In this document: one piece after another, positions 1 to 64,000 of the stretch
How positions within the stretch are numbered: position 1 is the stretch's first letter
Layout: every line of letters starts with the position of its first letter
Source: Streptomyces sp. NRRL B-3428
GTDB taxonomy: Bacteria; Actinomycetota; Actinomycetes; Streptomycetales; Streptomycetaceae
NCBI GenBank assembly: GCA_000721375.1
Contig: JOGW01000011.1
Span: forward strand, 244,376 to 308,375
Length of the DNA: 64,000 bases
Reading direction: 5' to 3'
Notes under the pieces: model-generated
Database searches by the model: none
What the model was told of the DNA's origin: nothing
Seen by the model: the letters and a program-made list of their open reading frames with translations, nothing else
Made by a program: the position numbers and the translations under genes

Positions 1-629
1 CGCCGCGGCGTCCGCCGCTGCACGTACCGGCCGAGCACGCCGATCATCGCGACCTCGCAGCCGAGCAGCAGCCGCTCCACCAGGCCGATGAGCTCGCGCC
101 CGCCGGGGCCCGCCGAGTACGCCATCACGAGGGCTCCGGCCAGCGCGGTCCACGACAGGACCCGCAGCGCACGGACGGTGCCGCGCGCGTCCGGTGCGGT
201 GCGCAGGCGCCGGGACAGGAGCAGTCCGGCGGCGGGCAGGGCGACGAACGCCGCGACGGATGCGTAGCGGTGCACATACGCGGGTCCGCTCAGGTCGACG
301 GTCAGCGGATCGGTCGGCACCACGGCGGCGACCAGGAGCCCGACGCCCCACAGCGCGAGGAGGGCGGACGGCAGCCCCCGCACGGGCACACACCGCTCCC
401 GCGCCGCCATGAGCAGCACGAGCGATACGGCACCGAGCAGTCCCATCGTCGTCTCGATCGGACCGCCCCGGTCCAGCGCGGCGAAGTCGCTGACGGTCAG
501 GGTGAACGGGCTCAGCTGCGGGTCGTTGACGGACGGTGCCCACAGGGCGGCGGTCACGGCCAGCACGACGGCGGCCCATACGACGGGGGCGAGCAGATGA
601 CTGTGACGGCGGAACCTCGACGCGATCAT
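1..629 (-). CDS. DUF998 family multi-pass membrane protein (3' end outside window)
   Basis: The reading frame opens with ATG at 627-629, has an AGGA-type ribosome site a few bases upstream, and stays open to base 1, so about 210 N-terminal residues are visible and the C-terminus is missing. It shows several hydrophobic stretches: near residues 10-30, a VSLVLLMAA segment, an LLALWGVGLLVAAVVPTDP segment, and later ones. The pattern of an extracytoplasmic loop followed by a VPTDP motif is typical of the DUF998 family of integral membrane proteins, whose function is not established. It is read in the same direction as obg but lies 215 bases beyond it, across repeats. The family call rests on motif memory and is moderate; the gene itself is clear from codon bias. 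Confidence 0.7.
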   Translation of the reverse strand, partial: MIASRFRRHSHLLAPVVWAAVVLAVTAALWAPSVNDPQLSPFTLTVSDFAALDRGGPIETTMGLLGAVSLVLLMAARERCVPVRGLPSALLALWGVGLLVAAVVPTDPLTVDLSGPAYVHRYASVAAFVALPAAGLLLSRRLRTAPDARGTVRALRVLSWTALAGALVMAYSAGPGGRELIGLVERLLLGCEVAMIGVLGRYVQRRTPR

Positions 630-747
630 GCCCCGATCCTGCCGCCGCCCCGACCCTGCCGGCATCGGGGACCGACCCCGACAACTCCCTGACCGGAACC
701 CTTGGTTGCCACCCGGGGGCAACCCCTACCGGCCGCCGCAGCCGCGA

Positions 748-846
748 AAACGCCGACGGACCGAGGCCGGAAACGCCGACGGACCGAGGCCGAAAACGAC
801 CCCGGTCCGCCGAACCGCGTAAAGACTGCCGAACCGCGTAAGGACT
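748..846. repeat. Two short tandem repeats after the obg stop codon
   Basis: Two tandem arrays fill most of the 630-844 spacer. A 23-base unit beginning aaacgccgacgg occurs at 748-770 and 771-793, differing only at the last base. A 19-base unit, gccgaaccgcgtaaagact, occurs at 809-827 and 828-846 with one change. The second 19-base copy runs into the obg stop codon (845-847). No gene or clear terminator is visible in the rest of the spacer. Confidence 0.85.
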
Positions 847-2290
847 AGAGCGCCTCGAAGTCGTTGAACTCCTGCTCCGCCTCGTCCCGGGCCGCCTGCT
901 TGTCCGAACGCCGCTGCGCCGCCGGACGCGGCGCGTCGAAGCGGTGGTCCTCACCACGACGCCCCAGCATCTCCGCACCGCTCATCATCGACGGCTCGAA
1001 GTCGAACACGACCGCGTTGTCCTCGGGACCGATCGCCACGGCGTCGCCCGTACGCGCACCGGCCTTCATCAGCTCGTCCTCGACACCGAGGCGGTTGAGC
1101 CGGTCGGCCAGGTAGCCCACGGCCTCGTCGTTGTTGAAGTCGGTCTGGCGGATCCAGCGCTCCGGCTTCTCGCCGCGTACGCGGTAGACCGTCTCGCCGT
1201 CGACCTCCTCGGGCGTCACGGTGAAGCCCGAGTCGTCCACGGCCTTGGGCCGGATCACGATCCGCGTGGCCTCCTCGACGGGCTTGGCGGCACGGGCCGC
1301 CGCGACCACCTCGGCCAGCGCGAAGGACAGCTCCTTGAGGCCCGTACGCGCGACGGCGGACACCTCGAAGACGCGGTAGCCGCGGGCCTCCAGGTCCGGG
1401 CGGACCATATCGGCGAGGTCCTTGCCGTCCGGGATGTCGATCTTGTTGAGCACCACCATGCGGGGACGCTCGTCGAGCCCGCCGTACTGCTTGAGCTCCT
1501 CCTCGATGATGTCGAGGTCGGAGACCGGGTCACGGTCGGATTCGAGGGTGGCGGTGTCCAGCACGTGCACGAGGACGCTGCAGCGCTCGACGTGCCGCAG
1601 GAACTCCAGGCCGAGGCCCTTGCCCTGGCTCGCGCCCGGGATCAGACCGGGGACGTCGGCGATGGTGTAGACGGTCGAACCGGCCGTCACCACACCGAGG
1701 TTGGGCACCAGGGTGGTGAAGGGGTAGTCGGCGATCTTCGGCTTGGCCGCGCTCAGGACGGAGATCAGCGAGGACTTGCCGGCGCTCGGGTATCCGACGA
1801 GCGCGACGTCCGCGACCGTCTTGAGCTCCAGGATCACGTCACCGAAGTCACCGGGCTCACCGAGCAGCGCGAAGCCGGGCGCCTTGCGGCGCGCGGAGGC
1901 GAGCGCGGCGTTGCCGAGCCCGCCGCGACCGCCCTCGGCGGCCACGTACGACGTGCCGTGACCGACCAGGTCGGCGAGGACATTGCCCTGCTTGTCGAGG
2001 ACGACGGTGCCGTCCGGCACGACCAGGGTGAGGTCCTGACCCTCCTTGCCGGTCCGGTGGTCACCGGCGCCGGGCTGGCCGTTGGTGGCCTTGCGGTGGG
2101 GGCTGTGGTGGTACTCGAGCAGCGTGGTCACGGACTGGTCGACGGTGAGGATCACATCGCCGCCGCGCCCGCCGTTGCCGCCGTCGGGTCCGCCGAGCGG
2201 CTTGAACTTCTCCCGGTGTACGGAGGCACAGCCGTGGCCCCCGTTACCCGCGGCGATGTGCAGCTCGACGCGGTCCACGAAGGTGGTCAT
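845..2290 (-). CDS. obg: Obg/CgtA GTPase
   Basis: This is a 481-residue P-loop GTPase associated with the large ribosomal subunit; in Streptomyces Obg is known to influence the onset of aerial growth and sporulation. Residues 1-158 form the glycine-rich Obg fold ([18 protein letters not shown]). The G domain has its P-loop GYPSAGKS at 166-173, the DVPG switch II motif and the NKID base-recognition motif. The C-terminal third matches the OCT domain, followed by a charged actinobacterial tail. The ATG at 2288-2290 has GGAGG eight bases upstream. The gene follows rplU and rpmA in the conserved L21-L27-Obg operon, but a hairpin and a tandem 20-base repeat in the spacer suggest its level is set separately from the ribosomal proteins. 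Confidence 0.97.
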
Positions 2291-2330
2291 GGTTGGGTGC
2301 CTCCAGTTACGTACGGAATGTCTTGGCTGT

Positions 2331-2370
2331 GCCGTGTTCTATGAGCAAAAGCCGTGTTCTATGAGCAAAA
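2331..2370. repeat. Perfect tandem 20-base repeat between rpmA and obg
   Basis: The unit gccgtgttctatgagcaaaa occurs twice with no spacer (2331-2350 and 2351-2370). It lies between the rpmA-distal hairpin and the obg ribosome site, so on the transcribed strand it is in the obg 5' leader. Confidence 0.9.
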
Positions 2371-2377
2371 CACGTAG

Positions 2378-2418
2378 AAGGCGGACCTGCTTCCCACCAG
2401 GGGAAGTAGGCCCGCCTT
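2378..2418 (-). terminator. Hairpin terminator or attenuator after rpmA
   Basis: Arms 2378-2395 and 2401-2418 pair over 18 positions with two weak pairs, around a five-base loop. It sits 57 bases past the rpmA stop and before obg, which fits a partial terminator that lowers obg transcription relative to the ribosomal protein genes. There is no clean U-run, as is usual in Streptomyces. Confidence 0.7.
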
Positions 2419-2474
2419 CGACAGTTCGCTCTATGAGTCCTGATCGCTCAGGCGCTCAACGGTGCGCTGATTGC

Positions 2475-2729
2475 TCAGGCAGCCGGAACGATGTTCACGA
2501 CCTTGCGGCCACGGTGGGTGCCGAACTGCACCGCACCGGCCTCCAGGGCGAACAGGGTGTCGTCGCCACCGCGACCGACGCCCGTGCCCGGGTGGAAGTG
2601 GGTGCCACGCTGGCGGACCAGGATCTCACCGGCGTTGACGACCTGACCGCCGAAGCGCTTCACGCCGAGCCGCTGAGCATTGGAGTCGCGACCGTTCCGA
2701 GTGGACGATGCGCCCTTCTTGTGTGCCAT
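2475..2729 (-). CDS. rpmA: Ribosomal protein bL27
   Basis: This 84-residue basic protein of the 50S subunit sits near the peptidyl-transferase centre. It begins [16 protein letters not shown] and contains the family signature region with GGxRGTxFHPGxxVGxGxDxTLFA spacing (here [16 protein letters not shown]). The N-terminus starts directly with the functional MAHKKG, so it lacks the cleavable extension seen in Firmicutes. The stop is 185 bases before obg; the start is 12 bases after rplU, so the two are cotranscribed. Confidence 0.98.
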
Positions 2730-2741
2730 GTCTCAGTCCCT

Positions 2742-3062
2742 TTACTTCGCAGCCGCGGGGATCTCAGTGACCTTGATCGCCGTGTACTGCTGGCGGTGGC
2801 CCTGACGACGGCGGTAACCGGTCTTGTTCTTGTAGCGAAGGATGTCGATCTTCACACCCTTGTGGTGGTCCACGATCTCAGCCTGGACCTTGATGCCGGC
2901 CAGCACCCACGGGTCGCTGGTCACGGACTCGCCGTCAACCACGAGCAGCGTAGAGAGCTCTACGGTGTCGCCGACCTTGGCGGTGGGAATCTTGTCAACC
3001 TCAACGATGTCGCCTACAGCAACCTTGTGCTGGCGACCACCGCTGCGCACGATGGCGTACAC
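2742..3062 (-). CDS. rplU: Ribosomal protein bL21
   Basis: This 106-residue 50S protein starts at GTG (3060-3062) with [14 protein letters not shown], the standard L21 N-terminus. The C-terminal half carries the [17 protein letters not shown] motif that contacts 23S rRNA. It is the first gene of rplU-rpmA-obg, and the 320-base region between it and the divergent acetyltransferase must hold its promoter and leader. Confidence 0.98.
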
Positions 3063-3127
3063 GCGGATCTCACTCTCTGACTCGAAGCGGGTCCTCGCAG
3101 TCCAGCCGCACGCCAGGCGGGCGGCCT

Positions 3128-3181
3128 CTCCCGGCGACAGAGACCGGGAGGCTTCCGGACCGACTCGGTCGCATCCGGAAG
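3128..3181 (-). promoter_or_regulatory. Candidate structured leader of rplU
   Basis: Two adjacent hairpins lie 66-120 bases upstream of the rplU GTG: CTCCCGG/CCGGGAG (3128-3134 with 3144-3150) and an eight-pair stem CTTCCGGA/TCCGGAAG (3152-3159 with 3174-3181). Ribosomal protein operons are often regulated by leader RNAs, and the position fits, but I cannot match this to a described L21 leader. The promoter itself is not assigned. The rest of 3063-3383, also upstream of the divergent gene, shows no ORF with convincing coding character. Confidence 0.4.
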
Positions 3182-3383
3182 GAAAGGGTTTACGAGGTGC
3201 ATGGCGCGCAAAGGAACACGCCGACGGTCAAGGTTACGGGGCGCCGACGTAGGGGTCAAACCGGCCTCCCCTGCCCCGTCCGGACACCTGGGCTTACCCT
3301 TGCCGCTAAGTCGGCCAGGGTACGCGTACTCCTTGATTTCGCTGTTCCTCCGCCGCCCAGAGCCCATCGAAAGGCAGAGGTCA

Positions 3384-3989
3384 GTGAACTACCGGGTCCA
3401 GCCCACCGCCCAGGTTGACGAGAGCGCCGTGATCGGAGCCGGGAGCAGCGTCTGGGAGCTCGCGCAGATCCGCGAGGGAGCCCGCCTCGGAGAGGGCTGT
3501 GTCGTCGGCCGCGGCGCCTACGTGGGCACCGGCGTCCAGATCGGCAACAACGTCAAGCTGCAGAACTACGCCCTCGTCTACGAGCCGGCCGAGCTCGCCG
3601 ACGGTGTCTTCGTGGGCCCGGCGGTCGTCTTCACCAACGACCACAACCCGCGCTCCGTGGACCCCGACGGCAAGCAGAAGCGCGGCGGCGACTGGGAGGC
3701 CGTCGGCGTCAAGGTCGCCGAGGGCGCCTCGATCGGCGCCCGCTCGGTCTGTGTGGCCCCGGTGCACATCGGCCGCTGGTCGATGGTCGCGGCGGGCGCC
3801 GTGGTCACCAAGGACGTCCCCGACTTCGCCCTGGTGGTCGGCGTCCCGGCCCGGCAGGTCGGCTGGGTGGGCAAGGCGGGCGTGAAGCTGGTGGAGCTCG
3901 AGGGCGAGGCCGGGGTGTGGGAGTGCCCGCAGACCGGCTCGCGGTACGAGGAGAAGGACGGGGTTCTGCTGGAAAGGGCCGCTCAGTAG
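3384..3989 (+). CDS. wbpD: UDP-sugar 3-N-acetyltransferase, left-handed beta-helix (WbpD type)
   Basis: This 201-residue hexapeptide-repeat acyltransferase probably uses acetyl-CoA to acetylate the 3-amino group of UDP-GlcNAc3NA. Repeated [IV]GxGxxV turns (IGAGSSVW, LGEGCVVGRGAYVGTGVQIGNN) build a beta-helix. The FTNDHNPR loop supplies the conserved histidine, and the protein ends with a C-terminal cap and VGVPARQVGWV. GTG at 3384 was chosen because the family starts there and AAGG/GAGG sequences lie just upstream; the frame is open further back to 3201 without family similarity. It is the first gene of the rightward glycan operon and belongs with the dehydrogenase, oxidoreductase and aminotransferase on the opposite operon. 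Substrate is inferred from this gene set. Confidence 0.8.
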   Translation: MNYRVQPTAQVDESAVIGAGSSVWELAQIREGARLGEGCVVGRGAYVGTGVQIGNNVKLQNYALVYEPAELADGVFVGPAVVFTNDHNPRSVDPDGKQKRGGDWEAVGVKVAEGASIGARSVCVAPVHIGRWSMVAAGAVVTKDVPDFALVVGVPARQVGWVGKAGVKLVELEGEAGVWECPQTGSRYEEKDGVLLERAAQ

Positions 3990-4161
3990 CGGCCTCGACT
4001 CGCACTACGCAAAAGGGCCATCGCCCTCCGTAACGATCAATTCGGGGACCGTCACGCCTGCGTCACATTCGGACTGCGGACGGCATTTGCCCGTACAGGA
4101 CCGCTTACCATGGCGCGAAACCCCGCCATTTACGTATAGACAACGGAAGACAAGCACCCCT

Positions 4162-5265
4162 GTGAAGGTCATCAGTATCGTCGGCGCTCGCCCTCAGCTC
4201 GTGAAGCTCGCGCCCATCGCAGCCGCGTTCGCCGAAACCGAGCACGAGCACCTCATCGTGCACACCGGGCAGCACTACGACGCCGATCTTTCCGACGTCT
4301 TCTTCTCCGGTCTCGGCATCCCTAGTCCCGACGTGCACCTCGGTGTGGGCTCGGGCAGCCACGGTGTACAGACCGGGGCCGTGCTCTCCGCGCTCGACCC
4401 GGTCTTCGAGGCCGAGAAGCCGGACTGGGTCCTCGTGTACGGCGACACCAACTCCACCATCGCCGGTGCGCTCTCGGCCGTGAAGATGCATCTGCCGGTC
4501 GCCCATCTCGAGGCCGGCCTGCGGTCCTTCAACCGCCGGATGCCCGAGGAACACAACCGGGTCCTCACCGACCACAGCGCCGATCTCCTCCTCGCGCCCA
4601 CCGAAGAGGCCATGCGCCACCTCGCCAACGAGGGTCTTGCCGCACGATCCGCGCTCGCCGGTGACGTGATGGTCGACATCTGCCTGCGCATCCGTGACGC
4701 GGTGCTCGCCGGGGAGCACCCCGCTCCCGCGCTGCCGGAAGGCATCGACCCCGAGCAGCCCTTCCTTCTGGCCACCCTGCACCGCCCCGACAACACGGAC
4801 GACCCGCAGCGACTCGAAGCCGTCATCGATGCCCTGGCGAGCCTGCCCGTCCCGGTCGCGCTGCTCGCCCACCCGCGTCTGGTCGCCCGGGCCGAGGAGC
4901 ACGGCATCGAGCTGCAGCGCGGTGCTATCCGCGTCGGCCGTCCGCTGCCGTACGCCGGCCTGGTGGCGGCGGTCCTGGCCTCCTCCGGTGTGGTCACCGA
5001 CTCGGGCGGTCTGCAGAAGGAGGCGTTCCTGCTGCGCCGTATCTGCACGACGGTGCGCCCCGAGACCGAGTGGGTCGAGACGGTCCGCGTCGGCTGGAAC
5101 TGCCTTGTTCCCGATCCGCACGAGCTGTCCCCCGCCAAGTGGGCCGACACGGTGCTCCGCCCCGGCCCGGCCGATGACCCCGGCACGCCGTACGGCGACG
5201 GCCAAGCGGCCAAGAACGTCGTCCGGCTCCTTGAGGAGCACCAGAGCCGACTGCAGGGCGCATGA
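4162..5265 (+). CDS. wbpI: UDP-N-acetylglucosamine 2-epimerase family enzyme (WecB/WbpI)
   Basis: The product is a 367-residue GT-B-fold, non-hydrolysing 2-epimerase. It opens with VISIVGARPQLVKLAP, followed by HTGQHYD, VYGDTNST, HLEAGLRSFN, PEEHNR and the C-terminal TDSGGLQKEA motif, all hallmarks of the family. GTG at 4162 is preceded by GGAAGA at 4145-4150; the spacer 3990-4161 probably carries a second promoter but I cannot fix its boxes. In isolation the enzyme could make UDP-ManNAc. In this cluster the more likely substrate is UDP-GlcNAc3NAcA, giving UDP-ManNAc3NAcA as WbpI does in Pseudomonas. Confidence 0.85.
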   Translation: MKVISIVGARPQLVKLAPIAAAFAETEHEHLIVHTGQHYDADLSDVFFSGLGIPSPDVHLGVGSGSHGVQTGAVLSALDPVFEAEKPDWVLVYGDTNSTIAGALSAVKMHLPVAHLEAGLRSFNRRMPEEHNRVLTDHSADLLLAPTEEAMRHLANEGLAARSALAGDVMVDICLRIRDAVLAGEHPAPALPEGIDPEQPFLLATLHRPDNTDDPQRLEAVIDALASLPVPVALLAHPRLVARAEEHGIELQRGAIRVGRPLPYAGLVAAVLASSGVVTDSGGLQKEAFLLRRICTTVRPETEWVETVRVGWNCLVPDPHELSPAKWADTVLRPGPADDPGTPYGDGQAAKNVVRLLEEHQSRLQGA

Positions 5266-5347
5266 CGCGGCCGAAGCCATCGAGTTCACCGGAGCCCGCA
5301 TCGCTCGTGGCAACCGGTCGCTGTCGTAACGGAAAAGAGAGGTGCTC

Positions 5348-6739
5348 ATGAGCCCCGAAGGCTCACGCCCCCACCTGATATATCTCGCCATCGGCTTTCC
5401 GCCGGCTGCCAAGAGCTGCGCGTACCGCATGCGGGAGACGGCAAACCAGTTCTGCAACGCAGGCTGGGATGTCACCGTGATCACCATTGCCCAGTCGTCG
5501 TGGGAGCGGGACTCAGGCATCGACCTGTCGCTTCTGGAGCAGGTCGACCCTCGCGTGGACATAGTCGAGCTTCCCCTCGCACGGGAGGATCTCGAAACGG
5601 ACATCAGGCTTTTCGACGAGGCACGTGCACTGCGTCCCAACGCCTGGGCCGCCGAGCTCCGCGAGCGGCAGCGGCAGGACTTCCCCGAACCGAACTTCGG
5701 AGGGTGGCGTTCGGCTCTGGAGCAGGCCGTCCTTGACGTCCATCGGGACAAGCCGGCGCAGATGCTGCTGGCGAGCTGCACCCCGTATGTGAATCTTGCT
5801 GCCGCCTGGAAGTTGTACGAGGAAGCGGCAGTGCCTTACGCGGTCGACTTCCGGGACGGCTGGTCGATCGACGTCGTCGACGGTGTCGAGGCCTTCGGCC
5901 CGGACTCCGAAGAGGGCCGGTGGGAGCAGAAGCTCCTCGAGAACGCTCTCGCCCTCTGGGTCGTGAACGACCCGATCGCCGACTACTACCGCATGCGCTA
6001 TCCCGAGCTCGCGGACACCATCCAGGTGGTGCGCAACGGCTATGACGCCGACAGCTCCCCGGGCCGCGTACACACTCCGAACCCCGAATCGGGGCTGGTC
6101 TTCGGATACCTCGGCACGGTCAATTTCTCGCCTGCGCATCTGGAAACCGTGCTCGACGCCTGGAAGGCGGCACGCGAGCGCGAACCCCTGCTCGCGAACG
6201 CCCGTTTCGAGGTGCGTGGGCACATCGGCGCCGGCGCCAGCCGCGAGGCGAACCGGCACACCGAACTGCTGGCCTCGGCGGAGAAGGACAACGTGGTCTT
6301 CGGCGGCCCCGCCGCCAAGGCCGAGGTGGCCGCGATCTACGCCGGGTGGGACGCCACGGTGCTCATCCTGATCGGCGGTCGCTATGTCACCTCCGGGAAG
6401 GTGTACGAGTACATGGCCACCGGCCTCCCGGTGGTTTCCGCGCACGCCGTGGAACACGATGCCTCCAACGTGCTCGACGGCCACCCCCTGTGGACCGGAG
6501 CCGTCGGCATCGACGTGGAAGGCCTGACCGAGTCGTTCATCAAGGCCGCGCACATGGCCGTCGAAACGACAGCCGAGCAGCACGCACAGGCCATGGCCCA
6601 CGCGGACCAGTTCACTCGCGAGACGATCATGACGGCGGCAGTCAAGGAACTCATCGGTCGGCATGCCACCGAGCTGTCCACGGCCGACCGAGCCGACATG
6701 CCCCTCTCGCAGACCTCCCCTCAAGGAACGCAGCTGTGA
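5348..6739 (+). CDS. Glycosyltransferase, GT4-like
   Basis: The 463-residue product has a two-domain GT-B layout. The N-domain begins with HLIYLAIGFPPAAKSCAYRM and resembles GT4 enzymes with a glycine-poor acceptor loop. The C-domain holds GYLGTVNFSP, a short helix, and the donor-binding segment VYEYMATGLPVVSAH, where the EYMATGLPVV motif is typical for nucleotide-sugar binding. ATG at 5348 is chosen because GAGAGG ends six bases before it; a GTG six bases earlier is in the same frame but overlaps that ribosome site. The stop TGA overlaps the next GTG by GTGA, so the two transferases are translationally coupled. Donor and acceptor are unknown. Base composition looks slightly less GC-rich than the flanking core genes. 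Confidence 0.75.
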   Translation: MSPEGSRPHLIYLAIGFPPAAKSCAYRMRETANQFCNAGWDVTVITIAQSSWERDSGIDLSLLEQVDPRVDIVELPLAREDLETDIRLFDEARALRPNAWAAELRERQRQDFPEPNFGGWRSALEQAVLDVHRDKPAQMLLASCTPYVNLAAAWKLYEEAAVPYAVDFRDGWSIDVVDGVEAFGPDSEEGRWEQKLLENALALWVVNDPIADYYRMRYPELADTIQVVRNGYDADSSPGRVHTPNPESGLVFGYLGTVNFSPAHLETVLDAWKAAREREPLLANARFEVRGHIGAGASREANRHTELLASAEKDNVVFGGPAAKAEVAAIYAGWDATVLILIGGRYVTSGKVYEYMATGLPVVSAHAVEHDASNVLDGHPLWTGAVGIDVEGLTESFIKAAHMAVETTAEQHAQAMAHADQFTRETIMTAAVKELIGRHATELSTADRADMPLSQTSPQGTQL

Positions 6740-8886
6740 CGGAAGTTCTGTTCATCGCGAGGAACCGGCCTCAGCCCGGAGCTCTCGCAGACGCCGTGCG
6801 CAAGCTCCACGAACAGGGCATCACCGTCCGTCTCGCGGGGACCTTCAACCTGGCAGATGCACGAGAGGATCTCGAATCCGTAGGTCTCGATGAGGTGCAC
6901 CAGCTTCCTCGCGGCATCGGCACACGCAATCAAGCGGTGCGCCGGCTGGCCAAGAACTCATCGGACGGTATGAGCCAGTGGTTGCAGGTGCAGCGCGACG
7001 GCTGGCTGCGCAAGCGTGCCGCGAAGGCCCACATGCTCGTCGCGTTGGACACGCGCTCCGTGTACACGGTCTGGCGCCTCGCGCAGTACAACCGCAAGGC
7101 CGAGGCTCAGTTCGGCGCCGCCGCAGCAGTGCGCAGAATCGCGGAGATGGCCGCGGCCGGTGAGCTGAGCTCCGTGGGCGAGCGGGACATACCCACCGCT
7201 CCCACCGCGTACGCCGTTGCTGCCCGAGATGTCCAGCGGGTGACCCGTCGGCTTCCGCTGACGACGATGCGCTACGCCACACACCGGCGCCTCATGCGCT
7301 CCGCCGCAGCCGCCCGGCTGTGGCGCGCCGCAGTGGCCGCCCCCGGCATGCCCGGCACAGTCCGCGCCACCATGTCGCGCCAAGTGGCGGAAGGCATGGC
7401 GCTGGCCGGGCGCCGCAGCGGAGCGCAGCTCGCCCTCGCCACCGCCGCGGAGAAGATCTCCGACCTCGGGCTGCGCGCCGACCTGCTCGACGAGGCGGCG
7501 AGCCTCGAGGTCTCCAAGGGCATCAGCCCGAAGCAGCTCGACAAGGTCGTTGCCGCTCATCTCGCCCACGCCGACGAGCGGTTCGCCGCAGGCGATCAGC
7601 ATGAAGCGGCCCGGGCCTTGTCCCGTGCACTGCGCCTCGGCTTCCACCGCGTGCACCACATCGACCAGTTGACCTCGCCGCTGGCAAAGGACGCGAAGGG
7701 ATTCGTGGCGCCCTTCCACCGGTCGAAGGCCATGAGGGCCATGACCAGGGAACGCGGCAGGATCGCGCCTGCGGCACCGGCCCCCACGGACCGGCCGCTG
7801 CGTCTGCTCGTCATGACGAGCGCCAACAAGAACTTCCTCGGCCACATCCTGGACCGCTACGACGCCCACCCCGGCGTCGAGCTGCGCTATCTCGACCTCG
7901 CCGAGAAGAGGGCAACCAAGCACATCGCCTGGGCGGGCCCGAAGATCATCGAGGATCGGCTGGCAGGCGGCACGGCCTACGAGGAGCAGGTGGAGCGGCT
8001 CATCAGGCCCCACCTGGACTGGGCCGACACGGTGTTCCTCGACTGGTCCGTCGGACCTGCCGCGATGCTCACCACCATCGATCCCGGCGACACCCGCGTC
8101 GTGATCCGCCTGCACAGTTACGAGGCGTTCACGCGCTGGCCGCTCATGACCGACTTCTCCCGCGTCGACGACGTTGTGTTCGTCGCGGAGCACGTCAAGG
8201 ACCTCACCACGTCGATGGTCCCCCAGCTGACCGGTCCGCAGGCACCGCGCCTGCATGTACTGGACAACGCGATGGACCTCACCGGCTTCGGCCTGGACAA
8301 GGATCCGGACGCCCGCTTCACGCTCGGTCTGATCGGCATCAGTCAGGTGGCGAAGGACCCCCTGTGGGCTCTCGACGTGCTCGATCAGCTGCGTGCGAAG
8401 GATGAGCGTTACCGCCTGATGCTGGTCGGTGGCGACATGAACCCGAAGACGAGCCGTGCCACGAAGGTCTATCTCGAAGAATTCGAGGCCCGGCTCGAGC
8501 CGCTGGTGGAGTCCGGAGCCGTTGTGCGCTTCGGGCCGACTGACGACGTGCCCTCGGCGTTGGCTTCCATCGGCACCATCCTGAGTTCCTCGGTCCGTGA
8601 GGGATGCCATGTGGGCCTCATGGAGGGTGCGGCAAGCGCAGCCGTGCCGGTCGTACGCGACTGGCCCTTCTACGCGGGGCGCCCCAACAGCGCCAGGACC
8701 CTCTATCCCGAGGGATGGGTGGTGTCCTCCCCCGAGGAGGCGGCCGCTCGCATCCTCGAGACGACCGACAGCGAGCAGAGCTGGCTCACCGCCGGCAAGC
8801 TGGCCGCCGAACACGCGCTGACCCAGTGGGACTGGCCTGTGGTGAGCAAGCAGTTCGACCGGCTGTTCCTGGGCGACCAAGGCTGA
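6736..8886 (+). CDS. Large bipartite glycosyltransferase-like protein
   Basis: GTG at 6736 overlaps the previous stop (GTGA) and gives 716 residues. The first ~350 residues start with a Rossmann-like strand (VLFIARNRPQPGALADAV) and then become a long alanine- and arginine-rich helical region without recognised motifs. Around residue 355 a new domain begins (PLRLLVMTSANKNFLGHILDRY), leading to HSYEAFTRWPL, VDDVVFVAEHVKD, the turn LGLIGISQVAKDP and a GT4-type C-terminal segment (SSSVREGCHVGLMEGAASAAVPVV). Only the second half looks like a complete GT-B enzyme. It is the last gene of the rightward operon, followed by a perfect 21-pair terminator. Confidence 0.65.
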   Translation: MTEVLFIARNRPQPGALADAVRKLHEQGITVRLAGTFNLADAREDLESVGLDEVHQLPRGIGTRNQAVRRLAKNSSDGMSQWLQVQRDGWLRKRAAKAHMLVALDTRSVYTVWRLAQYNRKAEAQFGAAAAVRRIAEMAAAGELSSVGERDIPTAPTAYAVAARDVQRVTRRLPLTTMRYATHRRLMRSAAAARLWRAAVAAPGMPGTVRATMSRQVAEGMALAGRRSGAQLALATAAEKISDLGLRADLLDEAASLEVSKGISPKQLDKVVAAHLAHADERFAAGDQHEAARALSRALRLGFHRVHHIDQLTSPLAKDAKGFVAPFHRSKAMRAMTRERGRIAPAAPAPTDRPLRLLVMTSANKNFLGHILDRYDAHPGVELRYLDLAEKRATKHIAWAGPKIIEDRLAGGTAYEEQVERLIRPHLDWADTVFLDWSVGPAAMLTTIDPGDTRVVIRLHSYEAFTRWPLMTDFSRVDDVVFVAEHVKDLTTSMVPQLTGPQAPRLHVLDNAMDLTGFGLDKDPDARFTLGLIGISQVAKDPLWALDVLDQLRAKDERYRLMLVGGDMNPKTSRATKVYLEEFEARLEPLVESGAVVRFGPTDDVPSALASIGTILSSSVREGCHVGLMEGAASAAVPVVRDWPFYAGRPNSARTLYPEGWVVSSPEEAAARILETTDSEQSWLTAGKLAAEHALTQWDWPVVSKQFDRLFLGDQG

Positions 8887-8900
8887 CACAACGCTCAGCG

Positions 8901-8945
8901 ACAGCGAAGGCGAACCAGAGACGATCTCTGGTTCGCCTTCGCTGT
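8901..8945 (+). terminator. Strong intrinsic terminator of the rightward glycan operon
   Basis: A perfect 21-base-pair stem (8901-8921 with 8925-8945) closes on a three-base loop, 15 bases past the glycosyltransferase stop. Confidence 0.9.
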
Positions 8946-8997
8946 TCAGCCTGTGCCGTGGGGCTGACCAACCCTGCAGCGTTCGGCGCCTGACGCC

Positions 8998-9032
8998 GAT
9001 GGGGCCGTCCGGCTCTGCCGGACGGCCCCATC
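8998..9032 (-). terminator. Strong intrinsic terminator of the leftward glycan operon
   Basis: A perfect 15-base-pair GC-rich stem (8998-9012 with 9018-9032) with loop CTCTG lies 27 bases past the dehydrogenase stop. With the 8901-8945 hairpin it insulates the two convergent operons. Confidence 0.88.
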
Positions 9033-9058
9033 GTGTTGCCCTGGTGCGACTGTGGCGG

Positions 9059-10342
9059 TCAGCCGCCGATGACGACGCGGCGTACGCCTTCCCAGCGCGC
9101 CGGATCCGTCGTCCGACGACCATCGACAAGCACTCGCACCTCCGGCAGATCCGAAGCCGCCAGCTCGCGGTACTCCGCGTGATCGGCCTGCAGAACCGCC
9201 GCCGTCACCGTCTCGCCGGCGTGCGGCGGCAGACCGTGGGCGGTCAGCTCCTCGGCGGTGTACATCGGGTCCGACACGAACGGGACCGCGCCGCGCTCCT
9301 TGAGCGCCTCGACCGTGCCGTACACACCGGAGAACGCCGTCTCCTTGACGCCGCCGCGGTAGGCCGCGCCGAGGACGAGGACGTTCACACCCGTCAGGTC
9401 GCCGTACGCCGCCGCGAGCAGGTCGACCGCGTACGAAGGCATCGCGGCGTTGGCCTCACGTGCCGAGCGGACGACGGTCGCCTCCGGGTCGTTCCACAGG
9501 TACATCCGCGGGTAGATCGGGATGCAGTGGCCGCCGACGGCGATGCCGGGCTGGTGGATGTGGCTGTACGGCTGCGAGTTGCAGGCCTCGATGACCTTCT
9601 TGACGTCGATGCCGGTCTTGTCCGCGAAGCGCGCGAACTGGTTCGCCAGACCGATGTTGACGTCGCGGTAGGTCGTCTCCGCGAGCTTCGCCATCTCGGA
9701 GGCCTCGGCGGTGCCCAGGTCCCAGACGCCGTTGGGGCGCGGCAGGTCCTCGCGTACGTCGAAGTCGAGCACCTGCTCGTAGAACTCGACGCCGCGCGCG
9801 GTGGAGGCCTCGTCGATACCGCCGACGAGCTTCGGGTAGCGGCGCAGGTCGGCGAAGACCCGGCCGGTCAGCACGCGCTCGGGGCTGAAGACCAGGTGGA
9901 AGTCCTCGCCCGCGGTCAGGCCGGAGCCCTCGGCGAGCATCGGGGCCCAGCGGTCGCGGGTGGTGCCGACCGGCAGCGTCGTCTCGTAACTGACGAGGGT
10001 GCCCGGCTTGAGACCGGCCGCGATGGCCTTGGTCGCGGAGTCCATCCAGCCGAAGTCCGGCACGCCTTCGGCGTCCACGAACAGCGGCACGACGACCACG
10101 ACGGCGTCGGACTCGGCGACAGCGGCGGCGGTGTCCGTCGTCGCGGACAGCAGTCCGGCGCCGACGGTCTCCTTCAGCAGACGGTCCAGGTCGTGCTCGC
10201 CGGGGAACGGCTCGGTGCCGGCGTTGACCAGCTCGACGACCTTCTCGTTGACGTCGGCGCCGATCACCCGGTGCCCCTTGGCGGCGAACTGCACGGCGAG
10301 CGGCAGTCCGATCTTGCCGAGGGCGACTACACAGATGTTCAT
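9059..10342 (-). CDS. wbpA: UDP-GlcNAc 6-dehydrogenase (WbpA/WecC family)
   Basis: This 427-residue NAD-dependent nucleotide-sugar dehydrogenase oxidises C6 to a carboxylate in two steps. The N-terminus MNICVVALGKIGLPLAVQFA is the NAD fold with the GLPLA variant. The middle domain has the conserved sugar-binding and catalytic block, including the catalytic cysteine in VAVGGHCIPIYP, and the C-terminal domain begins VNVLVLGAAYRGGVKETAFSG. The family covers UDP-ManNAc and UDP-GlcNAc enzymes. Here UDP-GlcNAc is favoured because all partners of the WbpA-B-E-D-I route are nearby. It is the last gene of the leftward operon, nine bases after the glycosyltransferase. Confidence 0.88.
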   Translation of the reverse strand: MNICVVALGKIGLPLAVQFAAKGHRVIGADVNEKVVELVNAGTEPFPGEHDLDRLLKETVGAGLLSATTDTAAAVAESDAVVVVVPLFVDAEGVPDFGWMDSATKAIAAGLKPGTLVSYETTLPVGTTRDRWAPMLAEGSGLTAGEDFHLVFSPERVLTGRVFADLRRYPKLVGGIDEASTARGVEFYEQVLDFDVREDLPRPNGVWDLGTAEASEMAKLAETTYRDVNIGLANQFARFADKTGIDVKKVIEACNSQPYSHIHQPGIAVGGHCIPIYPRMYLWNDPEATVVRSAREANAAMPSYAVDLLAAAYGDLTGVNVLVLGAAYRGGVKETAFSGVYGTVEALKERGAVPFVSDPMYTAEELTAHGLPPHAGETVTAAVLQADHAEYRELAASDLPEVRVLVDGRRTTDPARWEGVRRVVIGG

Positions 10343-10351
10343 GAGTGGTGG

Positions 10352-11968
10352 TTACTTCCTCTTGGAGCCGGTCAGCAGGGAACGCAGACGCGAGCCCAGC
10401 GACTTCTGGAGCGGGAACAGCGGACCGGTGGTGATCACCATGCGGCCCTTCTTGTTCACTGTGGCCGACACCCGGTAGGGGTCGTGGCGGCGCCACCGCC
10501 TGGCCAGGGGCATGGGCTCGCCCTTGCCCTTGACCGGAATCTCGTAGGTGCGCCCTGCCAGGCGCACATACACGCGAACGCCTCGGGTGGCACTGATCGG
10601 TTCGACGGGTATTCGGGCGTGGACCACCGTACCGTCGGCCACCGCCTCGGTACGGAACTCGCCCGCCGCGTCCGGCAGTTCACGGTCGTCGGGTACGACC
10701 GCCGCCCCGGGCTTGTCCGCGCCGGCGGGCATGGCGCCGTCGGCGAGCCGGATCACCGCGCTCTCGGTCTCCCCGGTGACGGGGATACGGACGGACAACG
10801 CGATCCGCAGGTCGTCGCCCTCCTGTTCCCAGGCGGCGGCGAGCAGCTTGGTGCCCTTGGCGAGCCGGCCCGGGACCTTCTCCTCCATGAGCTCGAAGGA
10901 CCGGTCGGGCAGCGAGAGCCGCGTGTCACGGAAACCCGGGTACGCCGCGTACGCCTTGGCGCCCTCGGCGTGGAAGGTCGGCGTGCCGCGGCGCGCCTCG
11001 GCCGTGATCGCCTCGGTGAGCTCGTCCACCGCACCCGCCTGCGCGAGGCAGATACGGGCACGGCGCTTGACGTCCAGACGGTCGCGCAGCTCCTCGGTGA
11101 AGTACGCGTCGGCGAGCTTGCCCACGCCGGCGCACACCTCCTCGCGGGTCTCGCGGTCGAGCGCCGGGAAGTCGTCCTGGATCAGCTTGGCGAGCTCCCA
11201 GGTGAAGTGGCGCGCGAAGACCGCATCGCGGTCCGGTCCGGCCTCGATCAGCCGGGCCGCCGAGTGCATGATCTCGGCCGTGCAGCGCAGCCGCGCCAGG
11301 TGATTCGCGCGATACGTGATGTTGCTGGCGTCGCCGCGCTTCACCGCGTAGTAGCAGGTGTAGTCGGCGACGACGGAGATGTTCCGGGCCCGGAAGCACG
11401 CCTCGATCGTGAACGGCTGGTCACTGCCGACGGGCAGGTCCTCGGGGAAGCGGAGCTTGTGCTTCTCGACCAGTTCACGGCGGAACAGCTTGGTGTTGGC
11501 CAGCGCGAACGGCAGGTCCGAGTCGAACAGCGAGATGGACGGCGCATTCGCCTTGTAGAGCGTCTGGCGCACGTAACGGCCGTTCGTGCCCACCATCTTG
11601 CCCGCGACGACATCGGAGCCGTTCTCGTCGGCACTGGCGACAAGGCGCTCGAGCGCCTCTTCCCCCAGGTAGTCGTCCGAGCCGATGAAGTAGACGTACC
11701 GTCCGGTCGCCACGTCGAGCGCCCGGTTGCTCGGAGCCGCCGGGCCGCCGGAGTTGGCCTGGTGGATCACCTTGAACGTATCCGGGTACCGCTCCGCGAA
11801 GCGGTCGAGTTCCTTGCCGCTGTCATCGGTGGAACCGTCGTCGACGGCGACGACCTCCAGACGGTCGAGACCGATGCTCTGCCCCACGAGAGAATTCAGG
11901 CACTCCGTGAGGTAAGGCATGGTGTTGTAAACGGCAACGACCACCGTCACATCAGGAGTCGATGTCAT
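10352..11968 (-). CDS. Glycosyltransferase family 2 with C-terminal accessory domain
   Basis: The 538-residue protein has a GT-A catalytic domain in its first ~230 residues: VTVVVAVYNTMPYLTECLNSL, VDDGSTDDS, and the metal-binding YFIGSDDYL. A helical middle section follows, then from about residue 340 a beta-rich C-terminal region that ends in a very basic tail (LGSRLRSLLTGSKRK). This layout resembles wall-teichoic-acid and capsule transferases that carry a C-terminal oligomerisation or binding module, but the exact type is not resolved. No signal peptide or membrane helix is seen, so it acts at the inner membrane face. The spacer of 63 bases to the oxidoreductase upstream shows no terminator. 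Confidence 0.8.
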   Translation of the reverse strand: MTSTPDVTVVVAVYNTMPYLTECLNSLVGQSIGLDRLEVVAVDDGSTDDSGKELDRFAERYPDTFKVIHQANSGGPAAPSNRALDVATGRYVYFIGSDDYLGEEALERLVASADENGSDVVAGKMVGTNGRYVRQTLYKANAPSISLFDSDLPFALANTKLFRRELVEKHKLRFPEDLPVGSDQPFTIEACFRARNISVVADYTCYYAVKRGDASNITYRANHLARLRCTAEIMHSAARLIEAGPDRDAVFARHFTWELAKLIQDDFPALDRETREEVCAGVGKLADAYFTEELRDRLDVKRRARICLAQAGAVDELTEAITAEARRGTPTFHAEGAKAYAAYPGFRDTRLSLPDRSFELMEEKVPGRLAKGTKLLAAAWEQEGDDLRIALSVRIPVTGETESAVIRLADGAMPAGADKPGAAVVPDDRELPDAAGEFRTEAVADGTVVHARIPVEPISATRGVRVYVRLAGRTYEIPVKGKGEPMPLARRWRRHDPYRVSATVNKKGRMVITTGPLFPLQKSLGSRLRSLLTGSKRK

Positions 11969-12031
11969 CTCACATCCCCAGTGAAATCCGGGTCCACCCC
12001 GGTGTCCCGCCGCCCCCGTACAGGAACGGCC

Positions 12032-13057
12032 TCAGCCGCCATGGCCCGCGAACGCTCCGGTCATGAGATCCACCGATGCACCGCTTTCAGCCGACTCGAG
12101 CAGCGCGGTGGCCACCTCCACCGTCCGCATGCCCTGCCGCAGCGTGCAGATGTCCGCGGGCTCGCCCAGGACGGCGTCGCGGAACAGCTCGTGCTCGACG
12201 AGCAGCGGCTCGCGCTTGGGGATCGCGTAGCGGATCATGTCGCCCTCGGAGACACCGCGGAACGCCTGCAGCGCCTCCCACTCGGTGGCCACGGCCGCGT
12301 TCGAGTGGAAGGTCAGGTCGGCGGTGAGGGTGTCGGCGATGAACGTGCCGCGCTCGCCCGTGACCGAGGTGAAGCGCTCCTTGAGCGGGCTCAGCCAGTT
12401 GACCAGGTGGTTGACCATGGCGCCGTCGCTCAGCCGGCCCACGGCCGAGACCATGTCCTCGTGCGGACGGCCGCTCTTGTGGATCGTGTGGGCGGCGATC
12501 GAGACGTACGTCTGACCGGTCACCCAGCCCGTGAGGTCGATGTCGTGGGTGGCCAGGTCCTTGACCACGCCGACGTCGGCGATGCGGTGCGGGAACGGGC
12601 CCTGGCGACGCGTGACGACCTGGAAGATCTCACCCAGTTCACCGGCCTCGAGCCGCTTACGGAGGCTGATCAGCGCCGGGTTGCAGCGCTCGATGTGACC
12701 GACACCGGCCACCAGACCGCGGGACTCGAAGGCCTCCACCAGGCGGCGGGAGCCCTCGACCGTGTCGGCGACCGGCTTCTCGATCAGGGCGCCGACACCG
12801 GCCTCGGCGAGCTTGAGGCCGACTTCCTCGTGCAGGGCCGTGGGGCAGGCCACCACGGCGTAGTCGATACCGAGCTCGATGAGCTCCTCGACGGTGGACA
12901 GCACGGGTGCGCCCTGCGCCCAGCCGTTCTTGTCCCCCATCGGGTCCACCACGGCCACGAGCTCGACCTGGTCGAGGCCCGCGAGGACACGTGCGTGGTG
13001 GCGCCCCATCGAGCCCAGGCCTATGAGGCCGGCCCGCAGCTGCTTGCTGTTGCTCAC
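12032..13057 (-). CDS. wbpB: Gfo/Idh/MocA family oxidoreductase (WbpB type)
   Basis: This 341-residue NAD(P)-dependent enzyme has an N-terminal Rossmann fold (LRAGLIGLGSMGRHHARVLAG) and the EKPVADT motif that carries the family's catalytic lysine. A C-terminal alpha/beta domain includes DLATHDIDLTGWV. In the UDP-ManNAc3NAcA route it oxidises C3 of UDP-GlcNAcA to the 3-keto sugar for the aminotransferase. The GTG start lies two bases after the aminotransferase stop, which argues for coupled translation and a shared pathway. Family members act on many sugars, so the substrate is inferred from neighbours. Confidence 0.85.
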   Translation of the reverse strand: MSNSKQLRAGLIGLGSMGRHHARVLAGLDQVELVAVVDPMGDKNGWAQGAPVLSTVEELIELGIDYAVVACPTALHEEVGLKLAEAGVGALIEKPVADTVEGSRRLVEAFESRGLVAGVGHIERCNPALISLRKRLEAGELGEIFQVVTRRQGPFPHRIADVGVVKDLATHDIDLTGWVTGQTYVSIAAHTIHKSGRPHEDMVSAVGRLSDGAMVNHLVNWLSPLKERFTSVTGERGTFIADTLTADLTFHSNAAVATEWEALQAFRGVSEGDMIRYAIPKREPLLVEHELFRDAVLGEPADICTLRQGMRTVEVATALLESAESGASVDLMTGAFAGHGG

Positions 13058-13059
13058 GT

Positions 13060-14178
13060 TCAGACTCCCAGACCGTTCACGGCGGCGACGATGCGCTCGA
13101 GCTCGCCCTCGGTCAGCGACGGGTGCACGGGCAGCGAGACGACCTCGGCGGCGGCCCGCTCGGTCTCCGGCAGATCCCAGGTGCGGCCGGCCTTCTGGTC
13201 CGGCTCCCAGTACGGCTTGAGGCGGTGGATCGGCGTCGGGTAGTACACGGCGTTGCCGATGCCCGCGGCGGTCAGCTTCTCCTGTACGGCGTCACGGTCG
13301 CCCTCGACCCGCACGGTGTACTGGTGGTAGACGTGCCGGGCGCCCTCGGCGACCGGCGGCGTGATGAGACCGGTCAGGCGCTCGTCCAGGTACGCGGCGT
13401 TGGAGCGGCGGCTCTCGGTCCAGCCCTCCAGCTTGCCCAGCTGCACCCGGCCGATGGCCGCGGCCACGTCCGTCATCCGCATGTTCGCGCCGACGATCTC
13501 GTTGGCGTAGCGCTGCTCCATGCCCTGGTTGCGCAGCAGCCGCAGCGTGCGCGCCACCTCGGCGTCGGCCGTGGTGATCATGCCGCCCTCAAGGGCGTGC
13601 ATGTTCTTGGTCGGGTAGAAGCTGAAGGTGCCGGCGGTGCCGAAGGCGCCGACCGGGGTGCCGTTCAGCGCGGCGGCGTGCGCCTGGCAGGCGTCCTCGA
13701 CGACCGCGAGACCGTGCTTCTCGGCGACGGCCATCAGACGGTCCATCGCGGCCGGGTGACCGTACAGGTGCACCGGCATGATGGCCGCGGTGCGCGGCGT
13801 GATGGCGGCTTCGACGGCGGCCGGGTCGAGGCAGAAGCTGTCCCGCTCGATGTCGGCGAAGATCGCGTCGGCACCGACGAGGCGTACGGCGTTGGCGGAC
13901 GCGGCGAAGGAGAACGACGGCACGATGACCTCGTCACCGGGGCCGATACCGAGCGCCATCAGGGTCAGGTGCAGCGCCGAGGTGCCCGAGTTGACGGCGA
14001 CACAGTGCCTGCCGTCCACGACACCCGAGAACTCCTCCTCGAATGCGGCGACCTCCGGCCCCTGTACGACCCGTCCGCTGCGCAGCACGCGTACCGCGGC
14101 CTCGATCTCTTCCTCGCCGATGACCGGCTTGGCGGCGGGTATCGCTTGATTACTGGCGCCAGACATGGCCACTCCCAT
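13060..14178 (-). CDS. wbpE: DegT/DnrJ/EryC1/StrS sugar aminotransferase (WbpE type)
   Basis: This 372-residue PLP enzyme transfers an amino group to a keto-sugar nucleotide. It has the substrate entry motif RSGRVVQGPEV, the SGTSALHL segment, VVEDACQAHAA, and SFYPTKN, in which the lysine forms the PLP Schiff base. ATG at 14176-14178 follows GGAGGT by five bases; a second ATG 12 bases later (14166) has its own GGGAG. It heads the leftward operon, so the promoter must lie in 14179-14448. That spacer also contains the palindrome ttgtgcacaa near 14280, and nothing else clear. Together with WbpA, B, D and I it completes a UDP-ManNAc3NAcA pathway. Confidence 0.87.
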   Translation of the reverse strand: MGVAMSGASNQAIPAAKPVIGEEEIEAAVRVLRSGRVVQGPEVAAFEEEFSGVVDGRHCVAVNSGTSALHLTLMALGIGPGDEVIVPSFSFAASANAVRLVGADAIFADIERDSFCLDPAAVEAAITPRTAAIMPVHLYGHPAAMDRLMAVAEKHGLAVVEDACQAHAAALNGTPVGAFGTAGTFSFYPTKNMHALEGGMITTADAEVARTLRLLRNQGMEQRYANEIVGANMRMTDVAAAIGRVQLGKLEGWTESRRSNAAYLDERLTGLITPPVAEGARHVYHQYTVRVEGDRDAVQEKLTAAGIGNAVYYPTPIHRLKPYWEPDQKAGRTWDLPETERAAAEVVSLPVHPSLTEGELERIVAAVNGLGV

Positions 14179-14448
14179 TCAGCACCTCCGAGGCGCGTTT
14201 GCTGTCCGAGGTCTGGGGAAAGCGGACTCTGACAGACCGGCCTGCCCCCGGCACGTGGCCGAACCTCAGGGTTGTCCTTGTGCACAAACGCCCGTCCCCC
14301 TGCGGCGTTCATGGGATTGCGACGGAATACGAGCCGATTTGATCATCCGGCATAGGTCCCAGTCGCAACGGGCGCAAGGCTACCAGGAGTTTTCACAAGG
14401 TCTTTAGGTCCGTAACCAGCAAGAAATATCACTTCCCGGAAACGAAGA

Positions 14449-14484
14449 AGCGGCCGGCCCCGGGTTCTCCCGGGGCCGGCCGCT
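14449..14484 (-). terminator. Intrinsic terminator of rne
   Basis: A perfect 16-base-pair stem (14449-14464 with 14469-14484) with tetraloop TTCT lies 15 bases past the rne stop. Confidence 0.9.
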
Positions 14485-14498
14485 CAACTGATTCCGTA

Positions 14499-17400
14499 TC
14501 AGCTCTCGTCGGTCGAGGCCGACACCGACGGCAGCGTCTGCTGCTCGGCCGCCGCGGTCTTCTTCGCCGCGGCCTTCTTGGTGGTCGACTTCTTGGCGGC
14601 GGTCTTCTTGGCCACCGTCTTCTTGGCCGTGGTCTTCTTCACCGCTGCCTTGGTGGCGGTCGCCTTCTTGGCCGACTTGCGCGCGGCCTTCTTGGCCGGC
14701 GCCGCCTCGTCGGTCTGCTGGGGCTGCTCCACGCTCACGGCCGTCTGCTCCGGCTCGGCGCCCGAGGCGGAGACGACCAGCACGGCGGCGTCCTCGGACG
14801 TGGTCGGCGCGGACGCCTTGCGCACGGCACGGCGCCGCGTGCGGGCCGGGGCCGCGCTCTCGGCGGGAGCCTCGGCCTGCTCCTGTACGGGCTCGACCAC
14901 GGGCTGCGCCGGGGCCTTCTCCTGTACGGGCTCGGCGACCACGACGGTCTCGGCGGCCGGCGCCTCCTCGGCGGCCTTCGGCGCCCCCGCGGGAGCCGAC
15001 GCCTTCCGGGTGGCACGACGACGCGTACGCCCCTTGGGTGCGGCGTCCTCGACGGCGGCCTGCGGCTCTTCGGCCTTGGGCTCTTCCGTCCTGGGCTCCT
15101 GCACCTCGGGCTGCTCGGCCTTGGGCGCCTCGGCCTTCGGCTGCTCCGCCTTGGGCTCGGAGACCTTCGCCTCGGAAGCCTTCACCTCAGCAGCCTTCGG
15201 CTCGGAGACCTTCGCCTCGGAAGCCTTCGGCTCAGCCACCTTCGGCGAACCCGACGGAGCCGACGCCTTACGCGTGGCCCGACGGCGCGACCGGCCACGG
15301 GAAGCGGCGGCCTCGGCCTCGGCCGGGCTGGAGTACAGCTCCTCGTCCGGCTTGAAGCCATCCATCAGCGGCTCCGCCGCGGGGGGCTCCTCGTACTTCA
15401 CCGGAGCGGCTACCTCGGCAGCGACCTCCGCCTCGGTCTCGGCCTCGACGACCTCGACCGTCTCCTCGGCGTGCGTGTGCTCGTGCGTGTGCTCGTGCTG
15501 GTCCGCACCGCCGCGGCCGCGCTTCTTGCCGCGCTTGCCACCGCCGCCACCGGCAGCGGTCGCCTGCTCCATGTGCACGATGACGCCACGGCCGTTGCAG
15601 TGCACACAGGTCTCGGAGAAGGACTCGAGGAGACCCTGGCCGACGCGCTTGCGCGTCATCTGCACGAGACCCAGCGAGGTGACCTCGGCCACCTGGTGCT
15701 TCGTACGGTCACGGCCCAGGCATTCGAGCAGCCGCCGCAGGACCAGGTCCCGGTTGGACTCCAGGACCATGTCGATGAAGTCGATGACGACGATGCCGCC
15801 GAGGTCACGAAGGCGCAGCTGGCGCACGATCTCCTCGGCCGCTTCGAGGTTGTTCCTCGTCACGGTCTCTTCGAGGTTGCCGCCCTGCCCGGTGAACTTG
15901 CCGGTGTTGACGTCGACGACGATCATCGCCTCGGTCTTGTCGATCACCAGCGAACCGCCGGACGGCAGCCAGACCTTGCGGTCAAGGGCCTTGGCGAGCT
16001 GCTCGTCGATCCGGTACGTGGCGAAGACGTCGACCTCGGAGGTCCACCGCGACAGCCGGTCCGCCAGGTCGGGCGCGACATGCGAGACGTATCCGTGGAT
16101 GGTCTCCCAGGCCTCGTCACCGCTGACGATGACCTTCGAGAAGTCCTCGTTGAAGATGTCGCGCACGACGCGGACGGTCATGTCCGGCTCGCCGTAGAGC
16201 AGGCTCGGCGACGAGGTCGAGATCTGCTTGGACTTCTTCTGGATCTCGGCCCACTGCGCCTGCAGACGCTCGACGTCGCGGCACAGCTCGTCCTCGCTCG
16301 CGCCCTCGGCGGCGGTACGCACGATGACGCCCGCGTCCTCGGGGACGATCTTCTTGAGGATGGTCTTCAGACGCGCCCGCTCCGTGTCGGGGAGCTTGCG
16401 GCTGATACCGGTCATCGAGCCTTCGGGCACGTACACGAGGTAGCGGCCGGGCAGCGAGACCTGGCTGGTCAGACGGGCGCCCTTGTGACCGATCGGGTCC
16501 TTGGTGACCTGTACGAGGACCGACTGGCCCGACTTCAGGGCGCTTTCGATACGACGCGGGCCGTTGCCCTGGCCGAGCGCCTCGAAGTTGACCTCACCGG
16601 CGTACAGGACCGCGTTGCGGCCCTTGCCGATGTCGATGAACGCAGCCTCCATCGACGGCAGCACGTTCTGGACCTTGCCCAGGTAGACGTTGCCGACGTA
16701 CGAGGTGGCCTGCTCCTTGTTGACGTAGTGCTCGACGAGCACGTTGTCCTCGAGCACGCCGATCTGGGTGCGCTCGCCCTGCTGGCGTACGACCATCACG
16801 CGCTCGACGGCCTCGCGGCGGGCCAGGAACTCGGCCTCGGTGATGATCGGGACGCGACGGCGGCCCTGCTCACGGCCTTCGCGGCGGCGCTGCTTCTTGG
16901 CCTCCAGACGCGTGGAGCCCTTGATGGACTGCACCGCGTCCTGGAAGTCGCTCGGCTCGGACTCCTTCTTGGCGCGCGGCTCACGGACCTTGACGACCGT
17001 GCGCTCCGGGTCGCCCTCGCCCGGCTCGGCGTCCGGGGAGCTGTCGCCCGCACGGCGGCGGCGCCGGCGACGGCGACGGCTGCTGCTGGTCGAGCCCGAC
17101 TCACGGTCGTTCTGCTCGTCCTCGTCGTCCTCATCGGCTTCGTCGCCGGCCTCGGCCGACTCGTCCGCGGAGTCCTCCGCCTCGTCGCCGTCCTCGTGGT
17201 CGGCGGCGTCGCCGCGACGGCGACGACGGCCACCGCGACGACGGCGACGGCCCGAGCGGCCGCCCAGGTCCTCGCTGTCCTCACCGTCGGCGGCCTCGGC
17301 ACCGTCCTGCTCATCGGCGGCCGCGTCCTCGTCGGACTCGTCGGACTCATCGGGCTGCACGACGCGCTCGCGCACGGTCTCGGCGACCGGCTCGGCGGGC

Positions 17401-18494
17401 TCGCCACGGCGGCGACGGCGACGGCGCGCGGGCGCCTCGGCCTGCTCCGGCTCCGGAGCCTGCGGCTCGGCGGCCGCAGCGGCTTCGACGGCCTCTTCCT
17501 CGTCCGCCTCCGCGGCCTCGGCGGCAGCGGCGGCCGCGGCACGCTCGGGCGTCTGGAACATCGGCTCGGTGAACACCGGCGCCTGGAACACGGCCACGGC
17601 GGGGCGGCGCGCGGACCGCGCGGGCGCCTCGGGCTCCTCCTTGGGGGCCGCGGCGGCGGGCTCGGAGAAGAGCGCCGAGGACTTACGGGTCGCGCGGCGA
17701 CGGCCCCGACGGGGCGTCTCCTCGGCCTCGTCCTTGGCGGCTTCCTTGACTGCGGGCTCGCTCTTGGCGACGGGCTCACTCTTGGCAGCGGCCATGACGG
17801 GCTCGGCCTTCGCGGGCGTCTCCTCGACAGCCGCGGCCGGCTCCTCGCTCACGGCGGGCGCGGCGGACGGCGCGGTCACCTTGCGGGTGGCGCGACGGCG
17901 GGTACGGCCGCCCTTGGCGGGGGCCTCATCGGCGACGGGCGCCGGCTCGGCCTCGGTCTTCTCGTCCGCCACGACGACGGCAGCAGCGGGCTCCTCGACG
18001 GCGGCAGGCGCCTCGACGGCGCTCTCCTCGGCAGCCTCGGGCGCGGACACCTTACGAGTGGCACGGCGGCGCGAGCGGGCGCGGGGCGCGGGCTCCTCGA
18101 CGACCGGCTCGACCACGGCGGCGGTCTCCTCGACGGCCTCCGTCTCGTCCTCGGCCTCGTCGGCGGCGACGGGCTCCGCCACGGGGGCGGTCTCGGCCTT
18201 CGGCGCACCGGCGGGCGCGGAGGCCCGGCGCGTGGCACGACGGCGGGTGCGCGCGGGGGCCTCTTCGGCCGCGGCCTCGGCGGCGACGGGCTCTGCGGCC
18301 ACCTCGGCGGTGACCTCAGTGATCTCGGCTACATCGGCGGCCGGTATGGCCGGCGCGTCCGAGGTGACCGCCGTGGTGGGCGGTCCCGCCGGGCGCGAAG
18401 CGGCGCGGCGCCTGCGGCGCGGCGGCAGCTTGTCGCCGGGGGTGTTGCTGTTCTCGGCGTCCGAGGACGCACCGGATTCGTTCGGCTCGAGCAT
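14499..18494 (-). CDS. rne: Ribonuclease E/G (RNase ES type) with repeat-rich arms
   Basis: The 1331-residue endoribonuclease acts in mRNA turnover and rRNA processing. As in the described Streptomyces RNase ES, the catalytic core sits in the middle (about 560-985). It contains the S1 RNA-binding part (QIGVLEDNVLVEHYV, VYLGKVQNVLPSMEAAFIDIG), the catalytic aspartates in VVDVNTGKF and IVVIDFIDM, and the zinc-link CVHCNGRG. Both arms are disordered and acidic/alanine-rich, and carry about seven copies of an (R)RRATRK(A/V)(S/T)AP motif. The last ~60 residues are a lysine-alanine tail of KKTAAKK type, like histone H1 and HupS. ATG at 18494 has GGGAGA nine bases upstream. The 253-base spacer to the next gene holds no ORF and probably the promoter and 5' UTR. 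Confidence 0.95.
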   Translation of the reverse strand: MLEPNESGASSDAENSNTPGDKLPPRRRRRAASRPAGPPTTAVTSDAPAIPAADVAEITEVTAEVAAEPVAAEAAAEEAPARTRRRATRRASAPAGAPKAETAPVAEPVAADEAEDETEAVEETAAVVEPVVEEPAPRARSRRRATRKVSAPEAAEESAVEAPAAVEEPAAAVVVADEKTEAEPAPVADEAPAKGGRTRRRATRKVTAPSAAPAVSEEPAAAVEETPAKAEPVMAAAKSEPVAKSEPAVKEAAKDEAEETPRRGRRRATRKSSALFSEPAAAAPKEEPEAPARSARRPAVAVFQAPVFTEPMFQTPERAAAAAAAEAAEADEEEAVEAAAAAEPQAPEPEQAEAPARRRRRRRGEPAEPVAETVRERVVQPDESDESDEDAAADEQDGAEAADGEDSEDLGGRSGRRRRRGGRRRRRGDAADHEDGDEAEDSADESAEAGDEADEDDEDEQNDRESGSTSSSRRRRRRRRRAGDSSPDAEPGEGDPERTVVKVREPRAKKESEPSDFQDAVQSIKGSTRLEAKKQRRREGREQGRRRVPIITEAEFLARREAVERVMVVRQQGERTQIGVLEDNVLVEHYVNKEQATSYVGNVYLGKVQNVLPSMEAAFIDIGKGRNAVLYAGEVNFEALGQGNGPRRIESALKSGQSVLVQVTKDPIGHKGARLTSQVSLPGRYLVYVPEGSMTGISRKLPDTERARLKTILKKIVPEDAGVIVRTAAEGASEDELCRDVERLQAQWAEIQKKSKQISTSSPSLLYGEPDMTVRVVRDIFNEDFSKVIVSGDEAWETIHGYVSHVAPDLADRLSRWTSEVDVFATYRIDEQLAKALDRKVWLPSGGSLVIDKTEAMIVVDVNTGKFTGQGGNLEETVTRNNLEAAEEIVRQLRLRDLGGIVVIDFIDMVLESNRDLVLRRLLECLGRDRTKHQVAEVTSLGLVQMTRKRVGQGLLESFSETCVHCNGRGVIVHMEQATAAGGGGGKRGKKRGRGGADQHEHTHEHTHAEETVEVVEAETEAEVAAEVAAPVKYEEPPAAEPLMDGFKPDEELYSSPAEAEAAASRGRSRRRATRKASAPSGSPKVAEPKASEAKVSEPKAAEVKASEAKVSEPKAEQPKAEAPKAEQPEVQEPRTEEPKAEEPQAAVEDAAPKGRTRRRATRKASAPAGAPKAAEEAPAAETVVVAEPVQEKAPAQPVVEPVQEQAEAPAESAAPARTRRRAVRKASAPTTSEDAAVLVVSASGAEPEQTAVSVEQPQQTDEAAPAKKAARKSAKKATATKAAVKKTTAKKTVAKKTAAKKSTTKKAAAKKTAAAEQQTLPSVSASTDES

Positions 18495-18747
18495 GCGGGC
18501 GGTTCTCCCGTCACGCTCCCGGGCGCCACGCCATTGCCGTTGACGTCAGCGGCGAAGGCGTGAGAACCGAGGCCGCTCGTCCGGCAGGCGCGGGCGCCGC
18601 ACGGGAGCTGTATGTGTCTGTCTCGCCGGTTCCGATACGAGGTACGCACGGCCTGGCGAAAGTCTGGTGGTCGGTGCGCCGCCCGACCCAGGTGGCTCCC
18701 GAGTACAAGGGCTGCGCTTCGGCGACCGTCCCTGCGCGGGACCTTCC

Positions 18748-19515
18748 CTAGCTCTGCGCTGCCGCGGCGGTCGGCTCTGCGTCCTCTTGGGTGGAGGGCG
18801 CGGCCGCCTCGCGGTCGGGCGCGAGCGGGTCGGTCACCGTGCCGGAATCCTCATCGAAAAACCCCTGGGCCAGCCTGGTCACCGCTGCGGGGACCGGCGG
18901 CACCAAGTCGGCTACGGCTCGGAGACCGGACAGGACGTCGTCGGGTCGTACGGCAGGCGTTGCATGCCTTACAACCAGCCGCAGTATCGCACAGGGCCCA
19001 GCGCCCGGCCTATCGGCCCGGGAGTCGAGCGCCTGCAGATCCGCGACGGCACCGCGTGCGTCGAAGGTACGCATGCCGTTCTTCGTGAGCCGTCCCACTT
19101 CGACGGTCTCGGCTGCGAGGAACGCCTTCACGGCGGCCTCTGCCTGCGCGAGCTCGACACCGTCGAGCCTGAGCTCCCAGACCGATGCCTGCAGCCGGTC
19201 CGCGAGACCCGAGATACGGGCCTCGACCGCCTCGGTGATGTCGAGCCCGTCGGGCAGCGACTCGTCGAGGAGGACACGGAGCTGCGCGGGGTCGCGCTTC
19301 TCCGTCAGAGCGATCTCCAGGTACTCGGCCTCACTGCCCGTGCCGGTGGGTGCGGCATTGGCGTAGGACACCTTGGGGTGCGGAGTGAAGCCCGCCGAGT
19401 ACGCCATGGGGACCTCTGCGCGACGCAGGGCACGCTCGAAAGCGCGCTGGAAGTCGCGGTGGCTGGTGAACCGGAGGCGGCCGCGCTTGGTGTAACGCAG
19501 TCGGATGCGCTGCAC
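18748..19515 (-). CDS. TIGR03936 / DUF2344 radical-SAM-linked protein
   Basis: This 255-residue protein starts QRIRLRYTKRGRLRFTSHRDFQRAFERALRR, the diagnostic N-terminus of the TIGR03936 family. It also has the AGFTPHPKVSYANAAPTGTGSE segment. The family nearly always accompanies a TIGR03960 radical-SAM protein, which is present here at 22113-24089, but its reaction is unknown. GTG at 19515 lacks a good ribosome site; the frame stays open back through GKRQPEGPPPAPA to a CTG near 19548, so the true start may be a little upstream. The C-terminus is an acidic, low-complexity tail ahead of the stop. Confidence 0.85.
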   Translation of the reverse strand: MQRIRLRYTKRGRLRFTSHRDFQRAFERALRRAEVPMAYSAGFTPHPKVSYANAAPTGTGSEAEYLEIALTEKRDPAQLRVLLDESLPDGLDITEAVEARISGLADRLQASVWELRLDGVELAQAEAAVKAFLAAETVEVGRLTKNGMRTFDARGAVADLQALDSRADRPGAGPCAILRLVVRHATPAVRPDDVLSGLRAVADLVPPVPAAVTRLAQGFFDEDSGTVTDPLAPDREAAAPSTQEDAEPTAAAAQS

Positions 19516-19561
19516 CGCGGGTGCGGGCGGCGGGCCTTCGGGCTGTCGCTTGCCCAGTGTC

Positions 19562-20857
19562 TTAGTCCTTCGTGAACTTCACCGCCGCCGTGTCACGCAG
19601 TGGCGGCTGTGCTGTAGATGCGGTCGTACTGCTACCTAGAGTACGTGCCCGTGCGGCGCTCGGTTCCCGCCAGTGGTTTTGTGCCGAGTTTTGTACGGGG
19701 TTTTGTACGGGGTTTTGTGCGGAGATGGGTACGGGCTCGCTCCGAGGCGCCCCGAACAGCATCCGCCGCAGATCGGCCCGGGCCTCACGGGCGCTCTCGC
19801 GGGCCGCGGCGATGGCCTTGCGGGTGCTGCGGCCCAACTCGCGTACGGCCCGCCCGACGGGCCGGAGCACCGCGTCCCGTACGAAATGACCCACGGGTGT
19901 CGCGACATTCCGGTACGCCCACCGCACCGGCTCGACGAAGATCCACCGCAGGAGTGTCCCGAGCGCGTGCCCCACGGCCCGCGATATCCGCCCGGCGATA
20001 CGCCACGCATGCCCCAGCGCGTCGCCGATCTCGCGCGCGACGACCGCGAGCGCCTTGCCGATGGGCACGAGCACGTAGCGCCACAGGGCCACCAGGGGGA
20101 CGACGAACACCCACTTCAGGAGGGTCACGAGGCCCCGGCCGATCCAGAGGAGGGCGTGGCCTACGGGCGTGAGAACGTACCGGTAGAGCGCCACGGCCGG
20201 CACGACGACGAGCGCCTGCCACAGCCGGCCGAGCCCGATCAGGACCATGCGCCCGCACCACGCAAGCCCCTGCCCCACCGGCACGAGGACATAGCGCCAC
20301 AGCGCGACCCACGGCCAGACGAACAGGGCCTTGCCGATCCACCCGAGTCCGGCCCCCACCATCCGCCCCAGCCAGGCGAGTCCATGCCCGAGCGGGGTGA
20401 GGACGTACGCGTACAGCCAGAGCGCGGGCGCGACGATCAACACGGCGCCGAGCCACCCGATGCCCTTGCCGAGCGGCACGAGGGCGTACCGCCACAACGC
20501 CACCCACGGCCAGACGAAGACAGCCTTCCCCAGCCACCCGAGCCCGATCCCCGTCATCCGCGCGAGCCAGGTGAGGCCGTGCCCGATCGGCGTCAGCACG
20601 TTCCTGTAGAACCAGACGACGGGCGCGGCGATCAGCACCCGCCCGACCCAGCCGAAGGCCCGCCCGACCGGCACCAGCAGCACGCGCTGCAGAAACTTCC
20701 CGCCCACGACAAGGGCGTCCCACAGCATCCGCACGGGCACGACGAGCACGAGCACGACGATGCGTACGGGGATACGGACCGCTGCCGCTATGCAGCCCTC
20801 GGGCGCGGAGGGCGGTGGCGGGGCCGGGGTGGTCCGGGGCGCCTTGTCGAATTCCAT
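19562..20857 (-). CDS. Unknown membrane-associated protein built of repeated (V/T)PxG segments
   Basis: I do not recognise a family. The 431-residue protein consists, from residue 57 to about 335, of repeated amphipathic/hydrophobic modules of the type W/Y-R-Y-V-L-(V/T)-P-x-G-(H/K/Q)-GL-x-W-LGR. The VPxG and TPxG cores fall at about residues 62, 89, 127, 154, 192, 230, 264 and 320, alternating V and T. The first spacings are 27, 38, 27, 38 and 38. Each unit contains a hydrophobic stretch such as ALFVWPWVALW. After residue 335 come a basic helix, a short NPVQNPVQNSAQN repeat encoded by near-identical 12-base units, and a polar tail. Alternatives are a multi-pass membrane protein or a peripheral re-entrant-helix protein. 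It stands between the two radical-SAM-linked genes, 46 bases ahead of the TIGR03936 gene. Confidence 0.8.
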   Translation of the reverse strand: MEFDKAPRTTPAPPPPSAPEGCIAAAVRIPVRIVVLVLVVPVRMLWDALVVGGKFLQRVLLVPVGRAFGWVGRVLIAAPVVWFYRNVLTPIGHGLTWLARMTGIGLGWLGKAVFVWPWVALWRYALVPLGKGIGWLGAVLIVAPALWLYAYVLTPLGHGLAWLGRMVGAGLGWIGKALFVWPWVALWRYVLVPVGQGLAWCGRMVLIGLGRLWQALVVVPAVALYRYVLTPVGHALLWIGRGLVTLLKWVFVVPLVALWRYVLVPIGKALAVVAREIGDALGHAWRIAGRISRAVGHALGTLLRWIFVEPVRWAYRNVATPVGHFVRDAVLRPVGRAVRELGRSTRKAIAAARESAREARADLRRMLFGAPRSEPVPISAQNPVQNPVQNSAQNHWREPSAARARTLGSSTTASTAQPPLRDTAAVKFTKD

Positions 20858-20956
20858 ATCCGCGAGGACGCGTCAGGGCTCGCGATGGATGCGCGCTTGG
20901 GTTGCGACCCAATAACGCAACCATGGGGAGGCCGCTCACGCAGCCGAACCGCGCGC

Positions 20957-22009
20957 TCAGCGCACCACGTGTCCCCGCACCACAACTCTCCGCGGATGCC
21001 TCAGCGCATCCGGCACCAACCGTGGGTCGGTGTCGTACACCGTGAGATCCGCCAAGCCGCCCTCCACGATCCCCGGCAGCCCCAGGAACTCCCGCGCCGC
21101 CCAACTCGCCGCCCCCACCGCGACTTCAGCCGGCAGTCCGGCCGCGACCAGATGCTCGACCTCACCCGCCACATTCCCGAACGGCGCCGAATCCGTCCCC
21201 GCGAGCACCCGCACTCCCGCGTCGTACGCCTCCCGCACCCGCCGGATCATCGTGTCGTGCCCGCTCAGCCAGAGCGCCGCCCGGGCCGTCCCCCGCCCGG
21301 CCATCACGGAACGGCCCTCCGCGAACGCCGTCAACGTGGGCACGAACGCAGCTCCGTTGGCGGCCATCAGCCCGAGAGACTCCTCCGGCATTCCCATCCC
21401 GTGCTCGACGGAGTCGATCCCGGCCCGCGCCGCCTGCAGCACGCCCTCGGCGGACTGACAGTGCGCCGCCACCCGCCCGCCGACCGCGTGCACCGCCTCC
21501 ACCACCGCCCGCATCACCTCGTACGGCACGGGCGGCGCCTCGTAGTCCCAGTCCCCCATGATCTTGCACCAGCCGTCGTTGGCCAGCGCCTCCTTGGCCG
21601 CCGCCTCGGCCAACTCATCGGTCACGGTGTGGAATTCGGCCGTCTTGGACAGCCCCGCCCAGGCCAGCCACCGCCCCGCGGTGATCATCCGCGGCGCCCC
21701 CGGAGCCTCCCGCACCCCCTGCGGCACGGCGCCCGCCAGCCCCGGAAACCGCAGCGCGGCCGTACCGGCGTCCCGGTGCGCGGCGACCTGCTCGGCGAAC
21801 AACTCGGCGTCGAACTCCGGCGGCGAGGAAGCGTCCCCAACGCTCCCCGGATGCGTATGCACATCCACAAGCCCCGGCAGCACGAACCCACCCACGGCCA
21901 GCGTCTCCCACTCCCCCCGCGGCCGCTCGAAGGTGATCCGGTCGCCGAGAATCCAGAGATCCCTGACCATGCCGTCCGGCAGTACGGTCCCGCGCACATG
22001 AAGGGTCAT
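20957..22009 (-). CDS. Amidohydrolase family protein
   Basis: The 350-residue metal-dependent hydrolase has the composite-domain beta-strands at the N-terminus (VRGTVLPDGMVRDLWILGDRI), then LPGLVDVHTHPG with the HxH metal site, CQS after VAAH, VEHGMG, and GTDSAPFGN with the late aspartate. The C-terminus closes with DLTVYDTDPRLVPDAL, the usual return strand. This matches imidazolonepropionase/dipeptidase-like amidohydrolases; the substrate cannot be told. ATG at 22009 overlaps nothing and follows a short spacer after the strong hairpin that ends the radical-SAM gene, so it probably has its own promoter. Confidence 0.85.
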   Translation of the reverse strand: MTLHVRGTVLPDGMVRDLWILGDRITFERPRGEWETLAVGGFVLPGLVDVHTHPGSVGDASSPPEFDAELFAEQVAAHRDAGTAALRFPGLAGAVPQGVREAPGAPRMITAGRWLAWAGLSKTAEFHTVTDELAEAAAKEALANDGWCKIMGDWDYEAPPVPYEVMRAVVEAVHAVGGRVAAHCQSAEGVLQAARAGIDSVEHGMGMPEESLGLMAANGAAFVPTLTAFAEGRSVMAGRGTARAALWLSGHDTMIRRVREAYDAGVRVLAGTDSAPFGNVAGEVEHLVAAGLPAEVAVGAASWAAREFLGLPGIVEGGLADLTVYDTDPRLVPDALRHPRRVVVRGHVVR

Positions 22010-22062
22010 GGCACGTCAGTCTGCCCAGTCGATCGCCGCCGCGGCACACCGCCCCGCAGAAA

Positions 22063-22101
22063 CCCAAAGGCGCCCGGACGGAACGTCCGGGCGCCTTTGG
22101 G
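22063..22101 (-). terminator. Intrinsic terminator after the radical-SAM gene
   Basis: An 18-base-pair stem (22063-22080 with 22084-22101) with loop GAA follows the stop at 22113 by 11 bases. Confidence 0.9.
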
Positions 22102-22112
22102 GAGTTGAATCG

Positions 22113-24089
<1,977 letters not shown>

Positions 24090-24126
24090 GAGCTGGCAGG
24101 GGTGACCATCAAGCGTACCCCGGCGC

Positions 24127-24178
24127 TCACCCGCCGAGTGCCGCCCGCAGAATCACCCGCCCAGCGCCGCCCGCAATT
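24127..24178. repeat. 26-base tandem duplication of a gene's 3' end including the stop codon
   Basis: Copies at 24127-24152 and 24153-24178 share 21 of 26 positions. The right copy is the last codons of the CYTH-CHAD gene (E-L-R-A-A-L-G-G-stop). The left copy, past the stop, would read I-L-R-A-A-L-G-G-stop in a shifted frame; apart from its first codon the changes are synonymous. Confidence 0.85.
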
Positions 24179-25763
24179 CCGGCTCGGAGGCCTCGGCCCA
24201 CACCCCGGGCAGCTCGCGCTCACGGTCGGCCGCCGAGCGCTCCTCCTGGCCGTAGAGAAGTCCCCAGGTGAAGGCGGATTCCCCGGCCTGATGCGCCTGT
24301 GCGGCGAGCGTACGCAGGGCCTCCCGCGCGACCACGCTGTCCTGGTGGTCGCCGAGCACGGTCTGCACGGCCTTCGTGCGCTTGGCGAAGTCCTTGGCGG
24401 GCCTGCCGAGCGCCGGGGTCGCCGCCTCGCCCGCGTACCGGGCGCGCTTGGCGGCCTTGCGGGCGTCGTGCATCGCCAGATCCCGCTGATCACCGGGGTC
24501 GAGGGCCAGGGCCAGCTCGACCCGTCCCGCCAGCCGGTCGTAGTCCTTCAGCAGCACCTTGGGCAGCGCCTGCCCGGGCTCCTTGGCCGCCGCCTTGCGC
24601 AGCGGAGGAGCCGCGATCAGGGCGTCGACGGTGTCCAGGAGCGCGAGGTAGCGCTTGCTGTCGAGCACGGCGACGGTACGGCGACGTGAGCCCGTACGCC
24701 GCGAAGTGGTCCAGATCCGCAGCCGGCCGCGCACCGGGCCGAGCAGCAGCGCCCTGGGCAGCGCGGCTATCCGCGAGGTGAGCCGCTCGGTGAGCACCTC
24801 CTGGTCGCGGTCCACGCCCAGCTCCCCCGCGAGCCACTTGAGCTCTTCGCCGACCGGATCGGTGATCTCCCGGTCCAGGATCTTCCCGTACGAGCGGAAG
24901 GCGCTGCGCATCCGGCGCGTGGCCACGCGCATCTGGTGCACGGAGTCGGGCAGGTCGCGGCGGACGGCCGGGTCGAGCGAGACGAGCGCGTCGCGCTGGG
25001 CCCGCAGATACGCGAGGACGTGGTCGCCCGCGCTGCCGGGGCCCTCCTCGACGGCTTCCTGCACGGCCTCGGCGACGGCCTCACGCTTGCCGGCCTTCTT
25101 GCCCTTGCGGACAGCGCCCTCCAACGGGACCGCGGGCTGCGCGGGCCCGGTCTGCGTGGGTTGCGTCTCCGCCAGCGCCCGACTCAGCTTCGACGGCGAG
25201 GACGACCGCCGCACGCCCTTCTTCTTCAGCTTCTTCTCGACCCGGTCAAGAAGCGCGGGATCCCCGCCGTCCGCCAGCTCGACCTCAAGCTCGCACCACT
25301 CGGCCGTGCCCCCGCCCTCGGTGAGCCGCTCGGCGCGCACCCGGTCACTGCTGACCTCGGCGAGCAGGGCGCCGTCGGCGTCGAGGAGATGACTCAGCTC
25401 CCGCGCCGACAACAGCCGTACGACCGGGACGAGTTCACTCTCGCGGACCCGGGAGCGCACCAGACCGGACAGCGCACGCGGCACGGTGTCCGAAAGCGGA
25501 GCCTGCACCTCGTCGCGTACGCCTTCGGCGAGCGAGACCGGCAGCTTCAGATGCCAGCCCGCGTCCGCTCCCCCGGTACGGCGGCGCAGGGTGATCGAGG
25601 CGGCGGCGAGACGCTGGTCCGGGGTGTCCCAGTAGACGGCGTCCAGTTCGGCGACGCCCTTGTCCACGGCCTCGGCGACCCCGGCGACACCGCTCAGGTC
25701 GGGCAGCTCCGCGTCCGCCCCGAGGTCGTACTTCCGCTCGATCTCGCGCTTCGTCTCCGCCAT
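24153..25763 (-). CDS. CYTH and CHAD domain protein
   Basis: The 536-residue protein joins two domains. The CYTH domain (about 1-200) starts with ETKREIERKYDL, carrying the ExExK signature that binds triphosphate and divalent metal. It has the WHLKLP strand and a charged barrel. The CHAD domain (about 230-520) is helical and rich in conserved histidines and basic residues (SVHQMRVATRRMRSAFRSY, HDARKAAKRARYAGEA), suited to binding polyphosphate. Such proteins are thought to act in inorganic polyphosphate handling; hydrolase or binding function is inferred from the family. It is monocistronic by position: 63 bases separate it from the radical-SAM gene, and a terminator closes rodA upstream of it. 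Confidence 0.9.
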   Translation of the reverse strand: MAETKREIERKYDLGADAELPDLSGVAGVAEAVDKGVAELDAVYWDTPDQRLAAASITLRRRTGGADAGWHLKLPVSLAEGVRDEVQAPLSDTVPRALSGLVRSRVRESELVPVVRLLSARELSHLLDADGALLAEVSSDRVRAERLTEGGGTAEWCELEVELADGGDPALLDRVEKKLKKKGVRRSSSPSKLSRALAETQPTQTGPAQPAVPLEGAVRKGKKAGKREAVAEAVQEAVEEGPGSAGDHVLAYLRAQRDALVSLDPAVRRDLPDSVHQMRVATRRMRSAFRSYGKILDREITDPVGEELKWLAGELGVDRDQEVLTERLTSRIAALPRALLLGPVRGRLRIWTTSRRTGSRRRTVAVLDSKRYLALLDTVDALIAAPPLRKAAAKEPGQALPKVLLKDYDRLAGRVELALALDPGDQRDLAMHDARKAAKRARYAGEAATPALGRPAKDFAKRTKAVQTVLGDHQDSVVAREALRTLAAQAHQAGESAFTWGLLYGQEERSAADRERELPGVWAEASEPELRAALGG

Positions 25764-25840
25764 GAACTGAATCTAGACGCGAAACCGCCCAGGAACCAGA
25801 TGCCGTTTTCCGTCAAGTGAACGGAAGGTGACATGTGAGC

Positions 25841-25914
25841 GCGGATTCCTCGCAGCCAGCGGATTCCTCGCAGATACGCGGGGATCCCTGCGACGCGGCG
25901 GTCCCTCGCGTATC
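25841..25914 (-). terminator. Terminator of rodA with an adjoining direct repeat
   Basis: The hairpin has arms gatacgcgggga (25873-25884) and tccc-t-cgcgtatc (25902-25914, one bulged base), just past the rodA stop. Beside it the 15-base sequence gcggattcctcgcag is repeated at 25841-25855 and 25859-25873. Confidence 0.65.
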
Positions 25915-25922
25915 CCGGACCC

Positions 25923-27110
25923 CTACGCCGACATCGGCCGCTGCACCCGGATCGACTGCAACAGCCCGATCGCGATCCACACCGCGAACATCGACGTACC
26001 GCCGTACGACACGAAGGGCAGCGGCAGACCGGCCACCGGCATGATGCCCAGGCACATCCCGATGTTCTCGAAGGCCTGGAACGCGAACCACGCGATGATC
26101 CCGGCGGCCACGATCGTCCCGTACAACTCGGTGGTCTCACGGGCGATCCGGCACGCACGCCACAGGACCACACCGAGCAGCAGCAGGATCAACCCGGCAC
26201 CGACGAAGCCGAGTTCCTCACCGGCGACGGTGAAGATGAAGTCGGTCTGCTGCTCGGGCACGAACTGCCCGGTGGTCTGCGAGCCGTTGCCGAGCCCGGA
26301 TCCGGTCAGACCGCCCGAACCGATGGCGATACGCGCCTGGTTGGTGTTGTAGCCGACGCCGGAGGGGTCGAGTGCGGGGTTGGCGAAGGCCGCGAAGCGG
26401 GCGATCTGGTAGTCGTCGAGCACCCCGAGCTGCCATACGGCGAGGGCGCCGACCGCGCCCGTGCCGAGCAGGCCGAGGATCCAGCGGTTGGAGGCCCCGG
26501 AGGCGAGCAGCACACCGAGCACGATCATCGCCATCACCATGACCGAGCCGAGGTCAGGCATCAGCATCGTGATCATTATCGGGACCGCGGCCAGGCCGAG
26601 GGCCTGCACCACCGTGCGGTGGTCGGGGTACTCGCGATCACCCGCGTCCACCCGGGCGGCGAGCAGCATCGCCATCCCGAGGATGATCGTGACCTTCACG
26701 AACTCGCTCGGCTGCAGGGAGAGCCCGCCGAGGTCCAGCCACGCGTGCGCACCGTTGATGGTGGTGCCGAGCGGGGTGAGCACGAGCAGCACGAGGAAGA
26801 CGGAGACCCCGTAAAGGATCGGCACGGCCGTGCGCAGGGTGCGGTGGCCGAGCCAGACGGTGCCGATCATCAGGCCGATGCCGATCGCGATGTTCAGCAG
26901 GTGCTTGAGCACATACGCGTACGGGTCGTCGCCGACGAGTTCGGTGCGGTTGCGGGTGGCCGAGTAGACCAGGGCCGAGCCGATCACCGAGAGGGCGAGC
27001 GTGGCGAGCAGTATCGGCCAGTCAAGCCGGCGGGTGATGGAGTCACGCGCGAACAGCTTGGACACGGTGCCGCGCTCGGGCCCGTATCCGGAGACGGAGA
27101 AGCCGCCCAT
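25923..27110 (-). CDS. rodA: RodA/FtsW-type SEDS peptidoglycan glycosyltransferase
   Basis: This 395-residue integral membrane protein has about ten hydrophobic segments from residue 30 on. It polymerises lipid II into glycan strands with its partner PBP2. SEDS signatures include LTPLGTTINGAHAWLDLGG, where the catalytic-site aspartate lies, QPSEFVK, and PDLGSVMVM. The late loop VAGLPLPFVSYGGTSM is the classic family motif. The start ATG shares its A with the stop of pbp2 (TGATG), so the pair is translationally coupled. In S. coelicolor the orthologue (sfr) belongs to the mre sporulation-wall region. Confidence 0.95.
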   Translation of the reverse strand: MGGFSVSGYGPERGTVSKLFARDSITRRLDWPILLATLALSVIGSALVYSATRNRTELVGDDPYAYVLKHLLNIAIGIGLMIGTVWLGHRTLRTAVPILYGVSVFLVLLVLTPLGTTINGAHAWLDLGGLSLQPSEFVKVTIILGMAMLLAARVDAGDREYPDHRTVVQALGLAAVPIMITMLMPDLGSVMVMAMIVLGVLLASGASNRWILGLLGTGAVGALAVWQLGVLDDYQIARFAAFANPALDPSGVGYNTNQARIAIGSGGLTGSGLGNGSQTTGQFVPEQQTDFIFTVAGEELGFVGAGLILLLLGVVLWRACRIARETTELYGTIVAAGIIAWFAFQAFENIGMCLGIMPVAGLPLPFVSYGGTSMFAVWIAIGLLQSIRVQRPMSA

Positions 27111-29278
27111 CAGTCACGCCTCCCCGGGGTCACTCCGGTCGCCAGCTCCTGCTTCGCCGGCTCCTCCTTGTTCGGCTGGTACGGCCTGACCTTGGGCGCG
27201 TCGATGGAGCCGTCGGACTCGATCTTCGGCAGGGACTTCTGCGGCTGGGGCAGCAGGGCCTTCTTCAGGTCCTGGTTGCCCTGCTCGTCGAGCCCGTACA
27301 TCGCGTCGTAGATCTTGCGCACGGCGGGACCCGAGGCACCGGAGCCCGTACCACCCTGCGCGATGGTCATCACGATCGTGTAGTCCTTGGTGTACGTGGC
27401 GAACCACGAGGTGGTCTGCTTGCCGTAGACCTCCGCGGTACCCGTCTTGGCGTGCATCGGGATCTTGTCCTGCGGCCAGCCGCCGAACCTCCAGGCGGCG
27501 GTACCGCGGGTGGCGACTCCCGCGAGGGCACCGTCTATCAACTTCCGGGTGGCCGCGTTCATCGGCAGCTTGCCGTGCGACTTGGGCGCGATCTCCTCGG
27601 TCCGCTTGCCGTCGGGGCTGATGATCGCCTTGCCGACGGTGGGGTCGTACATCGTGCCGCCGTTGGCGATGGCCGCGTAGATGGTGGCCATCTGGATCGG
27701 GGTGACGAGGGTGTCGCCCTGGCCGATCGAGTAGTTGACGGAGTCACCGGCGCGCATCTTCATGCCTTCGAGGCAGTTCTCGTACGCGATGCGCTCGGCG
27801 TAGTCCCCGGACTTCTTGCCCTGCTTGCACCAGGCTTCCTGGTTGGCGTCCCAGTAGTCCTTCTTCCACTGCCGGTCGGGGACGCGTCCGGTGACCTCGC
27901 CCGGCAGGTCGATCCCGGTCTCGGCGCCGAGCCCGAACTGGTGGGCCGTCTTGTAGAACCAGTCCTTGGCGTTCTTCTTCGGCTTGTTGCCGCCGTCCTT
28001 CTGCCACTGCTGGTGGGCGAGCGAGTAGTAGACGGTGTCGCAGGAGACCTCGAGGGCCTGGCCGAGGGTGATGGAGCCGTGGCCCTGGGACTCGAAGTTC
28101 TTGAAGACCTGGCCGCCGATCGAGTACGAACTGGGGCACGGGTAGCGGCCGTTGAACTCGTAACCGGCGTTCACCGCGGCGGTGGTCGGAATGACCTTGA
28201 AGATCGAGCCGGGGGCCGCCTGGCCCTGGATGGCCCGGTTGAGCAGCGGGTAGTTGGACTTCTTGCTGGTCAGCTTCGTGTAGTCCTTGCCGGAGATACC
28301 GCCGACCCAGGCGTTCGGGTCGTAGTCCGGGTTGGAGGCCATGGCCACGATCCGGCCGGTCTTGGACTCCATCACGACGACGGCGCCCGAGTCGGCCTTG
28401 TAGTTCTCACCGGTGTTGTCGTCGAACTCCGTACGGGCGACCTTCATCGCCTCGTTGAGCTCGTACTCGGCCACCCGCTGCACGCGCGCGTCGATGCTGG
28501 TGACGACGTTCGCACCGGGCTGGGCGGGCTCCGCCTGCGTCTGGCGCATGACCCGGCCGAGCTTGTCGACCTCGTACGCGGTGACGCCGGCCTTGCCGCG
28601 CAGCTGCTTGTCGTAGGTGCGCTCCAGGCCGGAGCGACCGACCTGGTCGCTGCGCAGATACGGGGAGTCGGAGTCCTTGGCGCCCTGGATCTCCTCGTCC
28701 GTGACGGGCGAGAGATAGCCGAGCACCTGGGAGGTCTTGGCGGATCCGGGTGCGGTGTAGCGGCGTACGGCCGTGGGTTCGGCGGTGATGCCGGGGAAGT
28801 CCTCGGCACGCTCGCGGATCTGCAGGGCCTGCTTGGGGGTTGCCTCGTCGGTGATCGGGATGGGCTGGTACGGGGAGCCGTTCCAGCAGGGCTGCGGGGT
28901 CTCCGCGTTGCAGAGCCGCACCTTGTCGGCGACTTCCTTCGGCGTCATCCCGAGCACCTCGGCGAGACGGGTCAGGACCGCGTCACCGTCGTCCTTCATC
29001 TTCATCAGGTCGGTGCGCGAGGCGGAGACCACGAGCCGGGTCTCGTTGTCCGCGAGCGGTACGCCGCGTGCGTCGAGGATCGAGCCGCGGGTGGCGGGCT
29101 GGACGACGCGCTGGACGTGGTTGCCGTTGGCCTCGTCGGCGTACTCGTCGCCGTTGCGCACCTGGAGGTACCAGAGCCGGCCGCCGAGGGTGAGGAGCAG
29201 CGAGAGGACGAGGATCTGCAGGATGATCAGGCGGATCTGGACGCGCGGGGTGCGCCCTGTCTCAGGAATATTGGTCAT
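27110..29278 (-). CDS. mrdA: Penicillin-binding protein 2, class B transpeptidase
   Basis: The 722-residue protein has a short cytoplasmic tail, one membrane anchor (about 15-38: RLIILQILVLSLLLTLGGRL), a pedestal domain and a transpeptidase domain. The active-site tetrad is visible as SIFK (in QAAPGSIFKV), SCD for the SxN-type motif, and the KTGTAEV box. The first half carries the class B dimerisation block (DEYADEANGN, ATRGSILDARGVPLADN). It cross-links glycan strands made by RodA and lies directly upstream in an overlapping pair. A proline/lysine-rich C-terminal extension of ~60 residues follows the catalytic domain. Confidence 0.96.
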   Translation of the reverse strand: MTNIPETGRTPRVQIRLIILQILVLSLLLTLGGRLWYLQVRNGDEYADEANGNHVQRVVQPATRGSILDARGVPLADNETRLVVSASRTDLMKMKDDGDAVLTRLAEVLGMTPKEVADKVRLCNAETPQPCWNGSPYQPIPITDEATPKQALQIRERAEDFPGITAEPTAVRRYTAPGSAKTSQVLGYLSPVTDEEIQGAKDSDSPYLRSDQVGRSGLERTYDKQLRGKAGVTAYEVDKLGRVMRQTQAEPAQPGANVVTSIDARVQRVAEYELNEAMKVARTEFDDNTGENYKADSGAVVVMESKTGRIVAMASNPDYDPNAWVGGISGKDYTKLTSKKSNYPLLNRAIQGQAAPGSIFKVIPTTAAVNAGYEFNGRYPCPSSYSIGGQVFKNFESQGHGSITLGQALEVSCDTVYYSLAHQQWQKDGGNKPKKNAKDWFYKTAHQFGLGAETGIDLPGEVTGRVPDRQWKKDYWDANQEAWCKQGKKSGDYAERIAYENCLEGMKMRAGDSVNYSIGQGDTLVTPIQMATIYAAIANGGTMYDPTVGKAIISPDGKRTEEIAPKSHGKLPMNAATRKLIDGALAGVATRGTAAWRFGGWPQDKIPMHAKTGTAEVYGKQTTSWFATYTKDYTIVMTIAQGGTGSGASGPAVRKIYDAMYGLDEQGNQDLKKALLPQPQKSLPKIESDGSIDAPKVRPYQPNKEEPAKQELATGVTPGRRD

Positions 29279-29330
29279 GGGCGCAGCCCATTCCTTGGAA
29301 GGGTGGTGGCGGGCGACGGGTGGGCGTTCG

Positions 29331-30002
29331 TCACAGGCGCTTGACCCCCTTGATGCGTCCGGCCCGCGCGACCCGGGCCTTGCTTGCCTTCATACGGAAT
29401 CCACCGCGCTGGCTGCCGATCCTCAGGCCCGTGCCCGAGGAGAGCCAGCCGGAGGCGACATCGCTCGTCTTGCCGGAGCCGCCGGCCTCGGCCAGCGGAT
29501 CGTTCTCCGCCCGTCTGGCCAGCCACATCACGCCCGGCACCACGAAGGGCGCGAGCAGCAGATCGTAGAGCGCGGCGCTGAACAGCAGGCCGCCGAGGCC
29601 CACATGGCGGGCGGCGGTGTCACCGACGAGGGCGCCCACCCCCGCGTACAACAAGGTGGAGCCGATCGCGGCGCACACGACCACGGCCATCGGACCGGTG
29701 GCCGTGCGGACCTGGCCGCTCTCGGGCTTCACGAGTCCGGCGAGATAGCCGATCACGCACAGGACCAGGGCGTAGCGCCCGGCGGCGTGGTCGGCGGGCG
29801 GGGCGAGGTCGGCGAGCAGGCCCGCACCGAAGCCGATGAGACAGCCGCCGACGTGCCCGTACACGAGCGCGAGTCCGAGCACGGTCAGGAGCAGCAGATC
29901 GGGTACGGCGCCGGGCAGATGAAGCCGGGCGAGCACGCTGACCTGGACCACCAGGGCAACGACCACGAGGGTCACCGACAGGAGCATCCGGTTGAATCGC
30001 AT
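29331..30002 (-). CDS. mreD: Rod shape-determining protein MreD
   Basis: This is a 223-residue inner-membrane protein with five to six hydrophobic helices in the first ~170 residues (LLSVTLVVVALVVQVSVLARL, LLLLTVLGLALVYGHVGGCLIGFGAGLLADLAPP). The G-x-GxGLLxDLxPP motif is typical of MreD. A long basic C-terminal tail (from about 175) is cytoplasmic and characteristic of streptomycete members. The ATG follows the mreC stop by five bases. It connects MreC with the RodA-PBP2 complex. Confidence 0.93.
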   Translation of the reverse strand: MRFNRMLLSVTLVVVALVVQVSVLARLHLPGAVPDLLLLTVLGLALVYGHVGGCLIGFGAGLLADLAPPADHAAGRYALVLCVIGYLAGLVKPESGQVRTATGPMAVVVCAAIGSTLLYAGVGALVGDTAARHVGLGGLLFSAALYDLLLAPFVVPGVMWLARRAENDPLAEAGGSGKTSDVASGWLSSGTGLRIGSQRGGFRMKASKARVARAGRIKGVKRL

Positions 30003-30007
30003 GGCAG

Positions 30008-31081
30008 TTACCCCTGGTCGTCCGTTGCGGTGCCGTCGTTCGCGTCGCCCGCGTTCGGGTCCTGACTCGCGCGCGCGTTGGGATCCTGACTGGCCCCGGC
30101 CGGCGGGACCTGGGCGCCGGTGTCCTCGCCCTCGACACCGTTCGCGTTCGCGGACGGGGTCACCGTCACGGTCACGGTCGGCGTCGGCTTGGGCTTGAGC
30201 GGCTCGGGCAGGACCTTGTCGCGCGGGTCGGTGCGCGGAGCCTCGACCACCACGCCGACGATGTCCAGACTGGTGAAGCCGACATACGGCTTGAGGTGCA
30301 CGGTCCGGGTCAGGCCGCCGTCCGAGGGGTCGACCTCGACGACCTCGCCGATCGGCACTCCGGGCACGAACGGCCGGTCCGCCTGCGAGCCGAAGGTGAC
30401 CATGCGGTCGCCCTTCTTCACCTTGGCCTTGCCGTTGAGCATCTGCACCGAAAGCGGGCGGTCGCCCTGGCCGGTGGCGAAGCCCAGTTCGTCGCTGGAC
30501 TCCATCCGCGTACCGACCGTGAAGTCCGGGTCCGTGGCGAGCAGCACCGTGGCGGTGCTGGGGCCGACGGTGGTGACGCGGCCGACGAGTCCGTCGCCGT
30601 TGAGCACGGTCATATCGCGCTTGAGCCCGTCATTGGCACCGGCGTCGATGGTCACGGTCCAGGAGAAACCCTGGGCCGCTCCTATCCCGATGACCTGCGC
30701 GCCCTTGATGCCGTACTGTCCCGCGCCGGCCGTCTTGAGCAGCTTGTCGAGCTGATTGACCTTGCTGCGGTTGCGGTCGTCGCTGCCGAGCTTGGCCTTC
30801 AACGCGGCGTTCTCGCGCTCGAGTTCGCTGATCCGGTCGTGGCGGTCACCGGACTCCCGGATCGCCTTTATGGCGTTGCCGATCGGGTCGACCGCGGCCG
30901 AGACCCCGTTCTCCACCGGGCCGAAGACGGTCGCGGCGGCCTGCCGGGCACCGTCGACCGGCGACTCCTCGCCACCTCGGATATCCACCGTGATCAGTGC
31001 GAACGCGATGGCGATCAGCAGCACCAGGAGCAGCCGGCTCTCTCGTGTGTCCCTCACGTGCGGCGGCCGTGCCTTCCTCAT
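30008..31081 (-). CDS. mreC: Rod shape-determining protein MreC
   Basis: The 357-residue bitopic protein has a single N-terminal membrane helix (about 14-33, ESRLLLVLLIAIAFALITVDI). A periplasmic-side coiled coil follows (about 75-115, ISELERENAALKAKL), then the two beta-barrel MreC fold (VIGIGAAQGFSWTVTIDAGANDGL, VGRVTTVGPSTATVLLATDP). The C-terminal ~60 residues are a threonine/proline and Asp-Pro-Asn repeat tail (DPNARASQDPNAGDAND) not present in rod-shaped model bacteria. It forms the scaffold linking MreB to PBP2 and RodA; in Streptomyces it is needed for a sound spore wall. Confidence 0.93.
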   Translation of the reverse strand: MRKARPPHVRDTRESRLLLVLLIAIAFALITVDIRGGEESPVDGARQAAATVFGPVENGVSAAVDPIGNAIKAIRESGDRHDRISELERENAALKAKLGSDDRNRSKVNQLDKLLKTAGAGQYGIKGAQVIGIGAAQGFSWTVTIDAGANDGLKRDMTVLNGDGLVGRVTTVGPSTATVLLATDPDFTVGTRMESSDELGFATGQGDRPLSVQMLNGKAKVKKGDRMVTFGSQADRPFVPGVPIGEVVEVDPSDGGLTRTVHLKPYVGFTSLDIVGVVVEAPRTDPRDKVLPEPLKPKPTPTVTVTVTPSANANGVEGEDTGAQVPPAGASQDPNARASQDPNAGDANDGTATDDQG

Positions 31082-31137
31082 TGGAATGGTCTGTCTTGCC
31101 GTTTTCTATGCGTTTGTGGTCTTGCTTCAATATCAAC

Positions 31138-31175
31138 GATCCGCCGCCCGAAGTGGCAGCTCCGGACGGCGGATC
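31138..31175 (-). terminator. Hairpin between mreB and mreC
   Basis: A 13-pair stem with one wobble (31138-31150 with 31163-31175) lies 14 bases past the mreB stop. It may end most mreB transcripts, so that mreCD-pbp2-rodA are made at a lower level. Confidence 0.65.
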
Positions 31176-31188
31176 GGTGGAATTTACG

Positions 31189-32220
31189 TCATCTGCGCGG
31201 CGAAGCGTCGAGGACCTGCTGCAGGGCCTCGAACTCCTCCACGCACTTGCCGGAGCCGAGCGCCACCGAGTCCAGCGGGTCCTCGGCGATGTGGATCGGC
31301 ATACCGGTCTCGCGGCGGAGCCGCTCGTCAAGGCCGCGCAGCAGGGCGCCGCCGCCGGTCAGCACGATGCCACGGTCCATGACGTCACCGGAGAGCTCCG
31401 GCGGGCACTTGTCGAGGGTGGTCTTGACCGCGTCCACGATCGCGTTGACCGGTTCCTCGATGGCCTTGCGCACCTCGGCCGCGGAGATCACCACGGTCTT
31501 GGGGAGACCGGAGACCAGGTCACGGCCGCGGATCTCGGTGTGCTCGTCCTTGTCCATGTCGTACGCCGAACCGATCGTGATCTTGATCTGCTCGGCGGTG
31601 CGCTCACCGAGAAGGAGGGAGTACTCCTTCTTGATGTGCTGAATGATCGCGTTGTCCAGTTCGTCACCGGCCACCCGAATCGACTGTGCCGTGACGATTC
31701 CCCCCAGGGAAATCACGGCTACTTCGGTGGTACCGCCACCGATGTCGACCACCATGTTGCCGGTGGCCTCGTGGACCGGCAGGCCCGAGCCGATGGCCGC
31801 GGCCATGGGCTCCTCGATGATGTGCACCTGGCGGGCGCCGGCCTGCGTGGACGCCTCGATCACGGCGCGACGCTCGACGCCCGTGATACCGGAGGGCACG
31901 CAGACCACGACGCGCGGACGGGCCAGGTACCGGCGCTTGTGGATCTTGAGGATGAAGTAGCGGAGCATCCGCTCGGTGATCTCGAAGTCGGCGATGACGC
32001 CGTCCTTGAGCGGGCGGACCGCGACGATGTTGCCAGGGGTGCGGCCGATCATCTTCTTCGCTTCGGCGCCGACCGCGAGGATCCCGCCGGTGTTCGTGTT
32101 GATCGCGACCACGGACGGCTCGTTGAGTACGATCCCTCGGCCCCTGACGTACACCAGCGTGTTGGCGGTCCCGAGGTCGACAGCCATGTCACGGCCGATG
32201 AACGACATATTGGTTCCCAT
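31189..32220 (-). CDS. mreB: Actin-like protein MreB
   Basis: This 343-residue filament-forming ATPase under the membrane has actin-fold phosphate 1 ([18 protein letters not shown]), EEPMAAAIG, phosphate 2 ([14 protein letters not shown]) and the adenosine motif ([17 protein letters not shown]). The N-terminal [12 protein letters not shown] fits the S. coelicolor protein, whose role is spore-wall integrity rather than vegetative elongation. The promoter must lie in 32221-32515, a 295-base spacer that also contains an ndk-distal hairpin. A second MreB-type gene lies only 2.8 kb away at 35021. Confidence 0.96.
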
Positions 32221-32424
32221 CAGGAGCGTCTGGCCTTCCCAATCTGATGCATTGATGGCTAGTCAGGTCGGCGCGGCGGGCACGGTGGCGTGAAGGCTTC
32301 CAGCTTAGTCTCGCCTGCACTGACACGGTGCGGGGGTCTTCGCCATTGTCAGCAGACGAAGCGCCGCCCCGCTAATGGGGACGAGCCGACGGAAGGATGC
32401 GTTCCCCCAATCGGGGCGCATATG

Positions 32425-32460
32425 CCAAGAGGCGGCCGCGTTTTCCACGACCGCCCCTGG
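32425..32460 (-). terminator. Candidate terminator of ndk
   Basis: An imperfect inverted repeat (ccaagaggcggccg against cgaccgcccctgg, 32425-32438 with 32448-32460) lies 56 bases after the ndk stop, within the ndk-mreB spacer. It contains a bulge and wobble pairs, so the call is tentative. Confidence 0.4.
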
Positions 32461-32515
32461 TCAGAGGACTGCTCCGGCTGACGGAGTATCAGAATCCGAT
32501 CTCCCGCGCAGTCCG

Positions 32516-32929
32516 CTATACGAGACCGGGGAAGAAGATCTTCAGCTCGCGCTCGGCCGACTCCTCGGAGTCCGAGGCGTGGATCAGGTTCTCGCGCACG
32601 ATGGTGCCGAAGTCGCCACGGATCGAGCCGGGGGTGGCGGCGATCGGGTCGGTCGGGCCCGCGAGCGTACGGACGCCCTCGATGACCCGCTCGCCCTCGA
32701 CGACCAGCGCGACGACCGGGCCCGAGGACATGAACTCCACGAGCGGCTCGTAGAACGGCTTGCCCTTGTGCTCGCCGTAGTGCTGTTCCAGGACGTCCTG
32801 GGTCAGGGAGCGCAGCTCCAGCGCGGTGATCTGCCAGCCGGCCTTGCGCTCGATACGGCTGAGGATCTCGCCCACCAGCGAACGGCGGACGGCGTCCGGC
32901 TTCAGCAGGACGAGAGTGCGCTGGGACAT
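32516..32929 (-). CDS. ndk: Nucleoside diphosphate kinase
   Basis: This 137-residue cytosolic enzyme moves the gamma phosphate from ATP to other NDPs through a phosphohistidine. It begins SQRTLVLLKPDAVRR and contains the active-site block NLIHASDSEESAERE with the catalytic His117. The start ATG 32929 was chosen over longer frames because the family begins with this sequence. It lies between a DUF4233 gene and mreB, the order known in Streptomyces. Confidence 0.97.
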   Translation of the reverse strand: MSQRTLVLLKPDAVRRSLVGEILSRIERKAGWQITALELRSLTQDVLEQHYGEHKGKPFYEPLVEFMSSGPVVALVVEGERVIEGVRTLAGPTDPIAATPGSIRGDFGTIVRENLIHASDSEESAERELKIFFPGLV

Positions 32930-33005
32930 GGTGTGCGGCTCCTTGAGTGAGGCGTGCGGTGCTCCGAGACTACAAGGAGTTACGGAGGGGCCAGTACTCG
33001 GTCCG

Positions 33006-33359
33006 TCAAGCACCGGAGGGACTGGACTCCCCCTGTGCCGCGAATCGCGCCTTCGCCTCGTCGATCTTGCGGCCGAAGTGCACCGAGACACCCCACAGCA
33101 CCGCGAAGCAGACGCCGAGGATGAACATCGCCGGGACGATGAAGCCCGAGGCGATCAGCGCGATCTGCAGGGCCCAGCCCAGCTGGACTCCGCCGGGGCG
33201 GGTGATCATTCCGCACAGGAGCACGGACAGGACCATCCCGATACCGCAGACGGTCCAGACCGTCCCCATCGACAGATCCGGGTCCTTCATCGCGACCAGA
33301 CCCGCAAAGCCGATGATGAAGAACTCGCCGATCAGCGTGGAAGCACAGAGCGTACGCAT
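33006..33359 (-). CDS. DUF4233 small membrane protein
   Basis: The 117-residue protein has three to four hydrophobic segments (LIGEFFIIGFAGLVAM, IGMVLSVLLCGMI, LGWALQIALIASGFIVPAMFILGVCFAVLWGVSVH). The actinobacterial DUF4233 family is found directly after folC; its function is unknown. The ATG comes six bases after the folC stop, so the two are expressed together. Confidence 0.85.
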   Translation of the reverse strand: MRTLCASTLIGEFFIIGFAGLVAMKDPDLSMGTVWTVCGIGMVLSVLLCGMITRPGGVQLGWALQIALIASGFIVPAMFILGVCFAVLWGVSVHFGRKIDEAKARFAAQGESSPSGA

Positions 33360-33365
33360 CGGGTG

Positions 33366-34898
33366 TCAGCCCCTCCCCAGGAGCAGTCGGGCCTCGCCGA
33401 CCGTGATGACGGAACCGGTCACGAGCACACCGCCGCCGGCGTACTCGCCCTCCTCCTCGGCGAGCGTGATCGCCGCTTCGAGGGCGTCGGGCAGCCGCGG
33501 CTCGACCTGCACGCGGTCCTCACCGAAGACCTCGACCGCGATCGCGGCCAGCTCGTCGGCGTCCATCGCGCGGTGCGAGGAGTTCTGCGTGATGACGATC
33601 TCCGCGAAGACCGGCTCGAAGGCCTCCAGGAAGCCCCGTACGTCCTTGTCCCCGCTCGCGCCGACGACACCGATGAGCCGGCTGAAGTCGAAGACCTCGC
33701 TGATGGCTTCGGAGGTGACGCGGGCGCCCGCCGGGTTGTGCGCGGCGTCGAGCAGCACGGTCGGCGACGTACGGATGAGCTCCAGGCGGCCGGGCGAGGA
33801 GACCTGCGCGAACGCCTTGCGGACGACCTCGATGTCCAGCGGTTCGCTGCGGGCGGCGCCGATGCCGAAGAAGGCCTCGACCGCGGCGAGGGCGACCGCC
33901 GCATTGTGCGCCTGGTGCGCACCGTGCAGCGGCAGGAAGATCTCCTCGTACTCGCCGCCGAGGCCGCGCAGCGTCATCATCTGGCCGCCGACGGCGAGAT
34001 GACGCGAGGTGACACCGAACTCCAGACCCTCACGGGCGACCGTCGCATTGACCTCGACGGCCTTCTTCAGGAGGACCTGGGCGGCGTCGACCGGCTGCTG
34101 AGCGAGGATCACCGTGGCGTCCTGCTTGATGATCCCGCCCTTCTCGACGGCGATCTCACCGGGCGTCGAGCCGAGCCGGTCGGTGTGGTCGAGGTCGATG
34201 GGCGTGACGACCGCGACATCCGCGTCGATCACATTGGTGGCGTCCCAGCTGCCGCCCATGCCGACCTCGACGACGGCCACGTCGACCGGGGCGTCGGCGA
34301 AGGCCGCGTACGCCATGCCGGTGAGGACCTCGAAGAACGAGAGCCGGTAGTCCTGCTGCGCGTCGACCATCTCGACGTACGGCTTGATGTCCTCGTACGT
34401 CTCGATGAATCGCTCGGCGGAGATCGGCGCCTGGTCGAGGGAGATGCGCTCGGTGACGGACTGGACGTGCGGTGAGGTGTAGCGGCCGGTGCGCAGTTCG
34501 AAGGCGGCGAGCAGGGCCTCGATCATGCGGGCCGTGGACGTCTTGCCGTTGGTGCCCGTCAGATGGATCGAGGGGTACGCGCGCTGCGGTTCGCCGAGCA
34601 CGTCCATCAGCGCCTTGATCCGGCTGACCGAGGGCTCCAGCTTGGTCTCGCCCCAGCGCGAGGCGAGCTCCGTCTCGACCGCGCGCAGCGCCTTGTCGAC
34701 CTCGGGGTCCTCGGGGCGGGCCGGGATGTCCGCGGCGGGCGGTCCCGACTGGGCGCGCAGGGTGCGGCTGCCCGCCGCGATCACTGCCAGGTCGGGGTCG
34801 CGGTCCGTCTCGGATTCGACGATCTCGTCGAATTCATCGGGAAGGCCATCGGAAAGCCCCTCGAAGGGGTCACTGTCACGCGGGGGCTGCTCACTCAC
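33366..34898 (-). CDS. folC: Folylpolyglutamate / dihydrofolate synthase
   Basis: The 510-residue Mur-ligase-family enzyme adds glutamate to folates and makes dihydrofolate. It has the P-loop TGTNGKTSTARM, the YTSPHVQSVTERI motif, EVGMGGSWDATNVID, DHTDRLG and the C-terminal LLDAAHNPAGA. About 90 acidic residues precede the catalytic core, a streptomycete feature. GTG at 34898 (VSEQPPRDSDPF) was chosen as start because the upstream in-frame extension to 34994 lies inside the divergent promoter space. No ribosome site is evident, so a leaderless mRNA is possible. Confidence 0.93.
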   Translation of the reverse strand: MSEQPPRDSDPFEGLSDGLPDEFDEIVESETDRDPDLAVIAAGSRTLRAQSGPPAADIPARPEDPEVDKALRAVETELASRWGETKLEPSVSRIKALMDVLGEPQRAYPSIHLTGTNGKTSTARMIEALLAAFELRTGRYTSPHVQSVTERISLDQAPISAERFIETYEDIKPYVEMVDAQQDYRLSFFEVLTGMAYAAFADAPVDVAVVEVGMGGSWDATNVIDADVAVVTPIDLDHTDRLGSTPGEIAVEKGGIIKQDATVILAQQPVDAAQVLLKKAVEVNATVAREGLEFGVTSRHLAVGGQMMTLRGLGGEYEEIFLPLHGAHQAHNAAVALAAVEAFFGIGAARSEPLDIEVVRKAFAQVSSPGRLELIRTSPTVLLDAAHNPAGARVTSEAISEVFDFSRLIGVVGASGDKDVRGFLEAFEPVFAEIVITQNSSHRAMDADELAAIAVEVFGEDRVQVEPRLPDALEAAITLAEEEGEYAGGGVLVTGSVITVGEARLLLGRG

Positions 34899-35020
34899 GT
34901 ACGCCAGTCTACGGAGGCACGCCGACAGCCCGCCGCGCGCCACCGACAGGACCTTGTACCCACCCGGTCCGGGACCTTCGGCGGTCCGGTCCACAAGGGA
35001 TACGGGCAGACTTGCGGATC

Positions 35021-36028
35021 ATGGACATAGGGATCGATCTCGGTACAGCGAACACCCTGCTCTACGCCCGTGGCCAGGGCATCGTGCTCAACGAACCGTC
35101 CGTGGTGGCCGTGAAGGAGGGCGCGCGGACCGCACTCGCGGTCGGCGCGGAGGCCAAGGAGACCATCGGCCGCACCCCTGGCTCCATCACCGCGATCCGC
35201 CCGCTCAAGGACGGCGTGATCAGCGATTACGAGGCCGCCGAAGAGATGATCCGGGCCTTTGTGCGCCGGGCCGTCCCGGGCCGCCGCCCCCGTACGCGCA
35301 TGGTCGTCTGTGTGCCCAGCGGTGTGACGCCGGTCGAGCGGCGGGCCATCGTGCACGCCGCGCAGCGGGCCGGTGCGCGGCAGGTGCATCTGATCGAGGA
35401 GCCGATGGCGGCGGCGATCGGCGCGGGTCTGCCGGTCTCCGAGCCGCGCGGTTCGATGGTCGTGGACATCGGCGGCGGTACGGCCGAGGTCGCGGTGATC
35501 TCGCTCGGCGGGATCGTGACCGCGCAGTCGCTGCGGGTCGGCGGGGACCGTTTCGACGCGGCGATCACCGACTTCGTACGCAAGGAGCACTCGCTCCTGA
35601 TCGGCGAGCGGACCGCCGAGGACATCAAGGTGGCGATCGGTTCGGCCGGACCCGTGCCGGGTGAGGACGCCTTCGAGATGCGGACGTTCGCCGTGCGCGG
35701 TCGCGAGAAGGTGGGCGGCCTTCCGAAGACCGTCGACCTGACGGTCAAGGAGATCCGCTCGGCCCTCGACGAGCCGGTCGAGGCGATCATCGAGGCCGTG
35801 AAGGCCACCCTCGAGGAGTGCCCGCCAGAGCTGTCCGGTGACGTCATGGAGCACGGGATCGTGCTGACGGGCGGGGGTGCGCTGCTGCCCGGGCTCGATG
35901 TGCGGATGGCCGCGGCCACAGGGATCCCGGTGTCGGTCGCCGCGGATCCGCTGGACTCGGTGGCGCTGGGGTGCGGGCGGTGCGTGGAGGACTTCGACTC
36001 GCTTTCGCGGCTGATGTCGGCGGCTTAG
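35021..36028 (+). CDS. mbl: MreB-like actin homologue (Mbl type)
   Basis: This second MreB family protein of 335 residues begins [20 protein letters not shown]. It has [31 protein letters not shown] and [13 protein letters not shown], so all nucleotide-binding motifs are intact. Compared with MreB it lacks the MSFIGR membrane-binding N-terminus and has shortened or changed loops (RRAVPGRRPRTRMVV; GPVPGEDAFEMRTFAVRG). ATG 35021 is chosen; a TTG at 35012 is in frame. It is transcribed divergently from folC with 122 bases between. In S. coelicolor the Mbl orthologue lies elsewhere in the chromosome, so this position next to mre is noteworthy if confirmed. Confidence 0.9.
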   Translation: MDIGIDLGTANTLLYARGQGIVLNEPSVVAVKEGARTALAVGAEAKETIGRTPGSITAIRPLKDGVISDYEAAEEMIRAFVRRAVPGRRPRTRMVVCVPSGVTPVERRAIVHAAQRAGARQVHLIEEPMAAAIGAGLPVSEPRGSMVVDIGGGTAEVAVISLGGIVTAQSLRVGGDRFDAAITDFVRKEHSLLIGERTAEDIKVAIGSAGPVPGEDAFEMRTFAVRGREKVGGLPKTVDLTVKEIRSALDEPVEAIIEAVKATLEECPPELSGDVMEHGIVLTGGGALLPGLDVRMAAATGIPVSVAADPLDSVALGCGRCVEDFDSLSRLMSAA

Positions 36029-36088
36029 CACCTGAGTCCGGTGCGGCTTAGCACCTGGGTCCGGTGCGGGTTGGCACCTGGCTCTGGT
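36020..36088. repeat. Three 23-base tandem repeats across the mbl stop codon
   Basis: Units at 36020-36042, 36043-36065 and 36066-36088 share gcggcttagcacctg-gtccggt. The first two differ at one position and the third is more diverged. The first unit includes the last mbl codons and its TAG stop (36026-36028). Confidence 0.88.
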
Positions 36089-36120
36089 GCGGGCGGCTGC
36101 CGGCGCCGCACACTTTCGGT

Positions 36121-36651
36121 ATGCCTGACGAACGGCACGGCCGTACGGATGTCGAGCAGCTGCAGGATCAAGTCACCGAGTTGTTCGTACAGTTCCGGCA
36201 GGAGCAACTGACCGCGGACTCCGCCGATCCCGCCGGGACAGCACGCCGCAGACTGCGTGCGGCGGCCGACATCCGTCGTGCTTGGCGGGCCGTCGAGCCC
36301 GACCTGTCGGCGGCCATCGCCTTCGTCGGCGCCGACGGCCTGCTGTCCGCGGCCGAGGTGGCCGGTGAGCTCGACGTCTCCGTTTCGTACGTCCAGGAAG
36401 TCCTGCGCGAGTTCATGCTGTTCTCCTGGCGCGTGGACGTCCTCGACGGACCGCCCGGACCCGGCTGGCAGACCTGGTCCTACGGACAGGGGATCACCGG
36501 CCGGCCGGACGCCGCCCTCGCGGAGTACGGCGACGAGCAGCTCGCCGACGCCACGCGGAAGCGGACGGAGGCCTTGCGTGTCCTCGTATGGGAAGGGCAC
36601 GACACCGCGGACGAGGACGCGGTCCACCGCGCACAGCGCCCTGCACGCTGA
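36121..36651 (+). CDS. Unknown protein with a possible HTH segment
   Basis: This 176-residue soluble, charged protein starts at ATG 36121, downstream of the mbl repeats. I do not recognise the family. A helix-turn-helix-like stretch LLSAAEVAGELDVSVSYVQEVL lies at about residues 77-98, followed by an aromatic FMLFSWRVDVLDGPPGPGWQTW region. It could be a small DNA-binding protein. Codon bias and third-position GC fit a real gene. It converges on the histidine kinase gene with only five bases between stops and no terminator visible. Confidence 0.6.
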   Translation: MPDERHGRTDVEQLQDQVTELFVQFRQEQLTADSADPAGTARRRLRAAADIRRAWRAVEPDLSAAIAFVGADGLLSAAEVAGELDVSVSYVQEVLREFMLFSWRVDVLDGPPGPGWQTWSYGQGITGRPDAALAEYGDEQLADATRKRTEALRVLVWEGHDTADEDAVHRAQRPAR

Positions 36652-36656
36652 GCCCC

Positions 36657-37823
36657 TCAGAGCCCCCGCCCGGCGGGCAGTTCCGCCACCACCTCGTACG
36701 CCCCTGCGCGCCGCCCCGCCCGGAAGGTCCCGCCGACGCTGTGCACCCGCTCGGCCATCCCCGCCGTACCGGTGCCGGTGCTGACCGGGGCGCGGGCGGG
36801 CAGTGCGGACGGCAGCGGGTTGGTGATCTCGACGCGGGCGAGGCCGTCGGCCACCGCTATGCGGACCTGGACCTTCTCGCCCGGTGCGTGCTTGGCCGCG
36901 TTGGTCAGGCACTCCTGGGCGACGCGGTACACCGCCGCCTGACGCAGCGGCGAGAGCCGTCCCGCCACCTCGTCGATCTCCAGGAACACCGGCGTACCGG
37001 CCCGTTCGCTCCGCTCGACCAGGGTGGGCAGGGCTTCGAGACCGGGCGTGGGGGAACGGTCGTTGGCACGCTGCACGATGATCTCGTTGAGCAGGGTGTG
37101 GGCCCGGCGAGCCGTGTCACCGAGTTCTTCGAACTGCTCGGCGTACGAGCTGTCGGACCCTGCACGCGCCTTGCGGGCCAGCACCTCCGAGCGCACGCAC
37201 AGCAGCGTCAGCTCGCGCCCCACGAAGTCGTGCACATCCCCCGCGACCTCGCTCCGCTCGGCCTGCACCGCCTGCAGCACCGTCGTCTCGGAGCGCTGCT
37301 CCTCAAGGGCGCGCACCAGATCCTGCCGGTTGGCGGCGATCCCGACCCCGGCGGCGAGCACCCCGATCGGCACGACCAGACTGAGGAAGTCGCTGAGCGT
37401 GTCCCCGCGGTGCGCGGGCCAGCCCGGCAGCTGGAAGAGCGCGAAGGCCACGGCCACGTACGCCACGACCCCGATCACTCCCGCACGCCGGCCCCGGTAG
37501 CGGCCGAGCGAGTAGAGCGCGAACTGCGCGAGGGTCAGCTCGTGCAGCCAGCCGAGGAAGAGGAGCGCCACGGCGAACGTCACCCAGGGGGCCCTGCGGC
37601 GCAGCAGCAGCGTCGCCGAACCGGCCGCGAGCACCGCGGTCGCGGCCAAGCCGTTGAGCGAGTTGTCGGCCTGGGCGAGACCCGGGATGTCCAGGGACAT
37701 CAGCGCGAAACAGCCGAGCGCGGTCAGCGCGTCGAGAATGCGCGGATGGGCAGCCCACTGCTCCGCACGGCGACGGCCCGCGGCCGCCACCCGGCGGTAC
37801 GCGTGCGCTGCCTGGTCGTGCAT
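36657..37823 (-). CDS. Sensor histidine kinase, NarL/DesK-like, without adjacent partner
   Basis: The 388-residue membrane kinase has four to five predicted N-terminal helices (about 30-165; FALMSLDIPGLA, GLAATAVLAAGSATLLL, FAVALLFLGWL, VIGVVAYVAVAFALF, LSLVVPIGVLAAGVGIAA). A HisKA_3 dimerisation box follows with phospho-acceptor in AGDVHDFVGREL (about 207-218). Last comes an HATPase domain with the N box AQECLTNAAKHAP and a GTGTAGMAERV G box. NarL-type kinases normally sit beside a LuxR-type response regulator, but the only regulator nearby is OmpR-like and degenerate. The signal is unknown. The divergent VKOR gene starts 190 bases away. Confidence 0.85.
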   Translation of the reverse strand: MHDQAAHAYRRVAAAGRRRAEQWAAHPRILDALTALGCFALMSLDIPGLAQADNSLNGLAATAVLAAGSATLLLRRRAPWVTFAVALLFLGWLHELTLAQFALYSLGRYRGRRAGVIGVVAYVAVAFALFQLPGWPAHRGDTLSDFLSLVVPIGVLAAGVGIAANRQDLVRALEEQRSETTVLQAVQAERSEVAGDVHDFVGRELTLLCVRSEVLARKARAGSDSSYAEQFEELGDTARRAHTLLNEIIVQRANDRSPTPGLEALPTLVERSERAGTPVFLEIDEVAGRLSPLRQAAVYRVAQECLTNAAKHAPGEKVQVRIAVADGLARVEITNPLPSALPARAPVSTGTGTAGMAERVHSVGGTFRAGRRAGAYEVVAELPAGRGL

Positions 37824-38013
37824 CCCTCCATCATCCGGGGTCTTTAGGCCCGATTTGACGGACCTAGTGCCCTAATTACGTGATTTACGGCACTGCGCGT
37901 GTCCGTCTCTGGTAAAAGGCGCGTTCCGCTTCGGCCGAAAGTACGGCTTCGGCGGGGACCAGTCGGGACCACCGGACCTACAGTCGGCCGGGCCCGGACG
38001 GGACGCTTGATCC

Positions 38014-38631
38014 ATGAGCCGCACCACCGCCACCGTCGCTGCGAGCCCCACCACCGCACCCGTCCCCGCGAGCCGCGCCCTGAGCACCCTCATGGTGGTG
38101 GCCGGCGCCCTCGGCACCCTGGCGTCCGCGATGCTCACGTACGACCGTATCGAGACCCTCGCGAACCCGGCCTTCGTGCCCGCCTGCTCCGTCAACTCGG
38201 TGCTCAGCTGCACGGACGTGATGGACACCTGGCAGGGCAATCTGCTCGGCTTCCCCAACATGCTGCTCGGCATCCCGGCCTTCGCCGTCCTGCTCGGCAT
38301 CGGCCTGGCCCTGCTCGCCGGCGCAGCTCTCCCCCGCTGGATGTGGCTCGGCGTCCAGGCCGGGGTCACGGCCGCGTTCGGCTTCGTCGTCTGGCTGATC
38401 AGCCAGTGCCTGTACGTGATCGGTGCGCTCTGCCCCTGGTGCATGCTCGTCTGGGCGGTGGTCCTGCCCCTCTTCTGGTACGTGACCACTCACTGCCTGC
38501 GCACCGGTGTTCTCCCCGCGCCCGCCGGTCTGGTCCGTGCCGTGACGGGGCACTCGTGGGCCGGGCCCGTCGTCCTGTACGGCACCGTCCTGGTGCTCGT
38601 GCTGACCCGTTTCGGCGACCGGCTGTTGTAG
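38014..38631 (+). CDS. Vitamin K epoxide reductase family membrane protein
   Basis: This 205-residue protein with four to five membrane helices probably reoxidises or reduces quinone in disulfide-bond formation. Four family cysteines are present: the loop pair Cys58 and Cys66 (PACSVNSVLSCTDVM) and the active-site CPWC at 140-143, plus an extra Cys132. The helix VLSCTDVMDTWQGNLLGFPNMLLG is characteristic of bacterial VKOR. Unlike many actinobacterial members it has no fused thioredoxin domain. The partner thiol oxidase is not in this window. It heads a rightward set that continues with a membrane protein and a regulator. Confidence 0.88.
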   Translation: MSRTTATVAASPTTAPVPASRALSTLMVVAGALGTLASAMLTYDRIETLANPAFVPACSVNSVLSCTDVMDTWQGNLLGFPNMLLGIPAFAVLLGIGLALLAGAALPRWMWLGVQAGVTAAFGFVVWLISQCLYVIGALCPWCMLVWAVVLPLFWYVTTHCLRTGVLPAPAGLVRAVTGHSWAGPVVLYGTVLVLVLTRFGDRLL

Positions 38632-38681
38632 TACCGGCGCGGTTCAGACGATCGCACCGGCTTCGGAGGTGCAATCAGCCC

Positions 38682-39308
38682 ATGTGGTACGCCCAGAACC
38701 CCGGCCGACGTACGAAGCAGCTGCTCGGCGACGGCGCCGTCGTCGTCTGGACCCTGCTGTGGGCCGCCCTCGCGCTCATCGCCTACCGGCTCGTCCAGCT
38801 GCTCTCCGGTCCCGCCGACGACGTCGAAACCGCCGGCCGCCGCTTCAGCTCCGGGCTGACCAACGCCGGCAGCACCGCCTCCAAGGTCCCGTTCGTGGGC
38901 GGCAAGCTCGACGAGGCGCTGCGCAATGTCGCGGGCGCGGGCGACAAGCTCGCGGACGCCGGCGACAACGGCGGCACCGCCGTGGACGCGCTCGCGACCG
39001 TCGGTTCCATCGCCTTGTTCGTGCTGCCCGTCGGCCTGGTCCTCGCGCTCTGGCTGCCGCGCCGGCTTCGCTGGTCGCGCCAGGCGGTCGCCGCCCAGGA
39101 GCTGGCCGCATCCGACGACGGCCGCGAACTCCTCGCCCTGCGCGCCCTGCTGCGCCCCCTGGACCAGGTCTCCGAACTGGCCCGCACCGCCGACCTCCCC
39201 GACGCCACCCCGGGCAGCCTCGCCGAGGGCTGGCGGGGCGGCGATCCGCAGACGCTGGACGTCCTGGCCGAGGCGGAGCTCGAACGCCTCGGCCTGCGGA
39301 CCGCGTGA
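38682..39308 (+). CDS. Unknown membrane protein with two membrane spans
   Basis: The 208-residue protein starts at ATG 38682 with GGAGGT at 38665-38670. It has a hydrophobic span at about 17-40 (GDGAVVVWTLLWAALALIAYRLVQLL), an extracytoplasmic glycine/alanine/aspartate segment with heptad-like GDKLADAGD repeats, and a second span at about 106-126 (ALATVGSIALFVLPVGLVLALWL). A basic RRLRWSR stop-transfer and a helical cytoplasmic end follow. No family is recognised. Its TGA stop is in the same frame as the response regulator start seven bases later, so the two genes are separated by one stop codon and two codons. Confidence 0.75.
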   Translation: MWYAQNPGRRTKQLLGDGAVVVWTLLWAALALIAYRLVQLLSGPADDVETAGRRFSSGLTNAGSTASKVPFVGGKLDEALRNVAGAGDKLADAGDNGGTAVDALATVGSIALFVLPVGLVLALWLPRRLRWSRQAVAAQELAASDDGRELLALRALLRPLDQVSELARTADLPDATPGSLAEGWRGGDPQTLDVLAEAELERLGLRTA

Positions 39309-39314
39309 CCGACG

Positions 39315-40019
39315 GTGCCGACCGGCCCTTCCCGTCCCCCGCTGGTGCTCCTCGCCGTGCCCGAGGACACCCACGAGATGGTGCGCCAGGTTTTCAAGAC
39401 CCACCCGATCGACACGTTCGCCGTACACGACGGCCGCGCCACACTGCGCGCTCTGTACCGCCACCGTCCCGACGCCCTGGTGCTCAGCCTGCGGCTGCCC
39501 GGTCTGAGCCCCTGGCGCGTACTCGAACGCGTACGGGACATGAGTGAACTGCCGGTCCTGGTGGTGAACTTGACCTACGACGCCGATGACGCGGTCCGCG
39601 CGCTGCAGGCGGGCGCCGACGACTACATCACGCCCTGCACACCGGAACGGGTGCTCATCCCCCTGGTCCAGGCGCGGCTGCGGCGCGGCCGGTCCGCGGC
39701 GGCGCCCGCGGATCTGGTCGAGGACGGCTGGCTCACGGTCGATCTCGCCGCGCGCGAGGCCGTCGCGGACGGGCACTTCCTCGACCTGTCCGCCCTGGAG
39801 TTCGATCTGCTGAAGGCCTTCGCCCTCAACTCGGGACAGGTCCTCACCCGCGAGCTCCTGGTCGACCTGGTCTGGCACGAGCCGGAGGGCGACATCAGCC
39901 GGGTCAAGTACGCGGTGCACCGGCTGCGCGTCAAGATCGCGAGGGCCACGGGAGCGGCGCCGCCGATCCACTCGGTGCGCTCGGTCGGCTACCGGTACAA
40001 GCGGCCCGGGCCCGCATAA
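39315..40019 (+). CDS. OmpR-like regulator with a degenerate receiver domain
   Basis: The 234-residue protein has an N-terminal receiver-like domain (about 9-126) and a C-terminal winged-helix (about 130-232). The latter holds the DLSALEFDLLKAF, GQVLTRELLVDLVW and VHRLRVKI...HSVRSVGYRYK blocks of OmpR/PhoB. The phospho-acceptor aspartate is replaced: RPDALVLSLRLPG puts Ser58 where VLLDLxLPG is expected. The acidic pair at the N-terminus is also absent (LLAVPEDTHEM), and the conserved lysine of TKPF is lost (DDYITPCTPER). It therefore cannot be phosphorylated in the usual way and is probably an orphan, perhaps controlled by dimerisation or a ligand. GTG 39315 is the first start available after the preceding in-frame TGA. 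Confidence 0.88.
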   Translation: MPTGPSRPPLVLLAVPEDTHEMVRQVFKTHPIDTFAVHDGRATLRALYRHRPDALVLSLRLPGLSPWRVLERVRDMSELPVLVVNLTYDADDAVRALQAGADDYITPCTPERVLIPLVQARLRRGRSAAAPADLVEDGWLTVDLAAREAVADGHFLDLSALEFDLLKAFALNSGQVLTRELLVDLVWHEPEGDISRVKYAVHRLRVKIARATGAAPPIHSVRSVGYRYKRPGPA

Positions 40020-40027
40020 CCCACGGC

Positions 40028-40093
40028 CCGGAACCTCATCCCCACGACCTGGCTCCTCATTGCCCGCCGCCCGGAACCTCATCGCTTGCCACC
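40028..40093. repeat. Three degenerate 22-base repeats after the regulator stop codon
   Basis: Units beginning cccggaacctcat (40028), ctggctcctcatt (40050) and ccggaacctcatc (40072) follow the stop at 40019. The 14-base core gcccggaacctcat is perfect in the first and third (40027-40040, 40070-40083). The rest of the 296-base spacer to the next gene shows no ORF. Confidence 0.7.
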
Positions 40094-40315
40094 CCGACGC
40101 TCGTGACCCGCCGTCCGGGCCGATATGCCTACTCGCCCCGGGACTTAGCACCTGCCCAACCAGGACTTTCGGCCTGTCCGTCCAGGCCTTCGTGCCCGCC
40201 GCACCGCTTTTCACAGCGAGGCGCCACCATCGCGCAACCAAGCTGCACTCGACCAGCAACTCCCAAATGCCAATCTCTCGCCCTAATTGGTCAAAAGGAC
40301 GAGAGGAGGTCGGTC

Positions 40316-41359
40316 ATGCAGCTGATTGCCCTGATACCGGCACACAACGAGCAGAACGCCATCGCCGCGGCACTCGCCGGCCTCTACCGGCAGACCCGCC
40401 GCCCCGACCGCATCGTGGTCGTGGCCGACAACTGCACCGATGCCACCGGGCAGATCGCCGAGGCCTGGGGCGCCGAGCTGTTCGTGACCTCGGCCAACAG
40501 CGCCAAGAAGGCGGGCGCGCTCAACCAGGCGCTGGCCGGTCTGCTCCCGTCCCTCACCGAGGACGACGCGGTGCTCGTCACCGACGCCGACTGCTCCCTC
40601 GACCCCGTCTTCCTCGAAGTGGCGCTCGACCATGTCGCCCAGGGGTACGGCGGCGTCGGCGGGGTCTTCCGCGGTGACGAGGGCGGCGGTTTCGTCGGCC
40701 ATCTCCAGCGCAACGAGTACGCCCGCTACGCCCGCGACGTGGCCCGTCTGAACGGCAAGTGCCTGGTCCTGACAGGAACGGCCGCCGTCTTCCCGGTCTC
40801 CGTACTGCGCGAGATATCCCGGGCCCGGCTCACCGGGAAGGTCCCCTCGGGCGACGGACAGGGCGGGGTGTACGACACGACCGTCCTGACCGAGGACAAC
40901 GAACTCACCTTCGCCATCAAGCACTTGGGGTACGAGGTGATATCCCCCGCCGCCTGCACCCTGGTCACCGAGGTCATGCCGAGCTGGCGCGATCTGTGGA
41001 ATCAGCGGCTGCGCTGGAAGCGCGGCGCCGTCGAGAACTGCTTCCAGTACGGCCTCACCCGGATCACCTGGCGCTACTGGGGCCGCCAACTCCTCACGTT
41101 CGCGGGCGTGTTGGTGACCTTCGCCTATCTCGGCACGATCGTGTGGGCCCTGACCCACGACGGTATGCACGTCCAGCCGTTCTGGCTGGCGATCACCGGC
41201 ATCTTCGTCGTCGAGCGTGTGGTGACGGTACGGCTGCGCGGCCGACGCCAGATGCTCGTCTCCGCGTCGATGTACGAGCTGGTCCTCGACTTCTTCCTCC
41301 AGGCCTGCCACGGCAAGGCGTACGCGGACGCCCTGCTGAAGCGTCAGCGCGCCTGGTGA
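40316..41359 (+). CDS. Processive family-2 glycosyltransferase (cellulose/hyaluronan synthase type)
   Basis: The 347-residue enzyme has a GT-A domain with IPAHNEQNAI, ADNCTDAT, DAD (90-92), TED (192-194) and the QRLRW motif (230-234). These D, DxD, TED, QxxRW signatures define processive synthases. Two membrane segments follow (about 255-275 and 283-303), then an LDFFLQACHGKAYADAL tail. It is shorter than BcsA, without a PilZ domain. ATG 40316 has GAGGAGGT five bases upstream; the ctctcg/cgagag inverted repeat (40275-40280, 40300-40305) could partly cover that site. A 54-codon gene follows 32 bases later. Confidence 0.85.
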   Translation: MQLIALIPAHNEQNAIAAALAGLYRQTRRPDRIVVVADNCTDATGQIAEAWGAELFVTSANSAKKAGALNQALAGLLPSLTEDDAVLVTDADCSLDPVFLEVALDHVAQGYGGVGGVFRGDEGGGFVGHLQRNEYARYARDVARLNGKCLVLTGTAAVFPVSVLREISRARLTGKVPSGDGQGGVYDTTVLTEDNELTFAIKHLGYEVISPAACTLVTEVMPSWRDLWNQRLRWKRGAVENCFQYGLTRITWRYWGRQLLTFAGVLVTFAYLGTIVWALTHDGMHVQPFWLAITGIFVVERVVTVRLRGRRQMLVSASMYELVLDFFLQACHGKAYADALLKRQRAW

Positions 41360-41391
41360 CTCAATTCCTTTCCCTCTCCTAGGAGTTCACT

Positions 41392-41556
41392 GTGTACAAC
41401 AACGTCACCTCGGCCGCGGCCACCGGCACGGCCGCTTCCGGCGGCGCGCTCGCCGCCACCGGCGCCTCGGTCCTCTGGCTGGTCCTGGGCGCCTTCGCCC
41501 TGGTCGCGGTCGGTACGGCCATCGCCCGCATCGTTCCGCGCGGCAAGCAGAAGTAG
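41392..41556 (+). CDS. 54-residue membrane peptide with a LAATG sortase-type sorting signal
   Basis: GTG at 41392 has AGGAG at 41381-41385, six bases upstream, so this is well placed for translation, 32 bases after the glycosyltransferase. The peptide starts VYNNVTSAAATG, has LAATG at residues 20-24, a hydrophobic span at 25-45 (ASVLWLVLGAFALVAVGTAIA) and a basic end (RIVPRGKQK). That is the exact layout of a cell-wall sorting signal; LAxTG is the recognition motif of class E sortases used for streptomycete chaplins. There is no N-terminal signal peptide; charge distribution predicts N-outside. Only 23 residues precede the cleavage site. A 24-pair terminator follows. Function unknown; a link to the glycosyltransferase is inferred. 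Confidence 0.75.
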   Translation: MYNNVTSAAATGTAASGGALAATGASVLWLVLGAFALVAVGTAIARIVPRGKQK

Positions 41557-41561
41557 GACCG

Positions 41562-41614
41562 CGTACGAGGAAGGCCCCGCGACCTGTGACAGGTCGCGGG
41601 GCCTTCCTCGTACG
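41562..41614. terminator. Bidirectional terminator between the LAATG peptide and valS
   Basis: A perfect 24-base-pair stem (41562-41585 with 41591-41614) with a five-base loop starts five bases after the peptide stop and ends five bases before the valS stop. It can serve both convergent genes. Confidence 0.92.
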
Positions 41615-41619
41615 GAGAA

Positions 41620-44247
41620 CTACGCGGCGGGCAGCCCGTCCAGCTGACCCTTGATCCGCTCGATGTCCGCCTCTGCCTTGGCGAGGCGGCCGCGGATCTT
41701 GTCGACCACCTGGTCGGGGGCCTTGGCGAGGAACGCCTCGTTGCCGAGCTTGCCGTTCGCCGCCGCGACCTCCTTCTCGGCCGCCGCGAGGTCCTTGGCC
41801 AGACGCTTGCGCTCGGCCTCGACGTCGATCGTGCCCGAGAGGTCGAGGGCGACCGTGGCGCCGGCGACGGGGAGCGTCGCGGTGGCGCTGAAGGCCTCAC
41901 CCTCCGGCTGCAGACGCAGGAGCTGGCGGATGGCCGGCTCGTGCGCGTCGAGACCGGTGCCGGTCAGGTCGAGGCGGGCCGGGACCTTCTGACCGGGCTG
42001 CAGACCCTGGTCCGTACGGAAGCGGCGGACCTCGGTGATCAGCGCCTGGACGGTCTCGATCTCCTTCTCGGCGTCCGCGTCACGGAAGCCGGAGTCCTTC
42101 GGCCACTCAGCGATCACCAGGGACTCACCGCCCGTGAGCGTGGTCCACAGCGTCTCCGTGACGAACGGGACGACCGGGTGAAGCAGCTTCAGCGTGACGT
42201 CGAGGACCTCACCGAGAACGCGCTTGGTGTCCTCGGCCTCCTGGCCGCCCGCCATGAACGTGGTCTTCGTCAGCTCCACGTACCAGTCGAAGACCTCGTC
42301 CCAGGCGAAGTGGTAGAGGGCTTCGCTGAGCTTGGAGAACTGGTAGTCGTCGTAGAGGCCGTCGACCTCGGCCACGACCTCGTTGAGGCGGGAGAGGATC
42401 CACCGGTTCGTCGCCGACAGGCGCTCGGCGGGCGGGAGTTCGCCCTCGATCGTGGCGCCGTTCATGAGGGCGAAGCGGGTGGCGTTCCAGATCTTGTTGG
42501 TGAACTTGCCGGAGGCCTGGACCCAGTCCTCGCCGATCGGGACGTCGATGCCGGGGTTGGCGCCGCGTGCGAGCGTGAACCGCAGTGCGTCGGAGCCGTA
42601 CTTGTCCATCCAGTCCAGCGGATTGACGACGTTGCCGAACGACTTCGACATCTTCTTGCCGTTCTCGTCACGGACCATCCCGTGGAACGCGATGGTGTGG
42701 AACGGGACTTGGCCGTCCATCGCGTAGAGACCGAACATCATCATCCGCGCGACCCAGAAGAACATCAGGTCGTAGCCGGTGACCATGACCGAGTTCGGAT
42801 AGAACTTCGCCAGGTCGGGCGTCTGCTCCGGCCAGCCCATCGTCGAGAACGGCCACAGGCCCGACGAGAACCAGGTGTCCAGGACGTCGGTGTCCTGCTC
42901 CCAGCCCTCACCGGTCGGCGGCTGCTCGTCCGGGCCGACACAGACGGTCTCGCCGTTCGGGCCGTGCCAGACGGGGATGCGGTGGCCCCACCAGAGCTGG
43001 CGCGAGATGCACCAGTCGTTGAGGTTGTCGACCCAGTCGAAGTAGCGCTGCGTCAGGTCGGCGGGGTGGATGTTGACCCGGCCGTCGCGGACCGCGTCAC
43101 CGGCGGCCTTGGCGAGCGGCTCGACCTTGACCCACCACTGCATGGAAAGGCGCGGCTCCAGCGTGGTCTTGCAGCGCGAGCAGTGGCCGACCGAGTGGAC
43201 GTACGGCCGCTTCTCGGCGACGATCCGGCCCTCGGCGCGCAGCGCGGCGACGATCGCCGAGCGGGCCTCGAAGCGGTCCAGGCCCTCGAACGGGCCGTGC
43301 ACGGTGATGATGCCGCGCTCGTCGAGCACCTCGATCGACTCGAGATCGTGGCGCTGGCCGATGGCGAAGTCGTTCGGGTCGTGCGCCGGAGTCACCTTGA
43401 CCGCACCGGTGCCGAACTCCGGGTCCACGTGGGTGTCCGCGACGACCGGGATGGAGCGGTCGGTCAGCGGCAGCTTGATCTGCTTGCCGATGAGGTGCGC
43501 GTACCGCTCGTCGTCCGGGTGGACGGCGACCGCGGTGTCGCCCAGCATCGTCTCGGCGCGGGTCGTGGCGACGACGATGGTCTCATCGCCCTCGCCGTAC
43601 GTCATGGAGACGAGCTCGCCGTCGTCGTCCTGGTAGTCGACCTCGATGTCCGAGATCGCCGTCAGACAGCGCGGGCACCAGTTGATGATCCGCTCGGCGC
43701 GATAGATCAGGCCGTCGTCGTACATCTTCTTGAAGACGGTCTGGACGGCACGGGAGAGACCCTCGTCCATGGTGAAGCGATCGCGGTCCCAGGCGACGCC
43801 GTTGCCGAGGCGGCGCATCTGCCCGGCGATCTGGCCACCGGACTCTTCCTTCCACTGCCAGACGCGCTCGACGAACGCCTCACGGCCGAGGTCGTGACGG
43901 GACTTGCCCTCCTTGGCCAGCTCGCGCTCGACGACGTTCTGCGTCGCGATGCCCGCGTGGTCCATGCCGGGCTGCCACAGCGTCTCGTAGCCCTGCATGC
44001 GCTTGCGGCGCGTGAGGGCGTCGATCAGCGTGTGCTCGAAGGCATGGCCCAGGTGCAGCGAGCCCGTGACGTTCGGCGGCGGGATGACGATCGTGTACGG
44101 GGGCTTCTCGCTCTTGGCGTCAGCGGTGAAGTAACCGCGCTCTACCCAGCGCTCGTACAGCTTCCCCTCTACCTCGGCCGGCGCGTACGTCTTCGGCAGT
44201 TCGGGCTCGGGGATGCTGGCGTGCTGCTGCTGAGTGTTCTCGGTCAC
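41620..44247 (-). CDS. valS: Valyl-tRNA synthetase
   Basis: The 875-residue class I synthetase charges tRNA-Val. The HIGH-type motif is [16 protein letters not shown] and the KMSKS loop is [10 protein letters not shown]. The editing domain (CP1) lies between ([16 protein letters not shown]). The anticodon-binding region follows, and the last ~70 residues are the coiled-coil arm typical of ValRS ([24 protein letters not shown]). GTG 44247 begins [20 protein letters not shown]. No T-box or other leader structure is evident in the short space to the divergent gene. Confidence 0.97.
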
Positions 44248-44383
44248 GACGACAGTTTAGTGGTGTCACAGCCCCGTCCCGAAACCGGAATTCTCGGTAA
44301 CGGTGTGACCCCGGTCGCCACGCTCCTCACAGGTTTCCGCCAGGATGTTCGGAACGTATAAGCATCTGGAGGGGAAGCACCGC

Positions 44384-45334
44384 ATGAGCTACAACCAGCC
44401 GGGCCCGTACGGCGGCCAGCCGCAGCAACCTTCGCAGCCGGGTCCGTACGGCCAGCAGGGCGGCTACCCGCAGCAGCAGCCGCAGCCCGGCTACGGCTAT
44501 CCGCAGCAGCCCCCGCAGCAGCCGGGCTACGGATATCCGCAGCAGGGTGCTCCGCAGGATGCTTACGGCCAGCAGCAGGGCTACAGCCAGCCCCAGCAGC
44601 CCGGCCCCTACGGCCAGCAGCCGCAGGCCGGCTACGGCCAGGTTCCCCCGCCGCCGCCGGTCGGGGGTGGCGGCAAGAAGGTCGGGATCATAATCGGCGC
44701 GGTCGTCGCTCTCGCGGCGATCGGCGGCGGTGTCTGGTACTTCATGGGCGGGGGCAGCTCGGGGGTCGCGGACGACGGGCCGCACAAGCTGACTACGCCG
44801 GAGACGGTGCTCAGTGAGTACAAGAAGGGCGACAGCAGCAGCGGCGGCATGACCGACTCGGACATGAAGGACGCCGCGAAGTGGGGCGTCACCGACCCCA
44901 AGGATGTCAGCGCCGAGTACGAGGTGAAGAACGAGGAGAACCCGCTCGCCGGGAAGATGCTCCAGTTCGGCGGCGTCTACGGCGAGATCGAGGACCCGGA
45001 GAAGGTCGTCGACAAGGTGCTGGCCGAGGTGGAGAAGGGCATGAAGGAGTCCAGCGGCTCCGACGGCGAGGTCTCCACAGTGGGCGAGCCCACCTCGACC
45101 ACCCGTGACGGTGCCCTCTTCAAGTGCCAGGAGGTCAAGTCGACCAACCCCGAGCCCGCCGCCGGTGAGCCCGCTTCGGTCAACCTGACGTACTGCGTCT
45201 GGGGCGACAAGAGCACGGTGGGCTTCGTCATGCCGATCGACATGGCGAGCATGCTCCTCGGCAAGGGCGGCTCGAAGGACGCCGCGCTCGACATCACGGC
45301 CAAGCTGCGCAAGGAAGTCCGCGTCAAGGCCTGA
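44384..45334 (+). CDS. Pro/Gln/Tyr/Gly-repeat membrane protein, paralogue A
   Basis: The 316-residue protein starts at ATG 44384 after GGAGGGG. Residues 1-90 are a low-complexity cytoplasmic region made of [11 protein letters not shown] and GPYGQQ repeats. A VPPPPPVGGGGKK hinge and one membrane helix follow (about 104-126, VGIIIGAVVALAAIGGGVWYFM). The ~190-residue outer domain has two cysteines (FKCQEV and LTYCVW) that could form a disulfide, and ends ITAKLRKEVRVKA. No enzymatic motif is seen. The next gene encodes the same architecture and nearly the same first 12 and last 10 residues, so the pair arose by tandem duplication. Divergent from valS. Confidence 0.85.
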   Translation: MSYNQPGPYGGQPQQPSQPGPYGQQGGYPQQQPQPGYGYPQQPPQQPGYGYPQQGAPQDAYGQQQGYSQPQQPGPYGQQPQAGYGQVPPPPPVGGGGKKVGIIIGAVVALAAIGGGVWYFMGGGSSGVADDGPHKLTTPETVLSEYKKGDSSSGGMTDSDMKDAAKWGVTDPKDVSAEYEVKNEENPLAGKMLQFGGVYGEIEDPEKVVDKVLAEVEKGMKESSGSDGEVSTVGEPTSTTRDGALFKCQEVKSTNPEPAAGEPASVNLTYCVWGDKSTVGFVMPIDMASMLLGKGGSKDAALDITAKLRKEVRVKA

Positions 45335-45436
45335 CGCGCACGTCGCAGGACACCACCAACGGGGCTTCCGTAACAAGGTTTGCCAAGTCCCCGCTTCGGT
45401 CAGGGTGCTGGAACACCACATGGAGGAAGACACACA

Positions 45437-46450
45437 ATGAGCTACAACCAGCCCGGTCCGTACGGCGGTCAGCAACCGCAGCAGCCCCAGGGCCCTTACG
45501 GTCAGCAGCCACAGCAGCCGGGTCCGTACGGCCAGCAGCCGCAGCAGCCGTACGGTCAGCCGCAGCAGCCCGGTTACGGCTACCCGCAGTCGACGCCGGG
45601 TCAGCCGGCTGCCGGTTACCCGCAGACCACGCCGGGCCAGCCCGCGTACGGTCAACAGCCTTACGGTCAGGACCAGTACGGGCAGCAGCCGCCGTACGGC
45701 GGCGTTCCCCAGCCCCCGCAGGGCGGTGGCGGCGGCAAGAAGGCAGCCGTCATCATCGGCACCGCGGTGCTCGTGGCGGCGCTCGGTGTCGGCGGGTACT
45801 TCGCGTTCGGCCGCGGCGGCGACGACGACAAGGGCGGCGGCGGCAGTTCGAACGTCGCGGGCGAGGGCAAGCTGAAGGACGACGGTCCGCATGTCATCGA
45901 GGCGCCCGATGAGGTGCTCGGCGGCGAGTACAAGCAGCTGCAGATCATGCCGGGCGCACCCAAGCCGAAGCCGGCCGAGCCCACCATCGGTATGCCGAAG
46001 CTGGTCGCGGAGAGCTCCAAGATGGAGAACCCGCTCTCGCTGACGGTGATCTACGCCAACCGCTCGGCCGAGGAGCTGCAGGACAAGTCCAAGGTCGCGG
46101 GCTCGAAGGCGATCACCTTCGTGGGCATGTACGGCAAGCTGGCCGACCCCAAGAAGGCGCTCGACGACGTCTTCACCGACCTGAAGAACGACAAGTCCCA
46201 GGGTCTGACGATGCTCGGTTCGCCGGAGTCCGTCGCACCCGACGGCCTGGACGGCGCACTCATGAAGTGCCAGCAGGCCGAGGCGAAGAACCCGGCGACG
46301 GGTGCGATCGACCGCCAGTACATCTGCATCTGGGCCGACTACAGCACCATCGGTGTGGGCATCCCGGCCAAGGACGGCAAGGGCACGCCGCTGGACTACT
46401 CGGCGGAACTGACCGCCGATCTGCGCAAGGAAGTCCGCGTCGCCGGCTGA
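45437..46450 (+). CDS. Pro/Gln/Tyr/Gly-repeat membrane protein, paralogue B
   Basis: This 337-residue paralogue of the preceding gene starts at ATG 45437 with GGAGGA upstream. The tail [22 protein letters not shown] is longer and more regular ([17 protein letters not shown]). The membrane helix is at about 105-125 ([23 protein letters not shown]). The outer domain again has a cysteine pair ([18 protein letters not shown]) and ends [16 protein letters not shown] repeats at 45440-45680 come from this coding repeat. The 102-base spacer between the paralogues resembles the region upstream of the first, consistent with duplication of a unit with its promoter. Confidence 0.85.
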
Positions 46451-46467
46451 CCTGCGACACGACAGAC

Positions 46468-46507
46468 AGAAGGGCGCCCGGCCAACTCACTGGCCGGGCG
46501 CCCTTCT
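46468..46507. terminator. Terminator between paralogue B and clpX
   Basis: A perfect 17-base-pair stem (46468-46484 with 46491-46507), loop ACTCAC, lies 17 bases past the paralogue stop and 39 past the clpX stop; it can act for both. Confidence 0.9.
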
Positions 46508-46546
46508 TGTACGTATGCGATACGGCGTTTCCGTACGGGCTACGAG

Positions 46547-47830
46547 CTACGCGCTCTTCTCGCGCGGCCCGTCCTGCTTGCCCACGATGCGCGGGACGAG
46601 GGTCGGGTTGACGTTGGAGCGGACCACGTCGGCGGTGATGACCACGCGGGCGACGTCCTTGCGGGACGGCACCTCGTACATCACCGACTGCAGGACCTCT
46701 TCCATGATGGCGCGCAGACCGCGAGCGCCGGTCTGGCGCAGGATGGCCTGGTCGGCGATGGCTTCGAGGGCCTCGCGCTCGAAGTCCAGCTCCACACCGT
46801 CGAGTTCGAAGAGGCGCTGGTACTGCTTGACCAGCGCATTGCGCGGCTCGACGAGGATCTGGAGCAGCGCCTCACGGTCGAGGTTGTGGACGCTGGTGAT
46901 GACGGGGAGTCGGCCGATGAACTCGGGGATCATGCCGAACTTCACCAGGTCCTCGGGCATGACGTCCTCGAACTGGTCCTTCGCCTCGAGCTCGCGCTTG
47001 GAGAGGATCGTGGCGCCGAAGCCGATGCCCTTGGCGCCCGCGCGGCCCTCGATGATCTTCTCCAGACCGGCGAAGGCGCCGCCCACGATGAACAGCACGT
47101 TCGTCGTGTCGATCTGGATGAACTCCTGGTGCGGGTGCTTGCGTCCGCCCTGCGGCGGGACGGAGGCGGTCGTGCCCTCAAGGATCTTGAGGAGCGCCTG
47201 CTGCACGCCTTCACCGGAGACATCGCGGGTGATCGACGGGTTCTCGCTCTTGCGAGCCACCTTGTCGATCTCGTCGATGTAGATGATCCCGGTCTCGGCC
47301 TTCTTGACGTCGTAGTCGGCGGCCTGGATCAGCTTGAGCAGGATGTTCTCGACGTCCTCGCCGACGTACCCGGCCTCGGTGAGGGCCGTGGCGTCCGCGA
47401 TCGCGAACGGCACGTTCAGCATCCGGGCGAGCGTCTGCGCGAGCAGCGTCTTGCCGGAGCCGGTCGGGCCGAGCAGAAGGATGTTGGACTTCGCCAACTC
47501 GATGGCGTCGTCGCGTCCTTGGGGGCTGGACTCACCGGCCTGGACGCGCTTGTAGTGGTTGTAGACCGCGACGGAGAGGGCCTTCTTCGCCGACTCCTGG
47601 CCGACCACGTAACCCTCGAGGAACTCGTAGATCTCGCGGGGCTTGGGCAGTTCCTCCCAGCGCACCTCGCTCGTCTCGGCGAGCTCCTCCTCGATGATCT
47701 CGTTGCAGAGATCGATGCACTCGTCGCAGATGTACACACCGGGTCCTGCGATGAGCTTCTTGACCTGCTTCTGACTCTTTCCGCAGAAAGAACACTTGAG
47801 CAGATCGCCGCCGTCACCGATGCGTGCCAC
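46547..47830 (-). CDS. clpX: ClpX unfoldase subunit of ClpXP
   Basis: The 427-residue AAA+ protein recognises substrates, unfolds them and feeds them to ClpP. It has the N-terminal zinc-binding domain ([10 protein letters not shown] ... [10 protein letters not shown], four cysteines), Walker [11 protein letters not shown], Walker B IIYIDEID, the ClpP-contacting IGF-type loop and the GAR sensor-2 region (TGARGLRAI). GTG 47830 has a GGGGAAG site upstream. Two hairpins separate it from clpP2, so it is probably transcribed on its own. Confidence 0.97.
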
Positions 47831-47944
47831 GAGGTGCTTCCCCTTCGCCTGGGAGTCGCTCCTGCGAGCGGCTCCTGGTGCCTCTATCCGACGGTACCTT
47901 GCCTGGCCCCCCGTTCGGGCCCCCCTTGGCGCGGTTCGCTAAGG

Positions 47945-47996
47945 GCGTGCACGCCGCAAGTCGGGGCGGATCAGCCACGACTTACGGCGTGCACGC
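47945..47996 (-). terminator. Second hairpin downstream of clpP2
   Basis: Arms 47945-47963 and 47978-47996 pair over 19 positions with one mismatch, which is a G-U pair on the transcribed strand. It is 115 bases before the clpX start and may also overlap the clpX promoter region. Confidence 0.7.
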
Positions 47997-48030
47997 GGCG
48001 CCAGGGGGCGCAAGTAACGCTGTCGTCCGG

Positions 48031-48071
48031 TCGTACGACCCGGTCCGATCTCTTCGATCCGGGTCGTACGA
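48031..48071 (-). terminator. Terminator directly after clpP2
   Basis: A 13-base-pair stem (48031-48043 with 48059-48071) begins three bases after the clpP2 stop. Confidence 0.8.
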
Positions 48072-48073
48072 GC

Positions 48074-48754
48074 TCAGGCGAGAGACGAGTTGTTCAACTT
48101 ACGGGTGGAGACGATCTGGTCGACGAGGCCGTACGCGAGCGCGTCCTCGGCGGTCAGGATCTTGTCGCGCTCGATGTCCTCGCGGATCTTCTCGATCGGC
48201 GTGGTGGAGTGCTTGGCCAGCATCTCCTCGAGCTGCGCACGCATGCGCAGGATCTCGTTGGCGGCGATCTCCAGGTCGGAGACCTGGCCGCGGCCCGTCT
48301 CCGAGTACGGCTGGTGGATCAGGACGCGGGCGTTCGGCAGCGCCATGCGCTTGCCCGGCGTACCGGCGGCGAGCAGCACCGCGGCGGCCGAGGCGGCCTG
48401 GCCCATGCAGACCGTCTGGATGTCGGGCTTCACGAACTGCATCGTGTCGTAGATCGCCGTGAGCGCCGTGAAGGAGCCGCCGGGGCTGTTGATGTAGATC
48501 GAGATGTCGCGGTCCGGGTCCATCGACTCCAGGCACAGGAGCTGCGCCATGACGTCGTTGGCGGAGGCGTCGTCGATCTGCACACCGAGGAAGATCACGC
48601 GCTCTTCGAAGAGCTTCGCGTACGGGTCGTACTCACGCACACCCTGCGAGGTGCGCTCGACGAAGCGCGGGATCACGTAGCGGGACTCGGCGCGCGGTCC
48701 CTGGTACTCGGCCTGCGCACCGGCGTAGAGGCCGCTGCCGGGGAAGTCGTTCAC
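48074..48754 (-). CDS. clpP2: ClpP2 protease subunit
   Basis: This 226-residue serine protease subunit has its catalytic Ser122 in [11 protein letters not shown] and His147 in LIHQPY; the Asp lies in the EDIERD region. An extended N-terminus (about 40 residues) precedes the [10 protein letters not shown] core start. GTG 48754 follows AGGAGA by about five bases. It is the second gene of the clpP1-clpP2 operon, 56 bases after clpP1, and in actinobacteria forms a mixed tetradecamer with ClpP1. Confidence 0.96.
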
Positions 48755-48810
48755 TGGGTTCTCCTGGAGTGAGCTGGGGTCGGCTTCGGGGCTTGTCGGG
48801 CCTGTGGCCC

Positions 48811-49428
48811 TCAGGCTCCGGTGCCGCCGCCGCCCGGCATGCCGGCGGCCGTGGTGATGACCTCGTCGATGAGGCCGTAGTCCTTGGCCTCCTGCGGGTC
48901 GAACCAGCGGTCGCGGTCCGAGTCGCGGGTGACCTGCTCCATGGTCTGACCGGTGTGGAAGGCCGTCAGCTCGGCCATCTTCTTCTTGGTGAGAAGGAGC
49001 CGCTCGGCGTGGATCTTGATGTCCGACGCGGAGCCCGCGAGGCCCGCGGAAGGCTGGTGGATCAGGATCTCGGCGTTCGGCAGCGCGAAGCGCTTGCCGG
49101 GGGTGCCGGCGCTCAGCAGGAACTGGCCCATCGAGGCCGCCATGCCCATGGCGATCGTCACCACGTCGTTCTTGATGTACTGCATGGTGTCGTAGATCGC
49201 CATGCCCGCGGTGATCGAGCCGCCGGGGCTGTTGATGTACAGGTAGATGTCCTTCTCCGGGTCGGAGGCAAGGAGCAGCAGCTGTGCAGTGATCTTGTTT
49301 GCGATGTCGTCGTCGACCGCCTGGCCGAGGAAGATGATCCGCTCGCCGAGCAGTCGGTTGTAGACCTGGTCGCCGAGGCCACCACCGATGGAAGGGTCGC
49401 CGGCGGCTGAGGGCATCAGATTCGTCAC
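48811..49428 (-). CDS. clpP1: ClpP1 protease subunit
   Basis: This 205-residue serine protease has Ser99 in MGMAASMG, His124 in LIHQPS and Asp at about 171-173 in [11 protein letters not shown] at 49428 ([10 protein letters not shown]) was chosen because AGGTGG stands five bases before it. The frame is open to an ATG at 49557, which would add 43 proline- and arginine-rich residues. The former leaves a long leader below the ClgR-like site at 49604-49618; the latter would put that site 47 bases upstream of the start. The region 49429-49653 otherwise contains only this promoter space. Confidence 0.95.
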
Positions 49429-49603
49429 GTATCCACCTGCTCGTCTTACGACGGTGTTGGGCCGTCTCACGTCTTCTTGGGGCCTGGGATCCTGTGTCGC
49501 CTGCCGGTCCTTCGTCGGCCGCGGCGGCTCCGGGGACTCCCCTGCCCTCGTCTTCATGGACCCTAACGCGCGGGCCGTCGCGGGGAATCCCGGTAGGGGA
49601 ACT

Positions 49604-49618
49604 GTTCGCTGTGAGCGC
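49604..49618 (-). promoter_or_regulatory. ClgR-like operator upstream of clpP1
   Basis: The sequence GTTCGCTGTGAGCGC matches the described ClgR recognition core, TCGCY..RGCG, in its key positions. It lies upstream of clpP1, the operon that ClgR activates in Streptomyces. Exact promoter boxes are not assigned. Confidence 0.65.
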
Positions 49619-49653
49619 AGGTGGCGTACGCGCTCCGCCCTGCGGGAATGCAG

Positions 49654-49688
49654 CGGGCCCCCGGACGCGACAAGCGTCCGGGGGCCCG
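49654..49688 (-). terminator. Intrinsic terminator of tig
   Basis: A perfect 15-base-pair stem (49654-49668 with 49674-49688), loop GACAA, starts 17 bases past the tig stop. Confidence 0.9.
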
Positions 49689-49705
49689 TACAGAAACCGT
49701 CAGGC

Positions 49706-51097
49706 TCAGGCCTCGGCCTTGACCTCGTCCTCGGTGGACTCGGTGGCCTCGGCGGCGGCCTCAGCGGCCTCCTCGACCTCGTCTTCGTCGTCGCTCAGGT
49801 CGACGATCTCACCGTTGGTGTCCTTGACCGTGGCAGCCTCGACGACGACCGCGAGGGCCTTGCCGCGGGCGACCTCGCCGACCAGCATCGGGACCTGGCC
49901 GCCCTCGACGACGGCCTGTGCGAACTGGTCGGGGGACATGCCGGAGGAGGCGGCGCGACGCATGAGGTGCTCGGTGAGCTCCTCCTGGTTCACGTTCAGC
50001 TTCTCCTTGTTGACGAGCTCGTCGAGGACGAACTGCGTCTTGATGCCCTTGACCGCCTGCTCCTTGGTCTCGGCCTCGAACTCCTCGACCGTCTTGCCCT
50101 GGATCTGCAGGTACTGCTCCAGGCCCAGGCCCATCTGACCGAGCTGGTGGTGCTCGAGGTTGTGCTTACGGGTGTTGACCTCGTCCTCGAGCAGCTTCTC
50201 GGGAACGGGGACCTCGACCAGCTCGAGCAGCTTCTCCAGGACGCGCTCCTGGGCCTGCGTGGCCTGGTCGTACTCCTTCATGTTCGCGAGACGCTTGCGG
50301 CTGTCCGCCTTGAGCTCGTCGAGGGTGTCGAACTCGGAGGCGAGCTGCGCGAAGTCGTCGTCCAGGGCGGGCAGTTCGCGCGCGGCGACCTGGCTGACCT
50401 TGACGGTGACCTCGGCGTCCTTGCCCTCGGCCGAGCCACCCTTCAGCTGCGAGGTGAAGGTGGCCTCGCCGCCGGCCTCGAGACCGGTGACGGCCTCGTC
50501 GATGCCCTCGAGAAGCTCGCCGGAGCCGATGGTGTACGAGACGTCGCTGGCGACGCCGTCCTCGAGGATCTCGCCGTCGACCTTGGCCTCGAGGTCGATC
50601 GTCACGACGTCGCCCTCGGCGGCGGCGCGCTCGACCGGGGAGGTCGAGGCGAAGCGCTCGCGGAGCTGCTCGACGGACTTGTCGATGTCCTCGTCGGTGA
50701 CCTCGATGGCGTCGACCTCGACCTCGATGCCGGAGTAGTCCGGGATCTCGATCTCGGGACGGACGTCGACCTCAGCGGTGAAGTTGAGGGTCTCGTTGTC
50801 CTTCAGCTCGGTGATGTCCACCTCGGGCTGGCCCAGGACGTTCAGCTCGGCCTCGTTGACGGCCTGCGTGTAGAACTTCGGAAGCGCGTCGTTGACGGCC
50901 TCCTCCAGCACGGCGCCACGACCGAAGCGCTGGTCGATCACGCGGTTCGGGATCTTGCCCTTGCGGAAGCCCTTCACCGTGACCTGCTGGTTGATCTTCT
51001 TGTACGCCGCGTCGAGGCTGTCCTTGAGCTCCTCGAAGGGCACCTCGATGCTGAGCCGAACCCGGGTGGGGTTCAGGGTCTCCACGGCGCTCTTCAC
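49706..51097 (-). CDS. tig: Trigger factor chaperone
   Basis: This 463-residue ribosome-associated folding factor has the ribosome-binding signature GFRKGKIP in the N-terminal domain, the FKBP-type PPIase domain in the middle (about 160-250) and a helical C-terminal chaperone domain. It ends in an acidic, alanine-rich tail ([20 protein letters not shown]). GTG 51097 has AAGGAGA seven bases before it; the frame extends to 51244 but that part is not conserved in type. It is upstream of clpP1P2, the standard order. Confidence 0.96.
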
Positions 51098-51298
51098 GGT
51101 TCGGTCTCCTTGTGGCTGACTGCTTTGGATTCTGCTGAGCCAGACAGCTGCAGCGGATGCGCGTCGCCGGAGATCCTCGCGGATTCGGGAGGTGGCACAC
51201 GGGCGCGCAGCTTGCATAGTAACCGCAGCGGGTACGCGCCCCAAAAGGCGATCTTGAGCTCGATCCGGAGCAGGGTGCTCGGCCGAACTCTCAGATGG

Positions 51299-51372
51299 TC
51301 GGGGTGGCGGGATTTGAACCCACGGCCTTCCGCTCCCAAAGCGGACGCGCTACCAAGCTGCGCCACACCCCG
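51299..51372 (-). tRNA. tRNA-Pro (UGG anticodon)
   Basis: The complement strand reads CGGGGUG...CACCCCG-A with a seven-pair acceptor stem and a D arm GCGCAGCTTGGTAGCGC. The anticodon stem-loop CCGCTTTGGGAGCGG carries UGG, and the T arm is GTGGGTTCAAATCCC. CCA is not encoded. Confidence 0.96.
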
Positions 51373-51535
51373 TCGGTGCGACACGTAGGGTACATGCCCA
51401 CAGCTCCCGCGACCGCCGCATTTCCCGGGCCCTGTCCCGGGCCCCCTATGGGGTGTGCACCGCGCGGCACGGACCCGCTACGATGCATGTGCGTCGCAGC
51501 CACTGCCACCTGGTGGTTCCTGCGGTGCGAACGTT

Positions 51536-51606
51536 GCGGGCGTAGCTCAATGGTAGAGCCCTAGTCTTCCAAACTAGCTACGCGGGTTCGATTCCCGTCG
51601 CCCGCT
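51536..51606 (+). tRNA. tRNA-Gly (UCC anticodon)
   Basis: GCGGGCG pairs with CGCCCGC. The D arm is GCTCAATGGTAGAGC, the anticodon loop of CTAGTCTTCCAAACTAG gives UCC, and the T arm is CGGGTTCGATTCCCG. The tRNA is 71 bases without encoded CCA. Confidence 0.97.
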
Positions 51607-51613
51607 CTGTGTG

Positions 51614-51660
51614 AACGAAGGCCCAGGTCAGAGGATGTTTTCTCCGCCTGGGCCTTCGTT
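51614..51660 (+). terminator. Terminator of the tRNA-Gly transcript
   Basis: A 14-base-pair stem (51614-51627 with 51647-51660), with a larger loop, lies eight bases after the tRNA. Confidence 0.85.
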
Positions 51661-51680
51661 GTTCCCGCTGTCTGGCGCAC

Positions 51681-52097
51681 ATGGATCGAGGGGGGACCTT
51701 GACCGGCGAGGACAAGTCGGAGACCGCGAGCGAGGCGAGCGCACCCAAGCCGCTCCGGCCTCTGCCAGACCGACCGCAGGATCAGACCGAGGACTTCCAC
51801 GGACATCTGATGGACCTCATGGTGTCGGTCGGCGCGGAGCTGCCCGAAGTCATCCGTCATGAGGACCTTGATGCGGTGGCCGACCTTGTGTCGGAATGGC
51901 GGGAGACCGCTCTGCGGGAGTTCGTCATGAATGAGGATCTCGACGTGCGCAGGTGCATCATCCCGGGACTGCCGCTCCGTGCCGGCCGCTACCCCGCTGA
52001 CCTGCATGAGCTGGTGCAGGAAGCCGTGCGGATCGCCCGCGCTCATCCCGACGACTACATCCGGCACCGCGTCGAGATCCAGACCGGCGGTGGATGA
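51681..52097 (+). CDS. Unknown small acidic/charged protein
   Basis: The 138-residue soluble protein has no membrane segment or known motif. The second half is helical (HLMDLMVSVGAELPEVIRHEDLDAVADLVSEWRETALREFVM) and ends with a RIARAHPDDYIRHRVEIQ segment. ATG 51681 lacks a ribosome site, while TTG 51699 has GAGGGGGG just before it and may be the true start, giving 132 residues. It converges on the flavoprotein gene. Confidence 0.6.
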   Translation: MDRGGTLTGEDKSETASEASAPKPLRPLPDRPQDQTEDFHGHLMDLMVSVGAELPEVIRHEDLDAVADLVSEWRETALREFVMNEDLDVRRCIIPGLPLRAGRYPADLHELVQEAVRIARAHPDDYIRHRVEIQTGGG

Positions 52098-52124
52098 GCG
52101 CCGCCGCCGAAGAGGCGCTCCTTC

Positions 52125-52685
52125 TCAGGACGGCGCGCGACGGTCGAGAGCGGCCAGGATGGCGTCCCAGGGCAGCTCTCTCGCCTCGGGCTCCTCGCGG
52201 GGTTCGTGCAGGGGCCAGACCTCCGGTCCGTGGACGAGCTCCACCCCAGCCCTTCGCAGGGTCTCGATGTGCCCTTCCCATTCCGGGTGGCGCGCGTGCG
52301 CCGCATTGATGCGCGGGAACACGATCACGTGCACGCCGAGGGTGCCGATCGCCTCGCTCACCTGGGTCAGGGCCTGGCTGTCGGCGATGCCGAGGGCGAG
52401 CTTGGCGACATAGTTCGCGCTTGCCGGGGCGACGACCCAGCAGTCGGCCACGGGGTGCGGGCGAGGTTCCCAGGGAAGGCGCGGGGTGTCACGTACCGGC
52501 AGACCCGTCAGGCTTGCCAACCGCTCGATCTCGTCGCCCTCCCGCAGCCAGCGGGCGGCCGTGGGAGTCAGCGTCACGGCCACCTGCCAGCCGAGGGCCA
52601 TGGCAGGTCTCACGAGACCCGCACGGAGCTGCTCGACGCCGTCCGTGGCGGTCCCGACGACTCCGAGTACCCGGTGGTGCTTCAC
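52125..52685 (-). CDS. Flavoprotein (CoaC-like HFCD fold)
   Basis: The 186-residue protein starts at GTG 52685 with GGGGAG six bases upstream (VKHHRVLGVVGTATDGVEQLR). It has the flavoprotein signature: a G-x-V-G strand, VAVTLTPTAARWL, and the conserved VVAPASANYVAKLALGIADSQAL block, which corresponds to the PA-ANT-K segment that contacts FMN. Substrates in this family are cysteine-containing peptides or small molecules; here none can be named. Confidence 0.8.
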   Translation of the reverse strand: MKHHRVLGVVGTATDGVEQLRAGLVRPAMALGWQVAVTLTPTAARWLREGDEIERLASLTGLPVRDTPRLPWEPRPHPVADCWVVAPASANYVAKLALGIADSQALTQVSEAIGTLGVHVIVFPRINAAHARHPEWEGHIETLRRAGVELVHGPEVWPLHEPREEPEARELPWDAILAALDRRAPS

Positions 52686-52790
52686 CTGTCCGCTCCCCGC
52701 TCGCAACGTCTCAACCGCACGCCAGAGTACGGGCGTTGCAGGGCGCCCGGCATGAACTCCCGCTTGAACTCAGGTCGCCTCCTCCCCCGG

Positions 52791-53852
52791 CTAGTCGGCC
52801 GGCAGGTCGGTCTCAGCCGCGGGAGTGAGCCGGGTGAGCCAGTGTTCGGTCTCGGCCGGTTCCAGCGGCCGGTCGAGGCGGAGGGTGGGGAGCATGCGCT
52901 CGAAGACTCGTCCGGTGGCCGACGCGTAAGTGCCGTTCGGCGGGTGCAGGGTCAGGACTCGGGTGCCGTCGAGGGGCTCGATGTCGGCCGGAATGCCTTC
53001 CGGGCTGAGGTGATTCCCGTGGCCGTCGAAGAGACGGAAGGCGCGTATCGCCGGGTTGTCCCTGCTCAGGCGGGGGTCGCCGCTGGTGGCCGCCTCGACC
53101 CAGGAGCGCGCGGGGCGGTCCGCGCCGGGCAACCGGTCCGCCAGGAGGATGTGCAGCTGGCCGTTGTCGCCGATGCCGCTCATCGTGAGGGCGTATCCGC
53201 GCTGTGTGCCGGGGTCGATGACGACCAGGTGCTCGTCGTCGAGGACCGAAGCGAGTGAGTGGACCCAGGCGGCCCGCTGCGAGCGGTGGGCGACCGCGGC
53301 GGCGTGTGCGCGCAGTTCCGCCTTGACGTCGTCGGGCACCGCGGCGCGGAACGCCGCATCCGTCATGACGGTGATGAGAGGTTTGAGCCAAAACCCCATG
53401 TCGAACCAGGACATGGCGATGCGGGTTCTCGTCTCCTTGTCGGCACCGCGGCGCCAACGGGTCGCTCGGGTCAGCGTTCGTACGAGTTCCTGGGTGCTGG
53501 CGCTCACGGGTTGTGGCAGCGGTCGCCCGCGCGCGGCCCGGGCCCAGAGCTCCGGTACCGCCTCGTTGAGCATCATGGCTTCGCAGGCGCGCCGCGGCAG
53601 CACGTCGGCGAGCCCCATCGGCGACGCACCCCACTCGACGCAGGCGCCGGCCAGTACGGCGGTCATCGCGTAGTCCCCGCCCAGACCCGGCAGCAAGGGC
53701 GCGAGGGCCTCGACGGCGGCGGTCAGGCGCTCGGGGCCGCCGGCCCGCGCGTGGTCCGCGAGCCGGGCTATCGCACTCTGATAGCCGGGCCCCGAGCCGG
53801 ACTTCATCTCTGTGACGAGTTCATCGACCAGGCGCTCTGTCTGCGAAGGCAC
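52791..53852 (-). CDS. Unknown protein
   Basis: The 353-residue soluble protein begins PSQTERLVDELVTEMKSGSGPGYQSAIARLADHARAGGPERL. I do not recognise a family. The N-terminal ~200 residues are helical and repeat-like. The C-terminal part is beta-rich, with GYALTMSGIGDNGQLHILLADRL and a FRLFDGHGNHLSPEGIPADIEPLDG segment. It starts at GTG 53852, 130 bases before a divergent metalloprotease gene. Confidence 0.6.
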   Translation of the reverse strand: MPSQTERLVDELVTEMKSGSGPGYQSAIARLADHARAGGPERLTAAVEALAPLLPGLGGDYAMTAVLAGACVEWGASPMGLADVLPRRACEAMMLNEAVPELWARAARGRPLPQPVSASTQELVRTLTRATRWRRGADKETRTRIAMSWFDMGFWLKPLITVMTDAAFRAAVPDDVKAELRAHAAAVAHRSQRAAWVHSLASVLDDEHLVVIDPGTQRGYALTMSGIGDNGQLHILLADRLPGADRPARSWVEAATSGDPRLSRDNPAIRAFRLFDGHGNHLSPEGIPADIEPLDGTRVLTLHPPNGTYASATGRVFERMLPTLRLDRPLEPAETEHWLTRLTPAAETDLPAD

Positions 53853-53982
53853 GCGGGGACGCTAGCAAGGTGATCATCGGTCCGACCTGCCGGGCGGGCT
53901 CGGAGCCGGCGTGAGGGCTTTACGCGGGGCCGCTCGCAGTGATCAACTCCCAGGCTCAAGCAAGGGCTTCTGGGGAGGGGTC

Positions 53983-55341
53983 ATGGAGATGGGGGCCGCG
54001 ATGGGGGCGGGTGCGGGGAGTGGTGCGGGGGTGGCCACCGGGTTCGGGTGCGTACGGCCGTGTCCCGAGTGCGGGCGCGAGATGCGGGGGGACAGCAGGT
54101 ACGTCCTGTGGTGTGCCGCGTGTGAGTGGAATGTGGACCCCGAGCCGCCGGAGGAAGAGCAGGAGGAAGAGCGGTACGACCGGCTCGAGCGGGCACGGCG
54201 GGCATTGGTGCGGCGCCACGGGGAGAAGCTGCTGGCCGAGATGACGGGCGGGGAGAGTCTGCGGCCCGGACGGGACGTCTTCTCCGTACTCGCCTTCGCC
54301 CTCGCGCTCGTGGTGCACGGATCCACACTGGCTCTGGCCCTCGGCGGGGCCTGGTGGCTGGTGCGGGGCTGGGGCGACCTGGGCATGGGGCTGGGGCTGA
54401 TCCTGCTGGTGACCGCATGGTCGCTCAGACCGCGGACATGGAAGCTCTCGGAGGACGACGCGGTACTGGGCCGTGACGTCGCGCCCGAGCTGTACGCGCT
54501 CGTCGACGACGTCGCCCGCGTGGTCGCAACCCGCAGTGTCGACGAGATCAGAGTGGACGCGGAGTTCAATGCAACCGTCATGAACCACGGGCTGCGCGGG
54601 CGGCGCATCCTGACACTGGGCCTGCCGCTGTGGGAGATCCTCACGCCGCAGCAGCGGGTGGCGCTGCTGGGCCATGAACTCGCCCACTACAGCAACGGCG
54701 ACACCCGCCACAGCGCGATGGTCGCGCCCGCGTACAACTCACTGATCGAGTGGCACTACTACCTGGAGCCGGAACCCGACCCGTCTCTCCTCGACATGTT
54801 CGCCAACGTCTTCTACTCCGGGGCCAGGCTGCTCGTGAGAGGCATGCTGAGTCTGCTCGACCACGTGACGCTGCGCGCCTCGCAGCGAGGCGAGTATCTG
54901 GCGGACCGCGGCGCCGCCCGCGCGGGGTCCACGGAGGCGGCGGTCGGCCTGATGGACCTCTCCCTCGTCGCGGACTCCGGCGCCGTCTCCCTGCGGCGGG
55001 AGGCAGCTCGGGCCTCGCTCGCGAAACCCCGCGGCGGCCGCACGGCCGAGGCAGAGGCAGCGGCGGAGGCGGAGAAGGTCTGGGAGCGGCTCAGGGACTA
55101 CGTCGGCGCCATCCCCGAGCATGAGTACGAGCGCCAGCGCAGGGTGGGCGCGCGGCGCGGGCACTCGGTCGACTCGACGCACCCTCCGACGCATCTGCGG
55201 CGCGCGAGTCTGCTCGCCGGACCGGCCATACCGGCCGCCGTGGTGGCGGACGAGGAGCGGCAGGGGCGGATCGCCGCCGAGCTCGCCGGGGCACGCGCCA
55301 CGCTGGGCCGCCGCATCATCCGGGACGGTTACGACGGTTAG
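53983..55341 (+). CDS. M48-family zinc metalloprotease with N-terminal zinc ribbon
   Basis: The 452-residue protein starts at ATG 53983, following GGGGAGGGG. A zinc-ribbon-like CPEC...CAAC pair sits at about residues 25-46, an acidic linker follows, and two membrane helices span about 110-145 (FSVLAFALALVVHGSTLALALGGAWWLV, LGMGLGLILLVTAW). The catalytic site is HELAH at 231-235, and the third zinc ligand is Glu304 in RGEYLADRGA, as in HtpX/Ste24-like enzymes. The final ~150 residues are helical and arginine-rich. The N-terminal zinc ribbon is uncommon for M48 and suggests partner binding. Confidence 0.88.
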   Translation: MEMGAAMGAGAGSGAGVATGFGCVRPCPECGREMRGDSRYVLWCAACEWNVDPEPPEEEQEEERYDRLERARRALVRRHGEKLLAEMTGGESLRPGRDVFSVLAFALALVVHGSTLALALGGAWWLVRGWGDLGMGLGLILLVTAWSLRPRTWKLSEDDAVLGRDVAPELYALVDDVARVVATRSVDEIRVDAEFNATVMNHGLRGRRILTLGLPLWEILTPQQRVALLGHELAHYSNGDTRHSAMVAPAYNSLIEWHYYLEPEPDPSLLDMFANVFYSGARLLVRGMLSLLDHVTLRASQRGEYLADRGAARAGSTEAAVGLMDLSLVADSGAVSLRREAARASLAKPRGGRTAEAEAAAEAEKVWERLRDYVGAIPEHEYERQRRVGARRGHSVDSTHPPTHLRRASLLAGPAIPAAVVADEERQGRIAAELAGARATLGRRIIRDGYDG

Positions 55342-55392
55342 GCGGCTGGCCTGTTGCCGATTGCCTGCCCGCCGCCACCCGTATCCGGCCAC

Positions 55393-55587
55393 CTAGAACT
55401 GGATGTCATTCAACGTGCGCGCTATCGAGTCCAGGAAGCGCTGAATGTCATCGGCCATTCCCGTGGACGCGAGGAAGAAGCCGAAGAGGACCGCGACCAC
55501 GGCCGGGCCCGCCTTGATCGAGCCCCCGCGGATCAACACCACAAGGATGATCGCCAACACCAGTACCGCTGAAAGCGAGAAGACCAC
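55393..55587 (-). CDS. Small two-helix membrane protein
   Basis: The 64-residue protein has two hydrophobic spans separated by RGGSIKAGP (LSAVLVLAIILVVLIR and AVVAVLFGFFLASTGMA), ending with a polar tail DDIQRFLDSIARTLNDIQF. It resembles a small protein common in Streptomyces, but I know no function. It converges on the metalloprotease gene. Confidence 0.65.
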   Translation of the reverse strand: MVFSLSAVLVLAIILVVLIRGGSIKAGPAVVAVLFGFFLASTGMADDIQRFLDSIARTLNDIQF

Positions 55588-56212
55588 AACTGATCACACC
55601 CTAGGTCGGTCCGCACTACCGCCCGGAGGCACGCTCCCGCACACCCCCGCCAGAACCATCGTGCCACCAACGGGCCCTCCGTATGCGGCGGGTGACGCAT
55701 CGTCGGCCACGGCTTATGAGCCCCTGAGCTCCCCCTCGCACCCCCGCGCACGCCGGGGACCGGCCCGGTGGCGGGGTGCCGGGCGTATGCACCACGGACA
55801 CATGCCCTAATTCCAGGGGCACATGACGCACTCAATTCGGCTTGATCGTTGCCATACGCACGCTACTTGTTCGCAGAGAATTCGAATTGTTGCGGCGGGC
55901 ACAGTGCTTGAGGAGGACGGGTGCGGCGACGCCGACTTTGGCGACGTACGAACACACCGTACGAACATGGTGAACTGGACGGGTAAAAGCCAATCAACCG
56001 GACATATCTCCAGAGTCGCCTGCGGGCACTATGCCCGAATATAGCGGGATTCAGATAGCTATAGCGATACGAGAGTTGAGTCACCATTTCTCGCTCGGAT
56101 CTCTAAGTCGACTTCCCTGTAAGGCGGGTACTCGCAGCGCATGGCGCTAATCACGTCCGTATTCACCGGAAGGGTTTTACGAAAACACTCCGCCGCCGCT
56201 AGGGTGCCTCGA
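55588..56212. other. Gene-free, AT-richer stretch of 625 bases
   Basis: No frame here shows Streptomyces codon bias; the 73-codon frame at 55823-56044 lacks a ribosome site and third-position GC. The stretch from about 55800 is visibly richer in A and T than its surroundings and has a repeated gtacgaaca (55946-55954 and 55960-55968). It probably holds the promoters of the small membrane gene and the acyltransferase. It could also be the remnant of lost genes. Confidence 0.5.
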
Positions 56213-57430
56213 ATGTTCCACGCTGCCACTACCCCCGAAGGCGCAGTGCGGTCACAGCACCGGACCCCGCTTCCTCCCGTCCAGGAGCCGGCAACCGGTG
56301 TGCCGAGTCCGCGCTCTCCCCAAGGCGCCGAGGACCGTCCCCCCACCTCCACACCCGCCGGTGCGTCCAAGCCCGGCAAACAGCGCGACGCGTTCTTCGA
56401 CAACGCCAAGTACCTGGCGATCGTCCTGGTCGCGATGGGCCACGCATGGGAGCCGCTGACGGACGGCAGCCGCGCCGCCGAAGCGCTGTACATGGTCGTG
56501 TACAGCTTCCACATGCCGGCCTTCATCCTGATCTCCGGCTATTTCTCGCGCAGTTTCGACATGCGCCCCGACCGGCTGCGCCGCCTCGTCACCGGGGTGC
56601 TCGTACCGTTCGTGGTCTTCGAGGTCGCGTACACCTTCTTCAAGCGGTGGGCCGACGACGACCCGTCGCAGCCGATCAGCCTGCTCGACCCCTGGTATCT
56701 GACGTGGTTCCTCGCCGCACTGTTCATCTGGCGTCTGACGACCCCGCTGTGGAAGGCGATCCGGTACCCGATTCCGGTCGCGCTGACCATCGGTGCGCTC
56801 GCCTCGGTCTCGCCGGACATCGGTGACGATCTGGATCTGCAGCGTGTACTGCAGTTCCTGCCGTTCTTCGTGCTCGGTCTCTGTCTCAAGCCCGAGCACT
56901 TCCAGCTGGTACGCCGGCGCGAGGTGCGCATCCTGTCCGTGCCGGTCTTCGCGCTCGCGGTGGTCTTCGCCTACTGGGCGGCACCGCGGATGGCGTCCGC
57001 GTGGTTCTACCACCGCGACAGCGCCCAGGAGCTCGGTGCTCCCTGGTGGGCCGGCGTCGTGATGACGCTCGCCATGTTCGTGTGCTCGATGGTGCTCGTG
57101 GCCTGCTTCCTGGCCTGGGTGCCCAGGCGCCACATGTGGTTCACGGTGCTCGGCGCGGGCACGCTCTACGGCTACCTCCTGCACGGCTTCCTCGCCAAGG
57201 GCTCGCGCTGGTGGGGCTGGTTCGAGGACTACGAGTGGCTGCACAAGCCGCTCGGCGAGATCTTCGTGACGGTGGTCGCCGCCGTGGTGGTGACACTGCT
57301 GTGCACGCCGCCGGTGCAGCGGGCGTTCCGGTTCGTGATGGAACCCGATATGAAGTGGGCGTTCCGGCGGGATGCGGCTGAGCTGGCGCGTGAGCGGGGC
57401 AGGACCGAGGCCAAGACCAAGGCGAAGTAG
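56213..57430 (+). CDS. Acyltransferase family 3 membrane protein
   Basis: This 405-residue integral protein has about ten helices after a ~60-residue polar N-terminus rich in proline. The family motif at the first helix, RDAFFDNAKYLAIVLVAMGHAWEPL, holds the H of acyltransferase-3 enzymes. Further segments include YSFHMPAFILISGYFSR, a typical second motif, and YGYLLHGF late in the protein. Such enzymes O-acetylate or succinylate glycans or antibiotics. ATG 56213 was chosen on the family's usual length; the frame opens at 56141. The last codons and the spacer repeat an AAGGCCAAG pattern. Confidence 0.85.
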   Translation: MFHAATTPEGAVRSQHRTPLPPVQEPATGVPSPRSPQGAEDRPPTSTPAGASKPGKQRDAFFDNAKYLAIVLVAMGHAWEPLTDGSRAAEALYMVVYSFHMPAFILISGYFSRSFDMRPDRLRRLVTGVLVPFVVFEVAYTFFKRWADDDPSQPISLLDPWYLTWFLAALFIWRLTTPLWKAIRYPIPVALTIGALASVSPDIGDDLDLQRVLQFLPFFVLGLCLKPEHFQLVRRREVRILSVPVFALAVVFAYWAAPRMASAWFYHRDSAQELGAPWWAGVVMTLAMFVCSMVLVACFLAWVPRRHMWFTVLGAGTLYGYLLHGFLAKGSRWWGWFEDYEWLHKPLGEIFVTVVAAVVVTLLCTPPVQRAFRFVMEPDMKWAFRRDAAELARERGRTEAKTKAK

Positions 57431-57477
57431 CCGAGGCCGGGGCCAAGCAGCCAAGGCCAAGGCCAAGTAGGGCGTGC

Positions 57478-58881
57478 TCAGGCGCCCTTGAGGTGCCGCA
57501 TCAGCTTCTCGAAGTCCGTCCAGCCCGCGAGGTCAGAGGGGTCCCCCGCGAGCGGGTAGTACAGCGCGGGCCGGGTCGCGGGGCCGAGTTCGACGGGGGC
57601 CGTGCCCAGCGGGGTGCGGCGGGCTCGGTCGCCCGGCATCGAGCGGACCTCGTCGGCGCCGAGCGCGAAGCCGGCCGGTACGGCGGGGGTCTCGAAGTGC
57701 GGCGGTACGGCGAGGTCGCGCCGGGCCTTGCGGATCTGGGCGAGCAGCGACTGCAGGTGATGGCGGGTGGCCAAGGTCTCGGCGATCGCGGGGAGTTGGT
57801 CCAGCGGAGGCTGTTCGTCCGCGCCGTATCCGGCGATGACGGTGATGTCCTCCTCCACGCCGGCCTTCGTACGGCTGACGCGCATCGTCGCGAAGAGCGA
57901 GTCGCCGACCGCGTACAGGAGCGTGGGCTCGGGCGAACGCTCGTACGCGAGGTCGGTCAACTGCCGTAGCGACCAAGGGAGGTTGACCGGCTCGGCGGTG
58001 CCCCAGCCGGCCGGCGGCCGACCGCTCAGCGCCTGGAACACGGACTCCAGGGCGCCGCCGAGTACGAGCCTGTCGTCGGCGGGGTGGACGGTGCGGAACT
58101 GGAGGGTGAGCTGGCGTTCGCCGGTGTCGGTGACGTCCTTGAAGACCTCGGGTACGGGTGTCTGCCCGTCCTCGCCGGGCACGGGCTGGAAGAGGCCGCC
58201 CTGCCAGGCGAGTACGGCTCCGGAGAGTCCGTCGTAGTAGTCGCACTCCTCGTCGCGTACGACCCAGCGCGAGGGCCAGCCGTCGAGCGCGGCGCGGACG
58301 GCGGGGGTGAGGCGGGCGCCGGGCGGCGTGACGATCTGCAGACCGATACCGGCGGCCGCGGCGGCGCTCACGGCGGTGGACAGCCAGGCCGTCATGGGGA
58401 TGACGGGCCGGTCCTGGATGACGACGGCGGCCTTGTCGGTGAGGACGTCGACCGCTCCCCCGGCGGCGTCCGAAGTGGCGTGCACACCCTCGGTGTTGAC
58501 GCTCCCGGAGTCGACGACGTCGAGCGAGCGCGCGGCCTCGGGCGGCCAGACGGCGCCGCCGACGAGTGAGGCGATACGGGAGACGTAGCCGGCGGCGAGT
58601 TCCTCGGCGGCCGCGACGCCGGTGGTCGCGCGGGCCTCGGTCCACCAGTACGGCACGGCGGGTTCGTCGACTCCGAGGAGCCTTGCGGCCTCGCCCGCGA
58701 CCTGGACCAGGAGTGGCGCCTCCACGGACACCAGCGGCCTGCCCTGTTCGTCACAGAGCTGCACCACGGCGCCGTCGTCCGCGGCCTGCACCAGCTGGTC
58801 GGGGCCGCCGGCGAGCAGGCCCGCGAGGACGCTGAGGGGGTTGGGCATCTCGGTGGTGAGGGCGATGACGTCCTTGGTCAT
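57478..58881 (-). CDS. DUF6177-like protein of a type VII secretion locus
   Basis: The 467-residue soluble protein begins TKDVIALTTEMPNPLSVLAGL. It contains YWWTEARATTGVAAAEELA, VIQDRPVIPMTAWLSTAVSAAAAAGIGLQIVTPP and a C-terminal QFRTVHPADDRLVLGG and RKARRDLAVPPHFETPAVPAGFALG region. I connect it to the DUF6177 family, which is found beside EccC in actinobacterial ESX-like clusters; this is from memory and medium in certainty. No catalytic motif is visible. It follows eccC after 165 bases of spacer with a 24-base imperfect direct repeat. Confidence 0.65.
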   Translation of the reverse strand: MTKDVIALTTEMPNPLSVLAGLLAGGPDQLVQAADDGAVVQLCDEQGRPLVSVEAPLLVQVAGEAARLLGVDEPAVPYWWTEARATTGVAAAEELAAGYVSRIASLVGGAVWPPEAARSLDVVDSGSVNTEGVHATSDAAGGAVDVLTDKAAVVIQDRPVIPMTAWLSTAVSAAAAAGIGLQIVTPPGARLTPAVRAALDGWPSRWVVRDEECDYYDGLSGAVLAWQGGLFQPVPGEDGQTPVPEVFKDVTDTGERQLTLQFRTVHPADDRLVLGGALESVFQALSGRPPAGWGTAEPVNLPWSLRQLTDLAYERSPEPTLLYAVGDSLFATMRVSRTKAGVEEDITVIAGYGADEQPPLDQLPAIAETLATRHHLQSLLAQIRKARRDLAVPPHFETPAVPAGFALGADEVRSMPGDRARRTPLGTAPVELGPATRPALYYPLAGDPSDLAGWTDFEKLMRHLKGA

Positions 58882-58980
58882 GGCTTGTCTTTCTGCTGGT
58901 CAGGGGCTGGTCGCGCTGTGTGCGGGTGCCGGATTGTCAGTGGGCGCCGATAGCCTTGGAAGGGCTTGGCCCCCGGGCGG

Positions 58981-59041
58981 GAGGGGACTGCCCAGCCCCC
59001 AGCCACCCGCGTACGGAAGGGCACTGTCCAGCCCCCAGCCC
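58981..59041. repeat. Imperfect 24-base direct repeat after the eccC stop codon
   Basis: A copy beginning gaggggactgcccagccc at 58981-59004 and one beginning gaagggcactgtccagcccc at 59017-59041 lie just past the eccC stop, 36 bases apart. Confidence 0.7.
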
Positions 59042-59046
59042 GCACC

Positions 59047-62000
59047 TCACCCCGCATACACCGTCTGAATCAACCTCGAAGCCTCACCCCTGCGCACGAA
59101 CACCCCACGCCCCGTGGGCTGTTGGCCGGCGTACACGCCGGGGAAGAGCTGTCCCTCGCTCCGGTCGCCGGTCATCACCAGCGCCGACGAGCCGGATTCC
59201 CGCAGCCCCTGCACCACCGGCTCGTACAGACCGCGCGAAGCGCCCGCGACGCGGCGGGTCAGGACGAAGTGCAGGCCGATGTCGGCGGCCGAGGGGATGT
59301 ACGGCAGGAAGGGGGCGAGCGGCTGCTGGCCCGCCGTCGTCAGTACGTCGTAGTCGTCGACCAGGACCACGATCCGCGGCCCCGAGCCCCAGCTGCCCGG
59401 CTCCAGGTCCTCGGAGTCCTGGCTGTCGTCGGGAAGGCGCTTCTCCAGCTCGGTGGCGATCCCCGCCGAAAGCCCCGCCGCCAGTTTGGCGTTGTAGGCG
59501 TAGCCGCCCCGGTACTCCTCGGGGATCGCACCGCGAAGCCCGCGCCTGGGGTCATACACCGCGAAGACCAGCTCGTCCTCGCCGTAGCGCTCCATCAGGC
59601 CCTCGGCGACCACGCGCAGGAGGTTGGTCTTGCCGCACTCGCTGTCGCCCATGACGATCAGGTGCTGGTCGTGCTGGAACAGGTCGAGGAGGACCGGCTT
59701 GAGCGCGGACTGGTCGAGCGCGATCGGGACGCGCCCCGGCTCGGCGGCAGGCCCCGGCAGCAGCTCCTTCTCCAGGACGTGCGGCAACACCCGTACGGGC
59801 TGGGCGACTTCACCTGTCCAGGTGGCCCTGATGGTGCGTGCCGTGCGTTCCAGTACCGCGCCGAGTTCGGACGTGTCCGACAGGGAATCCGTACGCGGCA
59901 GCGCGACCTGTGCGAACAGCTTGGCGTCGGTGAGGACGCGGCCCGGTTCGTCCGGCGAGAGGGTCTCGGCGAGCTTGCGGTCGATGCTGGACTCGGTCGG
60001 ATCGTTGAGCCTCAGCTCCACGCGCGTACCGAACGTGGTCTGGGTGGCGATCCGGACGTCGTTCCAGCGGAGCATGCCGGCCACCACGTGGATGCCGTAG
60101 CCGCCGCCACGCTTGAGGATGTCCGTCACCGCGTCGTCGAGGCTCTCGAAGTCGTCGCGCAGCGCGCCGAAGCCGTCGATCAGCAACACGATCTCGGTGG
60201 AGGCGAGTTCGGGCAGGCGGCCCGCCGCGCGCAGATCGCGCAGCTGCTCCACGGAGTCGATGCCGTGCGCGCGGAACAGCTCCTCGCGCTGCTCCAGCAT
60301 CCCGCGCACCTCGTCGACGGTACGGGCGGCCCGCTCACGGTCGGCGCGGCCCGCGACCCCGCCGACGTGCGGCAGACCGGACAGCGCCTGCAGACCGCCG
60401 CCGACCAGGTCGAGACCGTAGATGCCGACTTCCTGCGGGGTGTGGGTCAACGCCAACGACAAGGCCAGAGACCGCAGCAGAGTCGTCTTGCCGGACTGCG
60501 GGCCGCCGATGACGGCCGCGTGACCGCCCGCGACGGTGAGATCGAGCACCCACTGGCCCTGCCACTGCTTGGTCGGGTCGTCGAGGAGGCCGAGCGGGAT
60601 ACGGAGCGGGCCCTGGCGCTGCTTGAGCTGCATTCCGCGCGCCGCGACCTCCACCGGGCCCGCCACCTTGTCCAACGCCACGGCTTCCGGGAGCGGGGGC
60701 AGCCAGATCTGGCGTACGGGATCGGTGGGCGCGTTCTCCAACTGGGAGACCAGGACGCCGAGTTCGGTGGGTCCGGTCTCGCGGCGGCGCATCTGCGGTT
60801 CGGCCGGTCCGCCGGAGTCCGCTTCACCGAGGGTGTTGTACGACTCGTAGGCGAGGGCGAGCGGGCCGCCGTCCTCCTCCGCGCGGGCGACGGGGCCGCG
60901 GTAGGCGCCGGAGACGTACGAGGCCTTGAAGCGCTCGTAGACCGACATGTCGACCTTGAGGTAGCCGAAGCCCGGAAGCGGCGGCAGATGGAAGGCGTCG
61001 GTGGTGTCGAGCACGGTCCGCGACTCGTCGGCGGAGAAGGTGCGCAGACCCAGGCGGTACGAGAGGTAGGTGTCCAGGCCCTTGAGCTTGCCGCCCTCGA
61101 TGCGCTGGGACGAGAGCAGCAGGTGGACGCCGATGGAGCGGCCGATGCGGCCGATGGAGAGGAAGAGGTCGATGAAGTCGGGCTTGGCGGTGAGCAGTTC
61201 ACCGAACTCGTCGATGACGACGAACAGGTGCGGCAGCGGGTCGAGGTCGGGGCGCTTGGAGGCGCGCAGGGCCGCGTAGTCGCCGATGTCGGCGACGTTG
61301 CCCGCGTCCTTCAGGACCTGCTGGCGGCGCTTGACCTCGCCCGCGAGCGACGCGTGCACGCGCTCCACCAGCCCCGCCTGGTTCTCCAGGTTGGTGATCA
61401 CGCCGGCGACGTGCGGGAGGTTCGCGAAGGGGGCGAAGGTGGCGCCGCCCTTGTAGTCGACGAGGACGAGGGAGAGGTCCTCGGGCGGGTGGGTGGCGAC
61501 GAGGGCGAGGACGAGCGTACGGAGCAGCTCGGACTTGCCGGAACCGGTCGCGCCCACGCACAGGCCGTGCGGGCCCATGCCCAGCTCGGAGGACTCCTTG
61601 AGGTCGAGCAGGACCGGTTCGTGGGAGTCGCCGATGCCGATCGGGACGCGCAGGAAGGCGCGTTCGCCGCGCGGCGCCCAGAGCTTCTCCAGGTCGAGGT
61701 GGGCCACGTCGTCGATGCCGAGGAGTTCGGCGAAGTCCACGGGGCCGGAGAGCGGGGCGTCCGCCATCGACTCGGCGGACAGGCGCAGCGGCGCGAGCAT
61801 ACGGGCGATGCCCTCCGCGCCCGGCACGGTCACCTCGTCCACGGTCCCGTACGCACTGATCGGCTCGGCCTCGCGCAGGTCCTCGATGACGACCCGGTCG
61901 CCGTCGACGGTGATCCGGACGGAGACCTGGCCGGGCTCCTGGACGCGCTCGGCGAGCAGATGAAGGACGGAGACGCCCATGTCGCGCAGGCCCACCGCCT

Positions 62001-63021
62001 CGTCGGGGCGCGGCAGTTCGGCCGCGTCCTCGCCGTAGCCGTCGCAGACGACCAGGAGGCGGGAGGACATGGCGAGCGCGGCCCGGTCGGAAAGGCCGCG
62101 GCGTACCTCGGCCGCGTAGGAGGCGCGGCGGCGCAGCTCATGGCTGATCTGACGGGCGAGTTGGGACGGCGAAGGGGCGATACGGCGGGCGGCGACCGGT
62201 CCGTCGAACTGCTCGGTGTCGAGCAGATGCGGCAGCCACTTCGCCCACTCCCAGTCCCCCATCCGGTCCCCCGGCACGGCGAGCGCCATCGCCACGTCGT
62301 CGGGCGCGTGGGTCGCGGCGGCCTGGACGAGCAGGGCGCGGGCCACGCGGAGGGTGTCCTCGCGGGGGCCGATGACGCTGATGTTGCCGACCCGGTCGAG
62401 CGGGACGGTGAGCGGGAGTTCGGTGCCGGTGCGGAAGCGGTCCATCAGGGCGGACGCCTCGTTGAGCATGAACTTGTCGGGCGGGGTGAGAACGGAGGAC
62501 CCCTGCTGCTGGATCTTCAGATCCCGTACGGGCATCTCGCCCGTCCCCACCCGTACCCGCAGGAAGTCGCCGTCCATCCGGCGCCGCTCCCACAGCCGGG
62601 CCGGGTCGCGCACGATGTCGTAGAGCGCGGAGGGCGGGGGGTTGAGGATGCCGGCGCGCTCGCGGCGCTCCTTCTCGTCGCCGGAGAGCTCCTCGCGCAG
62701 CTCCTCCAGGTATTCGAGGTAGGCCTCGCGCTGGGTGCGGCGGGCGCGGCCCGCCTTGCCCTTCTGCGAGAAGACCAGGACCACCGAGCCGATGATGGTG
62801 ACGATCAGGATGAGCGCGCCGATCGCCGCGAACGAGCCGTTGCTGCGCAGCACCGTCATCATCACGACCGAGGACATGACACCGGCCACCGGCAGCAGCG
62901 AGGTGGCGATGTTGCCGCCCTTGCCGTCGGGCAGGTTCGGCGGCGCCTCGATGACCTTGGCCTCGGAGGCGGCGGCGGGGCGCGTGGTGCGGGCCGGGCG
63001 GTGGATCAGTCGGGTGCTCAT
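59047..63021 (-). CDS. eccC: EccC-type FtsK/SpoIIIE ATPase of a type VII (ESX) secretion system
   Basis: The 1324-residue membrane ATPase is the motor of the ESX translocon. Two transmembrane helices lie near 40-90 (LLPVAGVMSSVVMMTVL, AAIGALILIVTIIGSVVLVF), then a DUF-type stalk and three P-loop domains. These have Walker A motifs GATGSGKS (about 488), GGPQSGKT (about 836) and GDSECGKT (about 1124). D1 retains the DE pair of Walker B (VIDEFGELL); D2 (LLIDGFG) and D3 (LVDDYDVL) lack the glutamate, which fits the known pattern of D1 as main motor with regulatory D2/D3. It is the fused, single-chain form. ATG 63021 has AGGGA upstream; the preceding ATPase gene ends 20 bases before. Confidence 0.95.
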   Translation of the reverse strand: MSTRLIHRPARTTRPAAASEAKVIEAPPNLPDGKGGNIATSLLPVAGVMSSVVMMTVLRSNGSFAAIGALILIVTIIGSVVLVFSQKGKAGRARRTQREAYLEYLEELREELSGDEKERRERAGILNPPPSALYDIVRDPARLWERRRMDGDFLRVRVGTGEMPVRDLKIQQQGSSVLTPPDKFMLNEASALMDRFRTGTELPLTVPLDRVGNISVIGPREDTLRVARALLVQAAATHAPDDVAMALAVPGDRMGDWEWAKWLPHLLDTEQFDGPVAARRIAPSPSQLARQISHELRRRASYAAEVRRGLSDRAALAMSSRLLVVCDGYGEDAAELPRPDEAVGLRDMGVSVLHLLAERVQEPGQVSVRITVDGDRVVIEDLREAEPISAYGTVDEVTVPGAEGIARMLAPLRLSAESMADAPLSGPVDFAELLGIDDVAHLDLEKLWAPRGERAFLRVPIGIGDSHEPVLLDLKESSELGMGPHGLCVGATGSGKSELLRTLVLALVATHPPEDLSLVLVDYKGGATFAPFANLPHVAGVITNLENQAGLVERVHASLAGEVKRRQQVLKDAGNVADIGDYAALRASKRPDLDPLPHLFVVIDEFGELLTAKPDFIDLFLSIGRIGRSIGVHLLLSSQRIEGGKLKGLDTYLSYRLGLRTFSADESRTVLDTTDAFHLPPLPGFGYLKVDMSVYERFKASYVSGAYRGPVARAEEDGGPLALAYESYNTLGEADSGGPAEPQMRRRETGPTELGVLVSQLENAPTDPVRQIWLPPLPEAVALDKVAGPVEVAARGMQLKQRQGPLRIPLGLLDDPTKQWQGQWVLDLTVAGGHAAVIGGPQSGKTTLLRSLALSLALTHTPQEVGIYGLDLVGGGLQALSGLPHVGGVAGRADRERAARTVDEVRGMLEQREELFRAHGIDSVEQLRDLRAAGRLPELASTEIVLLIDGFGALRDDFESLDDAVTDILKRGGGYGIHVVAGMLRWNDVRIATQTTFGTRVELRLNDPTESSIDRKLAETLSPDEPGRVLTDAKLFAQVALPRTDSLSDTSELGAVLERTARTIRATWTGEVAQPVRVLPHVLEKELLPGPAAEPGRVPIALDQSALKPVLLDLFQHDQHLIVMGDSECGKTNLLRVVAEGLMERYGEDELVFAVYDPRRGLRGAIPEEYRGGYAYNAKLAAGLSAGIATELEKRLPDDSQDSEDLEPGSWGSGPRIVVLVDDYDVLTTAGQQPLAPFLPYIPSAADIGLHFVLTRRVAGASRGLYEPVVQGLRESGSSALVMTGDRSEGQLFPGVYAGQQPTGRGVFVRRGEASRLIQTVYAG

Positions 63022-63040
63022 CTTTTCCCTGTACCTGCGG

Positions 63041-64000
63041 TCAGCGGCGCTTCTGAGAGAGCTGGAACACCTCGGCCGCGAGCCGGGTCGCGGCGGCCCT
63101 CGTCGGCTGGGCGAGCAGCTCGGTGCGGATCGCACCACCGGAGGCCAAGTGCCGGTCATACGGCAGGAGTTGCACACCCACGCCGGTCGACTTGAGTTTC
63201 GCGGTGGCCTTCGCGAGATCGAGCCCGCTGTGCGGCACCATCTCGGTGAGCACCACGACGGTGCCCTCGATCATGTGCCGGGGCAGGCCCTGCATCCACT
63301 CGAGGACGGAGTACGTGGAGGTCACACCCTCGAGCGTGGCGGGGGCCACCAGGATCCGGGCCTGGGCAGCGGACAGCGCGGTACGGGCCACCTCGGCGGG
63401 CAGCGTCTCGCAGTCCACGACGGTGATCCCGAAGTAGCGGCGCAGCGAGACCATGACCTTCTCGTACGCCTTGAGGTCGAGCATCGCGCCGATCCGGCCC
63501 TGACTGCCGGGCAGCAGCCAGGCGTTGTCCGGGAGCTGGACCAGATAGCCGGTCACGTCGAGCAGGGACATCTGCGGGACGACGATCGAGGCGAGGTCGC
63601 CGGTGGTCCAGCGCAGAGTCTCGGCGCCGACGCGCAGCGGCAGGGTGCCGAGCGCGGGGTCGGCCTCGACGAGCAGGACGGGGTCGTGGCGGTAGTGCGC
63701 GTACGTCGTGCCGAGCAGCGCGGAGACCGTGGACTTGCCCGCGCCGCCGCGGATGGAGGTGACGGCGATCTGGCGGCCGGTGGTGACGGGGGCCTGGAGG
63801 AGCTCGCCCAGCTGCTTCGCGTCGGCCACCTCACGGGCCGCGCTCGACGAAACGGTCCGCCGCACGGCGCGCAGGGCGCGGGTCGCGAAGGGCTCGCCGT
63901 GGCGGGGCTTGCGGCGGGCGGCGGCGAGGTCGCGGTCGAGCACCTGGCGGGAGTCGGGGGTGTGGGCGGGGCCTTGGGTGTACGGGGAGGGGGGCTGCGG
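63041..64000 (-). CDS. ParA/MinD-like ATPase (EspI type), N-terminus outside window
   Basis: The frame continues open to base 64000, so the true start lies beyond it; 319 codons are visible. A proline/glutamine-rich segment (PPSPYTQGPAHTPDS) leads into a helical region, then a deviant Walker A IRGGAGKST, VLLVEADPALGTLPL, the TVVDCETLPAEVA strand and a ParA-like C-terminal region. GTG at 63943 would also give a plausible start. Proline-rich ParA-like ATPases are ESX accessory factors, and this one precedes eccC by 20 bases, so both are cotranscribed. Confidence 0.85.
   Translation of the reverse strand, partial: PQPPSPYTQGPAHTPDSRQVLDRDLAAARRKPRHGEPFATRALRAVRRTVSSSAAREVADAKQLGELLQAPVTTGRQIAVTSIRGGAGKSTVSALLGTTYAHYRHDPVLLVEADPALGTLPLRVGAETLRWTTGDLASIVVPQMSLLDVTGYLVQLPDNAWLLPGSQGRIGAMLDLKAYEKVMVSLRRYFGITVVDCETLPAEVARTALSAAQARILVAPATLEGVTSTYSVLEWMQGLPRHMIEGTVVVLTEMVPHSGLDLAKATAKLKSTGVGVQLLPYDRHLASGGAIRTELLAQPTRAAATRLAAEVFQLSQKRR

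Follow-up and report, generated by a model that had tools for sequence, protein, structure and literature searches.

The analysed window, a stretch of 64,000 nucleotides from a Streptomyces genome of 8.57 Mb, contains a gene for a glycosyltransferase (GT2) followed closely, on the same strand, by a gene for a mini-protein. The features of this locus are:

39315..40019, + strand: OmpR-type response regulator, upstream of GT2 (Pfam scan)
40316..41359, + strand: GT2 gene, 347 aa, PgaC/HAS/BcsA-like processive glycosyltransferase (family scans, structure model)
41381..41385, + strand: AGGAG ribosome-binding site of the peptide gene, at the same position in most homologues
41392..41556, + strand: mini-protein gene, 54 codons, GTG start, TAG stop
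41395..41397, + strand: codon of Tyr2, the most general residue of the N-tail (homologue listing)
41449..41463, + strand: LAATG, sorting motif of the class E type, peptide residues 20-24 (read from sequence)
41464..41526, + strand: membrane span of 21 residues, peptide residues 25-45 (hydrophobic run)
41527..41553, + strand: basic tail RIVPRGKQK, peptide residues 46-54 (read from sequence)
41562..41614, no strand: perfect inverted repeat, 25 bp with a 3-nt loop, between the peptide gene and valS (direct reading)

The GT2 stop codon and the peptide gene are separated by 32 nt (41360-41391). The 54-residue product of the ORF, as read from the window sequence, is MYNNVTSAAATGTAASGGALAATGASVLWLVLGAFALVAVGTAIARIVPRGKQK. 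Residues 1-19 are uncharged and have no hydrophobic core, and no N-terminal signal peptide was found by reading. LAATG, the span (best 19-residue mean hydropathy 2.42) and the basic tail follow in the order known from class E sortase substrates, namely a C-terminal LAxTG, a span and a basic tail. The layout reported in an earlier sequence-only reading, a complete sorting signal with neither a protein attached to it nor an export signal, was confirmed. A low-confidence structure model (pLDDT 73.8) consists of a single helix from residue 5 to residue 47. The Pfam scan of the peptide returned no family, only a chance match to PufX (E 0.64), and no chaplin domain.

Downstream of the peptide gene, valS is encoded on the opposite strand, and the intervening inverted repeat is probably a shared terminator of both genes. 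It was missed by the terminator scan because it has no T-run; neither promoter nor terminator scans gave a match at the locus. The OmpR-type response regulator is a possible regulator of the pair, and in Mangrovactinospora gilvigrisea, which belongs to another genus and shares the valS and clpX gene order, a response-regulator frame likewise precedes the GT2 and peptide genes. A VKOR-family (vitamin K epoxide reductase) gene is located upstream of the response regulator (38014-38631). Elsewhere in the window, two neighbouring genes (44345-45334 and 45434-46450) encode Pro/Gln/Gly-rich one-span proteins with similar N-termini and no Pfam match at E ≤ 1.

The GT2 shows the characteristics of processive membrane GT2 synthases (HAS, BcsA, chitin synthase), specifically, the fold, DxD, TED and QxxRW motifs and C-terminal membrane helices. 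DxD, TED and the Q and RW residues of QxxRW are invariant across 63 aligned homologues, and the distance from QxxRW to the C-terminus is 113-115 residues in all 119 homologues with a readable QxxRW among the 120 listed. The closest homologues (P0006-P0010) are also 347 aa long, and the nearest ones include a protein of 92% identity in Streptomyces sp. Hyaluronan synthase is the best match of the structure model, with an archaeal mannosyltransferase (6yv7) ranking first by E-value in Foldseek. The alignment with the Chlorella virus hyaluronan synthase, at 10-11% identity, begins at residue 82 of the solved chain, and the first, N-terminal membrane helices of that enzyme are missing from the window GT2 model. 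A PDB sequence search matched GT2 domains only, and the best NCBIfam match, PgaC/IcaA (TIGR03937), scored 63.8 bits against a cut-off of 422.3. The protein is most likely a processive, channel-forming polysaccharide synthase of the hyaluronan, PNAG or cellulose synthase kind.

Comparative sequence evidence indicates that the ORF at 41392-41556 is a real gene. Its short length would suit a chance ORF, as would the rarity of the window's own sequence type, for which a strict peptide search (E ≤ 1e-6) of 392 Streptomyces genomes returned the source genome and two weaker relatives. However, four peptide homologues have 77-83% identity, relatives are conserved in other genera and in phages, and their pN/pS lies far under 1. 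For 19 homologues of the MYGR type, pN was 0.054 and pS 0.378, the corresponding values being 0.010 and 0.427 for the N-tail (residues 2-17), 0.004 and 0.411 for the LAATG codons and 0.087 and 0.339 for residues 23-50. In this group, purifying selection is strongest on the N-tail and the motif, and the helix is less constrained. The scan background is also close to zero. Small ORFs combining a ribosome site, L[AP]xTG, a membrane span and a basic tail were sought in 422,081 bases (the window and loci of at least 7,900 bases), giving 20 matches, all of them GT2-locus peptides; this set was chosen for GT2 or peptide, its informative part being that no further ORFs were detected. For PF13641, 75 matches were found in 4 genomes and 30 loci were read. 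The scan was positive in 5 of them, all belonging to this GT2 clade, and in none of 24 others, while a sixth clade member (L224) has the peptide and failed the ribosome-site filter. The same scan of 81 other loci (262,451 bases) as a control gave 3 matches unconnected with this GT2. Selection, conservation and scan background together refute a chance ORF, to which we give practically no credence.

A GT2 search of the 392 Streptomyces genomes at E ≤ 1e-60 gave 46 matches in 42 genomes, and all 46 loci were read downstream. An adjacent L[AP]xTG mini-ORF, starting 18-82 nt after the GT2 gene, is present in 36. The ten others comprise one peptide broken by an apparent frameshift right after LAATG (L050), one LPVTG peptide that lies, together with a sortase ORF, at a distance of about 1 kb on the opposite strand (L046/L092), three peptides with a changed motif (LAVSG in L055, LSVKG and LSAKG in L083 and L086), one locus whose contig ends 26 nt past the GT2 gene (L062) and four members of a related clade (L084, L085, L087 and L088) without a mini-peptide, in which the GT2 has a C-terminal membrane extension. 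A natural GT2-peptide fusion was considered for these four and rejected: their extension matches the peptide profile with a probability of only 8, and the GT2 ends are uniform in the 119 homologues mentioned above.

Beyond the genus, a class-level sample of 236 genomes was searched, four of its GT2-bearing genomes also being part of the genus sample. With the GT2 model, 34 matches were obtained in 30 genomes, and with the peptide model 26 matches in 24 genomes (E ≤ 0.001). All 15 peptide matches at E ≤ 2e-6, and likewise one at 1.5e-5, lie directly 3' of a GT2 gene found in the separate search; the remaining 10 fall within open frames that are 427-1060 aa long, and the genomes concerned gave no such GT2 match. 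Thirty loci were read, a set that leaves out the GT2 matches G487:C5 and G547:C140. They comprise 15 with an L[AP]xTG peptide, 3 with a MYNN-type peptide lacking the motif, 8 with a different small one-helix ORF lacking the motif (LLPxS type), 3 with a longer frame that has an LLPxS-like beginning and 1 that is partly masked and was left unjudged. The LLPxS-type ORFs lie behind distant GT2s, and hhalign gave them a weak match to the peptide profile (probability 85.7) that spans helix and tail.

In a profile search, 5.8 billion proteins yielded 136 peptide homologues at E ≤ 1, of which 120 are listed; proportions among them are not unbiased, because only candidates sharing short words with the query were scored. 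L[AP]xTG is present in 98 of the 120 and absent in 22. The sequence-only reading had pointed to YNNVTSA as a potentially conserved N-terminal string, and of this the tyrosine proved general (at the conserved start, 99 listed homologues contain MY, 19 contain MA[ND]Y and 2, with truncated or misread starts, contain neither), the rest of the string not. The other general feature is [RK]..P directly after the span, a pattern of our own definition found in 118 of the 120. Named sources include Streptomyces, Microtetraspora, Nonomuraea, Actinomadura, Jiangella, Phytoactinopolyspora and Arsenicicoccus, and named entries are mostly called hypothetical protein and in a few cases peptidase or MFS transporter. 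Among the 96 listed homologues with the motif that were measured, the tail up to the motif Thr has 14-25 residues in 94 and 30 in one; the remaining value of 9 is an artefact of an early LPATG in P0181 that was caught ahead of LAFTG. By direct count, the tail measures 23 residues in the window peptide, 12 in phage Count and 10 in viral contig L242. The net charge of the N-tail is 0 or +1 in 91 of the 96, and the last 15 residues carry +2 to +5 in 83.

Distances between GT2s and between their peptides correlate (30 pairs, rho 0.673, a value reached in none of 5000 permutations). This is expected if the two genes descended as a pair, and shared descent alone can give such a correlation. On a GT2 tree of 43 rows, the LA label requires 8 changes, the absence of a motif 6 and LP 2, which means several losses or gains of the motif. 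Where the motif is gone, the helix and the [RK]..P tail persist. Since the motif is not universal among GT2-paired peptides, the peptide is first of all a GT2 partner.

The pair is also carried by mobile elements. GT2 homologues of 65-68% identity were found in 9 Microbacterium phage records, and in the four whose downstream ORFs were read (Merry, Tyrumbra, RobsFeet and Count), an MYN..LAATG peptide of 50-51 aa follows 10-12 nt after the GT2 gene. All eight IMG/VR contigs read that have a near-complete GT2 match likewise contain the mini-ORF, a count that omits the partial-match loci L238, L240 and L243. Their motifs are LAATG, LPFTG, LAWTG, LAFTG (two), LAMTG and LPQTG (two), and the LAATG contig has the same length as phage Fireman. 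Scanning the viral contig collection with the single window GT2 gave no match. The two LPQTG contigs encode GT2s of just 25-26% identity in AT-rich sequence, with the same peptide layout, and from their sequence look to us like Bacillota phages. With their distant GT2 as query, a second phage search matched 19 records, of which 5 new ones were read. In Sparcetus, AWGoat and Cantare, an MYG..LAxTG ORF overlaps the GT2 stop codon, and the QxxRW string is absent from these GT2s. No mini-ORF was found in Streptococcus satellite phage Javan622 (270 nt past the GT2 gene and one annotated ORF, one strand) or in Lactobacillus phage LpeD (420 nt past the GT2 gene, one strand). Overall, the mini-ORF is present in 7 of the 9 GenBank phages read, both exceptions being Bacillota phages with a related GT2; Sunny, Javan625, RikSengupta, TinyMiny, SilentRX and duplicate records are omitted from this count. 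The partnership of GT2 and peptide is well supported by linkage, reciprocity and phage carriage.

Some of these elements carry further genes related to polysaccharides. Microbacterium phages with the pair have a gene named UDP-glucose dehydrogenase (L198 7983-8771, L197 8189-8860), with a Pfam match to one domain only, which recalls the chloroviruses with their hyaluronan synthase and dehydrogenase genes. In an Embleya plasmid record, the pair is followed by a NodB-like polysaccharide deacetylase (L201 5349-6077). Because the list of the 25 most widespread neighbour families does not contain it, this family was not used for naming the polymer.

With regard to a processing enzyme, four class E sortases score over cut-off in the genome of the window. 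In one class-level genome (G451), GT2, an LAMTG peptide and a sortase form an operon (L179 5244-7159) in which the peptide stop overlaps the sortase start; this sortase, which also matches Pfam Sortase, reaches 140 bits for class E, where the cut-off is 160. The LPxTG-type Streptomyces loci have a sortase ORF beside the peptide in 5 of 5 cases, class E over cut-off in all 3 scanned. In another genome (G095), a compact operon of GT2, mini LxxTG peptide and class E sortase is followed by a TetR-type regulator gene (L191 6422-8380). Across 28 neighbourhoods, a simple gene caller found a sortase in 7, beside the peptide in 4 and at 6-8 kb in 3; since only 4 are adjacent, a sortase encoded at a distance would have to serve most LAxTG pairs. 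The Jiangella-type linkage, with 6-8 kb of unrelated genes in between, was considered and excluded from the adjacency count. At the genome level, a comparison in which the thirteenth group member is a partly masked locus, a class E match is present in 12 of 12 motif-bearing genomes tested (over cut-off in 11) and in 12 of 14 genomes without the motif (over cut-off in 8). The motif thus occurs together with the enzyme, whereas the enzyme is also found without the motif. Motif loss through sortase loss was rejected, as 8 of the 14 motif-free genomes retain a class E sortase over cut-off, from which it also follows that the pair can live without the signal. In G474 and G407 (L155, L156), LPFTG small ORFs are located near class E sortase genes, and the GT2-paired peptide there has lost its motif. 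The close GT2 link of 32 bases noted in the sequence-only reading is therefore real: the ORF and L[AP]xTG are conserved beside GT2 homologues, and two lineages have a class E sortase gene directly next to that of the peptide. That reading had made its interpretation depend on LAxTG and the ORF being conserved next to such homologues, and it withstood this test, an ORF with L[AP]xTG being present in 36 of 46 Streptomyces loci and 15 of 30 class-level loci.

We consider it fairly probable that the peptide is a dedicated membrane partner of the synthase, that it is processed by a class E sortase and that its tail is transferred to peptidoglycan, tying the polymer or its export to the wall. The peptide would insert without a signal peptide, placing the N-tail outside and the basic tail inside, a topology suggested by the N-tail net charge of 0 or +1 and the charge of +2 to +5 over the last 15 residues. 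N-out insertion through YidC has a precedent in the Pf3 phage coat protein. The inserted peptide would work together with the adjacent GT2, presumably in contact with it, and a class E sortase would recognise LAATG and cut between T and G; we infer this processing from the motif, the selection pattern and the operons. The tail of 23 residues with its Tyr would then be joined to a peptidoglycan precursor and could anchor to the wall either the polymer or the beginning of its export. Any cargo or function of the transferred tail is speculative. By our argument, it is too short to serve as a surface protein of its own because it nearly always has 10-25 residues. The sequence-only reading had likewise proposed wall linkage of the peptide and help in attaching or exporting the polymer, and these points are kept as inferred.

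A more specific version, which we regard as doubtful, is a protein-primed, sortase-anchored polysaccharide. The GT2 would start or join the polymer on the N-tail, with the nearly universal Tyr at position 2 or 4 as the obvious site, tail and glycan would emerge together, and the sortase would pass the tail to lipid II. Phages with the same cassette would use the host sortase to re-coat their host, with the motif following the host enzyme (LAxTG in actinophages, LPQTG in the two Bacillota-like contigs). A glycan on the peptide tail is speculation.

The main rival to a sortase-processed synthase partner is a membrane helper comparable to PgaD or IcaD, whose helix would supply a membrane segment missing from the short GT2. 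The sorting signal would then serve for trimming, release or gating or be dispensable, and cutting would end or switch the help with no attachment of polymer. The motif-free lineages, which retain the helix and the [RK]..P tail, favour such a helper, as do the weak match of the LLPxS-type ORFs to the profile over helix and tail and the alignment of the GT2 model to hyaluronan synthase from residue 82 on, without the first helices. However, the selection pattern disfavours it, the tail and motif rather than the helix being most constrained in the MYGR group, and so do the class E sortase genes located beside the peptide in two lineages; further, the extension of the four peptide-less GT2s is unlike the peptide profile. 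We see this helper as a somewhat unlikely explanation. The product could also be a short wall-fixed peptide acting alone through surface charge or hydrophobicity, with the GT2 merely co-transcribed, and hydrophobic class E wall-anchored proteins of Actinoplanes do shape surfaces (PMC13251363). This is improbable given a released tail of 10-25 residues in nearly all forms and a GT2 pairing that persists across genera and phages. The sequence-only reading had also raised a sortase decoy, and a complete signal without a protein would indeed suit a decoy or regulator that occupies the sortase. Nothing in the distribution supports this: what is conserved is a pairing with a single GT2 clade, not one with sortases at large, and members without the motif exist, which makes it the least plausible function considered here.

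As described in earlier papers, class E sortases with LAxTG substrates are known (PMC5148588, PMC3123327, PMC13251363). These substrates, the Streptomyces chaplins and Actinoplanes CwpA/CwpB, share LAxTG, the span and the basic tail with the window peptide, whose genome encodes class E sortases, but the window peptide differs in having no export signal, no protein domain and a GT2 partner. MatAB and CslA make surface polysaccharides in Streptomyces by means of GT2 enzymes (PMC5972031). MatB is a GT2-CE4 fusion, unlike the window GT2, and no mention of a sortase-type partner was seen in that paper, in which the word sortase does not occur. In the open-licence literature, no report was found that describes a mini LAxTG peptide as the partner of a GT2. 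The two-gene module described here joins sortase anchoring and processive polysaccharide synthases, which we did not find joined in print, and is met repeatedly, both in several families of actinobacteria and in unrelated phages. It suggests that a surface polymer, or its synthesis, is linked to the cell wall by a route so far unrecognised, and that the smallest sortase substrates have been overlooked. If sortase handles the peptide, the module would offer a simple genetic handle on how Gram-positive walls retain secreted polysaccharides, and would open to study an alteration of the host surface brought about by phages. Should the tail bear a glycan, that glycan would be bound to peptidoglycan via a peptide of only 10-25 residues and, if proven, the system would be categorically new.

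Two known families can be compared with the window peptide. NF058583 (LAXTG_small_WW, 'LAXTG motif-containing small protein', NCBIfam) aligns with residues 1-50 at E 4.5e-6 and shares 54 positions and LAxTG with it, and it was rejected as the family of the peptide on its cut-off (26.2 bits versus 65). No mention of GT2 pairing was seen in its record, and none of 295 Streptomyces genomes has a member over cut-off. Its equation with the phage or Microbacterium type was likewise rejected, as two of three phage peptides scanned gave no match and one reached 26.1 bits. The other family is that of the small membrane partners of PNAG synthases, PgaD of PgaC-PgaD and IcaD of IcaA-IcaD. The peptide has no PgaD or IcaD family match in Pfam or NCBIfam. 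These systems likewise combine a GT2 synthase with a small adjacent membrane protein, and the window peptide differs from PgaD and IcaD by its one span and its sorting signal.
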